From contig NZ_CAMZCS010000005.1 of assembly GCF_947305105.1 (NCBI RefSeq), forward strand, positions 62,001 to 126,000: 64,000 nt of DNA, given 5' to 3'. Source of the DNA: an uncultured Fibrobacter sp. (GTDB taxonomy: Bacteria > Fibrobacterota > Fibrobacteria > Fibrobacterales > Fibrobacteraceae). This document shows, one piece after another, positions 1 to 64,000 of the stretch. Under the pieces are notes generated by a model. It ran no database searches and was not told the DNA's origin. It saw only the letters and a program-made list of their open reading frames with translations. Every line of letters starts with the position of its first letter. The first letter of the stretch is position 1. The position numbers and the translations under genes are program-made.

Positions 1-336
1 GCCTTCGAACTTGTAGTAGATGTGGGCCGGAGTGCCGAGGGCCTGTTCGAGGAAGTAGGCGCGGACCAGCGGCGACGGACGGTACATCTTGTAGAACGTG
101 AGAATGTCTTCGGGAATTTCGAAGAAGCGGGTGTCGTTGTCGAGTTCCTGCTTGATGAGCTCGTCGCAGAACACGGGCTGCAGGTCTTCGAAAGTCACGG
201 GCTTGCCGGTACCCGGGTTCAGGAGCGGTGCGGGCTTTTTCTTCATGTCGGCACGTACGTTGTACCATGCCTTCGGGAGTTCGTTTTCTTCGAGGTAAGT
301 CTTGACCGGGCCGTCGAGTTTGAGAGAGTTTCTCAT
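1..336 (-). CDS. trpB: Tryptophan synthase beta chain, TrpB2 type (5' part only)
   Basis: The first 112 residues of a PLP-dependent TrpB2-type tryptophan synthase beta subunit, which condenses indole with L-serine; the gene runs off the left edge. The N-terminus fits the TrpB2 subfamily rather than classical TrpB: an LPKAWYNVRADM segment, then LLNPGTGKPVTFEDLQPVF, DELIKQEL, YRPSPLVRAYFLEQ and a final IYYKFEG just before the catalytic-lysine region, which lies outside the window. The ATG at 334-336 follows an AAAGGAAAA ribosome-binding site. A complete trp attenuator precedes it (404-521), which independently supports a tryptophan role. Family assignment rests on remembered motifs; the PLP lysine cannot be seen. 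Confidence 0.88.
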   Translation of the reverse strand, partial: MRNSLKLDGPVKTYLEENELPKAWYNVRADMKKKPAPLLNPGTGKPVTFEDLQPVFCDELIKQELDNDTRFFEIPEDILTFYKMYRPSPLVRAYFLEQALGTPAHIYYKFEG

Positions 337-403
337 TTTATTTTCCTTTCTTTGTTGTAGTGAGCATCCGTTTCAGGTTCTTGCCGGGTATCCAAAATTT
401 TTG

Positions 404-431
404 CAAAAAAATTGGCTCCCTTTGAGGAGCC
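404..431 (-). terminator. Attenuator terminator hairpin
   Basis: Stem GGCTCC/GGAGCC with loop TCAAAG, followed on the minus strand by AATTTTTTT. It lies between trpL and trpB and shares its 5' arm with the antiterminator. Confidence 0.85.
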
Positions 432-473
432 TGCTTCTTTTTGAATACCGTAGCAAAAATACCAGACTCCTAA

Positions 474-521
474 CTATAGGGCCTGCCACCACCAGAAGTT
501 GATGCTTGCTACGAATTTCAT
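474..521 (-). CDS. trpL: trp leader peptide
   Basis: A 15-codon ORF, MKFVASINFWWWQAL, ending in TAG. Three consecutive TGG codons at 486-494 sit between attenuator strands 1 and 2, where a stalled ribosome would cover strand 1. No Shine-Dalgarno is visible: a TTGCCA-17-TATATT promoter places the predicted transcript start at the A of the ATG or one to two bases before it, so the leader is probably translated from a leaderless mRNA (inference). Its role would be to sense charged tRNA-Trp, not to make a functional peptide. Confidence 0.82.
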   Translation of the reverse strand: MKFVASINFWWWQAL

Positions 522-528
522 GTGCCGA

Positions 529-557
529 AATATACCTAAAAATGGGCTTTTTGGCAA
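529..557 (-). promoter_or_regulatory. Sigma-70-type promoter of trpL-trpB
   Basis: -35 TTGCCA (552-557), 17-nt spacer, -10 TATATT (529-534). Seven bases separate the -10 from the leader ATG. Confidence 0.65.
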
Positions 558-705
558 AAAAGAAATGTAAAAAAACGTTTATGTGCGCTTGTTTGCCCAA
601 AAAAGGGAATTGTTCATTTGTTTTTTTTGGCAAAATAGATTATCTTGATTAAATATCTCTTACTTCATTTAGCTTTTTCCATTTTCGCATTCACAGGTAC
701 GATTT

Positions 706-864
706 ATGGCTATAGACAACAGACTTTTTACGGGACAGTATTCCTCCTTCGGCGAGGAAAAAATCGAGCACACTCTCTCGGCGACTTCCAAGATCATGCC
801 GTTGCATCCGGGTAACAGACGCCCGAGCATCCATCGTACACCGCGAAAACCGGTGCATAAATAA
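706..864 (+). CDS. Small hypothetical protein (52 aa)
   Basis: ATG-to-TAA reading frame of 52 codons, starting MAIDNRLFTGQYSSFGEEK and ending in a basic tail with several Arg/Pro residues. Third positions are GC-richer than the surrounding AT-rich intergenic DNA, which suggests coding. The ribosome-binding site is weak (CAGGTA about 7 nt upstream). It lies 60 nt before the Mur ligase gene on the same strand. I recognise no domain; it could be a spurious frame. Confidence 0.4.
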   Translation: MAIDNRLFTGQYSSFGEEKIEHTLSATSKIMPLHPGNRRPSIHRTPRKPVHK

Positions 865-900
865 CAAACGGAACATTTTTTTCGGGGCAATACAGAAGAT

Positions 901-924
901 GCGATAATTTTTTAATTTTATCGC
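901..924 (+). other. Perfect hairpin abutting the Mur ligase start codon
   Basis: GCGATAA (901-907) and TTATCGC (918-924) flank an AT-only loop and end on the base before the ATG at 925. It could occlude initiation, or the GATAAT inside it could be a -10 element. Function is not known. Confidence 0.4.
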
Positions 925-2349
925 ATGGAATCCTATTTCTTTATCGGTGTTGCGGGCGTGGGCATGAGTGCCATTGCCCAGTATCTTGTTGGCAAGGGTG
1001 TTTCTATCAGCGGGTCCGACCGTCAATTTGGCGAGTTCCTTGCCGGTAAAACGGAAAAGCCGCTCGTCATGGGCCAGCTCGAAGATTGCGGGGTCAGGTG
1101 CTTTGCGCAGGACGGTTCGGGCATAACAGATGGCCTGACCGCCGTGGTGGTGAGCACCGCCATCGAGGATACGAATCCCGACCTCAAGCGCGCCAAGGAA
1201 CTTGGAATCCCGGTGATGCACCGCAGCGAAATGCTCGCGAAGATTTCGAAAGAGGCAAAAACCATCGCCGTGAGCGGCACCAGTGGCAAGTCCACCGTGA
1301 CCGCGATGATTTACCATATCTTGCAGTATGCCGGCCTCCAGCCCTCCGTGATGACGGGTGCTGGCCTCGTGAACCTGCAAAAAGAAGGCAAGATTGGCAA
1401 CGCCGTGAGCGGCAAGGGCGAATGGCTTGTGGTCGAAGCCGACGAAAGCGACGGGACGCTCGTACGCTACGAACCCGAAATTGGGCTTATCCTGAACGTC
1501 GACAAGGACCACAAGGAAATGAGCGAGCTTCAGGAAATCTTCCTCAAGTTCAGCCACAACATCCTCGACAACGGGAAAATCCTCATCGTAAACGACGCGC
1601 ACCCGCTTGCCAAGAAGTTCAGTGCGGGCCGCGAATTTGATTTTGGCTTCGAAAGCTACGTGGGCGTGCAGGGCACCGACTTCAAGTCTGTCGGCACCTC
1701 CATCCAGTTCCGCGTGCGCCACAAGGCCGAACTCGTGAAATTCATCGTGCCGCTTCCGGGTAAGCACAACATGGAAAATGCGCTCGCCGCGACGGCTGCC
1801 GCCTTGTTTACGGGAGTTTCCCTGCATACCTGTGCCGATGCTCTGGCCACTTTCCCCGGCGTGTTCCGCCGTCACCAGATTTTGGGGACGTTCAACGGGG
1901 TCACGCTCGTGGACGACTTCGCGCACAACCCTGCCAAGATTGCAGCCAGCATCAAGAGCGCCCAGGACTTTACCGATGGCCGCGTGATTGCCTGGTTCCA
2001 GCCGCACGGTTTCGGTCCTACGCGATTCCTGCGCAACGACCTTGTAGAATTCATCTCGAAGACGCTCCGTCCCAAAGATTTTGATGACGACCGCGACAAC
2101 GACATGATGTTCTTTAGCGAAATCTACTATGCCGGCGGTACCGTTACCCGCGATATCAGTGCGGGCGACCTCGCCGACGACCTGTTGCTGAAGGGCTGTG
2201 AAGCCATCTACATCGAAAACCGCGATGAATGCGCCAAGAAAATGGTGGAATGTGCCCAGCCGGGCGACACGATTCTGCTGATGGGTGCACGTGACCCCAG
2301 TTTGCAGGCATTCGCTCAATCTGTCCAGAAACTCCTTGAATCACGATGA
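925..2349 (+). CDS. MurC/Mpl-like Mur ligase
   Basis: A 474-aa ATP-dependent Mur ligase, either UDP-MurNAc:L-Ala ligase (MurC) or the murein-tripeptide recycling ligase (Mpl); both act on UDP-MurNAc in the cytoplasm. The N-terminal nucleotide-sugar motif GVAGVGMS is at residues 8-15. The P-loop is GTSGKS (118-123) where MurC normally has GTHGKT. The central EADESDG motif and the C-terminal DDFAHNP (residues 331-336; usually DDYGHHP or DDFAHHP) are both present. These substitutions and the absence of other division genes nearby favour a recycling or divergent ligase over housekeeping MurC, but the substrate cannot be settled here. The next gene starts 10 nt downstream, suggesting an operon. 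Confidence 0.8.
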   Translation: MESYFFIGVAGVGMSAIAQYLVGKGVSISGSDRQFGEFLAGKTEKPLVMGQLEDCGVRCFAQDGSGITDGLTAVVVSTAIEDTNPDLKRAKELGIPVMHRSEMLAKISKEAKTIAVSGTSGKSTVTAMIYHILQYAGLQPSVMTGAGLVNLQKEGKIGNAVSGKGEWLVVEADESDGTLVRYEPEIGLILNVDKDHKEMSELQEIFLKFSHNILDNGKILIVNDAHPLAKKFSAGREFDFGFESYVGVQGTDFKSVGTSIQFRVRHKAELVKFIVPLPGKHNMENALAATAAALFTGVSLHTCADALATFPGVFRRHQILGTFNGVTLVDDFAHNPAKIAASIKSAQDFTDGRVIAWFQPHGFGPTRFLRNDLVEFISKTLRPKDFDDDRDNDMMFFSEIYYAGGTVTRDISAGDLADDLLLKGCEAIYIENRDECAKKMVECAQPGDTILLMGARDPSLQAFAQSVQKLLESR

Positions 2350-2359
2350 ACGGTGAATC

Positions 2360-3361
2360 ATGCTCCTGTTTAGGCCCCCACTTCTTACGGACAGGGATGC
2401 TGCGGCAAAGGCGGTGGCTGAATCGGGCTACAATGGGAGCGATGCTGGATTTGCGAATGTTTACCTGCTGCGCAAAAAATACGGCACGCTGATTGCCCTG
2501 CAAGAGGGTTTCCTGTTCCGCTACTACAATGGGGAAGGGAGCCGCCGGGGCTATGCTTTCCCGCTAGGAGCTGGCGCCCTATCCAAGGCGCTTGAGCTGA
2601 TTGCTGAAGACGCCCGTGAATCGGGCCGACCGTTGGAATTCTGCCTGGTCAACGAGCCCCGGGCACAGATTTTGCGAGAATATTTTAATACGAAAGCTGG
2701 GGCGAACAGCGCGGAACCCGCCCTCCATTTCGAAAACAACCGCGGCGACAGCGACTACATCTATTCGGCGGAAATCCTCGCAACGCTCCCCGGCAGCGAT
2801 TACCGCAAGAAACGCAACCATATCTCGCGCTTTACGCGCACCTACGGGCAGTTCGAACTGCGCGCAATGACTCCGGCAAACATTTCCGACGCCTTAGAAA
2901 TCGAAAAGCGTTGGCTGAATGATGACGGCGAAACGGCTCTGGAAAATACCGATTGCGAAACGCCGTGCGATTGTGCGGAAGCCGCTCTGGCGGAACGCTC
3001 CGAAGACGAAAAATCGCGTATGGCGGAATACTGCGCCATCGTGGAGGCGCTGGAAAACTTTGATGCGCTCGGCATGAAGGGCGGCGTGCTGTATGTCGAA
3101 GGCAAACCTGTCGGCATGACGATCGCTTCTGAAATCGCCCCTGCTGTGTGGGACATCCATTTCGAGAAAGTTATCGGCGAATATGCGGACAACGGCGGGT
3201 ATGCCGTCATCAACAAACTCTTTGCTGAACACCTTGTGGCTGCAGGGGCGACGCTCATCAACCGCGAAGAAGACATTGGGCTTGAAGGCCTCCGCAAAGC
3301 CAAACTCTCGTACTATCCGCAGACGATTCTCGATAAAACACATGTTAGAGTGGGGGAGTGA
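2360..3361 (+). CDS. DUF2156 / phosphatidylglycerol lysyltransferase C-terminal-like protein
   Basis: A 333-aa cytosolic protein resembling the GNAT-like DUF2156 family, related to the C-terminal domain of MprF-type aminoacyl-lipid synthases but without the membrane flippase half. Recognisable parts are the N-terminal FANVYLLRKKYG segment, the family core SDYRKKRNHISRF at about residues 155-167, and the C-terminal VINKLFAEHL...INREEDIGLEGLRKAK block. Solo DUF2156 proteins have no firmly known substrate. ATG at 2360 is 10 nt after the ligase stop; the 3' end overlaps the next start (TGATG), indicating translational coupling. Confidence 0.72.
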   Translation: MLLFRPPLLTDRDAAAKAVAESGYNGSDAGFANVYLLRKKYGTLIALQEGFLFRYYNGEGSRRGYAFPLGAGALSKALELIAEDARESGRPLEFCLVNEPRAQILREYFNTKAGANSAEPALHFENNRGDSDYIYSAEILATLPGSDYRKKRNHISRFTRTYGQFELRAMTPANISDALEIEKRWLNDDGETALENTDCETPCDCAEAALAERSEDEKSRMAEYCAIVEALENFDALGMKGGVLYVEGKPVGMTIASEIAPAVWDIHFEKVIGEYADNGGYAVINKLFAEHLVAAGATLINREEDIGLEGLRKAKLSYYPQTILDKTHVRVGE

Positions 3362-3873
3362 TGCTTTCCCGCGTTCTTTCAAAACAATCCTGTGCCGCCT
3401 GCAAGTTCTGCTGTTCATTCCGCCGGCAGAGCCTCTGGGAAACTCCGCTTTTCCCGCCCGAGGTCGTTGAAAAACTGAGCAAGCCCAACGATTACGGCGT
3501 AGTGGGGGAGTTTGCGACAGTCGAGACCCCGCAGGGCCCATCTGCTGGCCGCCTGGTTCTTGAAGACAAATTCCGCACCGACGACCCCGAAGAAGAAGTC
3601 CCCTGTACCTTCCTCGATCCGCACAAAGGCTGCATCTTGAAAGCAGAAGACAAACCCTTCGATTGTTCCATCTGGCCTCTCCGCGTTATGAATAAGGGGG
3701 GCGAACTCGTCATCGCACTCACGCCCACATGCCCGACTATCGGCGCGATTCCCCGGCCCGAACTGGTTGAACTCGTCAAGAACGGGCTCGGAGCAAAGAT
3801 TTTCGAGTACGCCAAAACGCATCCCTACATTATAAAGGAATACCGCGAAGGTTTTCCGATTATTTATCTTTAG
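3361..3873 (+). CDS. YkgJ-family cysteine cluster protein
   Basis: A 170-aa protein of the YkgJ (UPF0153) family, thought to bind Zn or Fe through clustered cysteines. The N-terminus has CAACKFCC; a second set is PCTFLDPHKGCILKAEDKPFDC (split here by its own spacing: C-x10-C and then C), the usual family layout. ATG at 3361 overlaps the preceding stop by one base; a GTG at 3358 is an alternative start. Stop-to-start distance to tgt is 3 nt, so the gene sits in a tight four-gene run. No activity is established for the family. Confidence 0.75.
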   Translation: MLSRVLSKQSCAACKFCCSFRRQSLWETPLFPPEVVEKLSKPNDYGVVGEFATVETPQGPSAGRLVLEDKFRTDDPEEEVPCTFLDPHKGCILKAEDKPFDCSIWPLRVMNKGGELVIALTPTCPTIGAIPRPELVELVKNGLGAKIFEYAKTHPYIIKEYREGFPIIYL

Positions 3874-5016
<1,143 letters not shown>

Positions 5017-5019
5017 TTT

Positions 5020-6243
5020 TTAGAGTTCCCACCAAGGAACGGCCCAAATGTCATCGGCAAGCTTATAGGGGGTGGGCGTGTTGCAGGCGACAATCGCTGT
5101 ACCGATGTTTTCGCTCGGGAAAGTTTCTTTAAAAGAGGTGATTCCCTTCGTGTCTTTCTTGGTGGGGTGTGTCGTAATTTTGATTTCCAATGGGAAAACC
5201 ATGCCGTTGCATTCCAGAAGTAAATCGACCTCCGCTCCGGAATACGCCCTATAGTGGTAGATGTTGGGCCTGGCATGCCAAGCGTTAATCCGTTTCACGA
5301 CTTCCATCACGACAAATGTTTCAAATATGTGCCCGTATAACGGGTGAGAAGCAAGAATTTCTGGAGAAAAAATTCCCTGCAGGTTGCACAAAAAACCTGT
5401 ATCGACAAAGTAGCCCTTGCTCTTGCCCGAAATTCGCTTGACGGGGTTCCTATTAAACGGAGGAATCTTTATCCACTGGTACGAAGCTTCGCAGATATTT
5501 TCCCAACGAACCGCCGTGGTACGGTCAATCCCGAGGTCTCGTCCCAGTTCGTTTGAGTTTACCTCTTGTGCAGACAACGCCGAAAGCAGACGCACGAAAC
5601 GTGAAAATAGGGTTAGGTTAGAAATCTCGGAAATATTACGGACATCGCGCTCGATATAGGTTCGCATATAGCCCGTAAAGAAATCTGGGATAAGCTGATT
5701 GGGCATTTCCAAAAGCCCAGGCATCCCGCCGCGCCACATCAGGCGGCTCAGAGGTGGTACAGATCCATCACCGAATCCCGAAAAATCATCTGCGCCATCT
5801 GTAAGCAGAGCTTCGAGTATTCCGTGTTCCTCCTTTTGGAACATCTCCTTAAAACAAAGTGGGTAGAGATCAAGTACTGCAACACGTCCGGCCATGGATT
5901 CCGCCGCTCCGCGCAACACATTTAGATTCTGCGAACCGCTCAGGTAGAAAAGCGATTTTTCATTCGCATGTTCATCAACAAAACGCTTAAGAGAAGCGAG
6001 AACCTGCGGCACATATTGCACCTCGTCCAAAAATCCAGGCGAGTTCATCTGCTTCAGGAACAGGTCTGGGTCAGCCTTGGCTCCGCGAATATCCTCAACA
6101 GGGTCGAATGTTACCATTGAACCCGCCGGGACGAGTTCTTTGACCAGAGTCGTTTTACCGACCTGTCTAGCACCCGTTAGCAAGACACACGGAAAAAACT
6201 TGAATAATGTCTCAAGCCTATTTTGGATAAATCGATGGAGCAT
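5020..6243 (-). CDS. AAA_14/DUF4143 ATPase
   Basis: A 407-aa member of the ATPase family with an N-terminal AAA_14 core and C-terminal DUF4143 (restriction-endonuclease-like) domain. Walker A GARQVGKTT is at residues 24-32, Walker B-like GFLDEVQ near 75-81, and the C-terminal half carries the Y-R-x-Y-S-G-A-E-V-D-L-L nuclease-like motif. The start is placed at ATG 6241-6243 because AGAGGTGCT precedes it; an upstream in-frame ATG at 6273 would lie downstream of the -10 but inside the operator. Cellular role of the family is unclear. A second, divergent member is at 12412-13707. Confidence 0.8.
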   Translation of the reverse strand: MLHRFIQNRLETLFKFFPCVLLTGARQVGKTTLVKELVPAGSMVTFDPVEDIRGAKADPDLFLKQMNSPGFLDEVQYVPQVLASLKRFVDEHANEKSLFYLSGSQNLNVLRGAAESMAGRVAVLDLYPLCFKEMFQKEEHGILEALLTDGADDFSGFGDGSVPPLSRLMWRGGMPGLLEMPNQLIPDFFTGYMRTYIERDVRNISEISNLTLFSRFVRLLSALSAQEVNSNELGRDLGIDRTTAVRWENICEASYQWIKIPPFNRNPVKRISGKSKGYFVDTGFLCNLQGIFSPEILASHPLYGHIFETFVVMEVVKRINAWHARPNIYHYRAYSGAEVDLLLECNGMVFPLEIKITTHPTKKDTKGITSFKETFPSENIGTAIVACNTPTPYKLADDIWAVPWWEL

Positions 6244-6250
6244 AGCACCT

Positions 6251-6293
6251 CTATTTTTATGGATAATATACATAAAAATATAGGTAAAGTCAA
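6251..6293 (-). promoter_or_regulatory. Promoter with overlapping dyad operator (DUF4143 gene)
   Basis: -35 TTGACT (6288-6293), 17-nt spacer, -10 TATATT (6265-6270). CTATTTTTATG (6251-6261) and CATAAAAATATAG (6271-6283) form an imperfect dyad around the -10, and a third half-site-like CTATAAAAATATG lies at 6301-6313. The layout suggests a repressor site; the regulator is unknown. Confidence 0.55.
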
Positions 6294-6353
6294 GTTTTGT
6301 CTATAAAAATATGGATTACATCCGTAAAATTAAAGATGAATTGATGCCTTTGG

Positions 6354-6390
6354 CAAAAAAAACACCCCCGACACACAAATGCCGAGGGTG
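6354..6390 (-). terminator. Terminator downstream of dnaJ
   Basis: On the minus strand CACCCTCG/CGGGGGTG forms a stem with one mismatch-like pair, followed by a run of eight or more T residues. Confidence 0.7.
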
Positions 6391-6394
6391 ATAT

Positions 6395-6466
6395 CCTCAA
6401 AGTGAGCGCGTTGCGCGAACGACCTCATACCTCAGAGGCGCCGTGCGCCGACCTCACTCCTATTTA
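6395..6466. repeat. Heptamer repeat with GC hairpins (dnaJ 3' flank)
   Basis: CTCATAC-CTCAGAG at 6424-6437 and CTCACTC-CTATTTA at 6453-6466 are 7-bp units in register, separated by the small hairpins GCGCGTTGCGCG and GGCGCCGTGCGCC. The last unit boundary (6460) is the first base of the dnaJ stop codon as read on the plus strand. Confidence 0.65.
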
Positions 6467-7602
6467 AACAGGTTCTTCATCTTCTCGAGGAAGGATTCTT
6501 CCTGTGCGGTTTCCTTGTCGTGACGCAGTTCCGCGAGCTTCTGGTAGAGTTCCTTCTCTTCGCGGCTCAGGTCCTTCGGGATTTCCACGCCGATGTTCAC
6601 GTAGAGGCTTCCACGGTCACCGCGCTTGTTCAGCGGGTACAGGCCCTGCTCGCGCAAGCGGAGAATGCTTCCAGCCTGGGTGCCGGCCGCAATCTTGATC
6701 TGCACTTCGCCACCGTCCAGCGTCGGGATGCGCTGCGTACCGCCAAGCACCAGCTTGTGGATGGGCACCTTGACTTCGCAATGCAGGTCGTCGCCTTCGC
6801 GGGTAAAGAAGTCGTCGGGCTTCTCGGCAATCACGGCCAGCAAGTCGCCGCAGGCACCGCCACGGGGACCGCAGTTGCCTTCGCCACGCAGGTTCAGGTA
6901 CTGCCCCTCGGCAACGCCCGCCGGGATCTTGATGGAAATCTCTTCGGTTTCCTGCACGCGGCCCTCGCCGTGGCAACGGCTACACGGATTCGCGATGACT
7001 TCGCCCATGCCGTTACAGGTGGGGCAGGCGCTCTCGGAAACCATCTGGAAGAACCCGCCCGACACGCGGCGCACGCGCCCCGTTCCATGGCAGGTATCGC
7101 AAGTCTTGATGTCCTGGCCGCCCTTGCCGTTACATTCGGTACAGGGGGTGTAGCGCTTGAGGCGCACCTTCTTGGTGCAACCCTCGAAGATTTCCTTGTA
7201 GCTGAGCGCCACCTTGATCTGCAAATCGTTACCGCGCGGAGGTCCCGCCTTGCGACTGCTCCTGCGGCCACCGCCGCCAAAGCCAAATCCACCACCGAAA
7301 ATATCGCCGAACTGCGAGAAAATATCTTCGAAACTGAATCCGCCACCGCCGAATCCGCCGCCACCAAAGCCACCGCCCGGGGCGTTGAAACCGAACTGGT
7401 CGTAGTTCTTGCGCTTTTCAGGATTCGAGAGAACGTCGTAAGCTTCGGCAGCTTCCTTGAACTTCTCTTCGGCTTCCTTGTCGCCCGGGTTCTTGTCCGG
7501 GTGGTACTTGATGGCAAGTTTCTTGTAGGCGTGCTTGATCTCGTCAGCACTCGCGTCCTTGCCGACACCTAGAACTTCGTAATAATCTCTTTTTTCAGCC
7601 AT
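6460..7602 (-). CDS. dnaJ: Chaperone protein DnaJ
   Basis: A 380-aa Hsp40 that delivers clients to DnaK and stimulates its ATPase. The J domain (residues 5-70) has the HPD motif, followed by a Gly/Phe-rich stretch (about 75-110), then four CxxCxGxG zinc motifs: [24 protein letters not shown] and CSRCHGEG, and the C-terminal substrate-binding sandwich. Type I DnaJ of normal length. ATG at 7602 is preceded by AAAGGC. It lies 216 nt downstream of dnaK in the same direction, with heptamer repeats and a terminator-like hairpin between them, so it may be partly uncoupled from dnaK transcription. Confidence 0.97.
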
Positions 7603-7620
7603 AATATGCCTTTGGCATTT

Positions 7621-7710
7621 AGTGATTAGTAAACAGTGGTTAGTAAACAGAGCGGCTTCGCCGCAATTATAAATCCTAACTACTAATCACCAACCACTAA
7701 TCACTTATTT
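7621..7710. repeat. Inverted heptamer arrays around a GC hairpin
   Basis: AGTGATT, AGTAAAC, AGTGGTT, AGTAAAC run from 7621 to 7648 in exact 7-bp register; then GCGGCTTCGCCGC forms a hairpin; then CTAACTA, CTAATCA, CCAACCA, CTAATCA, CTTATTT (7676-7710) run in the complementary sense. The two arms are near inverted copies and could fold as one large stem. Confidence 0.8.
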
Positions 7711-7750
7711 TACAACAAAAGGATTGCCTCAATTTTAAGGCGAATCCTTT
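7711..7750 (-). terminator. Terminator downstream of dnaK
   Basis: AAAGGATTGCC (7718-7728) pairs with GGCGAATCCTTT (7739-7750) with one bulge; on the minus strand it is followed by a T-rich tail. Confidence 0.65.
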
Positions 7751-7783
7751 CATGTAATTAGTGGTTTTTGTCAATGACTAAAA

Positions 7784-9780
<1,997 letters not shown>

Positions 9781-9795
9781 TTACGCCCATACATA

Positions 9796-9812
9796 AGCAA
9801 AACCCGTGCCAA
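9796..9812 (-). promoter_or_regulatory. Sigma-54-type (-24/-12) promoter before dnaK
   Basis: On the minus strand the site reads TTGGCACGGGTTTTGCT, matching the RpoN consensus YTGGCACG-N4-TTGCW at every fixed position with correct spacing. The predicted start is near 9786, giving a 5' UTR of about 65 nt. I found no convincing sigma-70 promoter in the same interval. Use of RpoN for dnaK is unusual and unproven. Confidence 0.55.
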
Positions 9813-9841
9813 ATGCTAATAACTGGCAAAAAACGGCCATT

Positions 9842-9860
9842 TTGTTTCGTTCTGAAACAA
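9842..9860. promoter_or_regulatory. Perfect inverted repeat upstream of dnaK
   Basis: TTGTTTC-N5-GAAACAA, a 7-bp perfect dyad about 30 bp upstream of the -24 element. It is not a CIRCE element (TTAGCACTC-N9-GAGTGCTAA). It may be an operator or activator site. Confidence 0.5.
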
Positions 9861-9861
9861 G

Positions 9862-9887
9862 AAAAGCCCCTAAATCGGGGCGAAAAA
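9862..9887 (-). terminator. Hairpin insulating the dnaK promoter
   Basis: GCCCC (9866-9870) pairs with GGGGC (9877-9881); on the minus strand it is followed by TTTTCTTGTTT, so it could stop transcription arriving from the FISUMP side. Confidence 0.5.
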
Positions 9888-9930
9888 GGTCCGTTTCATA
9901 ATGGAACAGTGCTTTGGAAGAATGTGAAAA

Positions 9931-10221
9931 CGTCATTGCGAGGAGCGAAGTGACGAAGCAATCTCAAAAAAGAAGCGGGGAGCAGGATTGTCATTGCGAA
10001 CCCCGAATAGTGGTGAAGCAATCCCTAAAAAAGGAGGGGAGGGGGAAGCCTCCCCCTCTCTTCTGCCCCATGTCATCCCCGCGAAGGCGGGGATCGCCCT
10101 GTGGCATACGCTACCCCCTCTCCTAGGGGGACACCCCCTAAAACCCCCGACACCCTCATAAAAAATAACGCCGGGGGAGAGCCCAGCGTATTCAGTCGAT
10201 TGGAATGTCGTTTAACCATAG
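9931..10221. repeat. Repeat-filled intergenic region (GTCATTGCGA and GTCATCCCCGCG elements)
   Basis: No gene is supported between dnaK and the FISUMP gene. Two copies of a dispersed element beginning GTCATTGCGA and ending GAAGCAATC occupy 9931-9965 and 9989-10023. A GTCATCCCCGCGAAGGCGGG element is at 10072-10095. A perfect GAGGGGGAAGCCTCCCCCTC hairpin is at about 10038-10059. A third GTCATTGCGA copy is at 23509-23540 (reversed), and further GTCATCCCCGCG-type copies are at 13771-13798 and 21584-21613. Confidence 0.7.
10160..10189 (-). terminator. Terminator downstream of the FISUMP gene
   Basis: On the minus strand CGCTGGG-CTCTCCC-CCGGCG is followed by TTATTTTTT; stem of 7 bp with one G.U-type pair. 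Confidence 0.6.
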
Positions 10222-11373
10222 TTAGTCTTTAAGGCATCTTACGGATAACCAATCTTCTTTTTCAAAAGCCATCACTCCAAGTACATTACCATACATACTT
10301 TTATCATTTCGCAAACAACGCGCTAAGGCATACTCCTCAGGCGGGAGAGTCGCTTCTTTTCCATCCGTTTCTGACGCCATCCAAATAAAAGCATCTCCAA
10401 TAGTTTTTCCACCTTTATCAAAGGCGACTCCTCCAGGAGAATATCCCGAACCAAGGAGTATACTGAAACCAAATATGTCATATTTCCCCGTTTCCAGACT
10501 TTCTAGGCTTGAACCAAGTTTAATGTCGCCTTTATGTTCGTTTACATAATCAACTAAAATTCGATATTCGGACGTGTCGGGCAAATGCCATCCATCCGGG
10601 CAGACAGTCAAGGCTTTTTCCCAAGGGTATAAACGTCCCCATTGTAAACAATTCAATGAATTATTCCTATAACACGAACTCAAAGTATCCGATTCGTAGT
10701 TCAAGTTCTGGGCCATCCATACCTGTTCGCCGATTTGCACGGTCCTGTACACTTGCGAGTCACGTACATCCAGATACTCGCCGTATTCTATCTCGGGGTT
10801 GAGATACTTGGTCGTGACGCACTTGTACTCTTCGCAATCGTAGAGTTTTGAAGGGATGACAACCGTGCTGCTGGACGACTTCGCAGAACTCGACGAAGAC
10901 TTCGCGCTACTGCTCGATGATTTCGGTTTGCTGCTGGATGATTTCGCAGAACTCGACGAGGATTTTTGACTGCTGCTGGATGTTTTTACACTGCTGCTGG
11001 ACGATTCCTCTGTTTTCGCAGAACTTGAAGAAACTTCTGCTTTTGACGAACTGGACGATTCAACCTTCTTGGAACTTGAAGACTTTTCGCCCTTGCCGCT
11101 GCTAGACACAACTTTTACGGAACTGGACGAGATTTTTCCGTCGCTGGAGGAACTGCTGCTGACAGCTTTTTTGCTCGACGAAGACGATGAATGACTACTG
11201 GAGATTGCTTCGTTCGTCTCGCTGCTGCTGGAAACATCGTCGCTGGAGGAGGAGAGGGAAACCTCGCCATCCGCAGGCCCCGCCGGCGAATCGCTCGATG
11301 CGTCGTCCCCGCAAGCATTGCCAAGCAACGCCGCCATAACAACCATTCCCCCCAAAACAAACTTCTTCAGCAT
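10222..11373 (-). CDS. FISUMP-domain lipoprotein with poly-Ser linker
   Basis: A 383-aa predicted lipoprotein. It has an N-terminal signal (MLKKFVLGGMVVMAALLGNAC), a Ser-dominated linker of about 140 residues (roughly 35-180), then a Fibrobacter succinogenes major paralogous domain: GEQVWMAQNLNY, the CPDGWHLP motif, SGYSPGGVAF, and a final LSVRCLKD. The function of FISUMP domains is not established; they are exported and expanded in Fibrobacter. The start at 11371-11373 is chosen for the lipoprotein signal and the AGGGGTGAGG ribosome-binding site. The lipobox is imperfect (G-N-A-C). Ser codons in the linker are highly repetitive, so length variation is expected. Confidence 0.9.
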   Translation of the reverse strand: MLKKFVLGGMVVMAALLGNACGDDASSDSPAGPADGEVSLSSSSDDVSSSSETNEAISSSHSSSSSSKKAVSSSSSSDGKISSSSVKVVSSSGKGEKSSSSKKVESSSSSKAEVSSSSAKTEESSSSSVKTSSSSQKSSSSSAKSSSSKPKSSSSSAKSSSSSAKSSSSTVVIPSKLYDCEEYKCVTTKYLNPEIEYGEYLDVRDSQVYRTVQIGEQVWMAQNLNYESDTLSSCYRNNSLNCLQWGRLYPWEKALTVCPDGWHLPDTSEYRILVDYVNEHKGDIKLGSSLESLETGKYDIFGFSILLGSGYSPGGVAFDKGGKTIGDAFIWMASETDGKEATLPPEEYALARCLRNDKSMYGNVLGVMAFEKEDWLSVRCLKD

Positions 11374-11605
11374 AAATAACCTCACCCCTAAATATAACCC
11401 AAACCCCGCCCCAAAACAACCCACGCGTTCTACAAGGTAGAGGGGATAAAATGTAGACTTTTACACAAAAAATCCCAAAGTTTATGCGTTTTTCTACATA
11501 AAAACACCCGAACATAGGGTAAACCACAAACAGTGCGCAATTTTCGACCAGTTACATCAAACAAATAATATGAGAGAAAAAGCAGGGTTAAGGGGGTATA
11601 TTTTG

Positions 11606-11644
11606 CAAAAAAACAAAATTAACCCCATTAAACAGGGGTTTTTG
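11606..11644. terminator. Bidirectional terminator-like hairpin
   Basis: AACCCC (11621-11626) pairs with GGGGTT (11635-11640), with T-runs on the plus side and, on the minus strand, TTAATTTTGTTTTTTT. The stretch 11374-11672 otherwise holds no supported gene. Confidence 0.55.
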
Positions 11645-11647
11645 CGA

Positions 11648-11671
11648 CAAAAATCCTCCGTAGGGGAGGAT
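11648..11671 (-). terminator. Terminator of the phd-parE locus
   Basis: ATCCTCC/GGAGGAT stem (11653-11671) followed by T residues on the minus strand, 2 nt beyond the ancestral end of parE. Two near-identical hairpins occur at 12313-12334 and 13734-13758. Confidence 0.6.
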
Positions 11672-11672
11672 G

Positions 11673-11981
11673 CTACAATTCCAGGATTTTCAAGTAGTCC
11701 ATTCGACTATTCAAAATGCGGACAACTAGTACCTTATCAAATTCAATTCGATAAAAGACAATACAATTCGATACAGATAAACAACGATATCAACTCAACG
11801 AATCTACTTTGCCTTTTAAAGAGGGACCTATTTCAGGAAAAACAGCAAGGTTGTTGATTGCATCAAGAATTTCAAGAACCTTTTCATTTGCCGCTTGAGG
11901 ACTACTTAATTCAGATTCTATATAAGTTTTGATTGAATCCAAATCCTCGGATGCCTTTGGCGAAAAAATGATGACGGGCAT
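11673..11981 (-). pseudogene. ParE/RelE-type toxin with an in-frame nonsense codon
   Basis: The open frame is only 63 aa (MPVIIFSPKASEDLDSIKTY to KGKVDSLS) and stops at a TGA at 11790-11792. Continuing in the same frame past the TGA gives 38 more residues containing NCIVFYRIEFD, VLVVRIL and a terminal DYLKILEL, exactly the missing C-terminal half of a ParE-family toxin, ending at 11673 just before a terminator. Full length would be 102 codons plus stop, the normal family size. The gene is therefore most simply a toxin inactivated by one nonsense change; readthrough is the alternative. It starts directly after the antitoxin stop (TAG-ATG). Confidence 0.8.
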
Positions 11982-12227
11982 CTACACCTCATATTTCTTC
12001 CGCACGTCTGCAGCAGAAAGCCAACCGCCTTGTTCGGCGGATCGTTCACCCTCGGCAAGTGCCTTCTGGAGTTTCAACGCCGCGACCATCCGTTCGTATT
12101 CCTTGATGTCGATGACGACATAGCAACCTCGACCGTTCTTGGTCAGGAATACCGGAGATTCTTCGGAAACGTTCTGAAGAACCTCATTGTAATTTCGTAA
12201 ATCAGACACAGGTAAAATGCACGGCAT
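11982..12227 (-). CDS. Phd/YefM-family antitoxin
   Basis: An 81-aa antitoxin that would bind its operator and neutralise the adjacent ParE toxin. The Phd/YefM fold is indicated by the N-terminal LPVSDLRNYNEVLQNV, SPVFLTKNGRGCYVVIDIKEYE, and an acidic/charged C-terminal tail that normally wraps the toxin. The start at ATG 12225-12227 has GGAG 10 nt upstream; a TTG further up is less likely. The partner toxin reading frame is broken, so the antitoxin may persist as a regulator, as an anti-addiction module, or as a remnant. Confidence 0.82.
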   Translation of the reverse strand: MPCILPVSDLRNYNEVLQNVSEESPVFLTKNGRGCYVVIDIKEYERMVAALKLQKALAEGERSAEQGGWLSAADVRKKYEV

Positions 12228-12310
12228 AAACAAACTCCATCTCAATAATACATAATTTTAAGTAAAATTACAAGTAAAAAATTAAGAAAATTTGTTTTAT
12301 AGAAATAAAA

Positions 12311-12334
12311 AATCCTCCGCAGGGGAGGCTTTTA
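12311..12334. terminator. Terminator-like hairpin
   Basis: TCCTCC-GCAGG-GGAGG stem followed by CTTTTATT on the plus strand and by ATTTTTTA on the minus strand, between the antitoxin and the divergent ATPase gene. Confidence 0.55.
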
Positions 12335-12376
12335 TTAAAAAAAAATGAATAAAAAGTGGTATAAAATCAAAAATAT

Positions 12377-12405
12377 TTGATTTTTCCATACTTTTTAGTT
12401 ATATT
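12377..12405 (+). promoter_or_regulatory. Promoter of the second DUF4143 gene, leaderless layout
   Basis: -35 TTGATT (12377-12382), 17-nt spacer, -10 TATATT (12400-12405), then only 6 nt to the ATG. Confidence 0.6.
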
Positions 12406-12411
12406 TAGGGT

Positions 12412-13707
12412 ATGGAGAGGAAAATCAAACATAAGCTCGTCGAATGGGCGGAATCGTCGGAACGCCAGCCGCTCCTGCTGCAAGGCGCGCGCCAGGTTGG
12501 CAAGTCATACCTTCTCGACTGGCTCGGAGAGACCTACTTTGAAAACACGGTCCATGTGAACCTGGAAACCCAGCTTTCCATCGCCAAGATGTTCGACGGG
12601 GACATCAATCCCCAAAAGATAGTCCATGCGCTCGAGTCGGTTTCCGGGATTCAGATCAAGCCGCACAAGACCCTGATTATCCTGGACGAGATTCAAAGTT
12701 GCGAAAGGGCGCTCATGTCGCTCAAGGCGTTCTGCGAAGAGGCACCCCAGTATGCGGTCAGCGCGGCGGGCAGTCTGCTCGGTGTCGCCATCAACCGCGA
12801 AAAATTTTCTTTCCCCGTAGGCAAGGTCCACGAGATAACGGTTTTCCCGCTCGATTTCGAGGAGTTCCTCTGGGCTTGCGGCGACAAGATTCTCGCCGAT
12901 TCGATTCGGGAACATTACGCATCGATGACCCCCATGGAAGAACCCGCTCACAACAAGGCCATCGAGCGCTACAAACAGTATCTTGTCCTTGGCGGAATGC
13001 CTGCGGTCATACAAAAATTTATCGATACAAGCAGCATTGTTGCCCCGACCGAAATCCAGAACAGAATCCTGAACGACTATTCTGCCGACATGTCGAAATA
13101 TGCAACTCCCAGTCTCGCTGTAAAAATTCGCAGATGCTACGATTCCATTCCCGTCCAGCTCGCCAAGGAGAATCGAAAATTCCAGTACAAGCTTGTGCAA
13201 CGGGGCGGCACCGCGACCATATTCGGAGAATCGCTGGATTGGCTTTCATTTGCCGGGCTCATTTCCAGATGCAGCCTTGTAAGCAACGGTTTTATGCCGC
13301 TGGCGGCGTATGTAGACATGTCAGACTTCAAAATATACATGGGCGACGTCGGCCTGCTCACGTTCAAGTCGGGAATGGCCTCGCAAGTCATACTGTCCGA
13401 GACGGAGCCTGACAACGGCTTTATGGGCGGTCTTACCGAGAATTACGTAGCCCAGGCTTTTGCAACCAATGGCCACCGCCTCTTCTACTGGAAAAACAAG
13501 AACACTGCCGAGGTGGATTTCGTCCTTCAACTCCAGGATAAAATAGTACCTGTTGAAGTAAAGAAGGGTGTTCACACAAAATCTACCAGCATGAGCATCT
13601 TCCGCAAACAATTCAATTGCGAGACGTCTATCCGGATTTCAAAGAAGAACTTCGGATGCACGGACGGCATCATGTCTGTGCCATGTTACGCAGTTTTCTG
13701 CATTTAA
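12412..13707 (+). CDS. AAA_14/DUF4143 ATPase
   Basis: A 431-aa ATPase of the AAA_14 plus DUF4143 family. Walker A GARQVGKS spans residues 25-32, Walker B TLIILDEIQ about 96-104, and a sensor-like AGSLLG follows. The C-terminal nuclease-like domain carries ENYVAQAF and N-T-A-E-V-D-F-V-L. Such genes are common in accessory regions and often sit beside toxin-antitoxin loci, as here, but their function is unknown. The ATG is 6 nt after a -10 hexamer, so the mRNA is probably leaderless. Distant paralogue of the gene at 5020-6243 (both keep GARQVGK), more likely separate acquisitions than a recent duplication. Confidence 0.82.
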   Translation: MERKIKHKLVEWAESSERQPLLLQGARQVGKSYLLDWLGETYFENTVHVNLETQLSIAKMFDGDINPQKIVHALESVSGIQIKPHKTLIILDEIQSCERALMSLKAFCEEAPQYAVSAAGSLLGVAINREKFSFPVGKVHEITVFPLDFEEFLWACGDKILADSIREHYASMTPMEEPAHNKAIERYKQYLVLGGMPAVIQKFIDTSSIVAPTEIQNRILNDYSADMSKYATPSLAVKIRRCYDSIPVQLAKENRKFQYKLVQRGGTATIFGESLDWLSFAGLISRCSLVSNGFMPLAAYVDMSDFKIYMGDVGLLTFKSGMASQVILSETEPDNGFMGGLTENYVAQAFATNGHRLFYWKNKNTAEVDFVLQLQDKIVPVEVKKGVHTKSTSMSIFRKQFNCETSIRISKKNFGCTDGIMSVPCYAVFCI

Positions 13708-13733
13708 CTAAGCCGAGTTTGTTTATTCAGCAA

Positions 13734-13758
13734 AAAATCCTCCTCGGGGGAGGATTTT
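13734..13758. terminator. Bidirectional terminator between ATPase and grpE
   Basis: AAAATCCTCC-TCGG-GGGAGGATTTT, a near-perfect stem with A/T flanks on both sides, between convergent genes. Confidence 0.75.
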
Positions 13759-13770
13759 CAGTTAAAAAGG

Positions 13771-13798
13771 GAGACCCCCGCCTGCGCGGGGATGACAT
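13771..13798 (-). repeat. GTCATCCCCGCG dispersed palindromic element
   Basis: Reverse complement reads ATGTCATCCCCGCGCAGGCG followed by GGGGTCTC; same family as 10072-10095 and 21584-21613. Confidence 0.65.
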
Positions 13799-13810
13799 TA
13801 AAAGGGGAGG

Positions 13811-14485
13811 TTACTTCCCGGACGAGACAATCACCTTCGCCGTTTTCAGAATCTTGTTCTTGAGCTTGTAGCCCTTCTGGAACACGGTGACCACGTGGCC
13901 TTCGGGCACGGTCTCGCTGGGCTGCTGCATCAGGGCTTCGTGGCAGTTCGGGTCGAATTCGGCACCGGTCGGGTCGATTTGCTCGAGGCCCGCGTCGGTG
14001 AGAATCTTTGCGAACTGGTTGTAGATCATCTGCATGCCCTTCTCGAAGGCTTCCAGGTCCTTGGCCTTGTTTTCGCTTGCGAAGGCGCGCTCGAAGTTGT
14101 CCTGCACTTCGGAGAGTTTTTCCAGGAGCTTGCCGTTAGCGGTCTCGATAAGTTCGAGCTGTTCCTTGGCGCTACGGCGGCGGAAGTTGTCGAATTCGGC
14201 CATCAGGCGCAGGTTACGGTCGTTGGCGGCAGCAAGTTCGGCCTTGAGCACCTCGGTTGCTGAGCTTGTCGAAGCATCGGCAGATTCTGTAGATTCGGGA
14301 GCCTGGTCAGCGGGCTGGTCTGCGGCATCAGCGGGTTGCTCGGCGGCAGCTTCGGCCTGAGCTTCGTCAGCCTTGTTCGCCTCGGCTTCCATCTTCATTG
14401 CGTCTTCGGCGGCCTTGAGCACGTCCTGTTCGAATTTTGCCTTTTCTTCTGCGGTTGGTTCCTGTTCGTTTTTATCTTCAGCCAT
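13811..14485 (-). CDS. grpE: Nucleotide exchange factor GrpE
   Basis: A 224-aa GrpE, which releases ADP from DnaK. An unusually long, low-complexity N-terminus (Ala/Glu/Asp-rich, residues 1-90) precedes the conserved coiled coil with RNLRLMAEFDNFRRRSAKE and the beta-wing domain ending ILKTAKVIVSSGK. ATG at 14483-14485 gives the expected MAEDKNEQE start; the frame continues 14 codons upstream without a better site. Part of the variable N-terminus (DASTSSATE) is encoded by a dispersed GCTTCGACAAGCTCAGC element. dnaK and dnaJ lie 4 kb downstream on the same strand. Confidence 0.95.
   Translation of the reverse strand: MAEDKNEQEPTAEEKAKFEQDVLKAAEDAMKMEAEANKADEAQAEAAAEQPADAADQPADQAPESTESADASTSSATEVLKAELAAANDRNLRLMAEFDNFRRRSAKEQLELIETANGKLLEKLSEVQDNFERAFASENKAKDLEAFEKGMQMIYNQFAKILTDAGLEQIDPTGAEFDPNCHEALMQQPSETVPEGHVVTVFQKGYKLKNKILKTAKVIVSSGK
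14255..14280. repeat. Dispersed repeat inside grpE
   Basis: The reverse complement contains ATGCTTCGACAAGCTCAGC; related copies flank a hairpin after fba (21479-21546). In grpE it stays in frame within the low-complexity N-terminus. Confidence 0.55.
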
Positions 14486-14548
14486 TTTAAATTGCCTTAT
14501 TTGATTGCCCGAAAAAATGCTGGGCATCTGTTTTACATTTTCGACCCA

Positions 14549-14577
14549 AATTTAGCAAAAAATATGCCAAAGGTAAA
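14549..14577 (-). promoter_or_regulatory. grpE promoter with overlapping sigma-54-like element
   Basis: -35 TTTACC (14572-14577), 17-nt spacer, -10 TAAATT (14549-14554). The spacer itself reads TTGGCATATTTTTTGC, a degraded -24/-12 match with correct spacing. The sigma-70 reading is preferred. Confidence 0.45.
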
Positions 14578-14636
14578 GTATGGGGTTAGGGCAGGTGTAC
14601 GCTCAAAAAAGTTTTATTTTGAAACGTTGCGGCCTC

Positions 14637-14740
14637 GGGGCGTATAAATATCGAAGATAAGCTCGTCTTATACGTTTTGTCGAAAGAGCGGATTTTAGGA
14701 AAGTATATAAATCTTTGAAAAAAGGACTCCTTATACGCCC
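14637..14740. repeat. GGGCGTATAAG/CTTATACGCCC inverted repeats
   Basis: GGGGCGTATAA (14637-14647) faces CTTATACG (14667-14674), and a further CTTATACGCCC is at 14730-14740. The same words recur at 19684-19788. Confidence 0.6.
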
Positions 14741-15185
14741 AGTGATTGATAATTACAAGTTCCTGCAACTATAGACACGATCAGGTCTTGCCAATACAAC
14801 GATAAATTTTATCAGCAAAACTTTATAACTTTTTAATTTTCAACGACTTACAATATTTATCAAGGATGATAATACAGCTGGATAATGTTTAACATTCTTC
14901 TACAAGAGTGGGAACAGCCAAAAGAAACTATAATGAAAATCCCTGATTCTTTTCCGTTTGTTTAGTTTACATAATCCGCATTATCGGCAATTATAAATAG
15001 GAAGAAATTTAATGGAAAATAGATATTACTGCATAAAATGGCTTTTTCAAAGACAAAAATCACTGCAAAACGCCACTTTTGGCCCCAATGCCCTTTTGGA
15101 GCCAAGGCAAACCAACTATTTTATTATATTGTTCATGGATAGAAAGATGAAAATCAAGAAAAATATCGGACTAGGGAGTTTCGCC

Positions 15186-15854
15186 ATGCGTCGGTCGGGA
15201 ATCGCGGCCTTTTTGCTGACGGCGCTTCTGAGTATCCTGGTGCTGGCGGGTTGCTCCGCCACTAGGAAAATTGCCGCGGCCGACATCCTTTCTAAGACAA
15301 AGCTGGAATTCGAGGCGCTTTCGCTGGACTCGGTCAACATCAACAAGGACCTTTTCCCGGAGAAAGGGCTCGCTTCGGGATTCCTGCCGAATCCCCAGGT
15401 CGTGACGATGCTCCAGAATTTCGCCCGTGGGATTATCGAGAAGGAACTCGGGACGGCCAGCCTGGATATCGCGCTGTCGGCGACGAACGGGAGCAAGGAC
15501 ACGCTGTGGATCCGCTCGTTTAACGCGAACATTACGCTTGACACGATTATTACGCTGCCGGTCACGCTCAAGGACAGTTGCCTGCTCAATCCGGGCAAGA
15601 ACTCGCTGTCGGTCAAGACGCAGTTCCCGCTGGATTGGCGCATCTTCAAGTTGCCCGACGTCCGGCATTTCAAGATTGTGGGCGTCATCGAGGTCGCTTT
15701 GGACTCCGACGGAGCCACCGTCCCGCTAGATTTTAATATCGAACGCGACATTTCGGACGAAGAAATGCGCAACATCATGGAAACCGTAAGGACTTCCATC
15801 ATCAACGGAATCGTGAACGATTGGGTAGGTGCTATTCTGCCCGAAGGTAACTAA
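15186..15854 (+). CDS. Predicted lipoprotein, function unknown
   Basis: A 222-aa lipoprotein: signal peptide MRRSGIAAFLLTALLSILV and a textbook lipobox LAGC at about residues 20-23, then a beta-rich domain with repeated short hydrophobic strands (LEFEALSLDSVNI, ITLDTIITLPVTL, VGVIEVALDSDG). The strand pattern is reminiscent of LEA type-2 (WHy-like) domains but too weak to assign. The start is placed at 15186 because AGGGAG lies 9 nt upstream and the signal peptide begins there; longer in-frame starts at 15135 and 15147 add a non-signal extension. The peptidase gene starts 1 nt after its stop. Confidence 0.7.
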   Translation: MRRSGIAAFLLTALLSILVLAGCSATRKIAAADILSKTKLEFEALSLDSVNINKDLFPEKGLASGFLPNPQVVTMLQNFARGIIEKELGTASLDIALSATNGSKDTLWIRSFNANITLDTIITLPVTLKDSCLLNPGKNSLSVKTQFPLDWRIFKLPDVRHFKIVGVIEVALDSDGATVPLDFNIERDISDEEMRNIMETVRTSIINGIVNDWVGAILPEGN

Positions 15855-15855
15855 C

Positions 15856-17547
15856 ATGAACAGAATTTTTGTACCCCAAGATTTCAATCCTGATAACGTC
15901 GCACTTGTGACTTCCCTATTCCAGTCCCTCCTCACCGCCGAGGTCGAGCCCTCGCCTGCCGCCCTGCGCAACTGGATTTTCAAGTGGAGCGAACTGGAAT
16001 CTGTGCTGGCCGAAGTTTCCAGCCGCCGCTATGTGGCGATGACGTTGAACACCCAGGACGAGGCTGCTGCCAAGGCCTACGGAGATTTTGTAGAAAATAT
16101 CGAGCCCATCTCGAACGAATACGACGACAAACTGAACAAGAAGCTCGTCGCCCACCCCAGTTTCAACGACCTCAAGAGCGAATTCGGCATCTGGTTCAAG
16201 AGCGTCCAGGTCTCGCTGGACCTGTTCGACCCGAGAAACATCCCCCTTTCGACCGAAGAAACCAAAGCCATCCAGGACTACCAGAAGATTACTGGCGGCA
16301 TGAGCGTCGAGTTCGACGGCAGTGTCAAGACGCTCCAGCAAGTCGGTGCCTACCTCGAAAGGACGGACCGTGACTTGCGCGAAAAGGCCTGGCGCACCGT
16401 CTGGGAACGCCGCCTCCAAGACAAGAAGCCACTTGACGATGCCTTCGACAAGTTGTTCCAAATCCGCAACAAGATTGCCAAGAACGCGCACTGCAAGGAT
16501 TACATTGATTATATCTTTCTCGCCAAGCGCCGCTTTGACTACACTCCGGACGACTGCAAGGACTTCCATGAGAGCATCGAAAAGCTCGTTCTCCCCCTCC
16601 AGCGCGAAATGTACAAGCGTCGCGCCCAGAAAATGGGCCTCGAGAAGCTGCGCCCGTGGGACTTGGATGTTGATCCGCTGAACCGTCCGCCGCTGACTCC
16701 GTACAAGACCGGCGAGGAACTTATCGAGAAGGTCGACCAGATTTTCGAGGGAGTTCACCCGCAGGCGGGCAAGTGGGCCCGCGAAATGCAGGCCAAGAAG
16801 CTTATTGACCCAGATTCCAGGCTCGGCAAGGCCCCGGGCGGTTACCAGATTGGTTTCGACGAGAGCCGCCTCCCCTTCATCTTCATGAACTCGGCCGCCA
16901 CGGACCGCGACATCTACACGCTCCTGCACGAATCGGGCCACTCGTTCCACCAGTTCGCGCTTGCAAACCAGCCGATTTTCCCGTACCGTGACGTGCCGGC
17001 GGAATTCGCCGAGGTGGCGAGCATGAGCATGGAACTCATCGGCATGTCGAACCTCAAGCCGTTCTACGGCGATGACAATGAATCCATCCAGCGTAGCGTC
17101 TTGGGCGAACTGGCCGACGTCGTCTGGCTTTTCCCGTGGGTGGCGAGCATCGACAGCTTCCAGCACAGGCTTTACGAATATCCCGAACATACGGCCGAAG
17201 ACCGCAGCGACATCTGGGACGAAATCATGTCCCGCTACGACGCGGGCGTCGACTACTCCGGGCTCGAAGCCGTCCGCCGGAACCTCTGGCAGAAGCAGCT
17301 TCACCTGTTCGAGTGCCCGTTCTACTATATAGAATATGGTATCGCGCAGCTGGGCGCCCTGCAGGTCTGGGCGAACTTCAAGAAAGAAGGCCCTGCCGCT
17401 ATCGACAAGCTTTTCAAGGCCGAAAGCCTCGGCTACAGCGTGTCCATCCCGGAAATGTTCAACACGGCGGGTATCAAGTTTGACTTCACCCCGAAGACCA
17501 TCGAGCCGCTTGTGCAGACGGTCTGGGACGAAATTAGCAAGATGTAA
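15856..17547 (+). CDS. M3-family oligoendopeptidase
   Basis: A 563-aa zinc metallopeptidase of family M3 (PepF-like), a cytosolic enzyme that cleaves short peptides. The zinc site HESGH is at residues 358-362 and the third ligand is probably Glu386 in EFAEVASMSMEL. The preceding FIFMNSAATDRDIYTLLHESGHSF region is typical of the M3B branch. Length is normal. The start at 15856 has AAGGT 8 nt upstream and overlaps nothing; it follows the lipoprotein stop by 1 nt, so both are probably cotranscribed. A tRNA-Ser gene with its own promoter lies 140 nt downstream. Confidence 0.9.
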   Translation: MNRIFVPQDFNPDNVALVTSLFQSLLTAEVEPSPAALRNWIFKWSELESVLAEVSSRRYVAMTLNTQDEAAAKAYGDFVENIEPISNEYDDKLNKKLVAHPSFNDLKSEFGIWFKSVQVSLDLFDPRNIPLSTEETKAIQDYQKITGGMSVEFDGSVKTLQQVGAYLERTDRDLREKAWRTVWERRLQDKKPLDDAFDKLFQIRNKIAKNAHCKDYIDYIFLAKRRFDYTPDDCKDFHESIEKLVLPLQREMYKRRAQKMGLEKLRPWDLDVDPLNRPPLTPYKTGEELIEKVDQIFEGVHPQAGKWAREMQAKKLIDPDSRLGKAPGGYQIGFDESRLPFIFMNSAATDRDIYTLLHESGHSFHQFALANQPIFPYRDVPAEFAEVASMSMELIGMSNLKPFYGDDNESIQRSVLGELADVVWLFPWVASIDSFQHRLYEYPEHTAEDRSDIWDEIMSRYDAGVDYSGLEAVRRNLWQKQLHLFECPFYYIEYGIAQLGALQVWANFKKEGPAAIDKLFKAESLGYSVSIPEMFNTAGIKFDFTPKTIEPLVQTVWDEISKM

Positions 17548-17558
17548 GTGTGAGGCCG

Positions 17559-17586
17559 AGGTTCGAGGCGCGATGCCTGAGGCTTG
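17559..17586. repeat. Weak heptamer array after the M3 peptidase
   Basis: AGGTTCG, AGGCGCG, ATGCCTG, AGGCTTG in 7-bp register shortly after the stop codon. Fewer stop trinucleotides than other arrays, so this member is doubtful. Confidence 0.4.
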
Positions 17587-17641
17587 TGGCAATATTTTTT
17601 GTTTTTTTCGCAAAAAATATGCAAAATAACGGCCAAATCGC

Positions 17642-17670
17642 TTGACAAATCAAAAGGAATAAATTATATT
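17642..17670 (+). promoter_or_regulatory. tRNA-Ser promoter
   Basis: -35 TTGACA (17642-17647), 17-nt spacer, -10 TATATT (17665-17670), 16 nt before the tRNA. Confidence 0.8.
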
Positions 17671-17686
17671 TGGCTCCACATCCTAA

Positions 17687-17771
17687 GGAGGGATGGCCGA
17701 GTGGTTGAAGGCGCACGCTTGGAAAGCGTGTTTACTTTACGGTAACGAGGGTTCGAATCCCTCTCCCTCTT
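17687..17771 (+). tRNA. tRNA-Ser(GGA)
   Basis: An 85-nt class II tRNA. Acceptor GGAGGGA pairs with TCCCTCT, anticodon stem CACGC/GCGTG encloses loop TTGGAAA with anticodon GGA, a long variable arm follows, and the T arm is GAGGG-TTCGAAT-CCCTC. CCA is not encoded. It reads UCC/UCU serine codons. rpoZ follows 24 nt downstream on the same strand. Confidence 0.95.
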
Positions 17772-17795
17772 CTAAAACTTTTTCCAGAGGTCCAA

Positions 17796-18128
17796 ATGCC
17801 TGATCAGAGAGTTTACCTGGACGACATCTATTCCAATGAACAATGTCAGGGCTCTGTATTCCGTGCTGTCGTCATGATGGCGCACGAGGCTCGCTTCATC
17901 AACAAGCAAGCAGGACAGGGATTCATCCAGCTCACCAAGAAGCCGACCACGATTGCCATGTACAAGTTCAAGGAAGGCAAGCTCTCGATGACTGAAAAGA
18001 CCTCCAACGACGCTCCCGCCGAATCTGCCAACGCCGCAGCTTTCGCCCCGGAAGCCGAAGCCTCCTCTCCCATCACGGAAATCTCTCCGGACGTGAGTGC
18101 CCAGGCTGACGACGCCTTCGGCATGTAA
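17796..18128 (+). CDS. rpoZ: RNA polymerase omega subunit (RpoZ-like)
   Basis: A 110-aa protein whose first 65 residues fit the omega/Rpb6 fold: SVFRAVVMMAHEARFINKQ corresponds to the conserved helix with the family A-x-x-A-R core, and KKPTTIAMYKFKEGKL to the C-terminal conserved strand. Omega aids assembly of the beta-prime subunit and is the usual docking site for ppGpp in proteobacteria. The C-terminal 45 residues are an Ala/Glu/Ser-rich tail with no recognisable domain. It follows tRNA-Ser by 24 nt and ends in a strong terminator, so it is probably cotranscribed with the tRNA. Identification rests on a short motif. Confidence 0.75.
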   Translation: MPDQRVYLDDIYSNEQCQGSVFRAVVMMAHEARFINKQAGQGFIQLTKKPTTIAMYKFKEGKLSMTEKTSNDAPAESANAAAFAPEAEASSPITEISPDVSAQADDAFGM

Positions 18129-18154
18129 TCTAACCGAAAGTCAAAAAGAAATTC

Positions 18155-18184
18155 GACCGCTCAAACGAGCGGTCTTTTTTTATT
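18155..18184 (+). terminator. rpoZ terminator
   Basis: GACCGCTC-AAAC-GAGCGGTC followed by seven T residues. Confidence 0.9.
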
Positions 18185-18271
18185 TGCAAAAATACATAAG
18201 TCTTTATTTTTCAATGAGTTACGATATTTAGCGAACAATATGAAAAAAGGGTGTTATGTAGGCGAAATTCG

Positions 18272-19576
18272 CTATTTGCGGTATAAGATGCGGTGCGTTT
18301 CGCGGTTCCTGCCGAGCGATTGCTTGCCAACGGAACGGCCCTTGAGGTCGTAAATTCTTGCCGGAGCGAGGTCAACCTTCGGTTCCCGAATTCGGGCAAT
18401 CGAGGTTTTTGACGAGTCTCCGGTTTTGGAGGAATCCGCAACTTTTGAGGTGTCGGCCGGCTTCGTCGGGTCGGTAACCTTGGACGAGTCAGGCGTCTTG
18501 GAGGTATCCGCGACCTTTGCCGTATCCGCCGTCTTTGTGGTATCTTTAGTCTTGGTTGTGTCGGCGGTCTTCGTCGTGTCCGGAGTCTTGGAAGTGTCGG
18601 GCGCAGAGGCTTCCTCCTCAATTTGCCAGATGAAGTCATCGGTATTCTTTTTCGGGTTCTGCACCACGGAATTGTCGACAGCCTGCAGGTAATGGCCGCT
18701 CTTGGCGTTTTTGAGATACAGGGCGTTCGGGGTATTCACGTTCGCACCTTCGAACACGTACCTCTGGTGCCCACCGCCGTTGTAGCCGTAGGTCGAAGCC
18801 TTCACACCCGCCGCAGTCGACTCGTTCGGGATGTCCACCACGCGACTCCCGAGCTTGATGTAATAGGTGACCGGATTGTCGCCCACGGAGAAAATCTTCA
18901 CGAAGGTCTCTTTCTTGGAGCAGTCCATCAGTTCAAGCGCATTGTCGGAGGTAATCCCCATGCACTTGGAGTTGGCTAGGGACTTGATCCTCCCCTGCTT
19001 ATAGAACGCCTCTTTGAATAGCTGCTGGTGGATAAAATCGACAAGCTGCACATGGATAATCAGGTCCTTCTCGGACTTGACTTCGCTGGCCTGGTTTAAC
19101 CCGTACGGCCAGATATGCTGCCTGTCGCAATGGAGTTCGTCACTCGGCTTGCCGCTCAGTTCGCGGAGCTTCGCCTGGACCTTGTCGTTCCTGAAAACGC
19201 CATCCTTACATGCATCCCAGTATTCCTGGGTCGTGCCAATGCCCATCGTATGCCCCATCTCGTGCATAGCCGTCGGGACCACCATGTAACTGCGGTTTTC
19301 GCCAAAACGCAGGTCGCCGTTGCTGCTTGCCTCGGCCGTGGGCACTCCCGGCGAGTAATACACGTTGATGAACTTGGAGAGGTTCGAATATGTATTGTAC
19401 AGCTTGACAGCCGAATCCATGACGGTGGTGATACGCTTGTAAGCGTCCTGCTCGTCGGCGGTCGGGTTTGCGGACTTATGGAGTGTGTACGTGACGCCGC
19501 CCTCCGCAAAAGCGAAAGAGGAGAGTGCCAAAGAGAACAAAGCGGCTATCTTTACCATAGAAAAAAACGACTTCAT
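18272..19576 (-). CDS. Secreted zinc metalloprotease with ricin-like domain and C-terminal tail
   Basis: A 434-aa exported protein. Signal peptide (1-24), then a metalloprotease-like domain with HEMGH at residues 105-109 in the longer context HEMGHTMGIGT; the position of the metzincin third ligand (residue 115) is Thr, so either another residue completes the site or it is not a metzincin. Residues about 195-325 look like a ricin-type beta-trefoil (KSLANSKCMGI, SGHYLQAV). A linker of about 80 residues made of D-T-S-K-x repeats follows, and the end carries an ARIYDLKGRSVG tail shared with other secreted proteins here. GAGGTC precedes the ATG. Probably a surface or extracellular enzyme. Confidence 0.75.
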   Translation of the reverse strand: MKSFFSMVKIAALFSLALSSFAFAEGGVTYTLHKSANPTADEQDAYKRITTVMDSAVKLYNTYSNLSKFINVYYSPGVPTAEASSNGDLRFGENRSYMVVPTAMHEMGHTMGIGTTQEYWDACKDGVFRNDKVQAKLRELSGKPSDELHCDRQHIWPYGLNQASEVKSEKDLIIHVQLVDFIHQQLFKEAFYKQGRIKSLANSKCMGITSDNALELMDCSKKETFVKIFSVGDNPVTYYIKLGSRVVDIPNESTAAGVKASTYGYNGGGHQRYVFEGANVNTPNALYLKNAKSGHYLQAVDNSVVQNPKKNTDDFIWQIEEEASAPDTSKTPDTTKTADTTKTKDTTKTADTAKVADTSKTPDSSKVTDPTKPADTSKVADSSKTGDSSKTSIARIREPKVDLAPARIYDLKGRSVGKQSLGRNRETHRILYRK

Positions 19577-19683
19577 AAGACCTCGGGACTTTCAATCTCA
19601 AATCTATATTCTGGCAGGCGAAAACGCATGTAAAACGTCGGCAAAAAAAGGAACTGCAAAAAGATGCGAGAAAAATCACCAAA

Positions 19684-19788
19684 GGACGTATAAGACTCGG
19701 CAAAACAAGCATCTTATACGCCCCGCATGAAATCCTGTTTTGCCACAGGGCGTATAAGGCTGGCATTTTTCCAAAATTTATACGCCCC
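19684..19788. repeat. Two GGGCGTATAAG/CTTATACGCCC inverted-repeat pairs
   Basis: CGTATAAG (19687-19694) faces CTTATACGCCCC (19713-19724), and GGGCGTATAAGG (19748-19759) faces TTATACGCCCC (19778-19788), with loops of about 18 nt. Same family as 14637-14740. The rest of 19577-19911 shows no gene. Confidence 0.65.
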
Positions 19789-19911
19789 GTAACCTTGAAA
19801 CACTCATTTTCCACTAGATTTTCCCTTCTTTCCGTATTATATCGGAAATTGCATAACATATTGAAAAATAAGGAGTTACACGAAATAGACTATCTAAAGG
19901 AAACACTTGGC

Positions 19912-19940
19912 TTGCTTTGCTGCGGGCACAAGAGTATATT
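19912..19940 (+). promoter_or_regulatory. Promoter of the MerR-type gene
   Basis: -35 TTGCTT (19912-19917), 17-nt spacer, -10 TATATT (19935-19940), 9 nt before the ATG. Confidence 0.6.
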
Positions 19941-19949
19941 ATTTAACGC

Positions 19950-20327
19950 ATGCAGTACGGAAACCTCAAAATAGGCAAGGTTTACTGGTCGACAAAGGAA
20001 GTGTCCCAAAAGACCGGTATCCCGGACTATACCCTGCGATATTGGGAGAGTGTCATTCCGTCTCTCCATGTCCCACGGAACAGGGCCGGGAAAAGGGCAT
20101 GGCGAAAACACGATATCGAGATGGTCGAGGCAATCCAGGCAATGCTCAAGGAATCGCCAGAAGGTGTCTCGCAAATTTCAAAAGCCGACGTTGCAAAGCG
20201 GGTCGCCACCAAGGCACCCATCAAAGTTGAAACTGCACCCCCTGCCCCGCAGCACAATCCCGACCCGGAAGTCCTCCGGAAACTCCGCGAAGAGGTCTTG
20301 CTTGCGATGTCGAAGCTGCGCAAGTGA
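19950..20327 (+). CDS. MerR-family transcriptional regulator
   Basis: A 125-aa protein with an N-terminal MerR-type winged helix: VYWSTKEVSQKTGIPDYTLRYWE (read as two halves around KTG) matches the family's helix-turn-helix and wing start, with RNRAGKRAWRKHDIEMVEAI completing it. The effector region is short (residues 75-125, Pro/Ala-rich then a Leu/Arg helix), so it is probably a one-component regulator without a metal or drug pocket, like HspR or the CarA/LitR type. A ribosome-binding site is not evident and the transcript start is predicted only 2-3 nt before the ATG. fba follows on the same strand behind its own promoter. Confidence 0.82.
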   Translation: MQYGNLKIGKVYWSTKEVSQKTGIPDYTLRYWESVIPSLHVPRNRAGKRAWRKHDIEMVEAIQAMLKESPEGVSQISKADVAKRVATKAPIKVETAPPAPQHNPDPEVLRKLREEVLLAMSKLRK

Positions 20328-20363
20328 GCGCGCCCCCGCCACCCTATTCCGCGTTGATATTTT

Positions 20364-20416
20364 TTCGTTCCCGTGTTTCCAAACGGGAGCGAATTTGCTA
20401 AATTTAGCCGCGTAAC
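20364..20416 (+). promoter_or_regulatory. fba promoter with overlapping inverted repeat
   Basis: An 11-bp inverted repeat (TTCGTTCCCGT at 20364-20374, ACGGGAGCGAA at 20383-20393) overlaps a weak -35 TTTCCA; -10 TAAATT is at 20399-20404 within TTTGCTAAATTTA and is followed by a GC-rich CCGCG segment. The same TTTGCTAAATTTA-x-CCGCGTAA block precedes serS (36237-36256). The hairpin could alternatively terminate the MerR transcript. Confidence 0.5.
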
Positions 20417-20462
20417 TTTAAACCGGCGGCCTAGGTCGCCAATCACTCAAGAGGTAAATCAA

Positions 20463-21464
20463 ATGGCAGTTTCTTACAAGGAACTCGGCCTGGTGAACAC
20501 CAGGGAAATGTTTGCAAAGGCTGTTAAGGGTGGCTACGCTATCCCGGCTTTCAACTTCAACACCATGGAACAGATGCAGGCTATCGTGCAGGCTGCTGTG
20601 AAGCAGAAGTCTCCGGTGATCATGCAGGTCTCTAAGGGTGCTCGTAACTACGCAAACGGCACCATCCTCCGCTACATGGCCCAGGGTGCTGTTGAATACG
20701 CCAAGGAACTCGGCTGCGCCAATCCGCAGATCGTGCTCCACCTCGACCACGGTGACTCTTTCGAACTCTGCAAGGACTGCATCGACAACGGTTTCTCTTC
20801 CGTGATGATCGACGGTTCCGCTCTTCCGTACGAAGACAACATCGCCCTCACCAAGAAGGTTGTTGAATACGCTCACCAGCACGACGTGACCGTCGAAGCT
20901 GAACTCGGCGTGCTCGCCGGTGTGGAAGACGAAGTCCAGGCTGAAGAATCCCACTACACCAAGCCGGAAGAAGTGATCGACTTCGCTACCCGTACGGGCT
21001 GCGACTCCCTCGCTATCTCCATCGGTACCAGCCACGGTGCTTACAAGTTCAAGCCGGAACAGTGCACTCGCGACCCGAAGACTGGCAAGCTCGTTCCGCC
21101 TCCCCTGGCATTCGACGTGCTCCACGCCATCGAAGAAAAGCTCCCGGGCTTCCCGATCGTTCTCCACGGTTCTTCTTCCGTGCCGCAGGACGAAGTTGAT
21201 ACCATCAACGCCCACGGTGGCAAGCTCCCGGATGCCGTCGGTATTCCGGAAGAACAGCTCCGCGAAGCTTCCAAGTCCGCTGTTTGCAAGATCAACATCG
21301 ACTCTGACAGCCGTCTCGCCATGACTGCCGCTATCCGTAAGTATTTCGACGAACATCCGGAACACTTCGACCCGCGCCAGTACCTCAAGCCGGCTCGCGA
21401 AAACATGCAGAAGATGTACGAACACAAGATCGTTGACGTTCTTGGTTCTAACAACAAGCTGTAA
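20463..21464 (+). CDS. fba: Fructose-bisphosphate aldolase, class II
   Basis: A 333-aa zinc-dependent aldolase of glycolysis/gluconeogenesis, splitting fructose-1,6-bisphosphate into DHAP and glyceraldehyde-3-phosphate. Signatures are the N-terminal AIPAFNFNTMEQ, LHLDHGDS (Zn ligand and catalytic region), VEAELGVLAGVEDE, SIGTSHGAYKF and the phosphate-binding VLHGSSSVP and INIDSDSR. The ATG at 20463 has GAGGT at a good distance and gives the family start; the frame is open 30 codons upstream. Codon use is highly biased toward C/G-ending codons, as expected for a highly expressed gene. Confidence 0.97.
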   Translation: MAVSYKELGLVNTREMFAKAVKGGYAIPAFNFNTMEQMQAIVQAAVKQKSPVIMQVSKGARNYANGTILRYMAQGAVEYAKELGCANPQIVLHLDHGDSFELCKDCIDNGFSSVMIDGSALPYEDNIALTKKVVEYAHQHDVTVEAELGVLAGVEDEVQAEESHYTKPEEVIDFATRTGCDSLAISIGTSHGAYKFKPEQCTRDPKTGKLVPPPLAFDVLHAIEEKLPGFPIVLHGSSSVPQDEVDTINAHGGKLPDAVGIPEEQLREASKSAVCKINIDSDSRLAMTAAIRKYFDEHPEHFDPRQYLKPARENMQKMYEHKIVDVLGSNNKL

Positions 21465-21473
21465 TTTCTACGG

Positions 21474-21546
21474 CCCTTCGGCAAGCTCACTTCGACCCTG
21501 CTCAGTGCAAGCAGGGACCTTCAAGGTCGGTGAGCCTGTCGAACCG
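21474..21546. repeat. Dispersed GCTCACTTCGACC / GGTCGGTGAGCC element
   Basis: GGCAAGCTCACTTCGACC and GGTCGGTGAGCCTGTCGAA are imperfect inverted arms around a GC-rich centre; a related unit lies inside grpE. Confidence 0.5.
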
Positions 21547-21551
21547 AAAAG

Positions 21552-21580
21552 CCGTGCGGGTTAAACCGCGCGGTTTTTTT
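21552..21580 (+). terminator. fba terminator
   Basis: CCGTGCGG-GTTAAA-CCGCGCGG followed by seven T residues. Confidence 0.88.
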
Positions 21581-21583
21581 GTT

Positions 21584-21613
21584 GTCTTCCCCGCGCAGGC
21601 GGGGATCTCCATT
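21584..21613 (+). repeat. GTCTTCCCCGCG dispersed palindromic element
   Basis: CCCCGC-GCA-GGCGGGG core, member of the family at 10072-10095 and 13771-13798. Confidence 0.6.
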
Positions 21614-21651
21614 GAAAAAAAGATATATTTAAAGCAAACTAAGGAGCAACC

Positions 21652-22509
21652 ATGTTTTCATTCCGTACCAGCAAGATATTCTACTTGGTCCCTGCCGCCA
21701 TTCTCGCCCTGAGCGATGCCGTCCCGGCAAACACATGTACGGATGCATGGTTTGATATATTTAATTCAACCTATTTCACAGCTGTTCGCGAAGTCTATAT
21801 TGATTCAGTTTTTTTTAAAGATGATCGGGACGAGGTGACGACAAAATACCTTTATGAAAACGGAAAACCTGTAGAATTTCATAAAATTAGTAGAAGAAAT
21901 AATAAAACTCTTTATTCTTATAATTACATCTATTACGATGTTGATGAATCCGCTCTAAAAAATACAGGGAACGAGCATAATTATTCCCCTTGTAACCAAC
22001 ATGATACGACATGCGTTCTACTAAAAGGAAATGAGTATATTTATTCCACTTGTAGCACACCTGATACAACATGCTTTCAAATAAACCAATATAAAGAAGG
22101 TGTGCTCTGGGGAGTACAAACAAACAAAGCGACTTCAAATCATATTCAGGTACAGACCGATGATTTGATGAGTGAAGCTTTAGTTTTTCAAGATTCCATC
22201 ATAGAAAATATATACATCTATTATGACACGGATTCCGCAAAGACAACGCATTTAAGCATTATTGCCGACCCAGATGACGATTTCAAATGTATCCAAAAAA
22301 ATGATGCAGGCGAACTGGTAGCCGTTATGTTATATAAGCCTAACGAGAGCGGTTTTTCTTTAAGTTATCAAATCGAAGATGAGTTCCACGAATATTTTAT
22401 TAATGGAAACAAAAGTACAACATCCATCCGCAAAACGCTCAAGCCCGTCAAGATTTCCCCCAAGGCTCGCTACTTCGACCTGCTTGGTAGATACAAATTT
22501 ATTAGGTAA
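21652..22509 (+). CDS. Secreted protein, unknown, with short C-terminal YFDLLGR tail
   Basis: A 285-aa exported protein with a signal peptide (about 1-26, ending near AVPANTC) and a Tyr/Asp/Thr-rich mature part containing two similar segments (NYSPCNQHDTTC and IYSTCSTPDTTC), which look like an internal duplication with paired cysteines. The C-terminus, KISPKARYFDLLGRYKF, matches the tail of the GH43 and metalloprotease proteins in this window. The gene is clearly more AT-rich than its neighbours. AAGGAGCAACC precedes the ATG. No domain is recognised. Confidence 0.7.
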   Translation: MFSFRTSKIFYLVPAAILALSDAVPANTCTDAWFDIFNSTYFTAVREVYIDSVFFKDDRDEVTTKYLYENGKPVEFHKISRRNNKTLYSYNYIYYDVDESALKNTGNEHNYSPCNQHDTTCVLLKGNEYIYSTCSTPDTTCFQINQYKEGVLWGVQTNKATSNHIQVQTDDLMSEALVFQDSIIENIYIYYDTDSAKTTHLSIIADPDDDFKCIQKNDAGELVAVMLYKPNESGFSLSYQIEDEFHEYFINGNKSTTSIRKTLKPVKISPKARYFDLLGRYKFIR

Positions 22510-22521
22510 CGAGGAATTACC

Positions 22522-23382
22522 ATGAACATACTTCAAAAATACAACCGAATCATCTTTGCGATTATTTCCATCCCCACTCTCATTGCAATGGCGGGAATCG
22601 CATTCCTCATCATTTGCGAAGTTCTTCCTAAAAGTTACCCCGAATACGATGAAAACAAGGGTGTCATTTCGGAAGACGAGGCTGCAAAGAACGCAAAGAA
22701 AGAACTGTACAACCAGTATATTTCTTATGACCACATGTTCGTCCTGAACTCCGAACAACAGGAATTTGTCATTCCGGTGACGGCAAGAACAATGGAAAAG
22801 AAGGAGCGTTGGACGGAACGTTATAGAATGAAGGAATCTAGTGTCGATGAAGTCGTTTTCGAAAACAGCGCCAACAACGACAGATTTTCGGCAAACGGAG
22901 AACCGCAACCTGAAAAAAAAACGGACACAACGTACCTAGCGGCATTTTATAACAGCTATTTCGTAAATCTCGTGTACGAAAATGCGGTCAAGAACATTCA
23001 CAGGACTTTGATAAAGAAACGCTTCACCGGCTGGGAACTGAACTACATCCGCATCGGTTCAAAGCGTTACCTAGCTTTCATCGGAACCTCTATCGATTCT
23101 AACGACGATGGCTACTTGAACGACCTGGACAATGGACATTTTTATCTCTATGACATAGACGCGGACGCCATGAAAGAGGTTACAATCCCGAACATGGAGA
23201 TTTTGCACTACTACCTGATGAAAAATACATCGTACTTGATTTTTGATGTGAAAGACACAAAACGCCCGGAATCACACAAGAACGAGCGGTTTATGTACCG
23301 CTATGACACCAACACAGGAAAGTACGATGACATCATCCCCCAAGAAGAAAAGAAGCTACATCTGAAGTTGATAATGAAGTAA
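22522..23382 (+). CDS. Single-span membrane-anchored protein, unknown
   Basis: A 286-aa protein with one N-terminal membrane helix (about residues 9-33, IIFAIISIPTLIAMAGIAFL) and a soluble domain expected outside the cytoplasm. The C-terminal half has WELNYIRIGSKRYLAFIG, then SNDDGYLNDLDNGHFYLYDID, which looks like a single beta-propeller blade with a calcium-type acidic loop. The gene starts 12 nt after the preceding stop with AGGAATTACC upstream, so the two are probably one operon. I do not recognise the family. Confidence 0.65.
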   Translation: MNILQKYNRIIFAIISIPTLIAMAGIAFLIICEVLPKSYPEYDENKGVISEDEAAKNAKKELYNQYISYDHMFVLNSEQQEFVIPVTARTMEKKERWTERYRMKESSVDEVVFENSANNDRFSANGEPQPEKKTDTTYLAAFYNSYFVNLVYENAVKNIHRTLIKKRFTGWELNYIRIGSKRYLAFIGTSIDSNDDGYLNDLDNGHFYLYDIDADAMKEVTIPNMEILHYYLMKNTSYLIFDVKDTKRPESHKNERFMYRYDTNTGKYDDIIPQEEKKLHLKLIMK

Positions 23383-23386
23383 GGCA

Positions 23387-23675
23387 CGGGCTGTGAGCAA
23401 TGAGCCATGAGCAGTGAGCAATGAGCTGTAAATTCCTCATACCTCAAAGCGACCGAAGGTCGCGACCTCATGCCTCAAAGGGGCTTTAGCCCCGACCTCA
23501 TACCTAGAGATTGCTTCAGGGCTTCGCCCTTCGCAATGACAAATTTCCCCTAACCACTAACCACTGTTTACTTCCTACTTCCTACTGTCTACTTCCTACT
23601 GTCTACTTTACTATTTTTCTCTCGTCTCACACCTCAAAGGGGCGAAGCCCCGACCTCGAACCTCATGCCTCTCTG
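23387..23675. repeat. Composite repeat region: heptamers, GC hairpins and a GTCATTGCGA element
   Basis: Almost the whole gap is repeats. TGAGCAA, TGAGCCA, TGAGCAG, TGAGCAA, TGAGCTG (23394-23428); CTCATAC-CTCAAAG (23436-23449), hairpin GCGACC-GAA-GGTCGC, CTCATGC-CTCAAAG (23467-23480), hairpin GGGGC-TTTA-GCCCC, CTCATAC-CTAGAGA (23497-23510); a reversed GTCATTGCGA element (23509-23540); CTAACCA x2, CTGTTTA, CTTCCTA x2, CTGTCTA, CTTCCTA, CTGTCTA (23550-23605); CTCACAC-CTCAAAG, hairpin GGGGC-GAA-GCCCC, CTCGAAC-CTCATGC-CTCTCTG (23655-23675). The ATG of the next gene lies inside the CTCATGC unit. Confidence 0.85.
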
Positions 23676-23928
23676 TCCCCACTGCCACTCCCCTCTCAAA
23701 GAAAATGCCACGTTCTGCCCGCATTGCGGGAGCGACGCCGATACTGGCTGGAAAGAAGGCGCTGAATTTACCGACTTGGAAACTCCCGACTACGAAGAGA
23801 TTCTAGAAAATGAGTTCGGAGACGACCCGGACGGCCCTTATGCCAAGAAGAAAAAGGCGAACCCGCTCGCTATTGTGGCGGCGGTGATAGTAGCTCTCGC
23901 TTTTATTGGTGCGATGGTCGCGATGTAA
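23665..23928 (+). CDS. Zinc-ribbon protein with C-terminal membrane helix
   Basis: An 87-aa protein: a zinc ribbon at the N-terminus (CPHCHSPLKENATFCPHCG, two CPHC pairs), an acidic middle (DYEEILENEFGDDPDG), a KKKK stop-transfer patch and one C-terminal membrane helix (about residues 67-86). Zinc-ribbon-plus-helix proteins are common and of unknown function. Its start codon and first codons (M-P-L-C) are formed by heptamer repeat units, and no Shine-Dalgarno is evident, so the real start could only be this ATG because the first zinc knuckle begins at residue 4. Confidence 0.75.
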   Translation: MPLCPHCHSPLKENATFCPHCGSDADTGWKEGAEFTDLETPDYEEILENEFGDDPDGPYAKKKKANPLAIVAAVIVALAFIGAMVAM

Positions 23929-23956
23929 TTGCCTCGGCTCTAGGCAATTATTTTTT
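23927..23956. terminator. Convergent terminator (zinc-ribbon gene and hybrid kinase)
   Basis: AATTGCCT-CGGCTCT-AGGCAATT followed by ATTTTTTC on the plus strand; it overlaps both stop codons. Confidence 0.75.
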
Positions 23957-26900
23957 CAAGTTCCTTGATAAGTGTCATGGCTTCCGAGAAGTCGTAATCG
24001 CTCACTTTTTCCTTAATCGTGCGCAATTTTACTTCGATTTCTTCGCCAAACGAAACCTGCTCCAGATCTTCGATGACGCGCTTGCATTTGGTCGTCGAAC
24101 ACGCATCGACAAATATGCGGAGCTGTCCCAACTCTTTCTTAAGATAGCCGGTTGCTTCTGGGAGTCGGCTCTTCTTGACGGGCCCGGCGGCATGCTCAGG
24201 CACTGCGATTGCCTTCAACGAGACATCCAAATCGTCGATGAGTTCGTGGAGGGATTTTTCAAATTCGTTGAACGTGTCGAAATTTTTGACTTTTTTGGCC
24301 AGTTCACTTTCGAGTGTTTGCCCAAGATGATGGAGATGGTTCGAACCGATTGTGCCGCAGAGACCCTTGATCGTATGGACCATGCGTACCGATTCTTCGA
24401 AGCGGTTTTCTTCGAGCATCTTGCGCAGGTCGGTGGTGCAATTTGCGTAATCGCGGACAAAGCCCTGCACAATCTTGAGGTAGAGTGACGTCGAATTGTT
24501 CGCATGGTATAGGCCTGTGGTCGCATCGAAATTACGCACCTTCTGGAACTGCATGAGGAAATTGGATTCTTCATTGTCCGGCTGCGAAGGCGGAAGGAGT
24601 TGAATCGTCGACTCTTGCTGAGGAGCCTCCCCTGCTATCTTCAGGAACTTAGCGAGTTCTTCGTAAAGGAGCGGCGGATCAATCGGCTTCACGATATAGG
24701 AATTCATCCCGGCCTTGATGCACTCGTCCTTGTCTTTCTGGAAGGCGCGGGCGCTCATGGCGAGTATGGGAAGTTTCTTGAAATACTCGTCATCTGAACG
24801 GCGGATAATCCTTGTCGCGGTAAAGCCGTCCATTACAGGCATCTGGATATCCATGAGCACAAGGTCGAACGCCTTTTCCTTGAGCTTTTCGATGGCCTGC
24901 TTTCCATTTTCGGCGACCATGGCGGTAAGCCCCACACTGTTCAAGAGCGATACGGCCAGTTCTTGGTTCATCTGGTTGTCTTCGACTAGGAGAATCTTCG
25001 CTTCTTTGAAGTAAATCTTGCGCTTTTCCTTTTTCACCTGTTTTTTGTAGGTGAGCTCGAGCCCAAATGCCTGCTGCATGGCACTCAGCAAGTTCACCAT
25101 CTGCAACGGCTTGGCTACGCAGCTGTTGAAATGCAGCTCTTCGGTGGCAATTTTTGCGTTCTCCTCTTCAAAATTAATCGGGTGCATGAGAATTTTCGGA
25201 ATGTCCCTCATGGATTCCGGCAAACCGCGTACGAAATCGAACCCGCCAAGGAAGGGCATCTCGTAGTCGACAATAAAGAGATCGTAACGGGCCTCGCCCG
25301 CCGCCTCGTGCGCTTGAATTACGTCAAGTGCCTCGTCTACTGTCATGGCCTCTTCGACAACGCACTGCAACCTTTCGAGCAAGTGACGTAGCACCTTGCG
25401 CAATTCGGCGCTGTTGTCGACAAGCAATACATTCTTGTTCTTGAACGACAGTTCGTCTTTCCACTTGGGAGGTGTATTTTGCGGTGCAATTGGGAATGTA
25501 AGCCGGAAGGAGAACTTGGAGCCCACGCCTGCTGTACTTTCCACATTGAGCTGGCCACCCATGAGTTCCACGAGCGACTTGCAAATGACAAGGCCGAGAC
25601 CCGTGCCACCGTACTTGCGCGTTGTAGAGCCGTCTGCCTGTGTGAATGCGTTGAAAAGCCGGCTGACTTGTTCGGGGCTCATGCCGATACCCGTGTCCGA
25701 CACGCTGATGGAAAGCCGCACGTTCGTTTCGGTCGCTTGTTCCATCTCGATACGGAGCGTGATGTTGCCTTTTTCGGTAAACTTTGTCGCGTTGTTGATG
25801 AGGTTCGTGAAAATCTGCGAAAGGCGCAGCGGGTCGCCCAGGAGAATTTCGGGAATGTCGGGGTCTACGTCGATAATGAGTTCGATGGGCTTCGATGCGA
25901 TACGGACCTGGGCCAGTGTGGTGACCTCGCTGATGACATCGTGGAGTACGAGCTGCGTAATTTCGAGTTCCTGCTTCTTTGCCTCGATTTTTGAGAAGTC
26001 CAGAATGTCGTTGATGATGGCGAGCAGTGATTTGGCCGCATGGCCAATGCGTTCCACAAAACCGCGCTGGCGGTTGTCGAGGTCGGTTTCGGCAATCAAG
26101 TGGACCATGCCGATAATGGCATTCATCGGCGTGCGGATTTCGTGGCTCATGTTCGCGAGGAACTCGCTCTTGGCCTGCGTCGCCTTCTCTGCGATTTCAC
26201 GAGTCGCGACCACCTCCGAGATATCGGTCATTGAGAGCATGTAGCCCACCACGGACTCTTGCGCCTTGAGTGTGACGGCTTCGCCACGGAACCAGATTTC
26301 GCTTGAGTTCGCAAGCGTGAGCATGAAGGAATCTTTCCATGTATCCTGGGAGCGGAACGCCTTGTCCACAGATTCACAGACCGTCTCGGGCAAGCCGAAT
26401 TCCTTCAACTTGTCTAACGAAACGCCAATGAGGTCGCGCCAGTTCTTGTCGAAGATATCTGCAATCTGCTTGGACATGTACTTGACGTTCATGTTCCTGT
26501 CGAAAATAATCAGCAACGAGCGGTCGGCCGAAAGGAGAATCGTGTCGAGGATGGTATCTTTCTGGATGCCGCTCGTCTCGTCGTTAATCATGAAGAGGTA
26601 ACGGATTGTGCCGTTGTCTTCGACAAGGACCTGGAAACTGATTTCCCACCAGACTTCTTCGCCGCGCTTGTTTGATACCGAGACGACAATCTTGCGCTCG
26701 CTCGGATAGAGGTCGCCACCCATGGCTACGCGGTGTGCAAAATGCTTGAACTGGTCCGACGGAATGTAATCGAAGAGAATCTGCCCCTTCATCTCCTTCC
26801 CGTCTTCTTTGAAGAAGGTTTCGATGTTCGCACTCGCGTGCAAAATATCGTAAGTGTCGTTTGTCAAGATAAGCGAAAGGTGCGGGCTCCCGAGCAATGT

Positions 26901-27932
26901 GTCGAAAAGCGTACTCGAGTGAACGCTTTCACGCAAATCTTTCTTGATGAAAATGCGGAAGAGAATGCCGGAAACAAATGCAGAGAAGGAGACTAGCAAC
27001 AACACGACAATCGACATGATGAGCTGAATGGCCGAAAGGTCTTTCTTGAGCCTCATGACCACCTTGTTCTGCTGCAGCACATGGACAATGTAGAATGGCT
27101 GATGGTTCAAGGGAACAATCATGAATACCATGTCTTGGCGATGGATATTCGTCTTTTCGATACGCCGTACAGTTCCTCGCTTTAAAGTATCAGCATTGAA
27201 TGAATCTTCGATAAGGCGGAAAAGCTCCAGAATCGTGTCTTGCGTAACGCGCCCCGTGTTCAGCATGTACGGGTAAAATGTAAAGATGTTGTTGTTCTGC
27301 GCATTGACGAGAATGGTAATGCCGCCCTCGTCTCTAGCAACGGCGCCCATGCTTTCACGTAACTTGACTAGGCTGAAATCTTCGGCGACAACCCCGCGAA
27401 TCTGTTGTTCCGCTTTGTTCCAGATAGGCATGGAAAGCGTCATTACTGGCTTTTTCTCGTTGCCCACCTTCTTGAGCGTAGGCCCGGTAATGGCCAGTCC
27501 CTTGTTTCGCGCTGCTTCCAGGTACCAGGTCTTTGTACGGAATTCGGCATTGTCCTTATCCAGGGAAATATCGCGGGCGCTGACAAACACACCATCGGAG
27601 GCTCCGTAGTAAGCGTCGTGTACTCCATTTTTTGACTGGGCATGCTTGACTAGTTGGCTTTTGATAGCATTCGTTCGCGTAACGCCCACGAGCCGCCTAG
27701 GGAGCTGGATAAAATCCTCGCTTAGCCCTCTGATGTAGTTTTCCGTATCGACAGCCGTCTTCTTGAGGTTGGATTCGGTACTCATGTACGAGGAATCAAT
27801 GAAAACGCTGCGGATATAAAAAGAGAAAATAAAAACCATAGCCAGCGCCACGACAAACATTGGCGCTATGTACACAAGAGATATGCGCCAACTGAGTTTG
27901 CGGCGCTTTACGTTCGCCGGGCTATGGATCAA
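23940..27932 (-). CDS. Hybrid sensor histidine kinase (CACHE-PAS-HisKA-HATPase-REC-REC-Hpt)
   Basis: A 1330-aa membrane sensor. A helix near residues 16-40 and a second near 300-325 bracket an extracytoplasmic CACHE-like sensor domain; PAS-like regions follow (about 340-570). The kinase has phospho-acceptor His597 in MSHEIRTPMN and a GxGLGL ATP lid (KYGGTGLGLVI). Receiver 1 has Asp889 (VDYEMP) but only one acidic residue in its N-terminal pair (VDNS), so it may be weakly active; receiver 2 has LLVEDN and Asp1028 (MDIQMP). Hpt His1186 is in MVHTIKG. Layout resembles BarA/ArcB phosphorelays. The TTG start overlaps the upstream HD-GYP stop as TTGA, with AGGGA 10 nt before it, so the two are translationally coupled. 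Confidence 0.92.
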   Translation of the reverse strand: MIHSPANVKRRKLSWRISLVYIAPMFVVALAMVFIFSFYIRSVFIDSSYMSTESNLKKTAVDTENYIRGLSEDFIQLPRRLVGVTRTNAIKSQLVKHAQSKNGVHDAYYGASDGVFVSARDISLDKDNAEFRTKTWYLEAARNKGLAITGPTLKKVGNEKKPVMTLSMPIWNKAEQQIRGVVAEDFSLVKLRESMGAVARDEGGITILVNAQNNNIFTFYPYMLNTGRVTQDTILELFRLIEDSFNADTLKRGTVRRIEKTNIHRQDMVFMIVPLNHQPFYIVHVLQQNKVVMRLKKDLSAIQLIMSIVVLLLVSFSAFVSGILFRIFIKKDLRESVHSSTLFDTLLGSPHLSLILTNDTYDILHASANIETFFKEDGKEMKGQILFDYIPSDQFKHFAHRVAMGGDLYPSERKIVVSVSNKRGEEVWWEISFQVLVEDNGTIRYLFMINDETSGIQKDTILDTILLSADRSLLIIFDRNMNVKYMSKQIADIFDKNWRDLIGVSLDKLKEFGLPETVCESVDKAFRSQDTWKDSFMLTLANSSEIWFRGEAVTLKAQESVVGYMLSMTDISEVVATREIAEKATQAKSEFLANMSHEIRTPMNAIIGMVHLIAETDLDNRQRGFVERIGHAAKSLLAIINDILDFSKIEAKKQELEITQLVLHDVISEVTTLAQVRIASKPIELIIDVDPDIPEILLGDPLRLSQIFTNLINNATKFTEKGNITLRIEMEQATETNVRLSISVSDTGIGMSPEQVSRLFNAFTQADGSTTRKYGGTGLGLVICKSLVELMGGQLNVESTAGVGSKFSFRLTFPIAPQNTPPKWKDELSFKNKNVLLVDNSAELRKVLRHLLERLQCVVEEAMTVDEALDVIQAHEAAGEARYDLFIVDYEMPFLGGFDFVRGLPESMRDIPKILMHPINFEEENAKIATEELHFNSCVAKPLQMVNLLSAMQQAFGLELTYKKQVKKEKRKIYFKEAKILLVEDNQMNQELAVSLLNSVGLTAMVAENGKQAIEKLKEKAFDLVLMDIQMPVMDGFTATRIIRRSDDEYFKKLPILAMSARAFQKDKDECIKAGMNSYIVKPIDPPLLYEELAKFLKIAGEAPQQESTIQLLPPSQPDNEESNFLMQFQKVRNFDATTGLYHANNSTSLYLKIVQGFVRDYANCTTDLRKMLEENRFEESVRMVHTIKGLCGTIGSNHLHHLGQTLESELAKKVKNFDTFNEFEKSLHELIDDLDVSLKAIAVPEHAAGPVKKSRLPEATGYLKKELGQLRIFVDACSTTKCKRVIEDLEQVSFGEEIEVKLRTIKEKVSDYDFSEAMTLIKELEKIIA

Positions 27933-29005
27933 GATGCTTTTTCCCTATCGTTGAATTTTTCGTAAATCTCAGGAAGTTCCGGAGCGATTTTCATAAAGGC
28001 GTCGACAACGTCCGGGTCGAATTGGGTGCCGCGCCCATTGATGATTTCCTTCACTGCAACTTCGTGCGGGTACGGATCCTTGTAGGGTCTCTTGGACACG
28101 AGGGCATCGTACACGTCGGCAACGGCCATCATGCGTGCCCCGACTGGAATCTGGTCGCCCTTGAGGTGGTTCGGGTAACCGTTCCCGTCCCAGTGTTCAT
28201 GGTGACCGAGGGCCATATCGGCCGCGATGCGCACCATGGGGTTTCCGTTCAGTTCCTTGGTCGCCTCGAGCAGCACATCGTAACCCATCTTGGGGTGTAA
28301 CATCATGATGTCGCGTTCGGAATCAGTAAGTTTGCCCGGCTTGCGAAGGATTTCATCGTGAATGCCCACCTTGCCAATGTCGTGCAGCGGTGCCGCTGTC
28401 GCGTAGTAGTCGATGTACTCGATGGACTTGATGAACATTTTGAATCGCGGATGGTCCTTGAGCTGTTCTGCGAGCTTTTGTACAATGACCTGTGTACGGC
28501 GGATGTGCTCCCCCGTCTCGGGATCGCGATATTCAGCCAAAGAACCGAGACTCGTAAGCATGACCTTCATCGTCTTACGGATGTCGGCAGTCTTCTCGTC
28601 TACGAGGTCGTTCAAGTGGTCGCGCTGGAATTTGAGGTCGAGCTGGTTCTTGATGCGCAGCTTGACAAGCGATGGATTGAACGGCTTGGTGATGTAGTCA
28701 ACGGCTCCTAGGTCAAGCCCGGTCTGCTCGCTTTTTGCATCGGCCTTTGCCGTAAGGAAAATGACTGGCGTATCGTGCAAAATATTGCGCTCGTGCAACT
28801 GGCGCAACGTTTCGTAACCGTCCATCTCGGGCATCATCACATCGAGCAGGATAAGATCCGGATGAATCTTTTCAGTCAGAGAGATTCCCTTTTCGCCATT
28901 CAGCGCAACATAGATATCGTAATCCATAGACAGGATACCGTCCAATACATCGATATTGGTCTTGGTATCGTCGATGACTAGAATCTTGGCGCGAGGTTTT
29001 TCCAT
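27929..29005 (-). CDS. Response regulator with HD-GYP domain (RpfG-type)
   Basis: A 358-aa two-domain regulator. The receiver (residues 5-125) has VIDDT, phospho-acceptor Asp55 (LLDVMMP) and TAKADAKSEQ. The HD-GYP domain has the metal-binding HD pair at 208-209 (LHDIGKVGI), GHHEHWDGNGYP and the C-terminal GRGTQFDP; family members hydrolyse cyclic-di-GMP. With the complete HHExxDGxGYP motif it is probably active. It is the first gene of a two-gene unit with the hybrid kinase, the likely source of its phosphate. ATG at 29003-29005; the ribosome-binding site is weak. A TATTCC-AATAT-GGAATA dyad lies 45 bp upstream in the divergent promoter region. Confidence 0.93.
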   Translation of the reverse strand: MEKPRAKILVIDDTKTNIDVLDGILSMDYDIYVALNGEKGISLTEKIHPDLILLDVMMPEMDGYETLRQLHERNILHDTPVIFLTAKADAKSEQTGLDLGAVDYITKPFNPSLVKLRIKNQLDLKFQRDHLNDLVDEKTADIRKTMKVMLTSLGSLAEYRDPETGEHIRRTQVIVQKLAEQLKDHPRFKMFIKSIEYIDYYATAAPLHDIGKVGIHDEILRKPGKLTDSERDIMMLHPKMGYDVLLEATKELNGNPMVRIAADMALGHHEHWDGNGYPNHLKGDQIPVGARMMAVADVYDALVSKRPYKDPYPHEVAVKEIINGRGTQFDPDVVDAFMKIAPELPEIYEKFNDREKAS

Positions 29006-29049
29006 ATATTTGAATATATGCCTTTTTTTAAAAGTGGAACATATTATTC

Positions 29050-29066
29050 TATTCCAATATGGAATA
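29050..29066. promoter_or_regulatory. Operator-like dyad between HD-GYP and GH43 genes
   Basis: TATTCC-AATAT-GGAATA, perfect 6-bp arms, centred between divergent genes; a further GGAAC half-site is at 29037-29041. Could coordinate both genes; the binding protein is unknown. Confidence 0.45.
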
Positions 29067-29105
29067 TAAACATACGTGAACGGCAAAAAAACGTATATTA
29101 AGAAA

Positions 29106-30911
29106 ATGAAGCGCTTTTTAGCCCCTTTTTCTGTGATTTTCGTCATTGGGCAGTCATTTGCCCAGGATGACGTGACCCCGCTATGGCAGGCGTTCGCTAA
29201 AATGGAGCCCGCGGGCATCCACGACCTCTACAATGACCTCGACCTCCCCGACACGATATCCGCCGCCGGCGAGAAGTTCTACGTCACCTGGGAAAGCTCC
29301 GATACACTCTTTTTGGGGCACGATGGCCGTATCAACGGGCGACTGGTGGGCGAAAACCACGAAGTGACTCTCACAGGCACCCTGTACGACAACGTCATCG
29401 GGAGTACGGAGACAAAGGTCAACAAGTTCAAGATCTCCATCCATGGGTTTGAGCCGTACTCCAACTACTTGTTCGCGTACTTCCCGGCGAACAATAACGA
29501 GAACATTTACTACGCGCTGAGCAACGACGGCTACAACTTTACTGCCATGAATAACGGGAACCGCGTGGTAGCTGCCGATACGGTGAGCATCAAGAAGGGG
29601 CTGCGCGACCCGCACGTGTTGCGCGCCCCCGACGGCTGGTTCTACATGGTAAACACCGACATGAAGAGCGCCGAAGGCTGGGCGAGCAATCGTGGCATGG
29701 TGCTCATGCGCTCCCGCGACCTTATTAGTTGGGAACATAGCACAGTCCATTTCCCCGACAAGTACAAGGGCAAGAACTTCGCGAACGTGACCCGCGTGTG
29801 GGCCCCCGAGACGTTCTGGGATGACACCTACGACAACGGCGACGGCACCAAGGGCCGCCCGCTCGTGTATTTCTCGCTCCTGACCAACGACGGCACCATC
29901 AGCTATGACAAAGTGTTCTACGCCTACGCAAACAAGGACTTTACCGATTTGGAAGGCGAGCCGACACATTTCTTTGACCGCGGCAAGTCGACTATCGACA
30001 TGGACATCGTCTACAACCCCGTCGACCAGAAGTACCACGCCTTCTACAAGAACGAGGGCGACGGAGGCATCTGCAAGGTGACTTCGTATTCTCTCATGCC
30101 TGCAAGCGGAAAGGCCACCGGTTCGCAGTGGAGCAAGCCGAGCAAGGCTTTGCAGCAGACGACCGAAGCTGTCGAAGGTGCAGGCGTGTTCAAACTCATC
30201 AACCAGAATGTCTGGGTGCTGATGTACGACTGCTACAACAACGGGCATTACCAGTTCACCACCAGCAGCGACCTCGAAAACTTCAAGTTCGTGCAAGACA
30301 CCAAGACAAGCGGAGCCTTTACACCCCGCCACGGTACCGTACTCCCCATTACCGCCGAAGAGACGGCTAAACTCATGAAAGCCTTCCCCACCAAGGATTT
30401 CGAGCCTCGCGTTATTGACATTCCCGATTCTATTGGCGTGTGCGATGGCAAGAGAGTCGTGGCCCCGTGCAGCGGCACAAAGATTATCCCTTATGTGAAA
30501 GTTGGCGACGGCGAATGGAGCGAGACGACTGATTTGACGGTCAAGAAAGGCGCGAACGTGACCCTTGGCCCGCACCCGTGGGACGGCAAAATCTGGAGCT
30601 GGAACGGCCCGGACAAGTTCAAGTCCACCGACCGCGAAGTTACGCTCAAGAATGTGGACGGCGACAACAGCGGCTACTACACCGTGGTTTACACCAACGA
30701 GACCGGCTGCAAGAGCCAGGCCAAAATCAAGATTGTGGTAGACGACCCGGACAAGCCCTACGTGGAAGAAGACACCACGACGACCCGGATTGCGAAGGAC
30801 AACCGTAAATTCATTCGACCGCTGCAAATAAACGGCAAGCCTGTTTATTTTGACTTGCTCGGCAACAGGCTCAAAGCCAAGCCGAGAAACGCCGTGACCA
30901 TACAGAAATAA
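29106..30911 (+). CDS. Secreted glycoside hydrolase, GH43-like, with Ig-like domain and short C-terminal tail
   Basis: A 601-aa exported enzyme resembling five-bladed GH43 arabinofuranosidases/xylosidases. Signal peptide MKRFLAPFSVIFVIGQSFAQ; propeller about 110-430 with candidate base Asp168 (RDPHVLRAPDG), pKa-modulating Asp300 (TIDMDIVYN) and acid Glu357 (EAVEGAGV). Residues about 460-560 are an Ig-like domain (ITC-free, with DNSGYYTVVYTNETGC), followed by a Thr/Asp hinge and the tail GKPVYFDLLGNRLK. The ATG at 29106 is preferred over GTG 29076 because the signal peptide begins there. A TATATT lies 6 nt before it. Substrate specificity cannot be read from sequence; arabinoxylan is a reasonable guess. 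Confidence 0.82.
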   Translation: MKRFLAPFSVIFVIGQSFAQDDVTPLWQAFAKMEPAGIHDLYNDLDLPDTISAAGEKFYVTWESSDTLFLGHDGRINGRLVGENHEVTLTGTLYDNVIGSTETKVNKFKISIHGFEPYSNYLFAYFPANNNENIYYALSNDGYNFTAMNNGNRVVAADTVSIKKGLRDPHVLRAPDGWFYMVNTDMKSAEGWASNRGMVLMRSRDLISWEHSTVHFPDKYKGKNFANVTRVWAPETFWDDTYDNGDGTKGRPLVYFSLLTNDGTISYDKVFYAYANKDFTDLEGEPTHFFDRGKSTIDMDIVYNPVDQKYHAFYKNEGDGGICKVTSYSLMPASGKATGSQWSKPSKALQQTTEAVEGAGVFKLINQNVWVLMYDCYNNGHYQFTTSSDLENFKFVQDTKTSGAFTPRHGTVLPITAEETAKLMKAFPTKDFEPRVIDIPDSIGVCDGKRVVAPCSGTKIIPYVKVGDGEWSETTDLTVKKGANVTLGPHPWDGKIWSWNGPDKFKSTDREVTLKNVDGDNSGYYTVVYTNETGCKSQAKIKIVVDDPDKPYVEEDTTTTRIAKDNRKFIRPLQINGKPVYFDLLGNRLKAKPRNAVTIQK

Positions 30912-30928
30912 ACCTCTTGGAGAGGAAA

Positions 30929-32194
30929 ATGACGACACGCTTTGAAAAGAAAGTTTGGCTCTCGAGCCCCACGATGCATGGGGACGAAATCAAGTATGTA
31001 ACCGAAGCCTACGAAACCAACTGGATGAGCACCGTCGGTGCGAACATCAACGAAGTCGAAAAGCTCGCTGCCGCTCATGTGGGTTGCAAGTACGCCGTGG
31101 CGCTCTCTGCGGGTACGGCTGCGCTCCACATGTGTACCAAACTTGCCGGCGAGGCCCTGTATGGCATGCCCAAGGCAGGCGAAGGGTCATTGCGTGGGCA
31201 CAAAGTGTTTTGCAGCGACATGACGTTCGATGCCACCGTAAACCCCATCGCCTACGAAAACGGTGAGGCTGTGTTCATCGACACCGAGTACGACACATGG
31301 AACATGGATCCCGTCGCACTTGAGAAAGCCTTTGAAATTTACCCGGACGTGCGCCTCGTGGTTCTCGTTCATTTGTACGGAACGCCAGCCAAGGTCGATG
31401 AAATCCGCGAAATTTGCAAGCGCCACAATGCGTTGCTCATCGAAGATGCTGCCGAAAGTTTTGGTGCCAGCTACAAAGGCAAGCAAACAGGCAATTTGGG
31501 TGACTACAGCGCCATCAGTTTCAACGGGAACAAGATCATTACCGGCTCTAGCGGTGGCATGTTCCTCACCGACAGCCAGGAAGACGCCGAAAAAGTCCGC
31601 AAATGGAGCACGCAGTCGCGCGAGGCCGCTCCGTGGTACCAGCACGAAGAAATCGGCTATAACTATCGCATGAGCAACGTGATTGCTGGAGTGGTGCGCG
31701 GCCAAATGCCTTACCTCGCCGAACACATTGCGCAAAAAAAGGCGATTTACGAACGCTACCGCGAAGGGCTCAAGGGCTTGCCCGTGTGCATGAACCCCTA
31801 CGATGCAAAAAACAGCGAACCGAACTTTTGGCTCAGTTGCATGATTATCGATAAAGACGCCATGTGCAAGCAGGTTCGTGGCGAAACCGAAGCACTGTAC
31901 ACGCATGAGAAGGGCAAAAGCTGCCCCACCGAAATTCTCGAACGCATCGCCGCCATGAACGCCGAAGGACGCCCCATCTGGAAACCCATGCACATGCAGC
32001 CCATGTACATGAGCCACGCGTTCATCATTGCAAATGGGAATGGTCGCGCCCAAACTAATGCCTATATCGCAGGTAGCTTCAACGATGTGGGTGCCGACAT
32101 CTTTGCGCGCGGACTATGCCTCCCGAGCGACAACAAGATGACCCCGGAGCAGCAGGACGCCATCATCCAGACCATCCGGGAATGCTTCGGGTAA
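30929..32194 (+). CDS. DegT/DnrJ/EryC1/StrS-family PLP aminotransferase
   Basis: A 421-aa sugar aminotransferase family member that makes amino sugars for glycans, using PLP bound to a lysine in FNGNKIITGSSGG (about residue 209). Other signatures are the N-terminal LSSPTMHGDEIKYV, the nucleotide-sugar region NWMSTVGANINE, IEDAAESFGASYKGK and YNYRMSNVIAGV. This is the type that acts on UDP-4-keto sugars. Start at ATG 30929 with GGAGAGGAAA directly upstream; an in-frame TTG at 30917 is less likely. It follows the GH43 gene by 17 nt but the functions are unrelated, and it ends in a terminator. The glycan pathway partner genes are not in view. Confidence 0.9.
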   Translation: MTTRFEKKVWLSSPTMHGDEIKYVTEAYETNWMSTVGANINEVEKLAAAHVGCKYAVALSAGTAALHMCTKLAGEALYGMPKAGEGSLRGHKVFCSDMTFDATVNPIAYENGEAVFIDTEYDTWNMDPVALEKAFEIYPDVRLVVLVHLYGTPAKVDEIREICKRHNALLIEDAAESFGASYKGKQTGNLGDYSAISFNGNKIITGSSGGMFLTDSQEDAEKVRKWSTQSREAAPWYQHEEIGYNYRMSNVIAGVVRGQMPYLAEHIAQKKAIYERYREGLKGLPVCMNPYDAKNSEPNFWLSCMIIDKDAMCKQVRGETEALYTHEKGKSCPTEILERIAAMNAEGRPIWKPMHMQPMYMSHAFIIANGNGRAQTNAYIAGSFNDVGADIFARGLCLPSDNKMTPEQQDAIIQTIRECFG

Positions 32195-32213
32195 TTTGCT
32201 TTCATTGATAATG

Positions 32214-32247
32214 CAAAAAAACACTCCCAATGGGAGTGCTTTTTTTA
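32214..32247. terminator. Convergent terminator (aminotransferase and CE1)
   Basis: CACTCCC-AAT-GGGAGTG with A-run before and T-run after; serves both strands. Confidence 0.88.
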
Positions 32248-32266
32248 TGTTACTAATCGATTGATT

Positions 32267-33571
32267 TTAGAGAGCAGTCTTGAAAGTTCTGCTGCCAACC
32301 TTCACGATGTACATACCCTTAGCACCGGTGTAAACCTTCTGCTGGGTTCCGAGACCGCGAGTCGTGCTGACAACATGGCCGAGGCTGTTGAACACAGTGA
32401 TAGTCTTGCCCTGGGCATTAGAGACCACGATGTAGTTGTCAAAAGACTTGTAAACAGAGACCAAAAGCAGGCTCGGATCCTTCTGGGCGATTGCAGCAAA
32501 CTGACCACCGATTCCGCTAGAAGAAGATCCGACTGCGACACCACCAATGGAAGAAGAAGATCCAACAGCCAAGCCGCCAATGCTAGAGGAAGAACCAAAC
32601 CCGCTGTGGTGACCGCTAGAAGAAGACCTATTTCCACCCCAGAAACCGCGACCAGAAGAAGAAGATCCCGTCGCGACGCCGGAAGATTTCGGCCCTGTGA
32701 CACCACTGCTGGAAGACTTAGCCACGTCAGCCGAGGAGGCGGGAGCACTAGCAGAGGATTCCGGCTTGCTAGCGCCAATAGGACCATCCAGGTCGTAACC
32801 CTTCACGAAATTCCAGATATCGGAAACATCGGCCTTGGAGGGGCTATGCTGACGGCCTTCGAGCTTCAAGTGCTTCACGTAGATACCATTGTCGCACGGG
32901 CCCCAAGTGTAGAGCGTAGCCTTGTTCTCGCTGTTCGGGTGGTTGTTCTCGACTTCTGCCTGAGACGGGCACTTGAACTGGTTGCGGTAGCTCTTCAGGT
33001 TGTTTTCAAGACCATCGTATCCCACCACGTTGTCGCTGGTTCCGTGGGTATGGAAAATAGGCACCGGACGCTGAGCCGTGCCAGCACCCATCATCAGGTA
33101 GCCGGAGCAGGGGGCAAAAGCGGCAATCTTGTCGGCAATCTTACCCATGGCATGGTAGCTGAGCATGCCGCCCATGGAGAAGCCCGACATGTACACGCGC
33201 TTTTTGTTGATCTTGTAGTCGTTGGCCAACTGGTCGATAATCTGCGTGATCCATTTGGTATCTTGGTCACCGCTGATATCCCAGGTGCTGTAACCCGTTG
33301 CGCCCTTAGGATAGGCTACGACAAAGCCCGCCGTATCAGCAACCGCTTCCCAGTGGGTATTGGACTGCTGGTAATTGGGGTCCTGGTCCATGCCGTGGAA
33401 AGACATGAGCAACGGGCTATTGTCCGCAAGATTAGACGGGGCATAGACATAGACTTCTCTGCCCGAAACAGATATCTTTTTATAATCGTTGATGGATTTT
33501 CCGCCGCCACCGCCGCCCCATTGAGCGAAGGATATTGTTGCAGCAAAGAAAAACAGTATAGCTGTTCTCAT
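32267..33571 (-). CDS. Secreted CE1-type carbohydrate esterase with T9SS-like C-terminal domain
   Basis: A 434-aa exported alpha/beta-hydrolase of the CE1/PHB-depolymerase-like type (feruloyl or acetyl-xylan esterase). Signal peptide 1-16; the catalytic triad is Ser132 (GFSMGG), Asp180 (HGTSDN) and His242 (GRQHSPS). Residues about 268-365 are a Ser/Gly-rich linker with SSSS blocks and a G-x-S-S-S-S-I-G-G duplication. The last 70 residues form a beta-rich sorting-type domain with TITVFNSLGHVV and GMYIVKVGSRTFKT. GAGGAG precedes the ATG. Probably releases ester groups from hemicellulose alongside the GH43 enzyme. Confidence 0.85.
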   Translation of the reverse strand: MRTAILFFFAATISFAQWGGGGGGKSINDYKKISVSGREVYVYAPSNLADNSPLLMSFHGMDQDPNYQQSNTHWEAVADTAGFVVAYPKGATGYSTWDISGDQDTKWITQIIDQLANDYKINKKRVYMSGFSMGGMLSYHAMGKIADKIAAFAPCSGYLMMGAGTAQRPVPIFHTHGTSDNVVGYDGLENNLKSYRNQFKCPSQAEVENNHPNSENKATLYTWGPCDNGIYVKHLKLEGRQHSPSKADVSDIWNFVKGYDLDGPIGASKPESSASAPASSADVAKSSSSGVTGPKSSGVATGSSSSGRGFWGGNRSSSSGHHSGFGSSSSIGGLAVGSSSSIGGVAVGSSSSGIGGQFAAIAQKDPSLLLVSVYKSFDNYIVVSNAQGKTITVFNSLGHVVSTTRGLGTQQKVYTGAKGMYIVKVGSRTFKTAL

Positions 33572-33772
33572 TTTGTACTCCTCATTTATGTTTTTTTATG
33601 TTATGGCCCAAACCATAACAACTCCAGTCTATATTATATATTCAAAAAAAAACAATGCGCCAAACCACACCAAAATAGCGGTGTAAACACATACAACAGA
33701 CAAATTTTCTGCTTTTTCAACAAAAATAAAGGAAAAAGAAGTTTTTTTTTTATTTTTTACAAAGGGGGTTTT

Positions 33773-36223
33773 ATGAATTTCAGATTGATTGGCACGGTGC
33801 TCCTCCTTGCGAGCTTTTCTTTCGCCGCTTATTCCGGCACACCCAAAACACCGTCAAAAGTTGACGGATGCTACCAGATCGGCTCCGCCGAAGAGCTTTA
33901 CGGATTTGCAGAATTATTGAACACTAAAAATGAAAATGGTGCATATGTAATTAATGAAACATGTGCAAAACTGACTGCAGATATTGTTGTTAATAAAAAT
34001 GTTATTAATCAAATCCAACCAGGAATAAGATTCTACGAATTTTACAAGTGGACTCCCATCAAATATTTTCGAGGAGTTTTTGACGGACAGGGTCATACCA
34101 TCTCTGGTCTTTTTATGTATGATGAGTTATACTTTGACAATGCTGGTCTAATCGCAAATATCAAGGGATTTTCAAAAGACAAGCCCACAATTATTAAGAA
34201 TTTGGGAATCATAGATTCTCATTTCTTAATAAGACGTAAAATCGGCTCAATCGCAGGAACAGCAGACAATGTAGTCATAGAAAAATGTTTTGCAGACAAC
34301 ATGATAAGAGGTGAGCGAGAAATAGGTGGTTTTGTCGGATCGACACAAGGTGTAAATGTAATTTCCGAATCTTACAATAAATCAGATATTGAAGCAATAT
34401 CCATTGATTTTGGTGAAAAAAGGTATGTTGGAGGCTTAATTGGACTATCCAGCCAAGGAACAACAACAATCAAAAATAGTTATAATATCGGAAACATTTA
34501 TGCATTTCGTGACTTTGGAGGATTAGTTGGTTTTGCGGGTCTATCAAATTCAACAGTCATCATTGAAAATTCATACAGTGTCAACCCCGTGAATCTGAAA
34601 CTTCTTGGCGAATACGACAAATCATCTTCTAATGCATTTATATCCAACTCTTATTATTTAAGCGACAGTGCGAATGTTGATGCCTATGCTAAAACAAAGC
34701 AAGAGTTTATTGATGGAACCGTAGCTGTATCTCTTCATTATGGGCTAGACGGTCAAATTTGGGGGCAAAATATAGGGATAGACACGACACCTTTATTCAC
34801 AGGAATGATCCAAAACTATACAAAGCCTATCAAGATATCCAAAATTAACCTTCATACTTTTGATGGAGATACGGCAAGATACCCTACACAATATGTTGAG
34901 GGAATGTCTATTCAGCTCCCTATCCCGATAAGAAAAAATCACATTTTCGTAGGATGGTACACAAATAGTCAATTTACAGGTGAAAAATTTTATTCTATAA
35001 TCCATTCGGATTCTGGTGATAAAGAATTTTTTGCGAAATGGTGGGGAAAACCAGCCTTTAAAGACAACTGCTATGAACTAGCCAGTGCCGGAGATCTTTA
35101 TGTATTTGCCGGTTTAGTCAATGGAAGTCTAGGTGATACCGCACAAGGAAAGCTATGTGGAAAACTGATTGCTGACATTGTTCTTAACGATGATAGTTCT
35201 TCAAAAACAAATTGGACCCCCATGAACAATTTTATGGGATTGTTTGACGGACAGGGACATACCATATCAGGGCTTTACTACGATTTCAGCGAAGGAAATT
35301 ACGTCGGACTATTTGCACAAACCGTACAAGGAATCGAAGGAAAACCCGTCATCATCCAAAACCTCGGACTTGTTAATTCTTATATCAACGCCCTTTGGTA
35401 TGTAGGCGGAATTGTTGGCTATCACACAGGAGAACTCATTCTGAAAAACGTGTACAATACGGGTAGCATGAATGCTAAACATTATAGTGGAGGTCTTTTG
35501 GGATTTGTTAACGGGAAAGTAACAATCATTAACTCTTACAATGCTGCAAACTCGAATAACGAAGCTGGGCTTGTAGGAGGACTTCTTTCCAATAGTTCCA
35601 TTTCTATAATTAATTCATTCAACTATGGTTCCCATAAAACCAATATTTATTCCAATCCAGATTTTATTGGACTAAAGGATAGCACAAATACAGTAACAAT
35701 AATCAATTCCTTTGGGAAATCGGGGAACTTAGAAAATTTCGCCAACGGTTCAATCGCCAAGGCCTTGCACGACTACAACGAGAACGGAATCGACGGTTCC
35801 ATCTGGGGACAACGAGTCGGAATTGACCTCTACCCCGTCCACACCGGAAAAATCGACACCGTGAAAATCGCCTCTTCCTCCAGTTCTTCACCCAAAGCAT
35901 CTTCTTCCGCATCAACCAGTTCCAGTGCAAAATCCAGTTCATCCGGAAAATCGTCATCCTCAAAGGCGAAAAGCTCCAGTTCAAAGAAAACATCCATTTT
36001 ATCTGCAATTCCTGTGCAAGAAACGGCAAAAGTCTATTCTCAGGGCAGAAACATCTTTGTTGAACAGTATAACGGCCTCGTTACCGTATTTGATTTAAAC
36101 GGCAACCTGGTCCGCGACGCCTACTCAAATGGCCATACGGAAATCCGTTTGCAAAGGGCCGGGACCTATATCGTCAGAATCGGAGCGAAATCCCGCCGCA
36201 TTTCCCTAACCACCGACCACTAA
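33773..36223 (+). CDS. Large surface protein with GLUG-type and InlB-type repeats
   Basis: An 816-aa exported protein. Signal peptide MNFRLIGTVLLLASFSFAAY; two long GLUG/parallel-beta-helix modules, each opening D-G-C-Y or D-N-C-Y, containing GVFDGQGHTISGLF or GLFDGQGHTISGLY and repeated G-G-L-V-G-F/A-type turns; an InlB-like (Listeria-Bacteroides) repeat between them (about 330-415) with IFVGWYTNSQFTGEKFY and EFFAKW. Then a Ser/Lys linker (about 700-740) and a C-terminal sorting-type domain (VTVFDLNGNLV, GTYIVRIG). Likely a cell-surface adhesin. The ATG at 33773 has AAAGGGGG upstream; the frame is open far upstream but antisense to CE1. The central part is AT-rich relative to neighbours. Confidence 0.82.
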   Translation: MNFRLIGTVLLLASFSFAAYSGTPKTPSKVDGCYQIGSAEELYGFAELLNTKNENGAYVINETCAKLTADIVVNKNVINQIQPGIRFYEFYKWTPIKYFRGVFDGQGHTISGLFMYDELYFDNAGLIANIKGFSKDKPTIIKNLGIIDSHFLIRRKIGSIAGTADNVVIEKCFADNMIRGEREIGGFVGSTQGVNVISESYNKSDIEAISIDFGEKRYVGGLIGLSSQGTTTIKNSYNIGNIYAFRDFGGLVGFAGLSNSTVIIENSYSVNPVNLKLLGEYDKSSSNAFISNSYYLSDSANVDAYAKTKQEFIDGTVAVSLHYGLDGQIWGQNIGIDTTPLFTGMIQNYTKPIKISKINLHTFDGDTARYPTQYVEGMSIQLPIPIRKNHIFVGWYTNSQFTGEKFYSIIHSDSGDKEFFAKWWGKPAFKDNCYELASAGDLYVFAGLVNGSLGDTAQGKLCGKLIADIVLNDDSSSKTNWTPMNNFMGLFDGQGHTISGLYYDFSEGNYVGLFAQTVQGIEGKPVIIQNLGLVNSYINALWYVGGIVGYHTGELILKNVYNTGSMNAKHYSGGLLGFVNGKVTIINSYNAANSNNEAGLVGGLLSNSSISIINSFNYGSHKTNIYSNPDFIGLKDSTNTVTIINSFGKSGNLENFANGSIAKALHDYNENGIDGSIWGQRVGIDLYPVHTGKIDTVKIASSSSSSPKASSSASTSSSAKSSSSGKSSSSKAKSSSSKKTSILSAIPVQETAKVYSQGRNIFVEQYNGLVTVFDLNGNLVRDAYSNGHTEIRLQRAGTYIVRIGAKSRRISLTTDH

Positions 36224-36240
36224 ACATCAACCACTTTTGC
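36206..36240. repeat. Heptamer array overlapping a stop codon
   Basis: CTAACCA, CCGACCA, CTAAACA, TCAACCA, CTTTTGC in 7-bp register; it encodes the last residues (L-T-T-D-H) and TAA of the preceding gene. Confidence 0.6.
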
Positions 36241-36279
36241 TAAATTTACCCGCGTAAAATTTCCTAACCGAGGCATAAC

Positions 36280-37566
36280 ATGCTTGACATAAAGAAAATC
36301 CGTGAAAATCCGGAATACTACATTGCTGAAACCGAAAAGAAGTATACGACCGTCAGCCTGAAGGACGTTCTCGAAATCGATAACGAGCGCCGCCCGCTCC
36401 TCACCGAAGTGGAACGCCTCAAGAGCGAACGCAACGCCGAATCCAAGAAGATTGGCGACTTGAAGAAGAAGGGCGAGAACGCCGACGAAGCCGTTGCCGC
36501 TATGCGCGCCCTCGGCGACAAGATCGACGAACTCGACAAGAAGCTCAAGGACCTCGACTACAAGCAGACCGAAATGCTCATGCACGTGCCGAACATCGCC
36601 CCGCGTTCCCCGGAAGGCAAGGACAGCTCGGACAACGTGGTCGAGAAGGACGGCCCGATTCCGTTTGACTACTACACCAAGAACGATGACTTCGCCCGCG
36701 TGGACCACAAGACCCTCGGCGAACGCCTCGGCATCTTTGACTTTGAACGCGGCGCCAAGATTTCCGGCTCCGGCTTCCCGGTCTACCGTGGCTGGGGCTC
36801 CCGCCTGGAACGCGCCCTCATCCAGTTCTTCCTCGACGAACACATGAAGAACGGCTTCGAAGAATTCACGCCGCCGTACCTCGTGACCCGCAATACCATG
36901 CGCGGCACGGGCCAGCTCCCGAAGTTCGAAGAAGACATGTACCGCTGCGACAAGGACGACGACCTGTTCCTCATCCCGACTGCAGAAGTGCCTCTGACCA
37001 ACCTCTATGCCGGCGAAGTGATTCCGGAATCCGAACTCCCGAAGCGCATCTGCGCCTACTCCGCCTGCTTCCGCCGCGAAGCCGGCTCCTACGGCAAGGA
37101 CACCCGCGGCCTTCTCCGTCTGCACCAGTTCAACAAGGTCGAAATGGTCTACTTCGCCCACCCGGAACGTAGCTACGAAGACCACGAAGAGCTCACCCGC
37201 TTCGGCGAAATGCTCCTCGAAAAGCTCGGCCTCCCCTACCACCGTCTGGCCCTCTGCAAGGGCGACCTCGGTTTCGGTGCCGCCAAGTGCTACGACCTCG
37301 AAGTCTACGCCCCGGTCGAAAAGAAGTGGCTCGAAGTCAGCTCCTGCAGCAACTTCGAAGACTACCAGGCTCGCCGCGCCAACATCAAGACGAAGATTAA
37401 CGGCAAGAACACGTTCGTGCATACGCTGAACGGTTCCGGCCTCGCCACCCCGCGCGTGATGGTCGGCATCTGCGACAACTACCAGCAGAAGGACGGCTCG
37501 CTGTTGATCCCCGAAGTGCTTCGCCCGTACATGGGAGGAATGGAGCGCATCGAGCCCAAGAAGTAG
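36280..37566 (+). CDS. serS: Seryl-tRNA synthetase
   Basis: A 428-aa class II aminoacyl-tRNA synthetase. The N-terminal coiled-coil arm (about residues 25-105, Lys/Asp/Glu-rich) contacts the long variable arm of tRNA-Ser. Motif 2 is in RICAYSACFRREAGSYGKD and motif 3 in NGSGLATPRVMVGICDNYQ; IPTAEVPLTNLY is the conserved serine-site segment. The ATG at 36280 is 6 nt after GAGG. A shared promoter block with fba lies at 36237-36256. Codon bias is strong, as in fba. Confidence 0.97.
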   Translation: MLDIKKIRENPEYYIAETEKKYTTVSLKDVLEIDNERRPLLTEVERLKSERNAESKKIGDLKKKGENADEAVAAMRALGDKIDELDKKLKDLDYKQTEMLMHVPNIAPRSPEGKDSSDNVVEKDGPIPFDYYTKNDDFARVDHKTLGERLGIFDFERGAKISGSGFPVYRGWGSRLERALIQFFLDEHMKNGFEEFTPPYLVTRNTMRGTGQLPKFEEDMYRCDKDDDLFLIPTAEVPLTNLYAGEVIPESELPKRICAYSACFRREAGSYGKDTRGLLRLHQFNKVEMVYFAHPERSYEDHEELTRFGEMLLEKLGLPYHRLALCKGDLGFGAAKCYDLEVYAPVEKKWLEVSSCSNFEDYQARRANIKTKINGKNTFVHTLNGSGLATPRVMVGICDNYQQKDGSLLIPEVLRPYMGGMERIEPKK

Positions 37567-37593
37567 TTCGCACAGAACAAACTATCCTACGAG

Positions 37594-37616
37594 AAAAGGC
37601 CCTGAAGGGCCTTTTT
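37594..37616 (+). terminator. serS terminator
   Basis: AAAAGGCCC-TGAA-GGGCCTTTTT. Confidence 0.85.
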
Positions 37617-37650
37617 CCGTTTAGATTTTATAAGCCCTTACAAGGATGTT

Positions 37651-37679
37651 TTGTTTTTCATTCTCACAATTAATAAATT
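37651..37679 (+). promoter_or_regulatory. mqnE promoter, leaderless layout
   Basis: -35 TTGTTT (37651-37656), 17-nt spacer, -10 TAAATT (37674-37679), then 6 nt to the ATG; no Shine-Dalgarno. Confidence 0.5.
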
Positions 37680-37685
37680 TTGCGT

Positions 37686-38723
37686 ATGAACCGCCTGACA
37701 GAATCACAAGCCCTCGACCTTTTCCTGAACGCCCCCTTGGACGAACTTTGCAAACTCGCCAATGCCGAAAAAGAATCGCGACACGGAAAATCCGTTTATT
37801 GGGTGAACAACCGCCAAATCAACTACACGAACGTCTGCGTTCTGCATTGTCGATTCTGTGCATTCTCCAAAATCAAGAAAGATAGCCCGACGGCCTACGA
37901 CTGGGACTACTCCACCATCCGCGACAAGGCCGCCGAGGCCATTGCGGGCGGAGCTAGGGAGTTACACATCGTGGGTGGGCTGCACCCGGACCATCCCTTC
38001 GATTACTATATCGAAATGCTCCGCAAATTGCGCAAGGAATTCCCGGCAGTGAACTTGAAAGCCTTCACTGCGGTTGAAATCTGCCATTTCGCAAAAATTT
38101 CTGGCCAGACCCCCGAACAAATCATGGCGACGCTCAAGGATGCAGGGCTCGACACACTCCCCGGAGGCGGCGCAGAAATCCTTGTACAAAGCGTCAGGGA
38201 CCAAATCTGCCCAGGCAAGGAAACCGGCGAGGAATGGCTCGCCGTCCACCGGGCGGCACACAAGCTGGGCATTCCCACGAACGCGACCATGCTCTTTGGC
38301 CACATCGAAAAGCCCGAAGACAGAATTGCCCACATGCGCATGCTCCGCGACCTGCAAGACGAAGCTCCCGGCTTTTTTGCGTTCATCCCGCTCGTCTACC
38401 ACCCCGAACACAACGCCCTGCACAAGATTGTCCCCCACATCACGAGCGAAGAAGATATTCTGCGCACAGTGGCCATCGCAAGGCTATTCCTTGACAATAT
38501 TCCCCATATCAAGGCGTATTGGATCCAGATGGGCATAGAAACGGCCATGAAGGCACTCCATGCGGGAGCCTCCGACCTGGACGGCACCATTATCGAAGAG
38601 AAAATTACGCACGCAGCTGGCGCTACAGTGCCTATTGGCATGAGCCCACAAAGAATGCGTGAACTGATTGAAAACGAAGGCCTCGTTCCCGTCGAACGGG
38701 ACGCCAAATACGAAACGTATTAA
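37686..38723 (+). CDS. mqnE: Aminofutalosine synthase (radical SAM)
   Basis: A 345-aa radical SAM enzyme of the futalosine menaquinone pathway; it joins 3-((1-carboxyvinyl)oxy)benzoate to the adenosyl group of SAM. The 4Fe-4S cysteines are Cys51, Cys55 and Cys58 (CVLHCRFCAF). LHIVGGLHPDHPFDYY, KAFTAVEI, LPGGGAEIL, ATMLFGHIE and FFAFIPLVYHP distinguish it from MqnC. Start at ATG 37686, 6 nt after a -10-like TAAATT. Its stop overlaps the convergent hybrid-kinase stop (TTAA, 38720-38723). Other mqn genes are not in the window. Confidence 0.93.
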   Translation: MNRLTESQALDLFLNAPLDELCKLANAEKESRHGKSVYWVNNRQINYTNVCVLHCRFCAFSKIKKDSPTAYDWDYSTIRDKAAEAIAGGARELHIVGGLHPDHPFDYYIEMLRKLRKEFPAVNLKAFTAVEICHFAKISGQTPEQIMATLKDAGLDTLPGGGAEILVQSVRDQICPGKETGEEWLAVHRAAHKLGIPTNATMLFGHIEKPEDRIAHMRMLRDLQDEAPGFFAFIPLVYHPEHNALHKIVPHITSEEDILRTVAIARLFLDNIPHIKAYWIQMGIETAMKALHAGASDLDGTIIEEKITHAAGATVPIGMSPQRMRELIENEGLVPVERDAKYETY

Positions 38724-41700
38724 GTCAAGAACTTTGCGAGCGTCACCTTCAGCTTGTCGAAATCGACAGGCTTTGTCACGTGCTCGTTCATGCCGGCATC
38801 GAGTGCCGCCTGACAGTCCTCGGCAAAAGCGTTCGCCGTCATGGCGATAATCGGGATTTCTGCAATCCGCTTGTCCGGCAGAGCCCTTATCCTGCGCGTT
38901 GCCTCGAAACCATCCATGATAGGCATCTGAACGTCCATCAAAATCAGGTCGTAATCGCCGGGCTTCGCCTTTTTCATCATGTTCAGGGCGACAGAGCCAT
39001 CCTCGGCCATGTGAACCTTTATGCCAAAGTCCTCGAGCACTTCCCTGGAGATTTCGCAGTTCAGCTCGTTGTCTTCGACAAGGAGGATGGACTTGCCCAC
39101 AAAGCTGACTTCGGGTTCCTGCTTCACGGGAACTTCTTCGTGAGGACAGCAGTAAGTCGAGACAATCTTGCGCAAGTCGGAGAAGAACAGCGGTTTACTC
39201 ACGAAACCGGACACACCCGCATTCTTGGCTTCTTCCTCGATATCGGACCAGTCGTAGGCCGTGAGAATCAGAATGGGCACTTCATCGCCCACCATCCTAC
39301 GGATACGGCGGGCCACTTCAATACCGTTCACGTCCGGCATCAACCAGTCAATCAGGAACAAGCCAAAGAGATCGTTGTCCTGGAACGAATCTTCGGCCCT
39401 GAGAACAGCCTCCTTGCCGCTAGCGCACCATTCCGAGTGCATGCCGATATCCTTGAGCATCTTGACAATGCTACGGCAGGCATTCGTGTCGTCGTCCACC
39501 ACCAGGCAACGCATACCTTCCACTTCGGGAATGCGTTCCGGTTCCTTGTGTTGGCAACCCAACTTGAAATCAAAGGTGATAACGACTTCGGTACCGACAT
39601 TCTCCTCGCTCTGAATCTGGATTTCGCCACCCATCATCGTCACGATGTTCTTGGTGATGGCCATGCCAAGGCCCGTACCCTGAATTCCCGAGACCGTCGA
39701 AGATGTCACACGCGTGAACGGATCGTAGATTGTCTTGAGGAATTCGGCATTCATACCGATACCGGAATCCTTCACGCGGAACTCGTACTTGCCGTAGCCA
39801 GTATCTGTTACCCCGAGCTGCATGATTCGCATCGACACGGTGCCACCGGCCGGAGTGTACTTGATAGCATTGGAAAGTACGTTCAGCAAGACTTGGTTCA
39901 AACGCAGTTTATCACAGATAACTTCTTCGTCGCTCACATCGGCAGAATCCACAAAGAACTCAATCCTTCTGGAGCGAATGTCCGCTTGGACAATGTCCTT
40001 GAGCATGTGGATGATGTTAGAGAGATTTTCCGACTTTTCGTTCAGGTTCATCTTGCCCGACTCAATGCGGCTCATGTCCAGCACATCGTTGATGAGCGAG
40101 AGCAAGTGATCGGAAGACTGCGCAATCTTACCGAGATAATCCTTAATCTGGTCGCTGTTGTCCAGGTGCGCCTTCGCAAGCCTCGTGTAGCCAATGATGG
40201 CATTCATCGGAGTGCGGATATCGTGGCTCATGTTGTTGAGGAAGGTCGTCTTTGCCCTGGATGCCGATTTGGCCATCTGCAGCGCCTGTTCCAAAGCCTC
40301 CTGCTGGGCCTTTTCCTTGCGGTAGTTCTCGTCATTGTTGAACACGCCCACAAGCATGCGGCGTTCGTTCATCCAGTTGCCCGAACGGGTCACCTTCATC
40401 CTATACCAAAGAATCTTCTCGTCGATCACGGCACGATAATCGACGAAGTACGACATCTCCTTTTCAAGACGGTCGAGCATGTACTGCTTGGTCATGTACT
40501 TGGACATCATCTCGCGATCGTCCTCGTAAATGACTACCGGAATACTGTTCGCATTCAACTCGAAGAAATCCAGATTCATGGCCTGGTAGCCCTTGATTTC
40601 TTCGGAATGCTTGCTGCTCTTGGTCGATACGCGATACGTTCCGTCGTCGATATTTACGTCGTAAATAGATTCGAACTCGTCAGACAGGGTCATGACGCGG
40701 CGAATGTTCTCCTGGCGTTCCGCCTCGGCCCTATACTGTTCGTCGATTTCGATAAAGCCGACAGCCACCAATTCAGGCTCTTCGTCAACAGCCTCAGCCT
40801 TCGCGATGGTCATCCGCGTGTACTTGTAAACGCCGGAATAGTTGCGTCTAAAGTCAACATTGATACGCTTCTGGTTCGCGAGGCATTTCCGCACGTATTC
40901 CAAATCCATGTAGGGTTCAAGAAGTTCCCTATCAGACGGATGAACCAATTCGGTAACAAAATTCTTGAATACATCAATCAAGTTGTCGTTCTGCGAGATG
41001 AAATCGCGGACATCGGCATTTTCATCATTGACCAACGACAGCACGCCCGTCTTGAGCGTCTTGAAGTTCATATAATACAGAGCGGTATAATCTTCGGACA
41101 AGATGTCGATGATTTCCAAATTGCGTTTCAGCTTCTCTTGGATTTCAAGTTGCTGCTTGATTTCTTCGTCCACACTGTGGATACCGATGACAAAACCCTT
41201 TATCTTCTCGTTACCGACCTTGTCGGCAATAAACTTGAGCTGGTAGAACAGTTCCTTGCCGTTGATAAGTGCCTTGAAATTCACATAGTATGTGGACTGC
41301 TTCTTGAGGTTCGCCAGGATGACCTCACGACGTGTCTGAGCAAGGAAATCCTCGCGGTCAGTGTCGCAGACAACGTAAGTCAGCAAAAGATCAAGCTTGA
41401 GCATGAACGTCTTTTCAGCCGCCCAGCCGGGAATAATTCGCGCAAGCATTTCACTTTCGCGATAAGTTTCCGCCATATCGTCAAACTTTGCATCGTGCAG
41501 TTCGACATACTGAACGCAGTCAAAATCCGCAGCCAGCGAAGCAATCATGCGATTGCGCCGTTCCAAGTCTTGCCGCTGCATGTCGGATTTACGAACTTCA
41601 TCATCGACGTTCTCTAGAGTGAATATCACATGATCATGCGCGCTGACGGCCTTATGCGCTCTCAACCTGTAATACCGGTTCTTCCTATGCTGGTCATCTA

Positions 41701-42922
41701 ACCGGAATTCCACAGAAAGAGATTCACCGGGATTCAAGCCATCCGCAAAGCGCGACTTGGTCAAGAAGTCCAGCACAAGTTCCTGGTCTTCAAAATTGCA
41801 GTATTCCTGAATTTTCGCCTTTGCCCAAGTAAAGAAGTCTTCCTTACCGGTCTTCATTTCCAACTTCTGGAATTTCTTATGCGAGACAAATTCGATAAAG
41901 GAATCGTCCTTCAGGTTGACGTAGAAAAGGTCATCGAAACTGCCGCTCAAAGTCGAAAGGATATCAGCATATTCACGGTTTTCGGATTCCAGACGTTTCT
42001 TGATATCGCGGACCATCCAGAACAAGTAGAAGATGAGAGCGAAAAGCTCAATTAGCGATATGATGACGAAAGTCTTTCGTACAAGGAGCGCTTTAGCTAG
42101 GGCGACATCCTCAGAGATTGCTACCAACATGGTCCAATTCTCGACAAGCGAGGGTAAAGCCGCTAAGAAAGTAACCTCGCCATCCTCGCGCAAGAATGCA
42201 AAGTCGGAGGTTCGTTTGCCCATGACATCCGAAACCCATTTTTCGTATGAATAGCCCCGTTTCGTCTTCCGCGTGGCGTAGTCCGTAATCTTTGACATCT
42301 TCTTGTGGAACGTATCCACAAAGAGCAAACTGTCACGACGGTCGAGAATCAGCAGATTCAATCCGTCACTATTCACATTGGACTGAGCGAAGAAACCAGG
42401 CAAAACATGCAGGTCGACTACAGCGGCCAAGACACCGACAATTTCACCTTTGTAACGAATTGGGAAAAATTGTTCGGCAACCATCACTCCAGGTCGAAAC
42501 ACATCTTCGTGAATTGGGGTAATGTAGGGTGCCGGGGAGAAATACTTGTTCAAAAGCCCCACGACCTTTGGATTCGTTCCACTACCCTTTTCATATATAT
42601 AATAGCCATTGCGGCGATAAACGCGGACTGGAGCCTGAAGAGGGCCGATTCTCACTTCTTGGATATACTTCACGACTTCGGGATTATCAAAAGTTTCTAC
42701 CGAGGTAAAGAGATCCGTAATGTTAATAAGAGCGCCCATCTGGGAGCGAGAAACGAAAACAAGTCGAGAATCCGCATTTTTAGCAATCTGGTGCAGATTT
42801 TCCCAGCAATCCGCAGTAACCTTTTTTGATATGTAGAAAAAACCTATTTCAGTAACGCCAAAAAGGAACGCGATTAACACGAACGTAATGATAGCATTGA
42901 AACTGAAAATCTTACTCTTCAT
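38720..42922 (-). CDS. Hybrid sensor histidine kinase with tandem PAS-like repeats (HisKA-HATPase-REC-REC)
   Basis: A 1400-aa membrane sensor. Helices near residues 8-32 and 285-310 enclose an extracytoplasmic CACHE-like domain. Four successive cytoplasmic PAS-like units follow (about 320-480, 490-620, 630-760, 770-880), each opening with a similar pattern: ILSTLSGSFDDLFYVNLKD, ASLAADFDCVQYVELHD, ILSEDYTALYYMNFKT, TLSDEFESIYDVNIDD. The kinase has His900 (MSHDIRTPMN) and GIQGTGLGMAI; receivers have Asp1192 (IDWLMP) and Asp1330 (MDVQMP). No Hpt domain, unlike the other kinase, so a separate Hpt is needed if it works by relay. ATG at 42920-42922. Confidence 0.92.
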   Translation of the reverse strand: MKSKIFSFNAIITFVLIAFLFGVTEIGFFYISKKVTADCWENLHQIAKNADSRLVFVSRSQMGALINITDLFTSVETFDNPEVVKYIQEVRIGPLQAPVRVYRRNGYYIYEKGSGTNPKVVGLLNKYFSPAPYITPIHEDVFRPGVMVAEQFFPIRYKGEIVGVLAAVVDLHVLPGFFAQSNVNSDGLNLLILDRRDSLLFVDTFHKKMSKITDYATRKTKRGYSYEKWVSDVMGKRTSDFAFLREDGEVTFLAALPSLVENWTMLVAISEDVALAKALLVRKTFVIISLIELFALIFYLFWMVRDIKKRLESENREYADILSTLSGSFDDLFYVNLKDDSFIEFVSHKKFQKLEMKTGKEDFFTWAKAKIQEYCNFEDQELVLDFLTKSRFADGLNPGESLSVEFRLDDQHRKNRYYRLRAHKAVSAHDHVIFTLENVDDEVRKSDMQRQDLERRNRMIASLAADFDCVQYVELHDAKFDDMAETYRESEMLARIIPGWAAEKTFMLKLDLLLTYVVCDTDREDFLAQTRREVILANLKKQSTYYVNFKALINGKELFYQLKFIADKVGNEKIKGFVIGIHSVDEEIKQQLEIQEKLKRNLEIIDILSEDYTALYYMNFKTLKTGVLSLVNDENADVRDFISQNDNLIDVFKNFVTELVHPSDRELLEPYMDLEYVRKCLANQKRINVDFRRNYSGVYKYTRMTIAKAEAVDEEPELVAVGFIEIDEQYRAEAERQENIRRVMTLSDEFESIYDVNIDDGTYRVSTKSSKHSEEIKGYQAMNLDFFELNANSIPVVIYEDDREMMSKYMTKQYMLDRLEKEMSYFVDYRAVIDEKILWYRMKVTRSGNWMNERRMLVGVFNNDENYRKEKAQQEALEQALQMAKSASRAKTTFLNNMSHDIRTPMNAIIGYTRLAKAHLDNSDQIKDYLGKIAQSSDHLLSLINDVLDMSRIESGKMNLNEKSENLSNIIHMLKDIVQADIRSRRIEFFVDSADVSDEEVICDKLRLNQVLLNVLSNAIKYTPAGGTVSMRIMQLGVTDTGYGKYEFRVKDSGIGMNAEFLKTIYDPFTRVTSSTVSGIQGTGLGMAITKNIVTMMGGEIQIQSEENVGTEVVITFDFKLGCQHKEPERIPEVEGMRCLVVDDDTNACRSIVKMLKDIGMHSEWCASGKEAVLRAEDSFQDNDLFGLFLIDWLMPDVNGIEVARRIRRMVGDEVPILILTAYDWSDIEEEAKNAGVSGFVSKPLFFSDLRKIVSTYCCPHEEVPVKQEPEVSFVGKSILLVEDNELNCEISREVLEDFGIKVHMAEDGSVALNMMKKAKPGDYDLILMDVQMPIMDGFEATRRIRALPDKRIAEIPIIAMTANAFAEDCQAALDAGMNEHVTKPVDFDKLKVTLAKFLT

Positions 42923-43126
42923 ATTCTACTCGCCAAATGCAGACTCCTCTATGGTAAATATAGTCTTATTCTGTAAACAAGATGTTACAAATTGTTTAAA
43001 AAAAATGTTTTTCGGGGCATTTTCGGCCCATTTGGTAAAAAAAAATATCCATTTCACCATCCTACTTTCCTTCCAAAAAAGCCAGCCAATCATTTCTTTG
43101 CCTAGAAAACTTTATACATTGGTAAC

Positions 43127-44671
43127 ATGAATATATTCGCAAGGCTTTTTACCCTTCTCGCCATCGTCTCGGCATTCGCTTTCGCCGAGACAACATCCGT
43201 CTCGCCAGTCGACTCTACAAATTCCATCCAGGAACTCGAAAAGAAGCACGCAGTGTGGATCAAGCTCGAAGGCGACGTGGAACCGTCAATGTTCGATTTT
43301 TGCGCCCGCGCCATTGACGACGCGCTCAAGGAAAACCCCGACTACATCATTTTCGAAATCAATACCTTCGGTGGCAGACTCGACGCTGCATTCGACATTG
43401 TAGACACCATCATGGCAATCAAGGGCCCCGAGACCATCGCTCTCGTCAAGAAAAAAGCCATCAGTGCGGGGAGCCTTATCGCGCTCACCTGCAAGCGTCT
43501 CTACATGCTCGAAGCCACGACTATCGGTGACTGTGCGCCCATCGTGCAGGGCGGCGATGGCACCCCGCAAATCGTCGGCGAAAAAATCCAGTCCCCGCTC
43601 CGGGCGAAGTTCAGGAACCTCGCCCAGCGGAACGGTTACCCCGAACTGCTGAGTTCATCGTTCGTGACCCCGGAACTTGAAATCCTGGAACTCAAGGCCA
43701 AGCTCGACAAGGGCAAGAAGACGGAGCGCGACACCGTGCTTATCATCGAGGGCGAAAAATACGAAGTCCTCGACAAGGCCGAAAAGGAATTCTGGGGAGC
43801 GCCCAAAATCCTCGTGAAAGAAGGCGAACTTTTAACGATGACCGACAAGGAAGCCGAAGAACTCGGTTTCTCTAAGGGAACGTTCAAGGACAGGGCCGAC
43901 TTCGAGACCGCACTTGCTATAGAAAGGCGTAGCGAAGTCGAAACGACTCTCGGCGAAGACATCGCTGCCGCCATCGCCGCCATCTCTGGAATCTTGCTCA
44001 TCCTCGGGTTCGGTGCGCTCTACATCGAATTCAAGACTCCGGGATTCGGGCTGTTCGGCATCATCGGCATCATCCTTATCGCCATCGTGTTCCTCGGGCA
44101 ATTCGCCCCGCAGCTCGACGGCTACATCCCCGCCATCCTGCTCGTGGCAGGCGTGGCGCTGTTCCTCGTCGAAATCTTCGTGATGCCAGGAACGTTCCTT
44201 TTTGGCGTCGGGGGCATTGCGTGTATGATACTCGCCCTCGCGCTCTCGTTCTCGCCCTCCGAGATGCCCGAATACATCCCCGAGACAGTCGAAACGACCT
44301 TCGACGCAACCCCGTGGCTGTTCGGATTACTTTATATGCTATGCTGTGCCGGTATTGCGCTTGTATTCCCGATTGCCGCAAGCAAGTACCTGATTCCGCT
44401 TTTGCCCGAAGGCTGGACGCCCATGCTCAAGACCGATTTGGAAACAGCAGCATCTCCCACCGAAGCCGTGCAAGAAGTGAATGTCGGTGATGTCGGTGTT
44501 GCCAAGACCTTCCTGCGCCCGGTAGGCCAAGCAAGCTTTACTCTAACCGATGGCTCAACCAAGCTATTCGACGTCCAGACGCACGGCGAGATTATCGAAG
44601 CGGGCTCCCGCGTAAAAGTGGAAGCCGTACAGGAAGGCCACATCTGGGTGGGTCTGGACACAAGCGTTTAA
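43127..44671 (+). CDS. nfeD: NfeD-type membrane serine protease
   Basis: A 514-aa long-form NfeD: signal peptide (1-20), ClpP-like Ser-Lys protease domain (about 40-230; candidate nucleophile Ser113 in KKAISAGSLIAL, after IIFEINTFGGRLDAA), then four to five membrane helices (about 285-410) and a C-terminal OB-fold (about 440-514, VGVAKTFLRPVGQASF). NfeD proteins act with flotillins on membrane microdomains and cleave stomatin-like partners in some organisms. floA follows 21 nt downstream with GGAGAAAAAA as ribosome-binding site, the conserved nfeD-floA operon. Confidence 0.92.
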   Translation: MNIFARLFTLLAIVSAFAFAETTSVSPVDSTNSIQELEKKHAVWIKLEGDVEPSMFDFCARAIDDALKENPDYIIFEINTFGGRLDAAFDIVDTIMAIKGPETIALVKKKAISAGSLIALTCKRLYMLEATTIGDCAPIVQGGDGTPQIVGEKIQSPLRAKFRNLAQRNGYPELLSSSFVTPELEILELKAKLDKGKKTERDTVLIIEGEKYEVLDKAEKEFWGAPKILVKEGELLTMTDKEAEELGFSKGTFKDRADFETALAIERRSEVETTLGEDIAAAIAAISGILLILGFGALYIEFKTPGFGLFGIIGIILIAIVFLGQFAPQLDGYIPAILLVAGVALFLVEIFVMPGTFLFGVGGIACMILALALSFSPSEMPEYIPETVETTFDATPWLFGLLYMLCCAGIALVFPIAASKYLIPLLPEGWTPMLKTDLETAASPTEAVQEVNVGDVGVAKTFLRPVGQASFTLTDGSTKLFDVQTHGEIIEAGSRVKVEAVQEGHIWVGLDTSV

Positions 44672-44692
44672 AAACAAAAAACGGAGAAAAAA

Positions 44693-45667
44693 ATGGATAC
44701 TCTTTTAATCGTTGGAATTGTTATCGCGGCGATTGCCGTCATCATCCTGCTCGCCTTCATCGGCAAGTTCTTCAGCCTCTGGCTCCAGGCCTTGTTCTCC
44801 AGGGCGAACGTGAGCATCTTCCAGCTCATCGGTATGCGCCTGCGTAAGGTGCCGCCGCAGGTGATTGTCGAAGCCCGCATTTTGAGCTGCAAGGCTGGCC
44901 TCCCCGTCGACACGAACCTGCTCGAAGCCCACTACCTTAGCCGCGGTAACGTGCTCCGCGTAATCCAGGCCCTCATTGCCGCCAACAAGGCGAACATCAA
45001 GCTCGACTTCAAGGAAGCTGCCGCCATCGACCTCGCCGGCCGTAACGTGCTCGAAGCCGTGCAGATGTCCGTGAACCCGAAGGTCATCACGACCCCGAAG
45101 GTTTCCGCCGTGGCCCTCGACGGTATCCAGCTCCATGCCGTGACCCGTATTACCGTGCGCGCCAGCATCCAGAAGTTGGTCGGTGGCGCCGGCGAAGACA
45201 CCGTGATTGCTCGCGTGGGTGAAGGCATCGTGTCTTCCATTGGTTCTGCCAAGAGCCACAAGGACGTGCTCGAGAACCCGAACATGATTTCCAAGAAGGT
45301 GCTCGCCTCCGGCCTCGATGCCGGTACCGCCTTCGAAATTCTCTCCATCGACATCGCCGACGTGGACGTGGGCCAGAACATTGGCGCCATCCTCGAAACC
45401 GACCGTGCCGAAGCCGACAAGAAGATTGCCCAGGCCAAGGCCGAAGAGCGCCGCGCCATGGCATACGCCGCCGAACAGGAAATGAAGGCGAAGGTCATGG
45501 AAATGAAGGCCAAGCTCGTGGAAGCCGAAGCCCAGATCCCGATGGCCATGGCCACCGCTCTCCGCGACGGCAAGCTCGGTGTGATGGACTACTATAACTT
45601 GAAGAACATCGAAGCCGACACGCAGATGCGCAAGGAAATTGGTGCTGGCGGCGAAGCCGCGAAGTAG
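44693..45667 (+). CDS. floA: Flotillin-like protein FloA
   Basis: A 324-aa flotillin that scaffolds functional membrane microdomains. An N-terminal membrane helix (3-28), the FloA signature [15 protein letters not shown], the PHB/SPFH domain ([29 protein letters not shown]), and a C-terminal coiled coil rich in Glu/Ala/Lys (about 235-285) are in order. Cotranscribed with nfeD. The stop TAG (45665-45667) overlaps the first unit of a nine-unit heptamer array. Confidence 0.95.
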
Positions 45668-45735
45668 TTTTGAGTTATGAGTTTTGAGTTATGAGTTGTG
45701 AGTTTTGAGTTGTGAGTTTTGAGTTGTGAGGTAAT
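45666..45735. repeat. Nine-unit heptamer array after floA
   Basis: AGTTTTG, AGTTATG, AGTTTTG, AGTTATG, AGTTGTG, AGTTTTG, AGTTGTG, AGTTTTG, AGTTGTG in exact register (45666-45728), then AGGTAAT. TGA occurs at every junction (45671, 45678 ... 45727), giving three stops in each frame. The last units supply the GAGG ribosome-binding site for the next gene. Confidence 0.9.
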
Positions 45736-45736
45736 T

Positions 45737-46108
45737 GTGCAAGATTTTCAGTCTCTTGAAATTTGGAAAAAAAGTCATTCGCTGGTTTTGTCTATTTACA
45801 AAATTACAGAGAACAACTTTCCAAAAAGCGAGCAATTCGCCCTAACATCGCAAATAAGAAGATCTGCATCATCAATTCCGACAAACATTGCAGAAGGCTG
45901 CGGAAGGCGAACAAGTAAAGATTTTGCACATTTTATCCAAATGGCTATAGGCTCATCATCTGAAGTTGAATATCAACTCATATTAGCAAAAGACCTGAAA
46001 TATATAAATGAAGAAACTTGGAAATCACTAAGCCAAAACATCACTGAAATTAGAAAAATGATGTGCTCTTTCAAAAATAAACTCACAACACTCCTAACAT
46101 ATAACTGA
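45737..46108 (+). CDS. Four-helix-bundle protein (23S rRNA intervening-sequence protein family)
   Basis: A 123-aa protein of the family found in rRNA intervening sequences, related to the Avd fold: DFQSLEIWKKSHSLVLSIYK, ALTSQIRRSASSIPTNIAEG, SSSEVEYQLILAKDLKYI are its hallmark helices. Its role outside rRNA insertions is unknown. The GTG at 45737 is chosen because GAGG lies 5 nt upstream and family members begin just before D-F; upstream TTG at 45719 lies inside the repeats. It is flanked by oppositely oriented heptamer arrays and is more AT-rich than its neighbours, suggesting insertion. Confidence 0.85.
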   Translation: MQDFQSLEIWKKSHSLVLSIYKITENNFPKSEQFALTSQIRRSASSIPTNIAEGCGRRTSKDFAHFIQMAIGSSSEVEYQLILAKDLKYINEETWKSLSQNITEIRKMMCSFKNKLTTLLTYN

Positions 46109-46143
46109 CCACTGATAACTCACAACTGACAACTGACCACTAT
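46104..46143. repeat. Heptamer array between four-helix-bundle gene and next start
   Basis: ACTGACC, ACTGATA, ACTCACA, ACTGACA, ACTGACC with ACT at 46104, 46111, 46118, 46125, 46132 and 46139; it contains the TGA stop of the preceding gene and ends 2 nt before the next ATG. Confidence 0.85.
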
Positions 46144-46144
46144 T

Positions 46145-46960
46145 ATGGAAGGACTACTCATTCTCATCGGCATCTGGGTCCTCGACATCGTCATCAAGAA
46201 GGTTGCCGCCAACCGAAAGAAGCAGCAACAGATTCCGCCGACCGTAAACAGGCGTGAAGATATTGAAGACGACCAGGAAAGCGACGAATACAGGACTGAA
46301 GAAGCCCCGCATGCGCCGCGTTCCTTGCAGGATTTAATCCGGCAGTTCGAAGAAGCGCAGCGGCAGGCTGCTCAGGGCAACATCGAGCCGCCCGTTCCCC
46401 CTGTGGAAAAGCGTCGTGACCCGAACAAACCTATCACGCTGCGCGATGTTGCTGAAGTCGTTATCGGAGTCGATATTGTCAATCTGGAATTCCTGATGGA
46501 TGAATTCGAGGTCGACGAAAATACGGCCGCCGAAATGCTCATGGCACTGCAGGCCCACCGCATCGTAGGCCACGACATGGGCGAAGGCGACTGCGACGTA
46601 CTCGTGCACGACATGGACGAACTGGACAATCTCCTAAATCGTGTACATCGGCAAGAAGAACAAGATGCCGAAGCGGAACGCGAGCAGGCTTTGCGCGATG
46701 AGCGCGAAGAAGCACGCCGCCTGGAGTTGGAACGCCAGCGCAAGCTGAACGAACTCGAAGGCCGTGCAAAATCTGCCCGAGAAGCCGCCGGCACGGATCT
46801 TGCTGCGCTTGCAGCTGCCGAATCCGCAAACGAAGTGCCGCAGCAACGCTCCCCCGCGGTCTCGACGAAAAACATCGCCGACGTGCGCAGGGGTTTCATC
46901 TGGGCCAAGGTTCTTGACGAACCGCGTTTCAAGCGCCGTTGGAGCGCACAATACCGCTAA
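46145..46960 (+). CDS. Membrane-anchored protein with FtsK-gamma-like domain
   Basis: A 271-aa protein with a short N-terminal hydrophobic helix (about 3-19), a Pro/Gln-rich stretch, then at about residues 98-165 a winged-helix region, LEFLMDEFEVDENTAAEMLM followed by ALQAHRIVGHD, that resembles the DNA-binding gamma domain of FtsK/SpoIIIE; a Glu/Arg-rich coiled coil (about 170-225) follows. It lacks any ATPase domain, so it is not an FtsK. The resemblance is by eye. The regulator gene starts 24 nt after its stop. No Shine-Dalgarno is visible because a repeat array fills the upstream interval. Confidence 0.6.
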   Translation: MEGLLILIGIWVLDIVIKKVAANRKKQQQIPPTVNRREDIEDDQESDEYRTEEAPHAPRSLQDLIRQFEEAQRQAAQGNIEPPVPPVEKRRDPNKPITLRDVAEVVIGVDIVNLEFLMDEFEVDENTAAEMLMALQAHRIVGHDMGEGDCDVLVHDMDELDNLLNRVHRQEEQDAEAEREQALRDEREEARRLELERQRKLNELEGRAKSAREAAGTDLAALAAAESANEVPQQRSPAVSTKNIADVRRGFIWAKVLDEPRFKRRWSAQYR

Positions 46961-46984
46961 TCCACCGAACCCCGTGCCGAGCCT

Positions 46985-48367
46985 ATGCGCAACAAGATCC
47001 TGCAAGCATTAATCCAGTCCCCGCACAAACGTGACGATGCGCTGCCCAGCGTCCGCATGCTCATGGCCACGTTCAAGGCGAGTTCCGGAACCGTACAGGC
47101 CGTCCTCCGGCAGCTTCAGGATAACGGACAGATTTACTGCATCCGCGGTAAAGGTTGTTTCTGGGGCAGTTCGCCGACGCAGATTCAACTCCCCAAGCCC
47201 AGGGAAAGCGCCCTCGCCAAGCTCAACCGCCTTTTCGAAGACGACTGGAAGCACGGGGAATACAAGCCGACCGACCCGCTGCCCCTCTTGAAAGAGATGG
47301 CAGAACGCTACCATGCGAGCCTCCCCCTTCTGCGCAAGTTTCTGGCGCAAAAAATGGAGGCCGGCATCCTCCAGCAAAATGGCAGGCGTTATTTTTTCGC
47401 TCAAAACCACAGGGATTCCTTCGGGAATTCCGGGAATGGCCTCAGCGAACTCATCTTCGTCACGCGATGCAATAGCTGGGGCGGCTTTACCGCTGAAAGC
47501 GAACGTGAACTAGACTTTTTGCGCCTTATCTATAAAACAGCCGGTGCCCGCAAGTACAAGCTCATCCTCCTGGGAATGGACGAGAACAGCGGCGACCTGA
47601 TTGACCGTAGCGGCCAAGTTGTCCGCCTGCAAGACTACACGCATGCCATCGGAGCGCTGCTGAGCACGTTGCTCATTCAGAAACCCCTCCCCCTCCTTCA
47701 ACTTTTCGCGGGAGTCAAATTCCCTGTTGCCGTCTGGTGGGAACAGCCAGTGGACAGCATCCCGAAATTTTATCTGAACAAGCCGCACTGGGCATTTTTC
47801 AATTCGACCTTCGGTGAACTGCCGGGAATCGAGGTGGGAAAATACCTTGTCAACAACGATGTCAACCATGTCACCTTCTTCTCGCCGTACCACAACAGTT
47901 CATGGTCAAAGGACCGCCTGACAGGCCTGCAGAAGGCAGGACTGCAAGTGGACAGCCAGGTGGACGTGGAGTTCGCAAGCCCCTGGGATTACAGGCAAAT
48001 TGCGCGCGCCTCCGTCGCAAAGCAGTCCGTGGAAGCCTACTCGCGCAGGTTGCTGAAGAAAAAACTCAAGACGCTGATTCCTGCACGGGACGAATGGGCT
48101 CCCGACGAATGGTGGGTCTGCGTCAACGACGAGGTTGCGGGACTGTTCATCGAAATGGCCGAAGACGGCGAATGCACGCTGCCCGGCGACAGGAACCAGC
48201 CTCACATCATCGCATTCGACAACTCCGCCGAAAGCTACCTGCTGCGCATCCGGAGCTACGACTTCAACACCGACGCGCTCGTGGAACAAATGTTCTACTA
48301 CTTGGAAAATCCCGAAATCGGGAAAAATAAAATCCACCACATCCTCGGGAACGTGGTGGAGAAGTAA
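46985..48367 (+). CDS. GntR-type regulator with two winged helices and a LacI-like ligand domain
   Basis: A 460-aa transcriptional regulator. The first winged helix (about 10-58) has LPSVRMLMATFKASSGTVQA and the GKGCFWG wing. A second similar unit (about 78-140) has LLKEMAERYHASLPLLRKFL and the wing QQNGRRYFF. The rest (about 150-460) looks like a periplasmic-binding/LacI-type effector fold: ELIFVTRCNSWGGF, YLVNNDVNHVTFFSPYHNSSW, GLFIEMAEDG. Such proteins sense sugars in related bacteria; the ligand is unknown. Its stop codon is in register with the downstream heptamer array. Confidence 0.75.
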   Translation: MRNKILQALIQSPHKRDDALPSVRMLMATFKASSGTVQAVLRQLQDNGQIYCIRGKGCFWGSSPTQIQLPKPRESALAKLNRLFEDDWKHGEYKPTDPLPLLKEMAERYHASLPLLRKFLAQKMEAGILQQNGRRYFFAQNHRDSFGNSGNGLSELIFVTRCNSWGGFTAESERELDFLRLIYKTAGARKYKLILLGMDENSGDLIDRSGQVVRLQDYTHAIGALLSTLLIQKPLPLLQLFAGVKFPVAVWWEQPVDSIPKFYLNKPHWAFFNSTFGELPGIEVGKYLVNNDVNHVTFFSPYHNSSWSKDRLTGLQKAGLQVDSQVDVEFASPWDYRQIARASVAKQSVEAYSRRLLKKKLKTLIPARDEWAPDEWWVCVNDEVAGLFIEMAEDGECTLPGDRNQPHIIAFDNSAESYLLRIRSYDFNTDALVEQMFYYLENPEIGKNKIHHILGNVVEK

Positions 48368-48413
48368 ATAGTAAATAGTAGGAAGTAGGAAGTAGACGGT
48401 AAGTGGTTGACTG
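48363..48413. repeat. Heptamer array after the GntR-type gene
   Basis: AGTAAAT, AGTAAAT, AGTAGGA, AGTAGGA, AGTAGAC, GGTAAGT, GGTTGAC; TAA/TAG at 48365, 48372, 48379, 48386, 48393, the first being the actual stop codon. Confidence 0.85.
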
Positions 48414-48431
48414 TCTACTGTAGCCTTGAAC

Positions 48432-49166
48432 TTACTTATTCTTATTGACGATCAGGGTTTTGGCCTTGAAGGTCTTCTTGTCAATCCACTTGACCATCAG
48501 GGAAACCTTGTTGTCCTTGTCGAGGGCGGCCCAGTACTTCTTGAGCGTGTCTTCGGCGTTGTCGAAGATCGGCATCAGTTTCGGGAAACCGTTGAAGCTG
48601 GGAATCGGGCTACCGTCGGTTTCGTAGGTGCTGATGAAGTGGCCGAGACCCGGCAGAGCCTTCTCGAATTCAAACGTCATGCGTTCGCAACCGGCGTCTT
48701 CGCAGTTGCCCCTGCTCTTGAGGATGGAGAGCTTGTACACGGCGGGCTGGGCGTTCTTGTAATGGATGCCCGAGATGCGCGGCGTGAAGTTCGGGGCGTC
48801 GTCTTCGTACTGGCGCGTAGCGAGGGCGCTTTCGAAAGTACCGCCGAGCTTGATGGCGTTGTAAATGGTGTCGGTCTGGTCGCCGTTCGTGATAATCTGG
48901 ACGTCGGCGGTGTGGCGGGCCGGGTAGTAGATGATCAAGTGCGGGTCCGTGAGCTTGGACTCGTCGAAGGCCTTCGTCTTCATGAAGCCGGTCTTCGGTT
49001 CCATTTCGAAAACGCGGTTACGGCTGTTGACGCTGCGGCCCATGATCCAGTAGACCTGCACGTAGGACTTGCCGTCGGCGCTTTCGCCGAGAACGATGCC
49101 ACGACCGGGATACGGGTTCTTGGAGAGGGCTTTGAAATTCTGTTTTGCTTCGTCGATGTAGGACAT
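48432..49166 (-). CDS. purO: IMP cyclohydrolase, PurO type
   Basis: A 244-aa protein of the PurO-like IMP cyclohydrolase family, which closes FAICAR to IMP in purine synthesis. The N-terminal NPYPGRGIVLGESADGK and IMGRSVNSRNRVFE segments are diagnostic. In archaea PurO replaces the PurH C-terminal activity; bacterial homologues are less studied, so activity is inferred. The ATG at 49164-49166 directly abuts a heptamer array and no Shine-Dalgarno is visible. Confidence 0.82.
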   Translation of the reverse strand: MSYIDEAKQNFKALSKNPYPGRGIVLGESADGKSYVQVYWIMGRSVNSRNRVFEMEPKTGFMKTKAFDESKLTDPHLIIYYPARHTADVQIITNGDQTDTIYNAIKLGGTFESALATRQYEDDAPNFTPRISGIHYKNAQPAVYKLSILKSRGNCEDAGCERMTFEFEKALPGLGHFISTYETDGSPIPSFNGFPKLMPIFDNAEDTLKKYWAALDKDNKVSLMVKWIDKKTFKAKTLIVNKNK

Positions 49167-49211
49167 AGTGATTAGTAAATAGTGGTTGGTGGTTGGGGCG
49201 CCTTCGGCGCA
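49167..49211. repeat. Heptamer array and hairpin abutting the purO start codon
   Basis: AGTGATT, AGTAAAT, AGTGGTT, GGTGGTT, GGGGCGC, then hairpin GCGCC-TTC-GGCGC (49198-49210). The layout copies that upstream of dnaJ (7621-7663). Confidence 0.8.
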
Positions 49212-49265
49212 TTGCAGTTACAAAAATAAAAAAAGGAGGACTGGCCTCCTATGTTTTGGGAAAAT

Positions 49266-49739
49266 TTAGTTCGATTCTTCAAGGCAATAAGGCGTGGTTT
49301 CGATTGAATCCGCCGGCAAGACCTTATAGACATCACTGTAGTGCATGAAATATTTGATATCGGCTTCTTCGGCAGAAATATCAAACTTGACATCGGCTGG
49401 ACACCATAAATTTATATCGTCACTTTCTTTTATTTCGTCCCAAACACGCAATGTATCACCGGAACGTTTCGAGTAATAATCGCCGCTAATCCGAAGGAGT
49501 GTTGACTGAATCCCCCTGAGAAGCACCTGATACCCCCCTTCTTCGCTCTGGAGCAAGAACGCAGTCTTCACAGTAGTGCAACTTCTGTAAGATCCATCGC
49601 AGTTTCCACGGTGGACACAATTTGCCTGGTTTATTATCTTCCTGTCGGCACCCGACGAGGACTCGTCCCCGCAGCAGTCTTCTGTGCAAGCAACAAGCGC
49701 AAACGACAGTGCAGCAGCACACACAATCATTCTTTTCAT
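49266..49739 (-). CDS. Lipoprotein, paralogue 1 of 3
   Basis: A 157-aa predicted lipoprotein: signal MKRMIVCAAALSFA, lipobox LVAC, an early CCGDESSSG segment, then a compact Cys-containing domain with GGYQVLL, RSGDTLRVWD, WCPADVKFDI and EEADIKYFMHY. The motif order (xYQVxx, GDTL, C-x-F-D-I-x-A-x-D-A-D-x-K-Y-F) is shared with the next two genes, so they are tandem paralogues. Its CDS is preceded by AGGGAGG. No known domain is recognised. Confidence 0.72.
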   Translation of the reverse strand: MKRMIVCAAALSFALVACTEDCCGDESSSGADRKIINQANCVHRGNCDGSYRSCTTVKTAFLLQSEEGGYQVLLRGIQSTLLRISGDYYSKRSGDTLRVWDEIKESDDINLWCPADVKFDISAEEADIKYFMHYSDVYKVLPADSIETTPYCLEESN

Positions 49740-49780
49740 AATTCCACCTCCCTAAGCATTCATACTCAAAAAATAAATTA

Positions 49781-50248
49781 TTACGGTCCTTCCGGAGCTG
49801 GGCCAGGGACCACCTCGTACACCGTTTTGCCACTTGATTTAGGACTGAATGCAAAGTACTTGATGTCCGCATCCCTCGCCTCTATATCGAACCAATGGTC
49901 GCTCACGCACATGCATTTTGTTGGAATGATTGATTTTACATCGACAGAAAGCGTATCACCAAAACGATTCACATCCAATTTCACATCTGCAAACCCGCAA
50001 TAATCATCTAACTTCGGGATCATCACCTGGTATTTATCGTTTTCATGATATAGATACGCTTTCGGCAAATCTTCCGAGCCATCTTTTAACAGAATTCTGG
50101 AAAGACTTTCGTAGCAGCCCTTGAAGTCCATGTTCACTTCTCGTGCAGCGCCCTGTCCAGAAGCAGCCGGCGAATCATCGCTACCACAAGCCACGAACGG
50201 CAAGGGAGCGAAAACCATAACCATGGCGTATGCAAGCATCTTTTTCAT
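49781..50248 (-). CDS. Lipoprotein, paralogue 2 of 3
   Basis: A 155-aa predicted lipoprotein, signal MKKMLAYAMVMVFAPLPF with lipobox FVAC. The domain contains DKYQVMIP, RFGDTLSVDV, WFDIEARDADIKYFAF and ends VYEVVPGPAPEGP. The VVPGPAPE end is nearly the same as in the next paralogue. AAAGGGAGG precedes the ATG. The gene is separated from its neighbours by about 40 nt on each side, consistent with one operon running leftward. Confidence 0.72.
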   Translation of the reverse strand: MKKMLAYAMVMVFAPLPFVACGSDDSPAASGQGAAREVNMDFKGCYESLSRILLKDGSEDLPKAYLYHENDKYQVMIPKLDDYCGFADVKLDVNRFGDTLSVDVKSIIPTKCMCVSDHWFDIEARDADIKYFAFSPKSSGKTVYEVVPGPAPEGP

Positions 50249-50289
50249 ATTTCCTCCCTTTAAATATTCTTGGCAACCCGCCCTAATCG

Positions 50290-50961
50290 TTAATAGGAAC
50301 GGCGGTCAATTGAATCGGACGAAGATGATTGATAAATGTCGTACGGAAAGACGGTCCAGGTCGAATCATAAACACCTTCGGCAGACGGGGTGAATGTAGT
50401 TATTATACAGAAGGTTGTATCGTAAACTCCTTCTTCATAAGGTTTATCCAAAGGCGGAATACGATGACATGACGTATCGGGCGCTTTTTCGGGAGCAGGG
50501 CCAGGAACGACCTTGAACCCTCTATTATCGTACTCAAAATATTTGACATCCGCATCTTCTGCCGGAATATTAAAGGTGAAGTACGCATAACATTCCCAAG
50601 TTAAGATGGTATCCGTACCATTCAAGACACGCAAAGTATCCCCCACACGTTCTGCATTAAGTTCATGATTAGTGTAAGTTCTCCTACCACTCATATCTGG
50701 AATAATAATCTGGTAACCGACTTTTTCGTTATTAGTCAGGTAGGCTAGTTCTCCTCCATTGGTACGATTAAGGCTACAAGGGCCCGAATTGGCAAGCACT
50801 TTTTTTAGGGATACCGAATCGTTATCGGAGATGCCAGGTATTTCTTGATTGACCGTATTCAGGTCAATCGCGTTTGAAGTCTTTTCGTCACCGCAGGCCA
50901 CAAGGGCCAGGGTCAACGGAATCAGAGCCGAGACGACAATGTGTGCAAGTGTCTTTTTCAA
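50290..50961 (-). CDS. Lipoprotein, paralogue 3 of 3
   Basis: A 223-aa predicted lipoprotein with lipobox LVAC after KKTLAHIVVSALIPLTLA. The shared domain has VGYQIIIPD, RVGDTLRVLN, YFTFNIPAEDADVKYFEY and FKVVPGPAPE. It alone continues about 60 residues with two YEEGVYDTTF/SAEGVYDSTW repeats and a terminal Ser-rich patch. The TTG start at 50961 is chosen because AAAGGGGG lies 6 nt upstream and the protein then begins K-K like its paralogues; a TTG 12 codons further up is the alternative. The 240 bp upstream (50962-51203) hold no gene. Confidence 0.7.
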   Translation of the reverse strand: MKKTLAHIVVSALIPLTLALVACGDEKTSNAIDLNTVNQEIPGISDNDSVSLKKVLANSGPCSLNRTNGGELAYLTNNEKVGYQIIIPDMSGRRTYTNHELNAERVGDTLRVLNGTDTILTWECYAYFTFNIPAEDADVKYFEYDNRGFKVVPGPAPEKAPDTSCHRIPPLDKPYEEGVYDTTFCIITTFTPSAEGVYDSTWTVFPYDIYQSSSSDSIDRRSY

Positions 50962-51203
50962 GTCAACCCCCTTTACCTTTCCTGGAACGAAACTCAAGAA
51001 TCGGCCTCATATTATACAATATACGTTATGTTCTTCAAAACGCAAATAAAAAAAAATATACGAAATTAAGAATTTTGAGCAAAAATCACGCTTTTCCAGC
51101 AACTCTTGCCCAGCAAGCACAAAATACTATACATTATGTATAATGCAATAAATTTGCCCCCGAAAGGAGAAAATTTTATCAGCTAATTTATTTATAAACG
51201 AAA

Positions 51204-51566
51204 CTACCGTTTCGGGTTGTAGTTGTTCATCAAGACCATGGCGACGGCGATGCAGAGCATCACGACGCTGCCGACAACGACTTGCTGGCGGTGGTCGTAA
51301 TCGCGCTTGACGTACTTGGGGTCTTCTTCGTTGAGTTCCTGGAGTGTCGGTCCTGTATTAATCTTCGTTGAATCTACGCCGCAGATTTCAGCAATCTGCT
51401 CATCGCTCATATTCAGCGTGCTTATGTTAAGGCTGTCGCACCTATTTTGGGTGTCGGCAGCGGCTGCGGGAATCGCGAGGAACAGGGCCAGCAAGACCAC
51501 GAGCAATAAACTGCCCTGGATTGCCACGCCCCTACGGGGCTGTTCCTTTTGAACTTCGTTATTCAC
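51204..51566 (-). CDS. Small exported or double-span membrane protein, unknown
   Basis: A 120-aa protein with an N-terminal hydrophobic segment (about 17-37, GSLLLVVLLALFLAIPAAAA) and a second near the C-terminus (about 97-112, GSVVMLCIAVAMVLM), separated by a Cys-containing charged loop (C-x18-C). GTG start at 51566. It lies 35 nt downstream of gatB on the same strand, the gap being filled exactly by five heptamer units. No family recognised. Confidence 0.6.
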   Translation of the reverse strand: MNNEVQKEQPRRGVAIQGSLLLVVLLALFLAIPAAAADTQNRCDSLNISTLNMSDEQIAEICGVDSTKINTGPTLQELNEEDPKYVKRDYDHRQQVVVGSVVMLCIAVAMVLMNNYNPKR

Positions 51567-51567
51567 G

Positions 51568-51602
51568 CTAGCCTCTAGCCCCTAGATTCTAATCTCTAAA
51601 AT
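51568..51602. repeat. Five-unit heptamer array filling the gatB 3' gap
   Basis: CTAGCCT, CTAGCCC, CTAGATT, CTAATCT, CTAAAAT; each starts with CTA, so TAG occurs every 7 nt on the gatB sense strand. Confidence 0.8.
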
Positions 51603-53056
51603 TATTCCTTCGCGAGCTTGTCGAGGATCTGGTTCACGAGGCCCGGGTTGGCCTTGCCGCCGGACTTGCGCATGGTCATACCGACCAAGAAGCCCTTCAG
51701 CGCAACCTTGCCAGCCTTGAATTCGGCGAACTGGGCAGCGTTCTCGGCACACACGGCGCGGACAACTTCTTCGATGGCGCCGGTGTCGGTCACCTGCACG
51801 AGGCCCTTTTCCTTCACGATGGCTTCGGGATCCTTGCCGGTTTCGAACATCTCGGCGAAGACCGTCTTAGCAATCTTACCGTTGATGGTGTTATCGGCAA
51901 TCAGGTTCACGAGCTTGCAGAGGTCTTCGGGCTTGATCTTGAGGGCAGAAAGACCACCTTCGAGTTCCTTCACCTTGGCGAGGAGTTCGGTAATCACCCA
52001 GTTGGCGAGCACCTTGCCGTTCTTGCAGTTCTTGGCGGCGGTGTCGTACCATTCGCTCACGTCGCGGTCTTCGGTCAGCACCATGGCGTCGTATTCGGAA
52101 ACACCAAAGTCGTCCATGAAGCGCTTGCGGCGGGCATCCGGCAGTTCCGGAAGCGTGCGGCGGATTTCTTCCACGAAGGCCGGGTCGGTCACGAGGCGGA
52201 CCATGTCCGGTTCCGGGAAGTACTTATAGTCGTGGGCGTCTTCCTTGCTGCGGATGACGATGGTCTTGTCCGCGTTGGGGTCGTAACGCTTGGTGCACTG
52301 TTCCACTTCCTTGCCGGCGTCGAGCGTCGAGGCCTGCAAGTTCATTTCGCAGTAGAGAGCCTTTTCGAGGTTCGTAAAGCTGTTCAGGTTCTTGATTTCG
52401 GCGCGGATACCGAACGGAGCGTCTTCGCTGGCACGCAGAGAAATGTTGCCGTCGCAGCGCATGTTGCCGTTTTCCATGTTGGCGTTGGAAACGCGCGTGT
52501 ATTCGAGAGTCTGCTTGATTTTCTTCAAAACGAGCACGGCTTCTTCGGGGCTACGGATATCCGGTTCGGTAACGATTTCGCAGAGCGGGGTGCCGCAACG
52601 GTTCGCGTCAAAATGGGAATCGGTCGGGCTCATGTCGTGGATGAGCTTACCGGCGTCTTCTTCCATGTGGATACGGGTAATGCCCACGCGCTTCTTGGTG
52701 CCGTCTTCCTTGACGATTTCGAGCCAGCCGTTCTTGCAAATCGGGTGGTCGTACACCGGAAGTCCGCCCGTCTGGGTAATCTGGTAGCCCTTCGGCAGGT
52801 CCGGGTAGAAGTAGTTCTTGCGGGTCCACATCGCATTCAGGTCGATTTCGCAGTTCAGGGCAAGGCCCAGGCGAATCGCGTATTCCACCGCCTTCTTGTT
52901 CGGAACGGGCATGGCACCCGGCATACCGAGGCAAACAGGGCAAACGTGCTTGTTCGGGGTCGTATTCACTTCGATTTCGCAGCCGCAGAACATCTTCGTC
53001 TTAGTTGCGAGCTGGCAATGGATTTCGAGACCGATAACAGGACAATAGTTGGACAT
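51602..53056 (-). CDS. gatB: Asp-tRNA(Asn)/Glu-tRNA(Gln) amidotransferase subunit B
   Basis: A 484-aa kinase/tRNA-recognition subunit of GatCAB, which amidates mischarged Glu-tRNA-Gln or Asp-tRNA-Asn. Hallmarks are VIGLEIHCQLAT, the zinc site with C-G-C and CPVCLGMPGAMPVPN, QITQTGGLPVYDHP, GKLIHDM and DFNRxGTPL-like FDANRCGTPLCEIVTEPD, RCDGNISLR, and the C-terminal YqeY-like domain. Start MSNYCPVIGLEIH fits homologues. gatA and gatC are not adjacent. Heptamer arrays flank both ends. Confidence 0.97.
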   Translation of the reverse strand: MSNYCPVIGLEIHCQLATKTKMFCGCEIEVNTTPNKHVCPVCLGMPGAMPVPNKKAVEYAIRLGLALNCEIDLNAMWTRKNYFYPDLPKGYQITQTGGLPVYDHPICKNGWLEIVKEDGTKKRVGITRIHMEEDAGKLIHDMSPTDSHFDANRCGTPLCEIVTEPDIRSPEEAVLVLKKIKQTLEYTRVSNANMENGNMRCDGNISLRASEDAPFGIRAEIKNLNSFTNLEKALYCEMNLQASTLDAGKEVEQCTKRYDPNADKTIVIRSKEDAHDYKYFPEPDMVRLVTDPAFVEEIRRTLPELPDARRKRFMDDFGVSEYDAMVLTEDRDVSEWYDTAAKNCKNGKVLANWVITELLAKVKELEGGLSALKIKPEDLCKLVNLIADNTINGKIAKTVFAEMFETGKDPEAIVKEKGLVQVTDTGAIEEVVRAVCAENAAQFAEFKAGKVALKGFLVGMTMRKSGGKANPGLVNQILDKLAKE

Positions 53057-53093
53057 AAAAACTCCGTAATTTTACGGGGAAAAGATAAAAAAA

Positions 53094-53135
53094 AGTAGGA
53101 AGTAGGAAGTAGAAAGTAGGAAGGATTTAGGGGTT
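53094..53135. repeat. Heptamer array upstream of gatB
   Basis: AGTAGGA, AGTAGGA, AGTAGAA, AGTAGGA, AGGATTT, AGGGGTT in register; TAG at 53096, 53103, 53110, 53117. Confidence 0.8.
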
Positions 53136-53180
53136 ATTATTGCAATTCCCAAAGAGAAGTCTGTTTGTGATTTGGGATTT

Positions 53181-53963
53181 TTATTGCTGGCTGCAATTTT
53201 CTAAAGCCATGGCACGTTTTTTATCGTATTCAATCAAGGTTTCTGGGCAATGTTTGTTACGGTTAAAACCTCTTCTACACTTGACTCTTTTTAAGGCTAT
53301 ATCGAATTTGCCAAAGACAATGCTATCCATATCCTCTCTACGCATAAGGCTGTCTAAAATACGTCGAATCTCTTTCTTATACGATAAAGAATCAAAACGA
53401 TTTGCACACGGACAAGTTTCATCGCAAATTTCAAGAACAAATCTAGCGAAAGTCGTACTGTCCATAATGTAGTTCGAGCGTAGAATAAATTCATCACCCG
53501 CTGCAAGGCAGGCCCTGCCACACGCATTGACGGGAATGATATTTTCAAAGGGACGGCAGGATTTTTCACATTCGTCTGCAAGAATGCGCACTTTCATATG
53601 CACGCGCACATTTTGGTCATCTAGAGAATCGCCTTCTTGATCAAGAATCTTCGCAGCGTAGCATGCGCGATAGCATTCGTCGACAGAATGCAAGGTCTGA
53701 ATGCGAGGCGGTTCCTCTTTCTCTTCTTTCCCCTCAATTTGCGGATTAAGTTTCTTTATTCGTTCACGTTCCTCGATTTGTTTTAGCGCACGTTCCCGCA
53801 AGCGATTTTTCGACTCTTCCGACATTACAAACTTCCCCTTTGGGGGTGCAGATTGTTCTGTCTGCAGCAAATTCTGTGTTTCTTTTTTTTCATCGGAACA
53901 GCCAACGGACAGCATGGCAAATAAAGCCACACAAAAAAGAATAATGCGCATAATCCTGTTCAT
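53181..53963 (-). CDS. Cys-rich predicted lipoprotein, unknown
   Basis: A 260-aa lipoprotein. Signal with MRIILFCVALFAML and lipobox SVGC; a charged Lys/Glu-rich region (about 25-90), then a domain with at least twelve cysteines in a repeated C-x3-C pattern: DECYRACYAAK, DECEKSCRPF, NACGRACLAAG, EICDETCPCAN. The spacing suggests tandem disulfide-bonded helical hairpins. GGGGGT precedes the ATG at 53961-53963; an upstream ATG at 53981 is less likely. The family is not recognised. Confidence 0.65.
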   Translation of the reverse strand: MNRIMRIILFCVALFAMLSVGCSDEKKETQNLLQTEQSAPPKGKFVMSEESKNRLRERALKQIEERERIKKLNPQIEGKEEKEEPPRIQTLHSVDECYRACYAAKILDQEGDSLDDQNVRVHMKVRILADECEKSCRPFENIIPVNACGRACLAAGDEFILRSNYIMDSTTFARFVLEICDETCPCANRFDSLSYKKEIRRILDSLMRREDMDSIVFGKFDIALKRVKCRRGFNRNKHCPETLIEYDKKRAMALENCSQQ

Positions 53964-54039
53964 CAAGTTACCCCCAATCATTTTTATATAAAATAGAATT
54001 CTATAACTTTGATATTATAGTTTTCAGCTTAGAAATGCA

Positions 54040-54060
54040 AGTAAATAGTGGTTAGGAATA
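54040..54060. repeat. Short heptamer array
   Basis: AGTAAAT, AGTGGTT, AGGAATA, ending 2 nt before the PIN gene stop. Confidence 0.5.
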
Positions 54061-54062
54061 TG

Positions 54063-54512
54063 CTACACTTCGTCCAACGTCACGACGAGGGCATCGGTTG
54101 CGTCACGGAAGTTTGCGCATTCGGTGAGGATGCAGTCGGCGCCGTTCACGAACGCGGTCGCAAGGCGCAGGGACTCCGCCTCGGTAATCTTGTGGTTCGT
54201 CTTCTGCGAGGCGGCATAGAGTTCGGCGGCCTTTACAGAAACCTCGGCATCTACCGGGCACACCTTCACGTTCGCAGAATGTTCGAAGAACTCGCGGTAC
54301 TGCCGGGCAAGCACGCCTTCGTTCGCAGCGAACGCCTTCTGGCTAATCTCGAACAAGGTAACGGACGATACCAGAACTTGCATGTTCTTCTCGTACACCA
54401 TGTCAAGCACGCCCGACACCGCCGGATAAAAGTCCGGGTGCATCTGCAACAGCCGGACCAGCGGTCCAGAATCAAGGAACAGTATCCGGCTTTGCTCGAT
54501 GGAATTTATCAT
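54063..54512 (-). CDS. PIN-domain protein (VapC-like)
   Basis: A 149-aa predicted Mg-dependent RNase-like PIN protein. The first acidic site is in RILFLDSGPLVRLL, the second in VTLFEISQKA, and the later region has TEAESLRLATAFVNGADCIL and TECANFRD, where PIN proteins usually have T-N-D-x-x-F; the acid is Glu here. The ATG overlaps the stop of the upstream gene (ATGA), so it is translationally coupled to a secreted protein, and no VapB-like antitoxin is present. The coupling argues against a simple toxin-antitoxin locus. Confidence 0.72.
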   Translation of the reverse strand: MINSIEQSRILFLDSGPLVRLLQMHPDFYPAVSGVLDMVYEKNMQVLVSSVTLFEISQKAFAANEGVLARQYREFFEHSANVKVCPVDAEVSVKAAELYAASQKTNHKITEAESLRLATAFVNGADCILTECANFRDATDALVVTLDEV

Positions 54513-55561
54513 TCGTAGATTTCCATGTAAGCGATATCTTCGCGCATACCGGCGCGGACCATCTTGAGGCGTTCGGCCTTCGGGTAGAAATACCAAATCA
54601 TCCACTCGCCACTCATGTCGGTGCGCTTGGTCTTGATGGCAATGGGCTTTTCACCTTTGTAGTAATCGCGTTTGTGCGGAATCATGTGCTCGAACGGACG
54701 ATAAGTGTGGACTTCCTCGCCTGCCTGGCGTTCGACAAAACCGTTGCCGTCCTTGCTCCAGGTGATAGTGATAACGCCGTTGTCGTCCTTCACCTTTTCG
54801 CAACTGTCAAAGCCGCTACCACACCAGAAGTACTTCTTGAACTTGAACTTCTGCTCGGGCATTTCAAATACTTCGGCTTTGCGGGCATTGCCTTTGTATG
54901 TGGGGTACTCGCCTTCGAGTTTGTACTTGCCCACATTGTATTCATAACAACCGCGCTGTGCGACTTTCACCTTGCGGTTATTGACAGCGATGTCGATATT
55001 GCAACCTTCCTCGTGGTAGGACAACCGCGCATGCCCGTTGCTCTCTTGGATTTCCAGATTACCCATCTCGATTTCTGAACGTTCAGTCACAGGGCCGTTC
55101 TGGATAATCACGTCGAACCGCTTGGGATTGTTCGGAGACTTTCTCAAGAAGACACTGCCAGTGGCAGACGCATATTCGCCACTGAGGTCCTTCGCCTCTT
55201 GCAAGAATCGGGCGAGTTCGGCACGTTTCACAAACACCTTTCCGTGTTTGCAATCAATGGGAACAAAGGGCGGCGGGTTCTTGGGATCGCGGGGACGCCA
55301 GGAAATATAACGCTTGGTCACATTCTGGATTTTCTTCTTTCCGTTCTTGCCGATAACTTCGCGACGTTCTTTCTCTATACGGACACGTTTGACCGAATCC
55401 TTCGGAATAGGCAATTCCGTAATCCAGTCCGACATGGAAAGTGTACCCACAGGTTTACTTTCGTCAACTTCTTTGCCGTTCTTCTTATAGACATTCAAAG
55501 TTTCTTGTCCAAAACAACATGCACAACCCAATGTGACCAGAATTGCAAGTAAAATTTTCAA
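54509..55561 (-). CDS. Exported protein, unknown, coupled to PIN gene
   Basis: A 350-aa protein with a signal peptide (KILLAILVTLGCACCFGQ) and a mature part rich in charged and aromatic residues: SDWITELPIP, YISWRPRDPKNPPPF, KHGKVFVKRAELARFLQE, then two paired-Cys segments (EEGCNIDIAV and YFWCGSGFDSCEK) and a C-terminal SGEWMIWYFYPKAER. TTG at 55561 is chosen for its AGAGGCGG site and signal peptide; two ATGs lie 11 and 13 codons upstream. I recognise no domain. Confidence 0.6.
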   Translation of the reverse strand: MKILLAILVTLGCACCFGQETLNVYKKNGKEVDESKPVGTLSMSDWITELPIPKDSVKRVRIEKERREVIGKNGKKKIQNVTKRYISWRPRDPKNPPPFVPIDCKHGKVFVKRAELARFLQEAKDLSGEYASATGSVFLRKSPNNPKRFDVIIQNGPVTERSEIEMGNLEIQESNGHARLSYHEEGCNIDIAVNNRKVKVAQRGCYEYNVGKYKLEGEYPTYKGNARKAEVFEMPEQKFKFKKYFWCGSGFDSCEKVKDDNGVITITWSKDGNGFVERQAGEEVHTYRPFEHMIPHKRDYYKGEKPIAIKTKRTDMSGEWMIWYFYPKAERLKMVRAGMREDIAYMEIYE

Positions 55562-55708
55562 AATTCCGCCTCTTCGAACAAAAAAACACACCATTTTCAA
55601 AAAAAAGGTAATATTTTAAACCTACTTGGTAACAATATTTTTATAATTCTAATTGAATTTTACAATTGGAACATTCGTAAAATGCCATCCACAAAAGGAG
55701 ATTGTGTC

Positions 55709-57322
55709 ATGAAGAAAATTTTCCTAGCATCCTGCATGCTGGCAGCATCCGTGTTTGCCGCACCGCAGGCTGCTGCTAATGCTAATGCTGCACCTGCAGC
55801 AGCTCCGGCTGCTGCCGCTCCCGCCGCTGCACCGGCCAAGCCAGCTCCTGCTGCTGCACCTGCAAAGGACGCGAAGGCTGCTCCGGCTGCCGAAGCCGCC
55901 AAGCCCGCTGCAGCACCTGCAGCCGCTCCTGCCGCACCGGCCAAGGACGCAAAGGCAGAACCGGCCAAGCCCGCAGCCGCTCCCGCCGCTCCGGCCAAGG
56001 ACGCGAAGGCAGAACCGGCTAAGCCCGAAGCTGCAAAGCCTGCCGAACAGGCTGCCGCTCCTGCCGCTGCACCGGCTGACACAACAAAGGCCGCTCCCGC
56101 CGAAGAAGCAAAGCCGGCAGAAGCTGCCGCAGCTCCCGTAGCCGCACCGGCTGACTCCGCAAAGGCCGAACCCGCAGCCGAAGTCGCTGCAAGCGACACT
56201 GCAAAGGCTGCTCCGACCGAAGCCGAAATTGCCGCCAACACCGACGAACAGGGATTCATCTCCGCTCCGGATCAGCAGGATCAGCCCAAGAAGAAAAAAC
56301 GCCGCAAAAAGAAAAAACTCGTTGAAAACGCCGTCATCTCGACGGACAAGGCCGAATTCGGCATTCTCGCTGACTTCGAATTGAGCGCCGAAAAGGTGTT
56401 CTGGAATAGCGAAGACGACACCAACAACGACAACCTCGAAACATGGCAGGGCGAAGCCAACTTCGCTATCCTCGCCGAAGGTGAGAACTTCAAGGGCAAG
56501 TTGGCCGTCGCCTTCTACCCGGGTGACCTCAGGGACGAAAACTTCGGTGGCAAGGACGCCAAGCAAGAAGCCCTCCGCAACAACGAAAACGGCACCCTGG
56601 ACGACTACTTCTCCCTCGACGAAGCTTGGGCCTACCAGAGCACCGACTTGTTCAACTTCAAGGTCGGTCGTTGGGACAACACCGACAAGAACGGTGACTA
56701 CTTCGGTGGTTACATCGATGGCTACCTGGCTGGATTCCTTTCCACCCAGAAGTCCGAGAACCAGTTGCAGTTCGGCATCTCCCCGACAGACAACATGGAC
56801 TTCACCCTTGCCTTCATCAGCCAAGCTGTGAACCTGGATAACGGCGACCTCCGTGCTGCCTTCAATTTCCACGGTCTCGAAGGCCTGAGCGAACTGAAGA
56901 TCCAGCTCGCCTACCGCAGCAACCTCTTCGACAAGGTGTATGACTCCGACTCCAAGGTCAAGCACAACACTTCGTTGAAGGCAAGCCTCCCGCTCGTCAA
57001 GAACGCCGTGAGCCTCTTTGCCGAAGCTGCTCTGCTTGACATTTCCAGCGACGACGACATGGTCATCCCGGTGACGGGTGGTTTCCTGTTCCAGACCAAG
57101 GTTGTTGACCGCATCATCCTCGAAGCAGAATACATCGGCGACCGTCAGGATCATCCTGAATACTGGGGTATCAAGAATCCGAAGCACATCAAGGACGTGC
57201 TCGGTGCCCTCTACCTCGAAAAGGCCTTCACCGACCGCTTCAGCCTGTCCGCTGGTTTCCACAGCTTCGGCTGCACCAAGGACTTCGCCCTTTCCGGCAA
57301 CCTGATTGGTCGAATCAACTAA
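55709..57322 (+). CDS. Outer-membrane barrel protein with Ala/Pro/Lys-rich linker
   Basis: A 537-aa exported protein. Signal peptide MKKIFLASCMLAASVFA; residues about 20-180 are almost pure Ala/Pro/Lys/Glu with PAKDAKAEPAKP-type repeats; a basic patch KKKKRRKKKK (about 200-210) follows; residues about 220-537 have alternating amphipathic strands typical of a porin (GILADFELSAEKVFW, EGENFKGKLAVAFYP, FNFKVGRWDNTDKNG, LEAEYIGDRQDHPEYWG) and a C-terminal strand. The linker may span or bind peptidoglycan. GGAG precedes the ATG. A strong terminator follows. Probably abundant, given its biased codons. Confidence 0.75.
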   Translation: MKKIFLASCMLAASVFAAPQAAANANAAPAAAPAAAAPAAAPAKPAPAAAPAKDAKAAPAAEAAKPAAAPAAAPAAPAKDAKAEPAKPAAAPAAPAKDAKAEPAKPEAAKPAEQAAAPAAAPADTTKAAPAEEAKPAEAAAAPVAAPADSAKAEPAAEVAASDTAKAAPTEAEIAANTDEQGFISAPDQQDQPKKKKRRKKKKLVENAVISTDKAEFGILADFELSAEKVFWNSEDDTNNDNLETWQGEANFAILAEGENFKGKLAVAFYPGDLRDENFGGKDAKQEALRNNENGTLDDYFSLDEAWAYQSTDLFNFKVGRWDNTDKNGDYFGGYIDGYLAGFLSTQKSENQLQFGISPTDNMDFTLAFISQAVNLDNGDLRAAFNFHGLEGLSELKIQLAYRSNLFDKVYDSDSKVKHNTSLKASLPLVKNAVSLFAEAALLDISSDDDMVIPVTGGFLFQTKVVDRIILEAEYIGDRQDHPEYWGIKNPKHIKDVLGALYLEKAFTDRFSLSAGFHSFGCTKDFALSGNLIGRIN

Positions 57323-57342
57323 TCGTTTGAGTATAAACAAAC

Positions 57343-57374
57343 AAGGCTCCCGAGCGGGGGCCTTCTTTTTATTT
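57343..57374 (+). terminator. Terminator of the outer-membrane barrel gene
   Basis: AAGGCTCCC-GAGC-GGGGGCCTT followed by CTTTTTATTTT; one G.U pair. Confidence 0.8.
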
Positions 57375-57412
57375 TACAAATAAAGTGTTTAGCGTTTTAG
57401 TGGCAACCGGAA

Positions 57413-57610
57413 TCAGAAACCTTTGCGTTCCAAATCTAGCAGTAGCGCCTGAAGCGATTCCTCGACAGAGGCACGGAAGCTGGTAGAGCCGAGGCTGCAA
57501 CTTGCGACAACGTCGTTACCGGAAGAGATTCGTATTACATCAAAGCCGTTTTCGGATGAAAAACAGACGGACAAACCTTTATTCAAAGCTTTTTCTAGCA
57601 AATCGCGCAT
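57413..57610 (-). CDS. Small hypothetical protein (65 aa)
   Basis: A 65-aa protein, MRDLLEKALNKGLSVCFSS to LLLDLERKGF, predicted alpha/beta with no membrane segment. An excellent ribosome-binding site (AAAGGAG, 5 nt spacing) and balanced codon use support it as real. It stands alone between a terminator and the divergent TatD gene. No family recognised. Confidence 0.65.
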   Translation of the reverse strand: MRDLLEKALNKGLSVCFSSENGFDVIRISSGNDVVASCSLGSTSFRASVEESLQALLLDLERKGF

Positions 57611-57742
57611 AGCGACTCCTTTAATGATGTGGTCGGAATAAACCTAGGTTGGCGAACCAACAAGTTTAAACTAGGCTTTTTTGATTCAAAAAACAAGCAA
57701 TTATTTTTAATTATCCAAGTTTTCTATGTATTTTAAGCTATC

Positions 57743-58480
57743 ATGCTCGATTTTCACATTCATTTAGCACGGCTCCCCCACCCAAAGCAACTGACGCAAT
57801 TGCTTTATAGCGGGGATTACGGCTTTATCGCCATCGCTTGCGAGCCGTGGGAATGGGAAAGTACTGCCAACCTGAAAAAAGAATTATCCACAGATAATAA
57901 GCCGTTCAAAACGTCTTACGGGATCCACCCCATGATAGCGACCCAGGTTTCCGAAGCCGATTTCGAACAGCTCAAGGGGTACCTGGAGGCAGATGGGGCT
58001 GCATCCGTCGGTGAGTGCGGGCTGGACCGACGTTACCCGGGATACGGAGAAAACGGCGTGCAAGAGGCTGTGTTCAAAAGGCAAATTGAACTTGCAAAGG
58101 AGTTTGGCAGAGACCTGCAAATCCACTGCGTAGGTGACTACGGCAGAGTTGTCGCATTGCTCAAGGCGGCAAAGTTTTCAGACCCGGCAAATCCGGTGCC
58201 AAGGCCAGTGTTCCACCGGTTTGGCGGCGACGCGGGTATTGTGCGGGCGGCCCTCCCGATGGGGGCGATTTTCAGCCTGCATGCGGACAGTTTCAAGAAA
58301 AAGTCGACGCTCGCGGCCATTCCCCTGATTCCGGCGGAGAGCATGCGGTTCGAGACCGACGCCGACGAGACGACATTCGCGGGCAACGCTACGGTAGAAT
58401 ACAGCGTGGAACAAGCCGTCCAAACGCTCAAGGAGCGCTGGCTTGCTACGAAATCCCTTTGGGAAAAACTTAGAGTTTAG
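57743..58480 (+). CDS. TatD-family metal-dependent hydrolase
   Basis: A 245-aa TIM-barrel hydrolase of the TatD (DNase-like) family. Metal ligands are visible in the N-terminal DFHIHL (His5, His7), the GEIGLD-type VGECGLDRRY (about 91-100), IHCVGDYG, HRFGG and the final FETDAD. It is somewhat shorter than typical TatD (about 260). No Shine-Dalgarno precedes the ATG. Its 3' end overlaps mfd by 11 bp in convergent orientation. Confidence 0.82.
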   Translation: MLDFHIHLARLPHPKQLTQLLYSGDYGFIAIACEPWEWESTANLKKELSTDNKPFKTSYGIHPMIATQVSEADFEQLKGYLEADGAASVGECGLDRRYPGYGENGVQEAVFKRQIELAKEFGRDLQIHCVGDYGRVVALLKAAKFSDPANPVPRPVFHRFGGDAGIVRAALPMGAIFSLHADSFKKKSTLAAIPLIPAESMRFETDADETTFAGNATVEYSVEQAVQTLKERWLATKSLWEKLRV

Positions 58481-61400
58481 CGGGAGTCGTCTCGATAGCG
58501 GCAAAAGCGCGGAACGCTTCGAGCGTCTTTTCGGCGTAGATATTGGGCGTGCCGTTGCCGAGTTCAATGACAGCTTGCATGGGCGTGCTGCCGAGGATGC
58601 GGATGGGGAACGGGCAAAGCGAAGTCATCTCCGAAACGACGCGCAAGTCGGGAGGCGGGAACTCCGCGAATGTCGCAGCGAGCATTCCCTTGCGCTGCAC
58701 CAAGCCCTGAATGCGCAGGCGCCCTGCCAAAAGCCCGATTTCGGTGACAGCGAGGAGCATCTTCGTAGCGGCGGGCAGTGGGCCGAAGCGGTCCACAAGT
58801 TCTTGCGATATACTGTCGACCTCGGCAGTGGAACGGGTGCGCGAGATGCGCTGGTAAAGCGAGATACGCGTAAGCCCATCCTGGATGTAGTCTTCAGGGA
58901 GGAAGGCGTCCACGCCCAGTTCCACGCGAGGCTGGATAGGCTTGTCGAGCGGGCTCCCACCGCGAAGGGCCTCGACGGCCTCCTTGACCAAACGGACATA
59001 CGTTTCGAAACCGACTTCGGCGATAAAGCCGTGCTGCTCCTGGCCCAGAAGGTTGCCGGCTCCGCGGATTTCGAGATCGCGCATGGCGAGCTGGTAACCG
59101 CTGCCGAGGTCGGTGAACTGCTCGAGGGCCTTTAGGCGGGTCATAGATTCCTGCGAGATCTCGCCGCGGGCAGGGATGACGAGCAAAGCCTTCGCGAGCA
59201 CGCTGCTGCGCCCGACGCGGCCGCGCATCTGGTAGAGCTGGCTGATGCCGAAATGGTGCGCATTGACAATGATAATTGTGTTCGCGTTGGGCACGTCGAG
59301 GCCGGACTCGATGATGCTCGTGCTCACGAGGACATCGAACTTGCGGCTGAGGAAGGCATCCATCACGCGTTCCAAGTCGTGGTCGTCCATCTGGCCGTGC
59401 GCGACGGCGATGCGGGCCTGCGGCACCAGGGCCTCGATTTCTTCGGCCAACGTATAAATCGTCTGCACGCGGTCGTTCACGATGAACACTTGTCCGCCAC
59501 GGGCCAGTTCATCGAGGATGGCATTTTTGATAACTTCATCGTCGCGCTTTAAAAGGACGGTCTCGACGGGCAGGCGGTTCACGGGAGGCGTGTTGATAAG
59601 CGAGATATCGCGGACGCCGGTCATGCTCAGGTGAAGCGAGCGCGGGATCGGGGTGGCGCTCATGCTGAGCGTGTCGACGGCGAGACGCAGCTCGCGGAGC
59701 TTTTCCTTCTGCTTCACGCCGAATTTCTGTTCTTCGTCGATGATGAGGAGGCCCAAGTCCTTGAACTCGTTCTTGGCCGAGAGCAGCGCGTGTGTACCGA
59801 TGACGATGTCGACTTTGCCCTCGCTCACGCGCTTGAGGATTTCCTTCTTTTCCTTGGGGCTCTTGTAGCGGTTGACGAGCGCGATGTTCACGGCAGGGAA
59901 AGCGGCAAAGCGGTCGCAGAAATTCTCGTAGTGCTGGGCGGCGAGGATAGTCGTCGGCACGAGGACGGCCACCTGTTTCTTGGCAAGGATGCACTTGAAG
60001 GCGGCGCGCATGGCGACTTCCGTCTTGCCGAACCCGACGTCGCCGCAGATGAGGCGGTCCATGGGCTTGCGGGCTTCCATGTCACGCTTGATGTCGTCGG
60101 TCGCCTTGACCTGGTCCGGAGTGGGGTCGTACTCGAAGGCGTCCTCGAATTCCTTCTGGAACTTGCCATCGGGCGGGAAGCCGAAACCTTCCACGAGTTC
60201 GCGGCGGGCATAAAGGTCCACAAGTTCGCGCGCAATCTGCACGACCTTCTGCTTCATGCGCTTTTTCTTGTTTTCCCAATTCTTGGAACCCAGGCGATCG
60301 AGCTTGAGCGGGTTATCTTGCGGGGAGTCGACCTTCTCTATCTTCTGGAGGTCGGCCACGGGGAACTTGAGGCGGTCGCCGCCCTCGTATTCGAGCAGGG
60401 CGCAGTCAACAAGGCCTCCGTTCACTTCTACACGGACAAGTCCCAGATAACGGCCGATGCCGTGATCCTCGTGGGCAACAAAATCCCCGCGGTTCAGCGA
60501 TTCCACCATCAAGGCACCAGAGACGGAGCTTGCTATCTTGCGCTTGCGAGCCTTGTTGGGATGGCGGTTGAAAATTCGCGTTTCGGTCAAGAAGGCGACC
60601 TTGTCGTCTTCGAGCCAGAAACCTTCCGAAATGTTGCCGACAAAGTAACCTTCAATGGGAAGGTCCTCGAAATAGTGTTCCAGGCGAGTCAGGCCGCCCT
60701 GCGTCGGTGCGACCACGTAGACTCGCCCACCACGGGCGTAAAAATCTTCGATTTCTTTTGCAACGGCGTCGGTTCCGGTCGAGGAAAAGTCCTGCTTTTT
60801 GAGGTTCACCTTGAACCAGTTTGACGCATCGGCCTCGACGTTGGTCATATCGAGGCACGGGCGCAGGGCGAAATTCGCAGAAAGTTCGCCCATCTTGAAC
60901 CAGAACGCATTCGGGGGAGAAATCTCGGCCACGAGGCCACGTGCGCCCTCGTAGGCGGCCTCGTAAGCAAGGTGCATCTTGCTCGCCGTCTCCGAAAGCA
61001 CGGAAAGTTCCTCGAACACAAGCGCTGCGCGAGGCAAATAATCCAAAAGGCTCGACGTGAGTGGCTGGTAACGGTCCCTACGCCACCAGATGTCGTGTAC
61101 GGCATCCCCCATCAGGGCCGCTTCGCGTTCCGGAATCGTGAACTCGCCCATCGGGAACAGGTCAACAAACTTTTTCTCTTCTACAGAGCGCTGGCTGAAG
61201 ATGTCGAAGGAACGGATGGATTCCACCTCGTCGCCAAAAAACTCAATACGGATGGGGTGCGGATACAAAAGGCAGTTCACATCCACGATGCAGCCGCGAA
61301 TGGAGAACTCGCCCACCCCGCTCACCACGGGCTGTTCGATGAACCCATGATCCAGGAACCACGGCCTGAGCTTGGAGGGTTCAAAAACATCCCCCACCTT

Positions 61401-61826
61401 TATGCGGAAAACGTTTTCCAGCACAGTTCCCGGCTTCGGGAGTTTCGCAAGCAGGGCATCCAAGGGGCAAACGACAACGAACGGGCGGTCGTTACGGCCG
61501 ATATCGCGGAAAAACTTGAGGCGTTCTTCGAGCACACCCTCGAACGGAACCTTGGACTCATAAGGCTTGAGCCCAAGTGAAGGGAAAAATCGGACAAATT
61601 CCTCGCCCACAAGGCTTTCGAGGTTCTCGACCCAGACCTCGGCGCTCCGGTAGTCCTTCGCGACAACGAGCACGGGCTCTGGGCGCTTCAGGAAACGGCT
61701 CGCGACCGCCATGGCAAGCATGGGGACGCTCGCTCCGCACACATGCAGCGAACCGGAATCCACGCCATCGAAAAGCGCAATGGACCCGCTAGCCGACTCC
61801 TGAAGAAATTCCGATAAAGTTTCCAT
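58470..61826 (-). CDS. mfd: Transcription-repair coupling factor
   Basis: An 1118-aa DNA translocase that removes stalled RNA polymerase and recruits UvrA. The UvrB-like N-terminal module covers about 1-330, the CarD-like RNAP-interacting domain includes [18 protein letters not shown] (about 445-465), the helicase has Walker [11 protein letters not shown] (about 594-603), [21 protein letters not shown] and the TRG-like [11 protein letters not shown], then QMRGRVGRS and the C-terminal TRCF domain. Slightly shorter than E. coli Mfd. ATG at 61824-61826. Confidence 0.97.
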
Positions 61827-61836
61827 AAAAGACCAA

Positions 61837-61873
61837 ACTAAAAACCGGCCCCGAGACTTCGGAGCCGGTTTTC
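61837..61873 (-). terminator. tRNA-Lys terminator
   Basis: On the minus strand AAAACCGGCTCCGA pairs with TCGGGGCCGGTTTTT (one mismatch), directly after the tRNA and before mfd. Confidence 0.8.
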
Positions 61874-61947
61874 TGAGCTATGAAGGGCTCGAACCTTCGA
61901 CCCACGCCTTAAAAGGGCGTTGCTCTACCAACTGAGCTAATAGCCCG
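61874..61947 (-). tRNA. tRNA-Lys(TTT)
   Basis: A 74-nt tRNA: acceptor GGGCTAT/ATAGCTC, D arm GCTC-AGTTGGTAGA-GC, anticodon arm ACGCC-CTTTTAA-GGCGT with anticodon TTT, T arm GAAGG-TTCGAGC-CCTTC, discriminator A. CCA is not encoded. Confidence 0.96.
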
Positions 61948-61956
61948 AGCGAACCA

Positions 61957-61985
61957 AATATACTAAAAAACGCCTATTTTGTAAA
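61957..61985 (-). promoter_or_regulatory. tRNA-Lys promoter
   Basis: -35 TTTACA (61980-61985), 17-nt spacer, -10 TATATT (61957-61962), 9 nt before the tRNA. Confidence 0.8.
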
Positions 61986-62049
61986 GGCAAAAGGCAAAAA
62001 AATGCATTTTAAGCACTTTAGCTTTTATGGATTTTTCTAAATTTGAGGC

Positions 62050-63066
62050 ATGAACCTGTTGAAAAGAGTTTCGTTTTGCGCCGCACTCGTGTCTATTGCA
62101 CCGGCCTTGTGCCATGCCTTTTTTTCACAAGACAATTCCGGCGAAGAAGCGTTCTCTTTCGTAAGCACGTTCGACAGCCCGCGTAACGCCGCTCTGGAAC
62201 ACTCCGCCGGAGCCATGCCCAGCACGGACCCCACCGTTTCGCAGATGAACTTGGCCGCCCTCCGCATGCAAGAAGGCAAAAACCACGTCGTAGAAGCCCA
62301 CTGGCAAACCGGGGACTTCGCCGAAAACCAAGGTTCCCTGTTCTACACGACAAAGTACAAGGATTACGCCATCCAGATATCCTATAACTGGTACGATGTC
62401 GGTGAAATCCAGGGTGTAGACGAATTGGGCGAATATACAAACAAAAATTACAACCCCTTCGGCCACCTGTTCACGGCTGGGCTCGCCTTCCCGATGAAGC
62501 ACATCCAGTTCGGTGCTGGCATCAAGGTGGTCGCCGAAAAACTCGCCGAAGAACGAAACACCGACAGGACCGCTATCGGCGCCGCATTCGACTGGGGTAT
62601 TGCCTGGCAGAACAACAGCAACAGCATCGGCCTTTCAGTTGCAGGTAAGGATTTCGGAGCCATGTTGCGCGACTACTCTGACGACGGCGTAGAAGACTAT
62701 TACGCCATGAGCCAGACCTTCACGGCATCGGCATTTTTCAAGCCCAAGAGCATCCGTCGCCTCACCATGTACACGGCAACGGAGTTCCCGCGCTTTACGC
62801 CTCCAATTCTCGACATCGGTGCCGAATACGCCCTGGGCAAAAGTTTCACCATTCGCGGAGGCTGGACACGCAGCTGGCTTGACCTCGTTCGCGATATCAA
62901 GGAGTTGGCCGCATCCAACAGCCGCCCCGACGAAGCCAACACGGCAAGGCTGTTCAGCCTGGGTCTGGGATACAGTTCCAACCTGTTCGCTCTTGACTAC
63001 GCATTCTCCTATTTGGCCGAAGGCCTCGGAATGGAACACCGCATAGGCCTCCGGCTGGGGTTCTAG
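62050..63066 (+). CDS. PorV/PorQ-family outer-membrane barrel
   Basis: A 338-aa exported barrel: signal peptide to about residue 23 (ALCHA), then the family-type N-terminus FSFVSTFDSPRNAALEHSAG and DPTVSQMNLAAL, followed by 12-14 beta strands and a C-terminal HRIGLRLGF. PorV/PorQ proteins serve the type IX secretion system, capturing substrates through their C-terminal domains. Several T9SS-like tails in this window fit that role, but which homologue this is cannot be said. A TAAATT lies 6 nt before the ATG. The next gene begins 10 nt after the stop. Confidence 0.8.
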   Translation: MNLLKRVSFCAALVSIAPALCHAFFSQDNSGEEAFSFVSTFDSPRNAALEHSAGAMPSTDPTVSQMNLAALRMQEGKNHVVEAHWQTGDFAENQGSLFYTTKYKDYAIQISYNWYDVGEIQGVDELGEYTNKNYNPFGHLFTAGLAFPMKHIQFGAGIKVVAEKLAEERNTDRTAIGAAFDWGIAWQNNSNSIGLSVAGKDFGAMLRDYSDDGVEDYYAMSQTFTASAFFKPKSIRRLTMYTATEFPRFTPPILDIGAEYALGKSFTIRGGWTRSWLDLVRDIKELAASNSRPDEANTARLFSLGLGYSSNLFALDYAFSYLAEGLGMEHRIGLRLGF

Positions 63067-63076
63067 GAATTTCCTC

Positions 63077-63811
63077 ATGCTCCGCCAATTCGACGTCATT
63101 GTCGTGAGCAAGCGCTTCGCAGACGGGGCAAAACCAACACCGCCATTTACCGATCCCTCCCTCGGCTGGTTCTTTGTAGACGACATAAACAAAGGCTTCG
63201 AAGCAAGCGAAGCCGAATGGATTGTCGTGGCAAGCGAACAAGTCAAGATAACGCGCGAATTCTTGAACAACCTTGCAGAATGCAATGCCTCGTTCCCCAT
63301 GGTCGACGCTCTCGCCCCAAGAATCCATTGTCTGAAAGACAATACATTCCATTCGGGGTTCAGGCTTGACCCCCACAACGGCATGTGCATGCTTGATGAA
63401 AATGCAAAAATGCGATTCGTCGCAGCACCGCACCCGCTTATTGGCGCATATTCCAGGCGCATCGTCCAGCGGACCGGCAAAGTTGATGCAAGCCTTTCTT
63501 ACAGGGCTCAGGTCGTAGATTTCACCTTACGAATGCTCCATGCCGGTGGAAAAATGTTCTCCGTGCCATATCTCGTAGCAAACACATCTGAAGCTGTTGA
63601 CGACACACTTTTCGACAATTCCAAATCCCTTGACGAATTCACATTCGCAATGTTCAAATCACTTGGATTATGGACAAATCGGAAATTCCTAATGCGACAT
63701 GCAGGCACATTATACGGGCTTTGGAAACGGAGAAAAGAACTCGAGGAAAAGCGAGATAAGGCTATACTCCTCAGCAAACTGGACAAGAAATTCCTTGAAG
63801 AATTGGGCTAA
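63077..63811 (+). CDS. Unknown protein, possibly glycosyltransferase-like
   Basis: A 244-aa cytosolic protein. VDDINKGFEASEAEWIVVAS and LNNLAECNASFPMVDALAPR have the pattern of a family-2 glycosyltransferase (nucleotide-binding and DxD-adjacent strands), and FVAAPHPLIGAYSRRIV plus VVDFTLRMLHAGGKMFSVPY could be the acceptor half, but no DxD is evident. The C-terminus is a basic helix (LYGLWKRRKELEEKRDKA). It follows the PorV/PorQ-like gene by 10 nt, so likely one operon. Confidence 0.5.
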   Translation: MLRQFDVIVVSKRFADGAKPTPPFTDPSLGWFFVDDINKGFEASEAEWIVVASEQVKITREFLNNLAECNASFPMVDALAPRIHCLKDNTFHSGFRLDPHNGMCMLDENAKMRFVAAPHPLIGAYSRRIVQRTGKVDASLSYRAQVVDFTLRMLHAGGKMFSVPYLVANTSEAVDDTLFDNSKSLDEFTFAMFKSLGLWTNRKFLMRHAGTLYGLWKRRKELEEKRDKAILLSKLDKKFLEELG

Positions 63812-63820
63812 CCACGTTCT

Positions 63821-64000
63821 TTATGGGCAAATTCTGCCAAAGAACCCGACAACGCGCGATGAGAAACTTTCCATAGAGCAACGAGAAAGCAGTTCCTGGG
63901 CAGCGACCTCATCAACGACATTTTCGCCCGCAAGGACCCGGTCTAAAACCGCCGCATAAGCAGGCGCATCATCGGGGATTTCCACAAGCGGGCAGACGCC
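63821..64000 (-). CDS. Unknown protein, C-terminal 59 residues only
   Basis: An open frame entering from the right edge and ending in TAA at 63821-63823: GVCPLVEIPDDAPAYAAVLD, a short helix, then SMESFSSRVVGFFGRICP. It looks like the last helices of a GT4-type glycosyltransferase (acidic D-D-A-x-x-Y-A after a short strand), but the fragment is too short to be sure. Convergent with the preceding gene, 9 nt apart. Confidence 0.5.
   Translation of the reverse strand, partial: GVCPLVEIPDDAPAYAAVLDRVLAGENVVDEVAAQELLSRCSMESFSSRVVGFFGRICP

Follow-up and report, generated by a model that had tools for sequence, protein, structure and literature searches.

Transcription of dnaK and other chaperone genes is usually ascribed to sigma-32 or to HrcA/CIRCE (or to HspR or CtsR), and sigma-32, HrcA and HspR are themselves controlled by chaperones in other bacteria. 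The Fibrobacter system described here shares its target genes with HrcA/CIRCE and sigma-32 control, but these operate through a repressor or a dedicated sigma factor, neither of which was detected in Fibrobacter. Among sigma-54 activators (bEBPs), PspF answers envelope stress and PrpR propionate metabolism; both share with the Fibrobacter candidate the AAA+ activator with a Fis-type HTH, but differ from the chaperone regulon in targets and signals. PrpR-type prpB promoters additionally share the GTTTC-N5-GAAAC dyad found at the Fibrobacter chaperone genes, and PrpR shares a TLWR helix with the candidate activator. Sigma-54 promoters of groEL, groES, grpE, dnaK, dnaJ and ibpA have been predicted computationally in Planctomycetota and Bacteroidota (Carrera-Reyna et al. 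2025, PMC12316311), a survey that likewise places core chaperone genes under predicted sigma-54 control outside Pseudomonadota. In the available parts of its main text, Fibrobacter or Fibrobacterota, HrcA and CIRCE go unmentioned and neither an activator nor an activator site is named, while the claim of sigma-54-dependent grpE and groES in B. thetaiotaomicron cites a Blattabacterium genome paper. In Myxococcus xanthus, the histidine-kinase-linked, NtrC-like regulator HsfA activates the heat-shock gene lonD (HsfB-HsfA; PMC9109919); HsfA works as a phosphorylated response regulator and controls lonD together with secondary-metabolite genes, whereas the Fibrobacter candidate has a degenerate receiver and, as predicted targets, core chaperone genes. 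Given these predictions and HsfA, sigma-54 chaperone promoters are not wholly new. A partial literature search, whose coverage makes the absence of reports weak evidence, found no relevant Fibrobacter-specific paper on sigma-54, heat shock or HrcA, and no report of a full sigma-54 chaperone regulon in Fibrobacterota with an enhancer and a dnaJ-linked candidate activator. We consider it likely that dnaK in Fibrobacter is transcribed by sigma-54 polymerase, and that a dedicated NtrC-family bEBP acting at the dyads drives a chaperone regulon that replaces HrcA/CIRCE or sigma-32 control.

The window, that is, the whole stretch of 64,000 nucleotides that was analysed, carries dnaK (Hsp70) on the minus strand at 7819–9720 (Pfam HSP70, E=3.7e-266), followed downstream by dnaJ at 6460–7602 on the same strand (Pfam DnaJ domains). 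As the initial annotation had recognized, the minus-strand sequence upstream of dnaK, TTTGGCACGGGTTTTGCTTATG, contains TGGCACG-N4-TTGCT at 9811–9796, and this -24/-12 element, TGGCACGGGTTTTGCT (9796–9811, minus strand), is an exact instance of TGGCAC-N5-TTGC(A/T) with the -24 GG and the -12 GC of a sigma-54-dependent promoter. The pattern TGGCACGNNNNTTGCW occurs once in the window against 0.07 expected by chance, and a perfect site appears in 6 of 100 shuffles. The upstream dyad TTGTTTC-N5-GAAACAA, reported in the same annotation, is found as an exact TTGTTTC-AGAAC-GAAACAA at 9842–9860 and is a probable bEBP site, while an imperfect dyad that had been overlooked (TGTTCC-ATTAT-GAAACG, 9892–9908), 49 bp upstream of the proximal one, is a probable second activator site. 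The transcription start predicted from the sequence, at 9784–9786, agrees with the position of about 9786 proposed earlier and lies within a segment (9777–9788, minus strand) carrying a recurrent GCG(A/T)AAA initial sequence. The lack of an obvious sigma-70 promoter or CIRCE element was also borne out: a consensus scan between 9650 and 10250 found no sigma-70-like promoter, on which ground a sigma-70 promoter for dnaK was rejected, and CIRCE was found neither anywhere in the window nor at the Fibrobacter loci, the sole match lying in G052, a member of family f6. An RNA thermometer in the dnaK leader was rejected as well, the fold being no better than that of shuffles (z = 0.34), and the leader has no relevant Rfam match. 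Separately, we note a terminator-like hairpin, GCCCCGATTTAGGGGC, with a T-rich tail between the two dnaK dyads (9866–9881), filler of GTGATTAGT/GTGGTTAGT-like repeats in the dnaK-dnaJ gap (7622–7812; 7 of the 9 matches in the window, 0.12 expected), in place of which relatives have other low-complexity filler, and a lipoprotein with a Fib_succ_major domain near the dnaK region.

The architecture of this promoter is retained throughout the genus. TGGCAC-N5-TTGCT precedes dnaK in all 20 Fibrobacter genomes, each a species, for which the dnaK start was retrieved, and the proximal dyad is kept with at most two mismatches in 19 of these species and with three in the other. The distance from the start of the proximal dyad to the sigma-54 element is 48 bp in 11 species, 37 or 38 bp in eight and 27 bp in one, so that, relative to the longest spacing, the dyad is nearer by none, one or two turns of the helix, as expected of a protein that contacts polymerase from one face of the helix. 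In most species a second copy of the dyad lies about 49 bp upstream of the first, and conservation in the upstream alignment is concentrated in the dyads, around -24/-12 and in the ribosome-binding region. Placement upstream, as at dnaK, grpE and groES, tandem copies and helical phasing are typical of bEBP enhancers. Across 50 aligned Fibrobacter sigma-54 promoters, of nitrogen and heat genes alike, GCGAAAA or GCGTAAA recurs exactly at the predicted +1 (positions 11–16 counted from TTGCW carry C, G, A, A, A and A in 37, 43, 31, 41, 39 and 33 promoters), a motif that is, by its predicted position, a conserved initially transcribed sequence. One Fibrobacter genome (G007, 85% complete) has two full dnaK copies (G007:C38:3449-5347 and G007:C22:9903-11801), each with an upstream dyad, which may represent a duplication or a mixed assembly.

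In the 72-contig assembly of the source genome (G000), exact TGTTTC-N5-GAAACA dyads are present at dnaK and htpG, and dyads with one mismatch at six places, one of which is groESL, where a weaker second dyad lies beside it. Dyads with at most one mismatch adjoin exact sigma-54 sites at dnaK, htpG and groESL; by chance, three of the eight dyad places would come to lie this close (within 150 bp) with a probability of about 7e-8. A count of consensus sites, proposed in the initial annotation, gave 13 exact sites in G000, 11 of them intergenic; these precede dnaK, groESL, htpG, clpB, hsp20, glnB and gltB, together with genes for a type III glutamine synthetase (glnN), an RpoD-like sigma factor, spoVG and an lptC-like gene (names other than DnaK were assigned by eye from sequence). 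In five other Fibrobacter species there are 96 exact -24/-12 sites, against 10 for a reversed control pattern, and chaperone genes recur among them. Over the six species, the dyad (at most two mismatches) accompanies 15 of 15 sigma-54 promoters of dnaK, groES and htpG but 2 of 75 other sites (Fisher 3e-15), although the p-values overstate the strength, if not the pattern, because related species enter the shuffles and the Fisher test as if they were independent cases. A dyad matrix trained on dnaK sites alone gives scores of 19–26 at groES and htpG, 12–14.5 at grpE, 5–18 at clpB, 5–14 at hsp20 and below 7 at nitrogen genes, and the nitrogen promoters among the Fibrobacter sigma-54 sites examined are without the dyad. 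The strong sigma-54 sites of clpB and hsp20 are predicted to place both genes under sigma-54 promoters; their dyads are weak, and with such scores their use of TGTTTC-N5-GAAACA is uncertain. In every species examined at htpG, the dyad lies on the downstream side of the predicted +1, at 51 bp from the TGG.

Several further sigma-54 sites deserve mention. In each of the six Fibrobacter genomes checked, the gene of the RpoD-like sigma factor (270–282 aa) is preceded by a perfect sigma-54 promoter (G000:C2:177617-177632, L044; also L219, L221, L259, L280 and L283), which suggests a cascade from sigma-54 to a sigma-70-family factor. A near-consensus site, TGGCAGGGTTTTTGCT (L075:1424-1439; G000:C1:324011-324026, plus strand), faces a TPR-like gene and points away from groESL, with the groESL dyads just downstream of it, and is possibly a divergent sigma-54 promoter. 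In several Fibrobacter species, exact sites also precede genes read by eye as purF-like (L243, L271, L227), dapF-like (L234, L230) and acetolactate-synthase-like (L258, L231).

Upstream of grpE (13811–14527, minus strand; Pfam GrpE), whose true start is probably the ATG at about 14485, giving a MAEDK-type start as in G027, lies the sigma-54 element TGGCATATTTTTTGCT (14554–14569, minus strand), preceded by a degenerate dyad, CGTTTCAAAATAAAACT (14610–14626), with three mismatches and a matrix score of 14.5 against a 99% background of 13.1. The initial annotation had described a weaker -24/-12 match inside a sigma-70 spacer; the site is real, but the sigma-70 promoter is not among the scan sites and, by eye, matches at only 4/6 and 4/6 positions. 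In two related species grpE is preceded by sigma-54 sites at least as good, which argues against a merely fortuitous match within a sigma-70 spacer.

The gene rpoN, whose absence had earlier been named as a finding that would overturn a sigma-54 reading, is present in G000 (G000:C3; Sigma54_DBD, E=6.6e-50), and that reading stands, supported by rpoN, by six bona fide bEBP genes in the same genome and by the genus-wide conservation of promoter and dyad. No RpoH-type sigma factor was found, three group 1/2-like sigmas scoring 126–152 bits against a cut-off of 323. Likewise, hrcA was found in none of the three Fibrobacter genomes tested (G000, G003 and G036) and, besides f1, in none of the members tested from families f2, f7 and f10; it is present in f3–f6, f8 and f9.

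The protein that binds the dyads is most likely a bEBP with an ISR(S/A)TLWRK recognition helix, encoded in the source genome on G000:C4 (L206:6664-8187). In a tree of 65 bEBPs, which included only a few of the 27 bEBPs of G052, it belongs to a clade (support 100/96) that is represented exactly once in every one of 14 genomes sampled across the phylum. All 14 members have an AAA+ sigma-54 interaction domain with a GxxTG loop (GSYTGS in G000) and a Fis-type HTH (HTH_8). The canonical phosphorylatable receiver, a mark of the response-regulator subgroup of NtrC-family bEBPs only, is not found; rather, the phospho-acceptor column holds E, A, S, N or D, two members have no receiver, and a Pfam receiver match is obtained for 9 of 14, falling below the cut-off in G000. 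The gene follows dnaJ in f2 (G038), f3 (G041, G044), f4 (G040), f5 (G051) and f6 (G052, with the order groES-groEL-hrcA-grpE-dnaK-dnaJ-bEBP), and adjoins the dnaK region in G039. In Fibrobacter it lies away from the chaperone genes, behind genes for a histidine kinase and for a single-domain response regulator, and a search for a dyad at this gene was negative; autoregulation of bEBP genes was rejected more generally, the only TTTC-N5-GAAA dyad near those of G000 lying in the gene downstream of L005. G057 encodes only two bEBPs and has the dyad at dnaK, its other bEBP carrying a TLRNKL helix not found in Fibrobacter. In addition, the helix of Stenotrophomonas PrpR (GVSRTTLWRWL) is close to that of the candidate activator (GISRATLWRKL), and the PrpR gene adjoins a prpB promoter with the same dyad as the Fibrobacter chaperone genes.

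Elsewhere in the phylum, the dyad together with sigma-54 or sigma-54-like elements precedes grpE (f4, f7), dnaK (f6, f10) and groES (f7), some -12 elements outside Fibrobacter deviating from the consensus (as does TTGAT in G057 and G059), while f3 and f5 possess dnaK-dnaJ-bEBP clusters with no matching dyad found at dnaK. A scan for the dnaK arrangement in 84,980 species returned 40 matches: 32 in Fibrobacter or Fibrobacterales, six in Duganella or Stenotrophomonas, one in Victivallis and one in Clostridium. All 29 Fibrobacter matches with enough downstream sequence lead into dnaK, as does that of Victivallis, and the six in Duganella and Stenotrophomonas lead into a gene read from its sequence as prpB, the classic sigma-54/PrpR target. 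In Victivallis, a member of another phylum, a CGTTTC-N5-GAAACG dyad and TGGCACGCTCTTTGC stand before dnaK (60.7% identical) in a MAG (L316:2730-2790), with groEL downstream of dnaK. The best match to the activator there, L338, differs in its helix (ISRRTLHRKL) and has a receiver of the canonical type, and orthology to the Fibrobacter activator is therefore not claimed.

From the sites, their conservation and their confinement to promoters of chaperone genes, together with rpoN and the conserved, dnaJ-linked candidate activator, we infer activator-DNA binding, heat induction and a sensing step. Sigma-54 RNA polymerase would wait as a closed complex at dnaK, groESL, htpG and grpE until the NtrC-family bEBP, bound to the tandem TGTTTC-N5-GAAACA dyads at dnaK, remodels that complex with ATP; the same activator would drive groESL, htpG and grpE and, through weaker sites, probably clpB and hsp20. 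Its activity may be set by chaperone availability or another protein contact, possibly with free DnaK/DnaJ, which we favor because the receiver is degenerate or absent and the gene is encoded beside dnaJ. Alternatively, in Fibrobacter the upstream histidine kinase and single-domain response regulator may add an input. Counting against the activator model are the position of the Fibrobacter gene, which is not chaperone-linked and at which no dyad was found, the dnaK-dnaJ-bEBP clusters of f3 and f5, in which a matching dyad at dnaK was not detected, the weakness of the dyads beside the strong sigma-54 sites of clpB and hsp20, and the htpG dyad, whose location would also suit a repressor.

The htpG dyad speaks for a scheme in which the dyad is the operator of an unnamed repressor that replaces HrcA and a different bEBP activates the sigma-54 promoter, and perfect palindromes suit repressors too. 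We nevertheless regard a repressor as quite unlikely, since the dyads lie upstream at dnaK, grpE and groES, since tandem copies and helical phasing at several distances are seen, since the dyad resembles a PrpR-type site, and since bEBPs can also act from downstream sites. A repressor aside, the dyad could be bound by another bEBP, such as the NifA-like GAF proteins L001, L005 and L006, in which case the chaperones would follow nitrogen or redox status and not heat. TGT-N11-ACA differs little from TGT-N10-ACA, the NifA site, and glnB, gltB and glnN have sigma-54 sites in the same genome, but the dyad-free nitrogen promoters speak against such binding, no NifA-like protein was found in G053 or G057, which both have dyads at chaperone genes, and linkage to dnaJ favors the TLWRK clade, so that we judge it very improbable.

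The two remaining alternatives concern the promoter itself. Basal DnaK is usually needed, and a weak sigma-70-type promoter might supply most dnaK transcription, the sigma-54 promoter being a minor, condition-specific addition. Such a promoter could escape a consensus scan, since those of Fibrobacter are poorly known, but none was seen between 9650 and 10250 and the well-conserved upstream blocks are those named above; we consider this unlikely, and it would be compatible with sigma-54 control of the regulon. That the dnaK site is a chance match has a negligible probability: taken alone, a single perfect site in 64 kb would be only modestly unlikely, but genus-wide invariance, phylum-wide recurrence and the regulon-wide association refute it, conservation being decisive.

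More speculatively, a pseudo-receiver AAA+ activator encoded in the grpE-dnaK-dnaJ cluster and set by chaperone availability might constitute a third mode of heat-shock control, ancestral to Fibrobacterota, that displaced HrcA in several lineages, the similar dnaK promoter of Victivallis suggesting that such control may extend outside Fibrobacterota; we regard this as possible but doubtful. If the sigma-54 regulon proposed here is correct, activation by sigma-54 and its own ATP-dependent activator, and not derepression or sigma stabilization, would amount to a different heat-shock logic, and would explain how Fibrobacter copes without HrcA. It would also give an entire phylum, with major cellulose degraders among its members, a specific gene as its candidate heat-shock activator. 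In Fibrobacter, a fibre-digesting gut bacterium, the main chaperone genes appear to be turned on by sigma-54 acting with a dedicated, ATP-driven activator.

Follow-up and report, generated by a model that had tools for sequence, protein, structure and literature searches.

Among described systems, those closest to the locus studied here are the VapBC and FitAB modules, whose toxins VapC and FitB are PIN-domain proteins (PF01850), and the protein-only RNase P (HARP) of Aquifex and its relatives. HARP belongs to PIN_5 and to the VapC structural group; it is presented as a stand-alone PIN protein of that group that is evolutionarily linked to toxin-antitoxin systems (PMC8266387). We focused on a 64,000-nucleotide stretch of DNA from an uncultured Fibrobacter sp. 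(referred to as the window here), in which a PIN-domain gene with a predicted VapC-like fold and no antitoxin partner found (54063..54512, minus strand; ATG start, 149 amino acids) follows a gene for a putatively secreted, beta-rich protein of unassigned family (54509..55561, minus strand; TTG start, 350 amino acids). As the sequence-only reading of this DNA had pointed out, the stop codon of the upstream gene and the start codon of the PIN gene share the bases ATGA (54509..54512, minus strand). That reading had proposed that a PIN protein coupled to a secreted protein, with no VapB-type antitoxin present, may represent a different type of module.

The assignment to the PIN family was borne out by both profile and structure comparisons. 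The window protein scored 22.9 bits against PF01850, just below the cut-off of 23.6 and weak if taken alone, and all 32 aligned PIN relatives matched this family at E ≤ 0.1 (best 1.9e-8). The Pfam matches of the protein and its relatives comprise PF01850 and PIN_3, while PIN_5 is not among the matches listed. A PDB sequence profile search with the PIN protein gave nothing at E ≤ 0.1. Its AlphaFold2 model (pLDDT 76, pTM 0.72) retrieved VapC and FitB toxins with Foldseek (E 7e-7, TM about 0.7), and a VIA comparison of the model with Shigella VapC gave a Z of 15.8 and an rmsd of 2.3 over 130 residues. As modeled, the 149-amino-acid protein is a genuine PIN domain with a clear VapC/FitB fold. Neither this protein nor its secreted neighbor matched any of the PADLOC defence-system families.

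For the 350-amino-acid protein, no Pfam family scored above the cut-off, and the hints from Pfam and NCBIfam (Pab87_oct and MepK) were weak. Its model is almost entirely beta; a PDB fold search with this model returned nothing at E ≤ 0.001, the best rows being too weak for use, and a PDB sequence profile search returned two weak matches only. A comparison of the relatives reveals a conserved hydrophobic stretch at the N terminus, after which F-A/G-Q recurs where cleavage is likely. Because of these two features, the protein is predicted to carry an N-terminal signal peptide and to leave the cytoplasm, which agrees with the signal peptide proposed earlier. The TTG start at 55561 is found again in most relatives, as a leucine-lysine codon pair. 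As a separate observation, the reading frame of the secreted-protein gene stays open for more than 900 codons, far past the protein itself, in four genomes (G104, G063, G101 and G076).

Conserved co-occurrence of the two families, the check suggested by the sequence-only reading, was found across a set of 167 genomes from the phylum. Of these, 86 have the PIN protein (counting two distant matches from another family), 88 have the secreted protein and 84 have both, and the four genomes with the secreted-protein gene and no PIN gene are each 62 to 87% complete. For the 89 genomes of good quality (completeness of 90% or more, contamination of 5% or less), the presence tallies of each gene imply that 50 have both and that none has one alone except for a distant PIN match in G165. 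Profile searches agree with these numbers (secreted protein, 88/167; PIN protein, 93/167, with its seven extra genomes all at ≤31 bits). Each genome holds one copy of each gene, which is in two pieces in G123 (PIN gene) and G132 (secreted-protein gene), and the named relatives from one contig scan (32 loci) are Fibrobacter in every case. Both genes are apparently single copy and vertically inherited within one bacterial family. On a tree of gatB built from 22 of 27 matches, the pair-bearing genomes do not group as a single clade, and two of the rows without the pair come from incomplete genomes (71 and 78%); this tree neither shows nor excludes a single gain of the pair. The PIN gene is under purifying selection, with dN/dS values of 0.03 to 0.16 in 9 of 12 hand-picked pairs, including pairs inside both groups in which the two genes are unlinked (the remaining three pairs were saturated and hence gave no value).

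The two genes are adjacent on one strand in 68 of the 84 genomes having both, so that their pairing is not due to chance. In the other 16 genomes, all of which retain both genes, they are unlinked, lying 40 to 167 kb apart on one contig in 3 cases and being judged from separate contigs in 13. The linked or unlinked state requires two changes on the secreted-protein tree, a count that omits rows with no PIN gene found and two partial rows, and linkage is lost in two separate lineages. Among 66 distinct junctions, 45 overlap (by 4 bases in 22, by 8 in 19 and by 1 in 4); at the remaining 21 the genes lie 0 to 317 bp apart, with a gap of more than 100 bp at 4 of them. Coupling by overlap is common yet dispensable, and an overlap of precisely the ATGA type is less widespread than adjacency.

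The genes around the pair show how it came apart. The usual order in Fibrobacter is mfd, a TatD-type gene, a divergent outer-membrane-type gene, the secreted-protein gene, the PIN gene and gatB, although gatB is not directly adjacent to the PIN gene in every clade. In the unlinked Fibrobacter set (10 genomes), the break falls in the middle of the pair, leaving the secreted-protein gene with mfd and the TatD-type gene and the PIN gene with gatB. In the six genomes of genus g6, also unlinked, the PIN gene is flanked by the outer-membrane-type gene and gatB; the secreted-protein gene adjoins RND-type and TypA-type genes. The gatB gene, coding for amidotransferase subunit B (51602..53056, minus strand, in the window), is the neighbor that the PIN gene retains in each of the two unlinked lineages. 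The outer-membrane-type gene (55682..57322, plus strand; 546 amino acids, no Pfam match, labeled “PORIN” by us) remains linked to the secreted-protein gene in Fibrobacter and to the PIN gene in genus g6. The gatB, mfd, RND-type, TypA-type and outer-membrane-type labels are ones that we take to apply from the sequences; the TatD label is not among these. Two further features of the window were noted in passing: the 546-amino-acid protein has a long Ala/Pro/Lys-rich stretch after its N terminus (55760-56200, plus strand), and two adjacent small lipoprotein-like genes (49781-50997, minus strand) are paralogues (32% identity, E 4e-19) that both bear a VVPGPAPE motif and have no Pfam match.

To look for an antitoxin, we listed the open reading frames beside the PIN gene and examined them by eye and with one all-against-all BLAST (first 60 rows). 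No VapB-like frame was recognized adjoining the window PIN gene, as had been stated before, and none was recognized among 88 small same-strand frames at 80 distinct PIN loci; most of these frames are downstream of the PIN gene and are either shared by close relatives alone or located within unlabeled genes. In the unlinked Fibrobacter clade, a conserved upstream frame of 43 amino acids abuts the start of the PIN gene. We rejected it as a gene, given that its identity falls to 44% in L078 and L079 and that it has no match in L089, and that it starts just past a divergent tRNA-Met gene, on its promoter side, which explains the conservation. The PIN gene is divergent from this tRNA-Met (cat) gene in all six scanned loci of the unlinked Fibrobacter set (e.g., L076:6788-6862), which may be a coincidence. 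VapC toxins that cut initiator tRNA exist.

The window genome contains, in contrast, another PIN gene (on C7, PIN_3) with RelB (45 bits) immediately before it. For a further PIN gene of the same genome (G000), on contig C58 (L170, 2397-2885), the adjacent 66-amino-acid frame matched no Pfam family; both adjoin a CRISPR-like array of about 32 repeat units with a constant 61-base spacing (L170:1-2050), and a 202-amino-acid frame upstream of this PIN gene (L170:2919-3527) may resemble an AbiEi-type antitoxin. Outside the family, the nearest PIN protein is L105, from the class-level relative G165, which scores 60 bits with the family profile. Unlike the family loci, it lies immediately downstream of a Phd/YefM antitoxin gene; by eye, a frame of similar kind also precedes its sister L106. 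The sequence-only reading had named two findings that would speak against its proposal, namely, a pairing absent from relatives or a VapB-like gene nearby in them. These were borne out in part. On the first, the genes are unlinked in some relatives and adjacent in most; on the second, an antitoxin gene stands next to the PIN gene of L105, outside the family, and none was recognized beside the PIN loci within it.

We defined the active-site columns by L105, a canonical homologue with D, E, D and D at the four positions, and counted residues in 83 distinct PIN rows, including the frameshifted L094 and L145, which is cut by a contig end. In Fibrobacter, D14 and E55 are each found in 70/70 rows and position 113 is acidic in all 69 rows having a letter there, while position 132, acidic in L105, is a cysteine in 51 of 68. 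In the other genera of the family, D14 is kept in 11 of 12 rows and position 113 is acidic in 11 of 12, residue 55 is acidic in six and nonacidic in six, and position 132 is an asparagine in 10 of 12. In G144 (L096:4845-5273), a one-contig genome of genus g6, the PIN ortholog is intact even though D14 is replaced by G and E55 by N. Catalysis by the PIN protein is uncertain, because position 132 is mostly cysteine in Fibrobacter and residue 55 is nonacidic in half of the rows from other genera.

Considering the observed family, fold, distribution, synteny, purifying selection and active-site pattern of the PIN protein, the reading that we hold to be somewhat probable is that a VapC-like nuclease turned into a solitary, vertically inherited core gene without an antitoxin, with the secreted-protein gene as its operon partner and not as the source of a neutralizer. 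Under this reading, the ancestor was most likely a toxin from a type II toxin-antitoxin module, a descent traced through a homologue of only 22% identity; the antitoxin would then have been lost and the PIN gene kept as a lineage-specific core gene of the bacterial family to which Fibrobacter belongs. The Fibrobacter protein is most likely still a cytoplasmic metal-dependent RNase, whose activity may have been lowered or narrowed to the point where it is presumably nontoxic and an antitoxin unneeded, and in some of the other genera catalysis may have been lost. The overlapping secreted-protein gene, probably cotranscribed with the PIN gene, would supply transcription and coupled translation. 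What stands against the solitary core gene is the common phyletic pattern of the two genes and their joint retention after separation, which would be unexpected for casual neighbors; common ancestry and separate usefulness could suffice to account for both.

A less probable explanation, to which we nevertheless give some weight, is that the PIN protein is a noncatalytic, RNA-binding or structural descendant of VapC. The nonacidic residue 55 in other genera, the glycine at position 14 in G144 and the cysteine at position 132 in most Fibrobacter rows all fit this explanation, as does the persistence of purifying selection on the PIN gene in genus g6, but in Fibrobacter every row with letters at these positions retains D14, E55 and an acidic residue 113.

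It is improbable, in our judgment, that the two genes form a functional module in which the secreted protein, or a precursor of it that has not been exported, acts as an envelope sensor with control over the PIN nuclease, an export fault freeing or binding the latter. The prevailing adjacency, the overlap at more than two-thirds of the junctions and the retention of both genes in every unlinked genome are compatible with such control. They have to be weighed against unlinking in two lineages, spacings that reach 317 bp elsewhere, predicted locations in different compartments and a partner for which the fold search gave nothing at E ≤ 0.001. It is equally improbable that the two proteins are a real functional pair despite two separations, in which a PIN nuclease without an antitoxin is linked to the condition of the envelope or of protein export. 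That the pair is itself a toxin-antitoxin system is unlikely, since the predicted compartments of the two proteins differ and both linkage and overlap are dispensable. The earlier suggestion of a different type of toxin-antitoxin module was thus not upheld: an obligate linkage, which a new type with a secreted partner would call for, fails in 16 of 84 genomes with both genes kept, overlap is absent at 21 of 66 junctions, the partner is predicted to be extracytoplasmic, and the distribution is vertical and single copy, while the conserved co-occurrence could be explained by shared ancestry. Finally, a true VapC toxin with its antitoxin encoded elsewhere in the genome would be in keeping with the fold and with at least one RelB-type antitoxin in the window genome, but is very improbable for a family-wide, apparently vertical single-copy gene with no antitoxin recognized beside it at 80 distinct loci.

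As a VapC-like core protein without an antitoxin, followed through many species and two natural unlinkings, the PIN protein provides a clean case in which it becomes testable how a toxin fold is tamed, be it by active-site change, substrate narrowing or control. It also serves as a warning that an overlapping gene pair with a PIN domain need not be a toxin-antitoxin module. With the VapC and FitB toxins it shares the PIN fold over its whole length, its size and, in Fibrobacter, the core acidic residues. Unlike these toxins, it has no adjacent antitoxin that we could find, is inherited as a single-copy gene throughout the family, has an altered fourth active-site position and overlaps a secreted-protein gene instead. 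We also considered whether the PIN protein could be a HARP replacement and rejected this, because a bacterial RNase P RNA is present in the window genome (294 bits) and the listed Pfam matches are to PF01850 and PIN_3 and not to PIN_5. What it has in common with HARP, as the latter is described in PMC8266387, is that both are stand-alone PIN proteins of the VapC group, and HARP is a precedent for a PIN protein of this group turned core enzyme.
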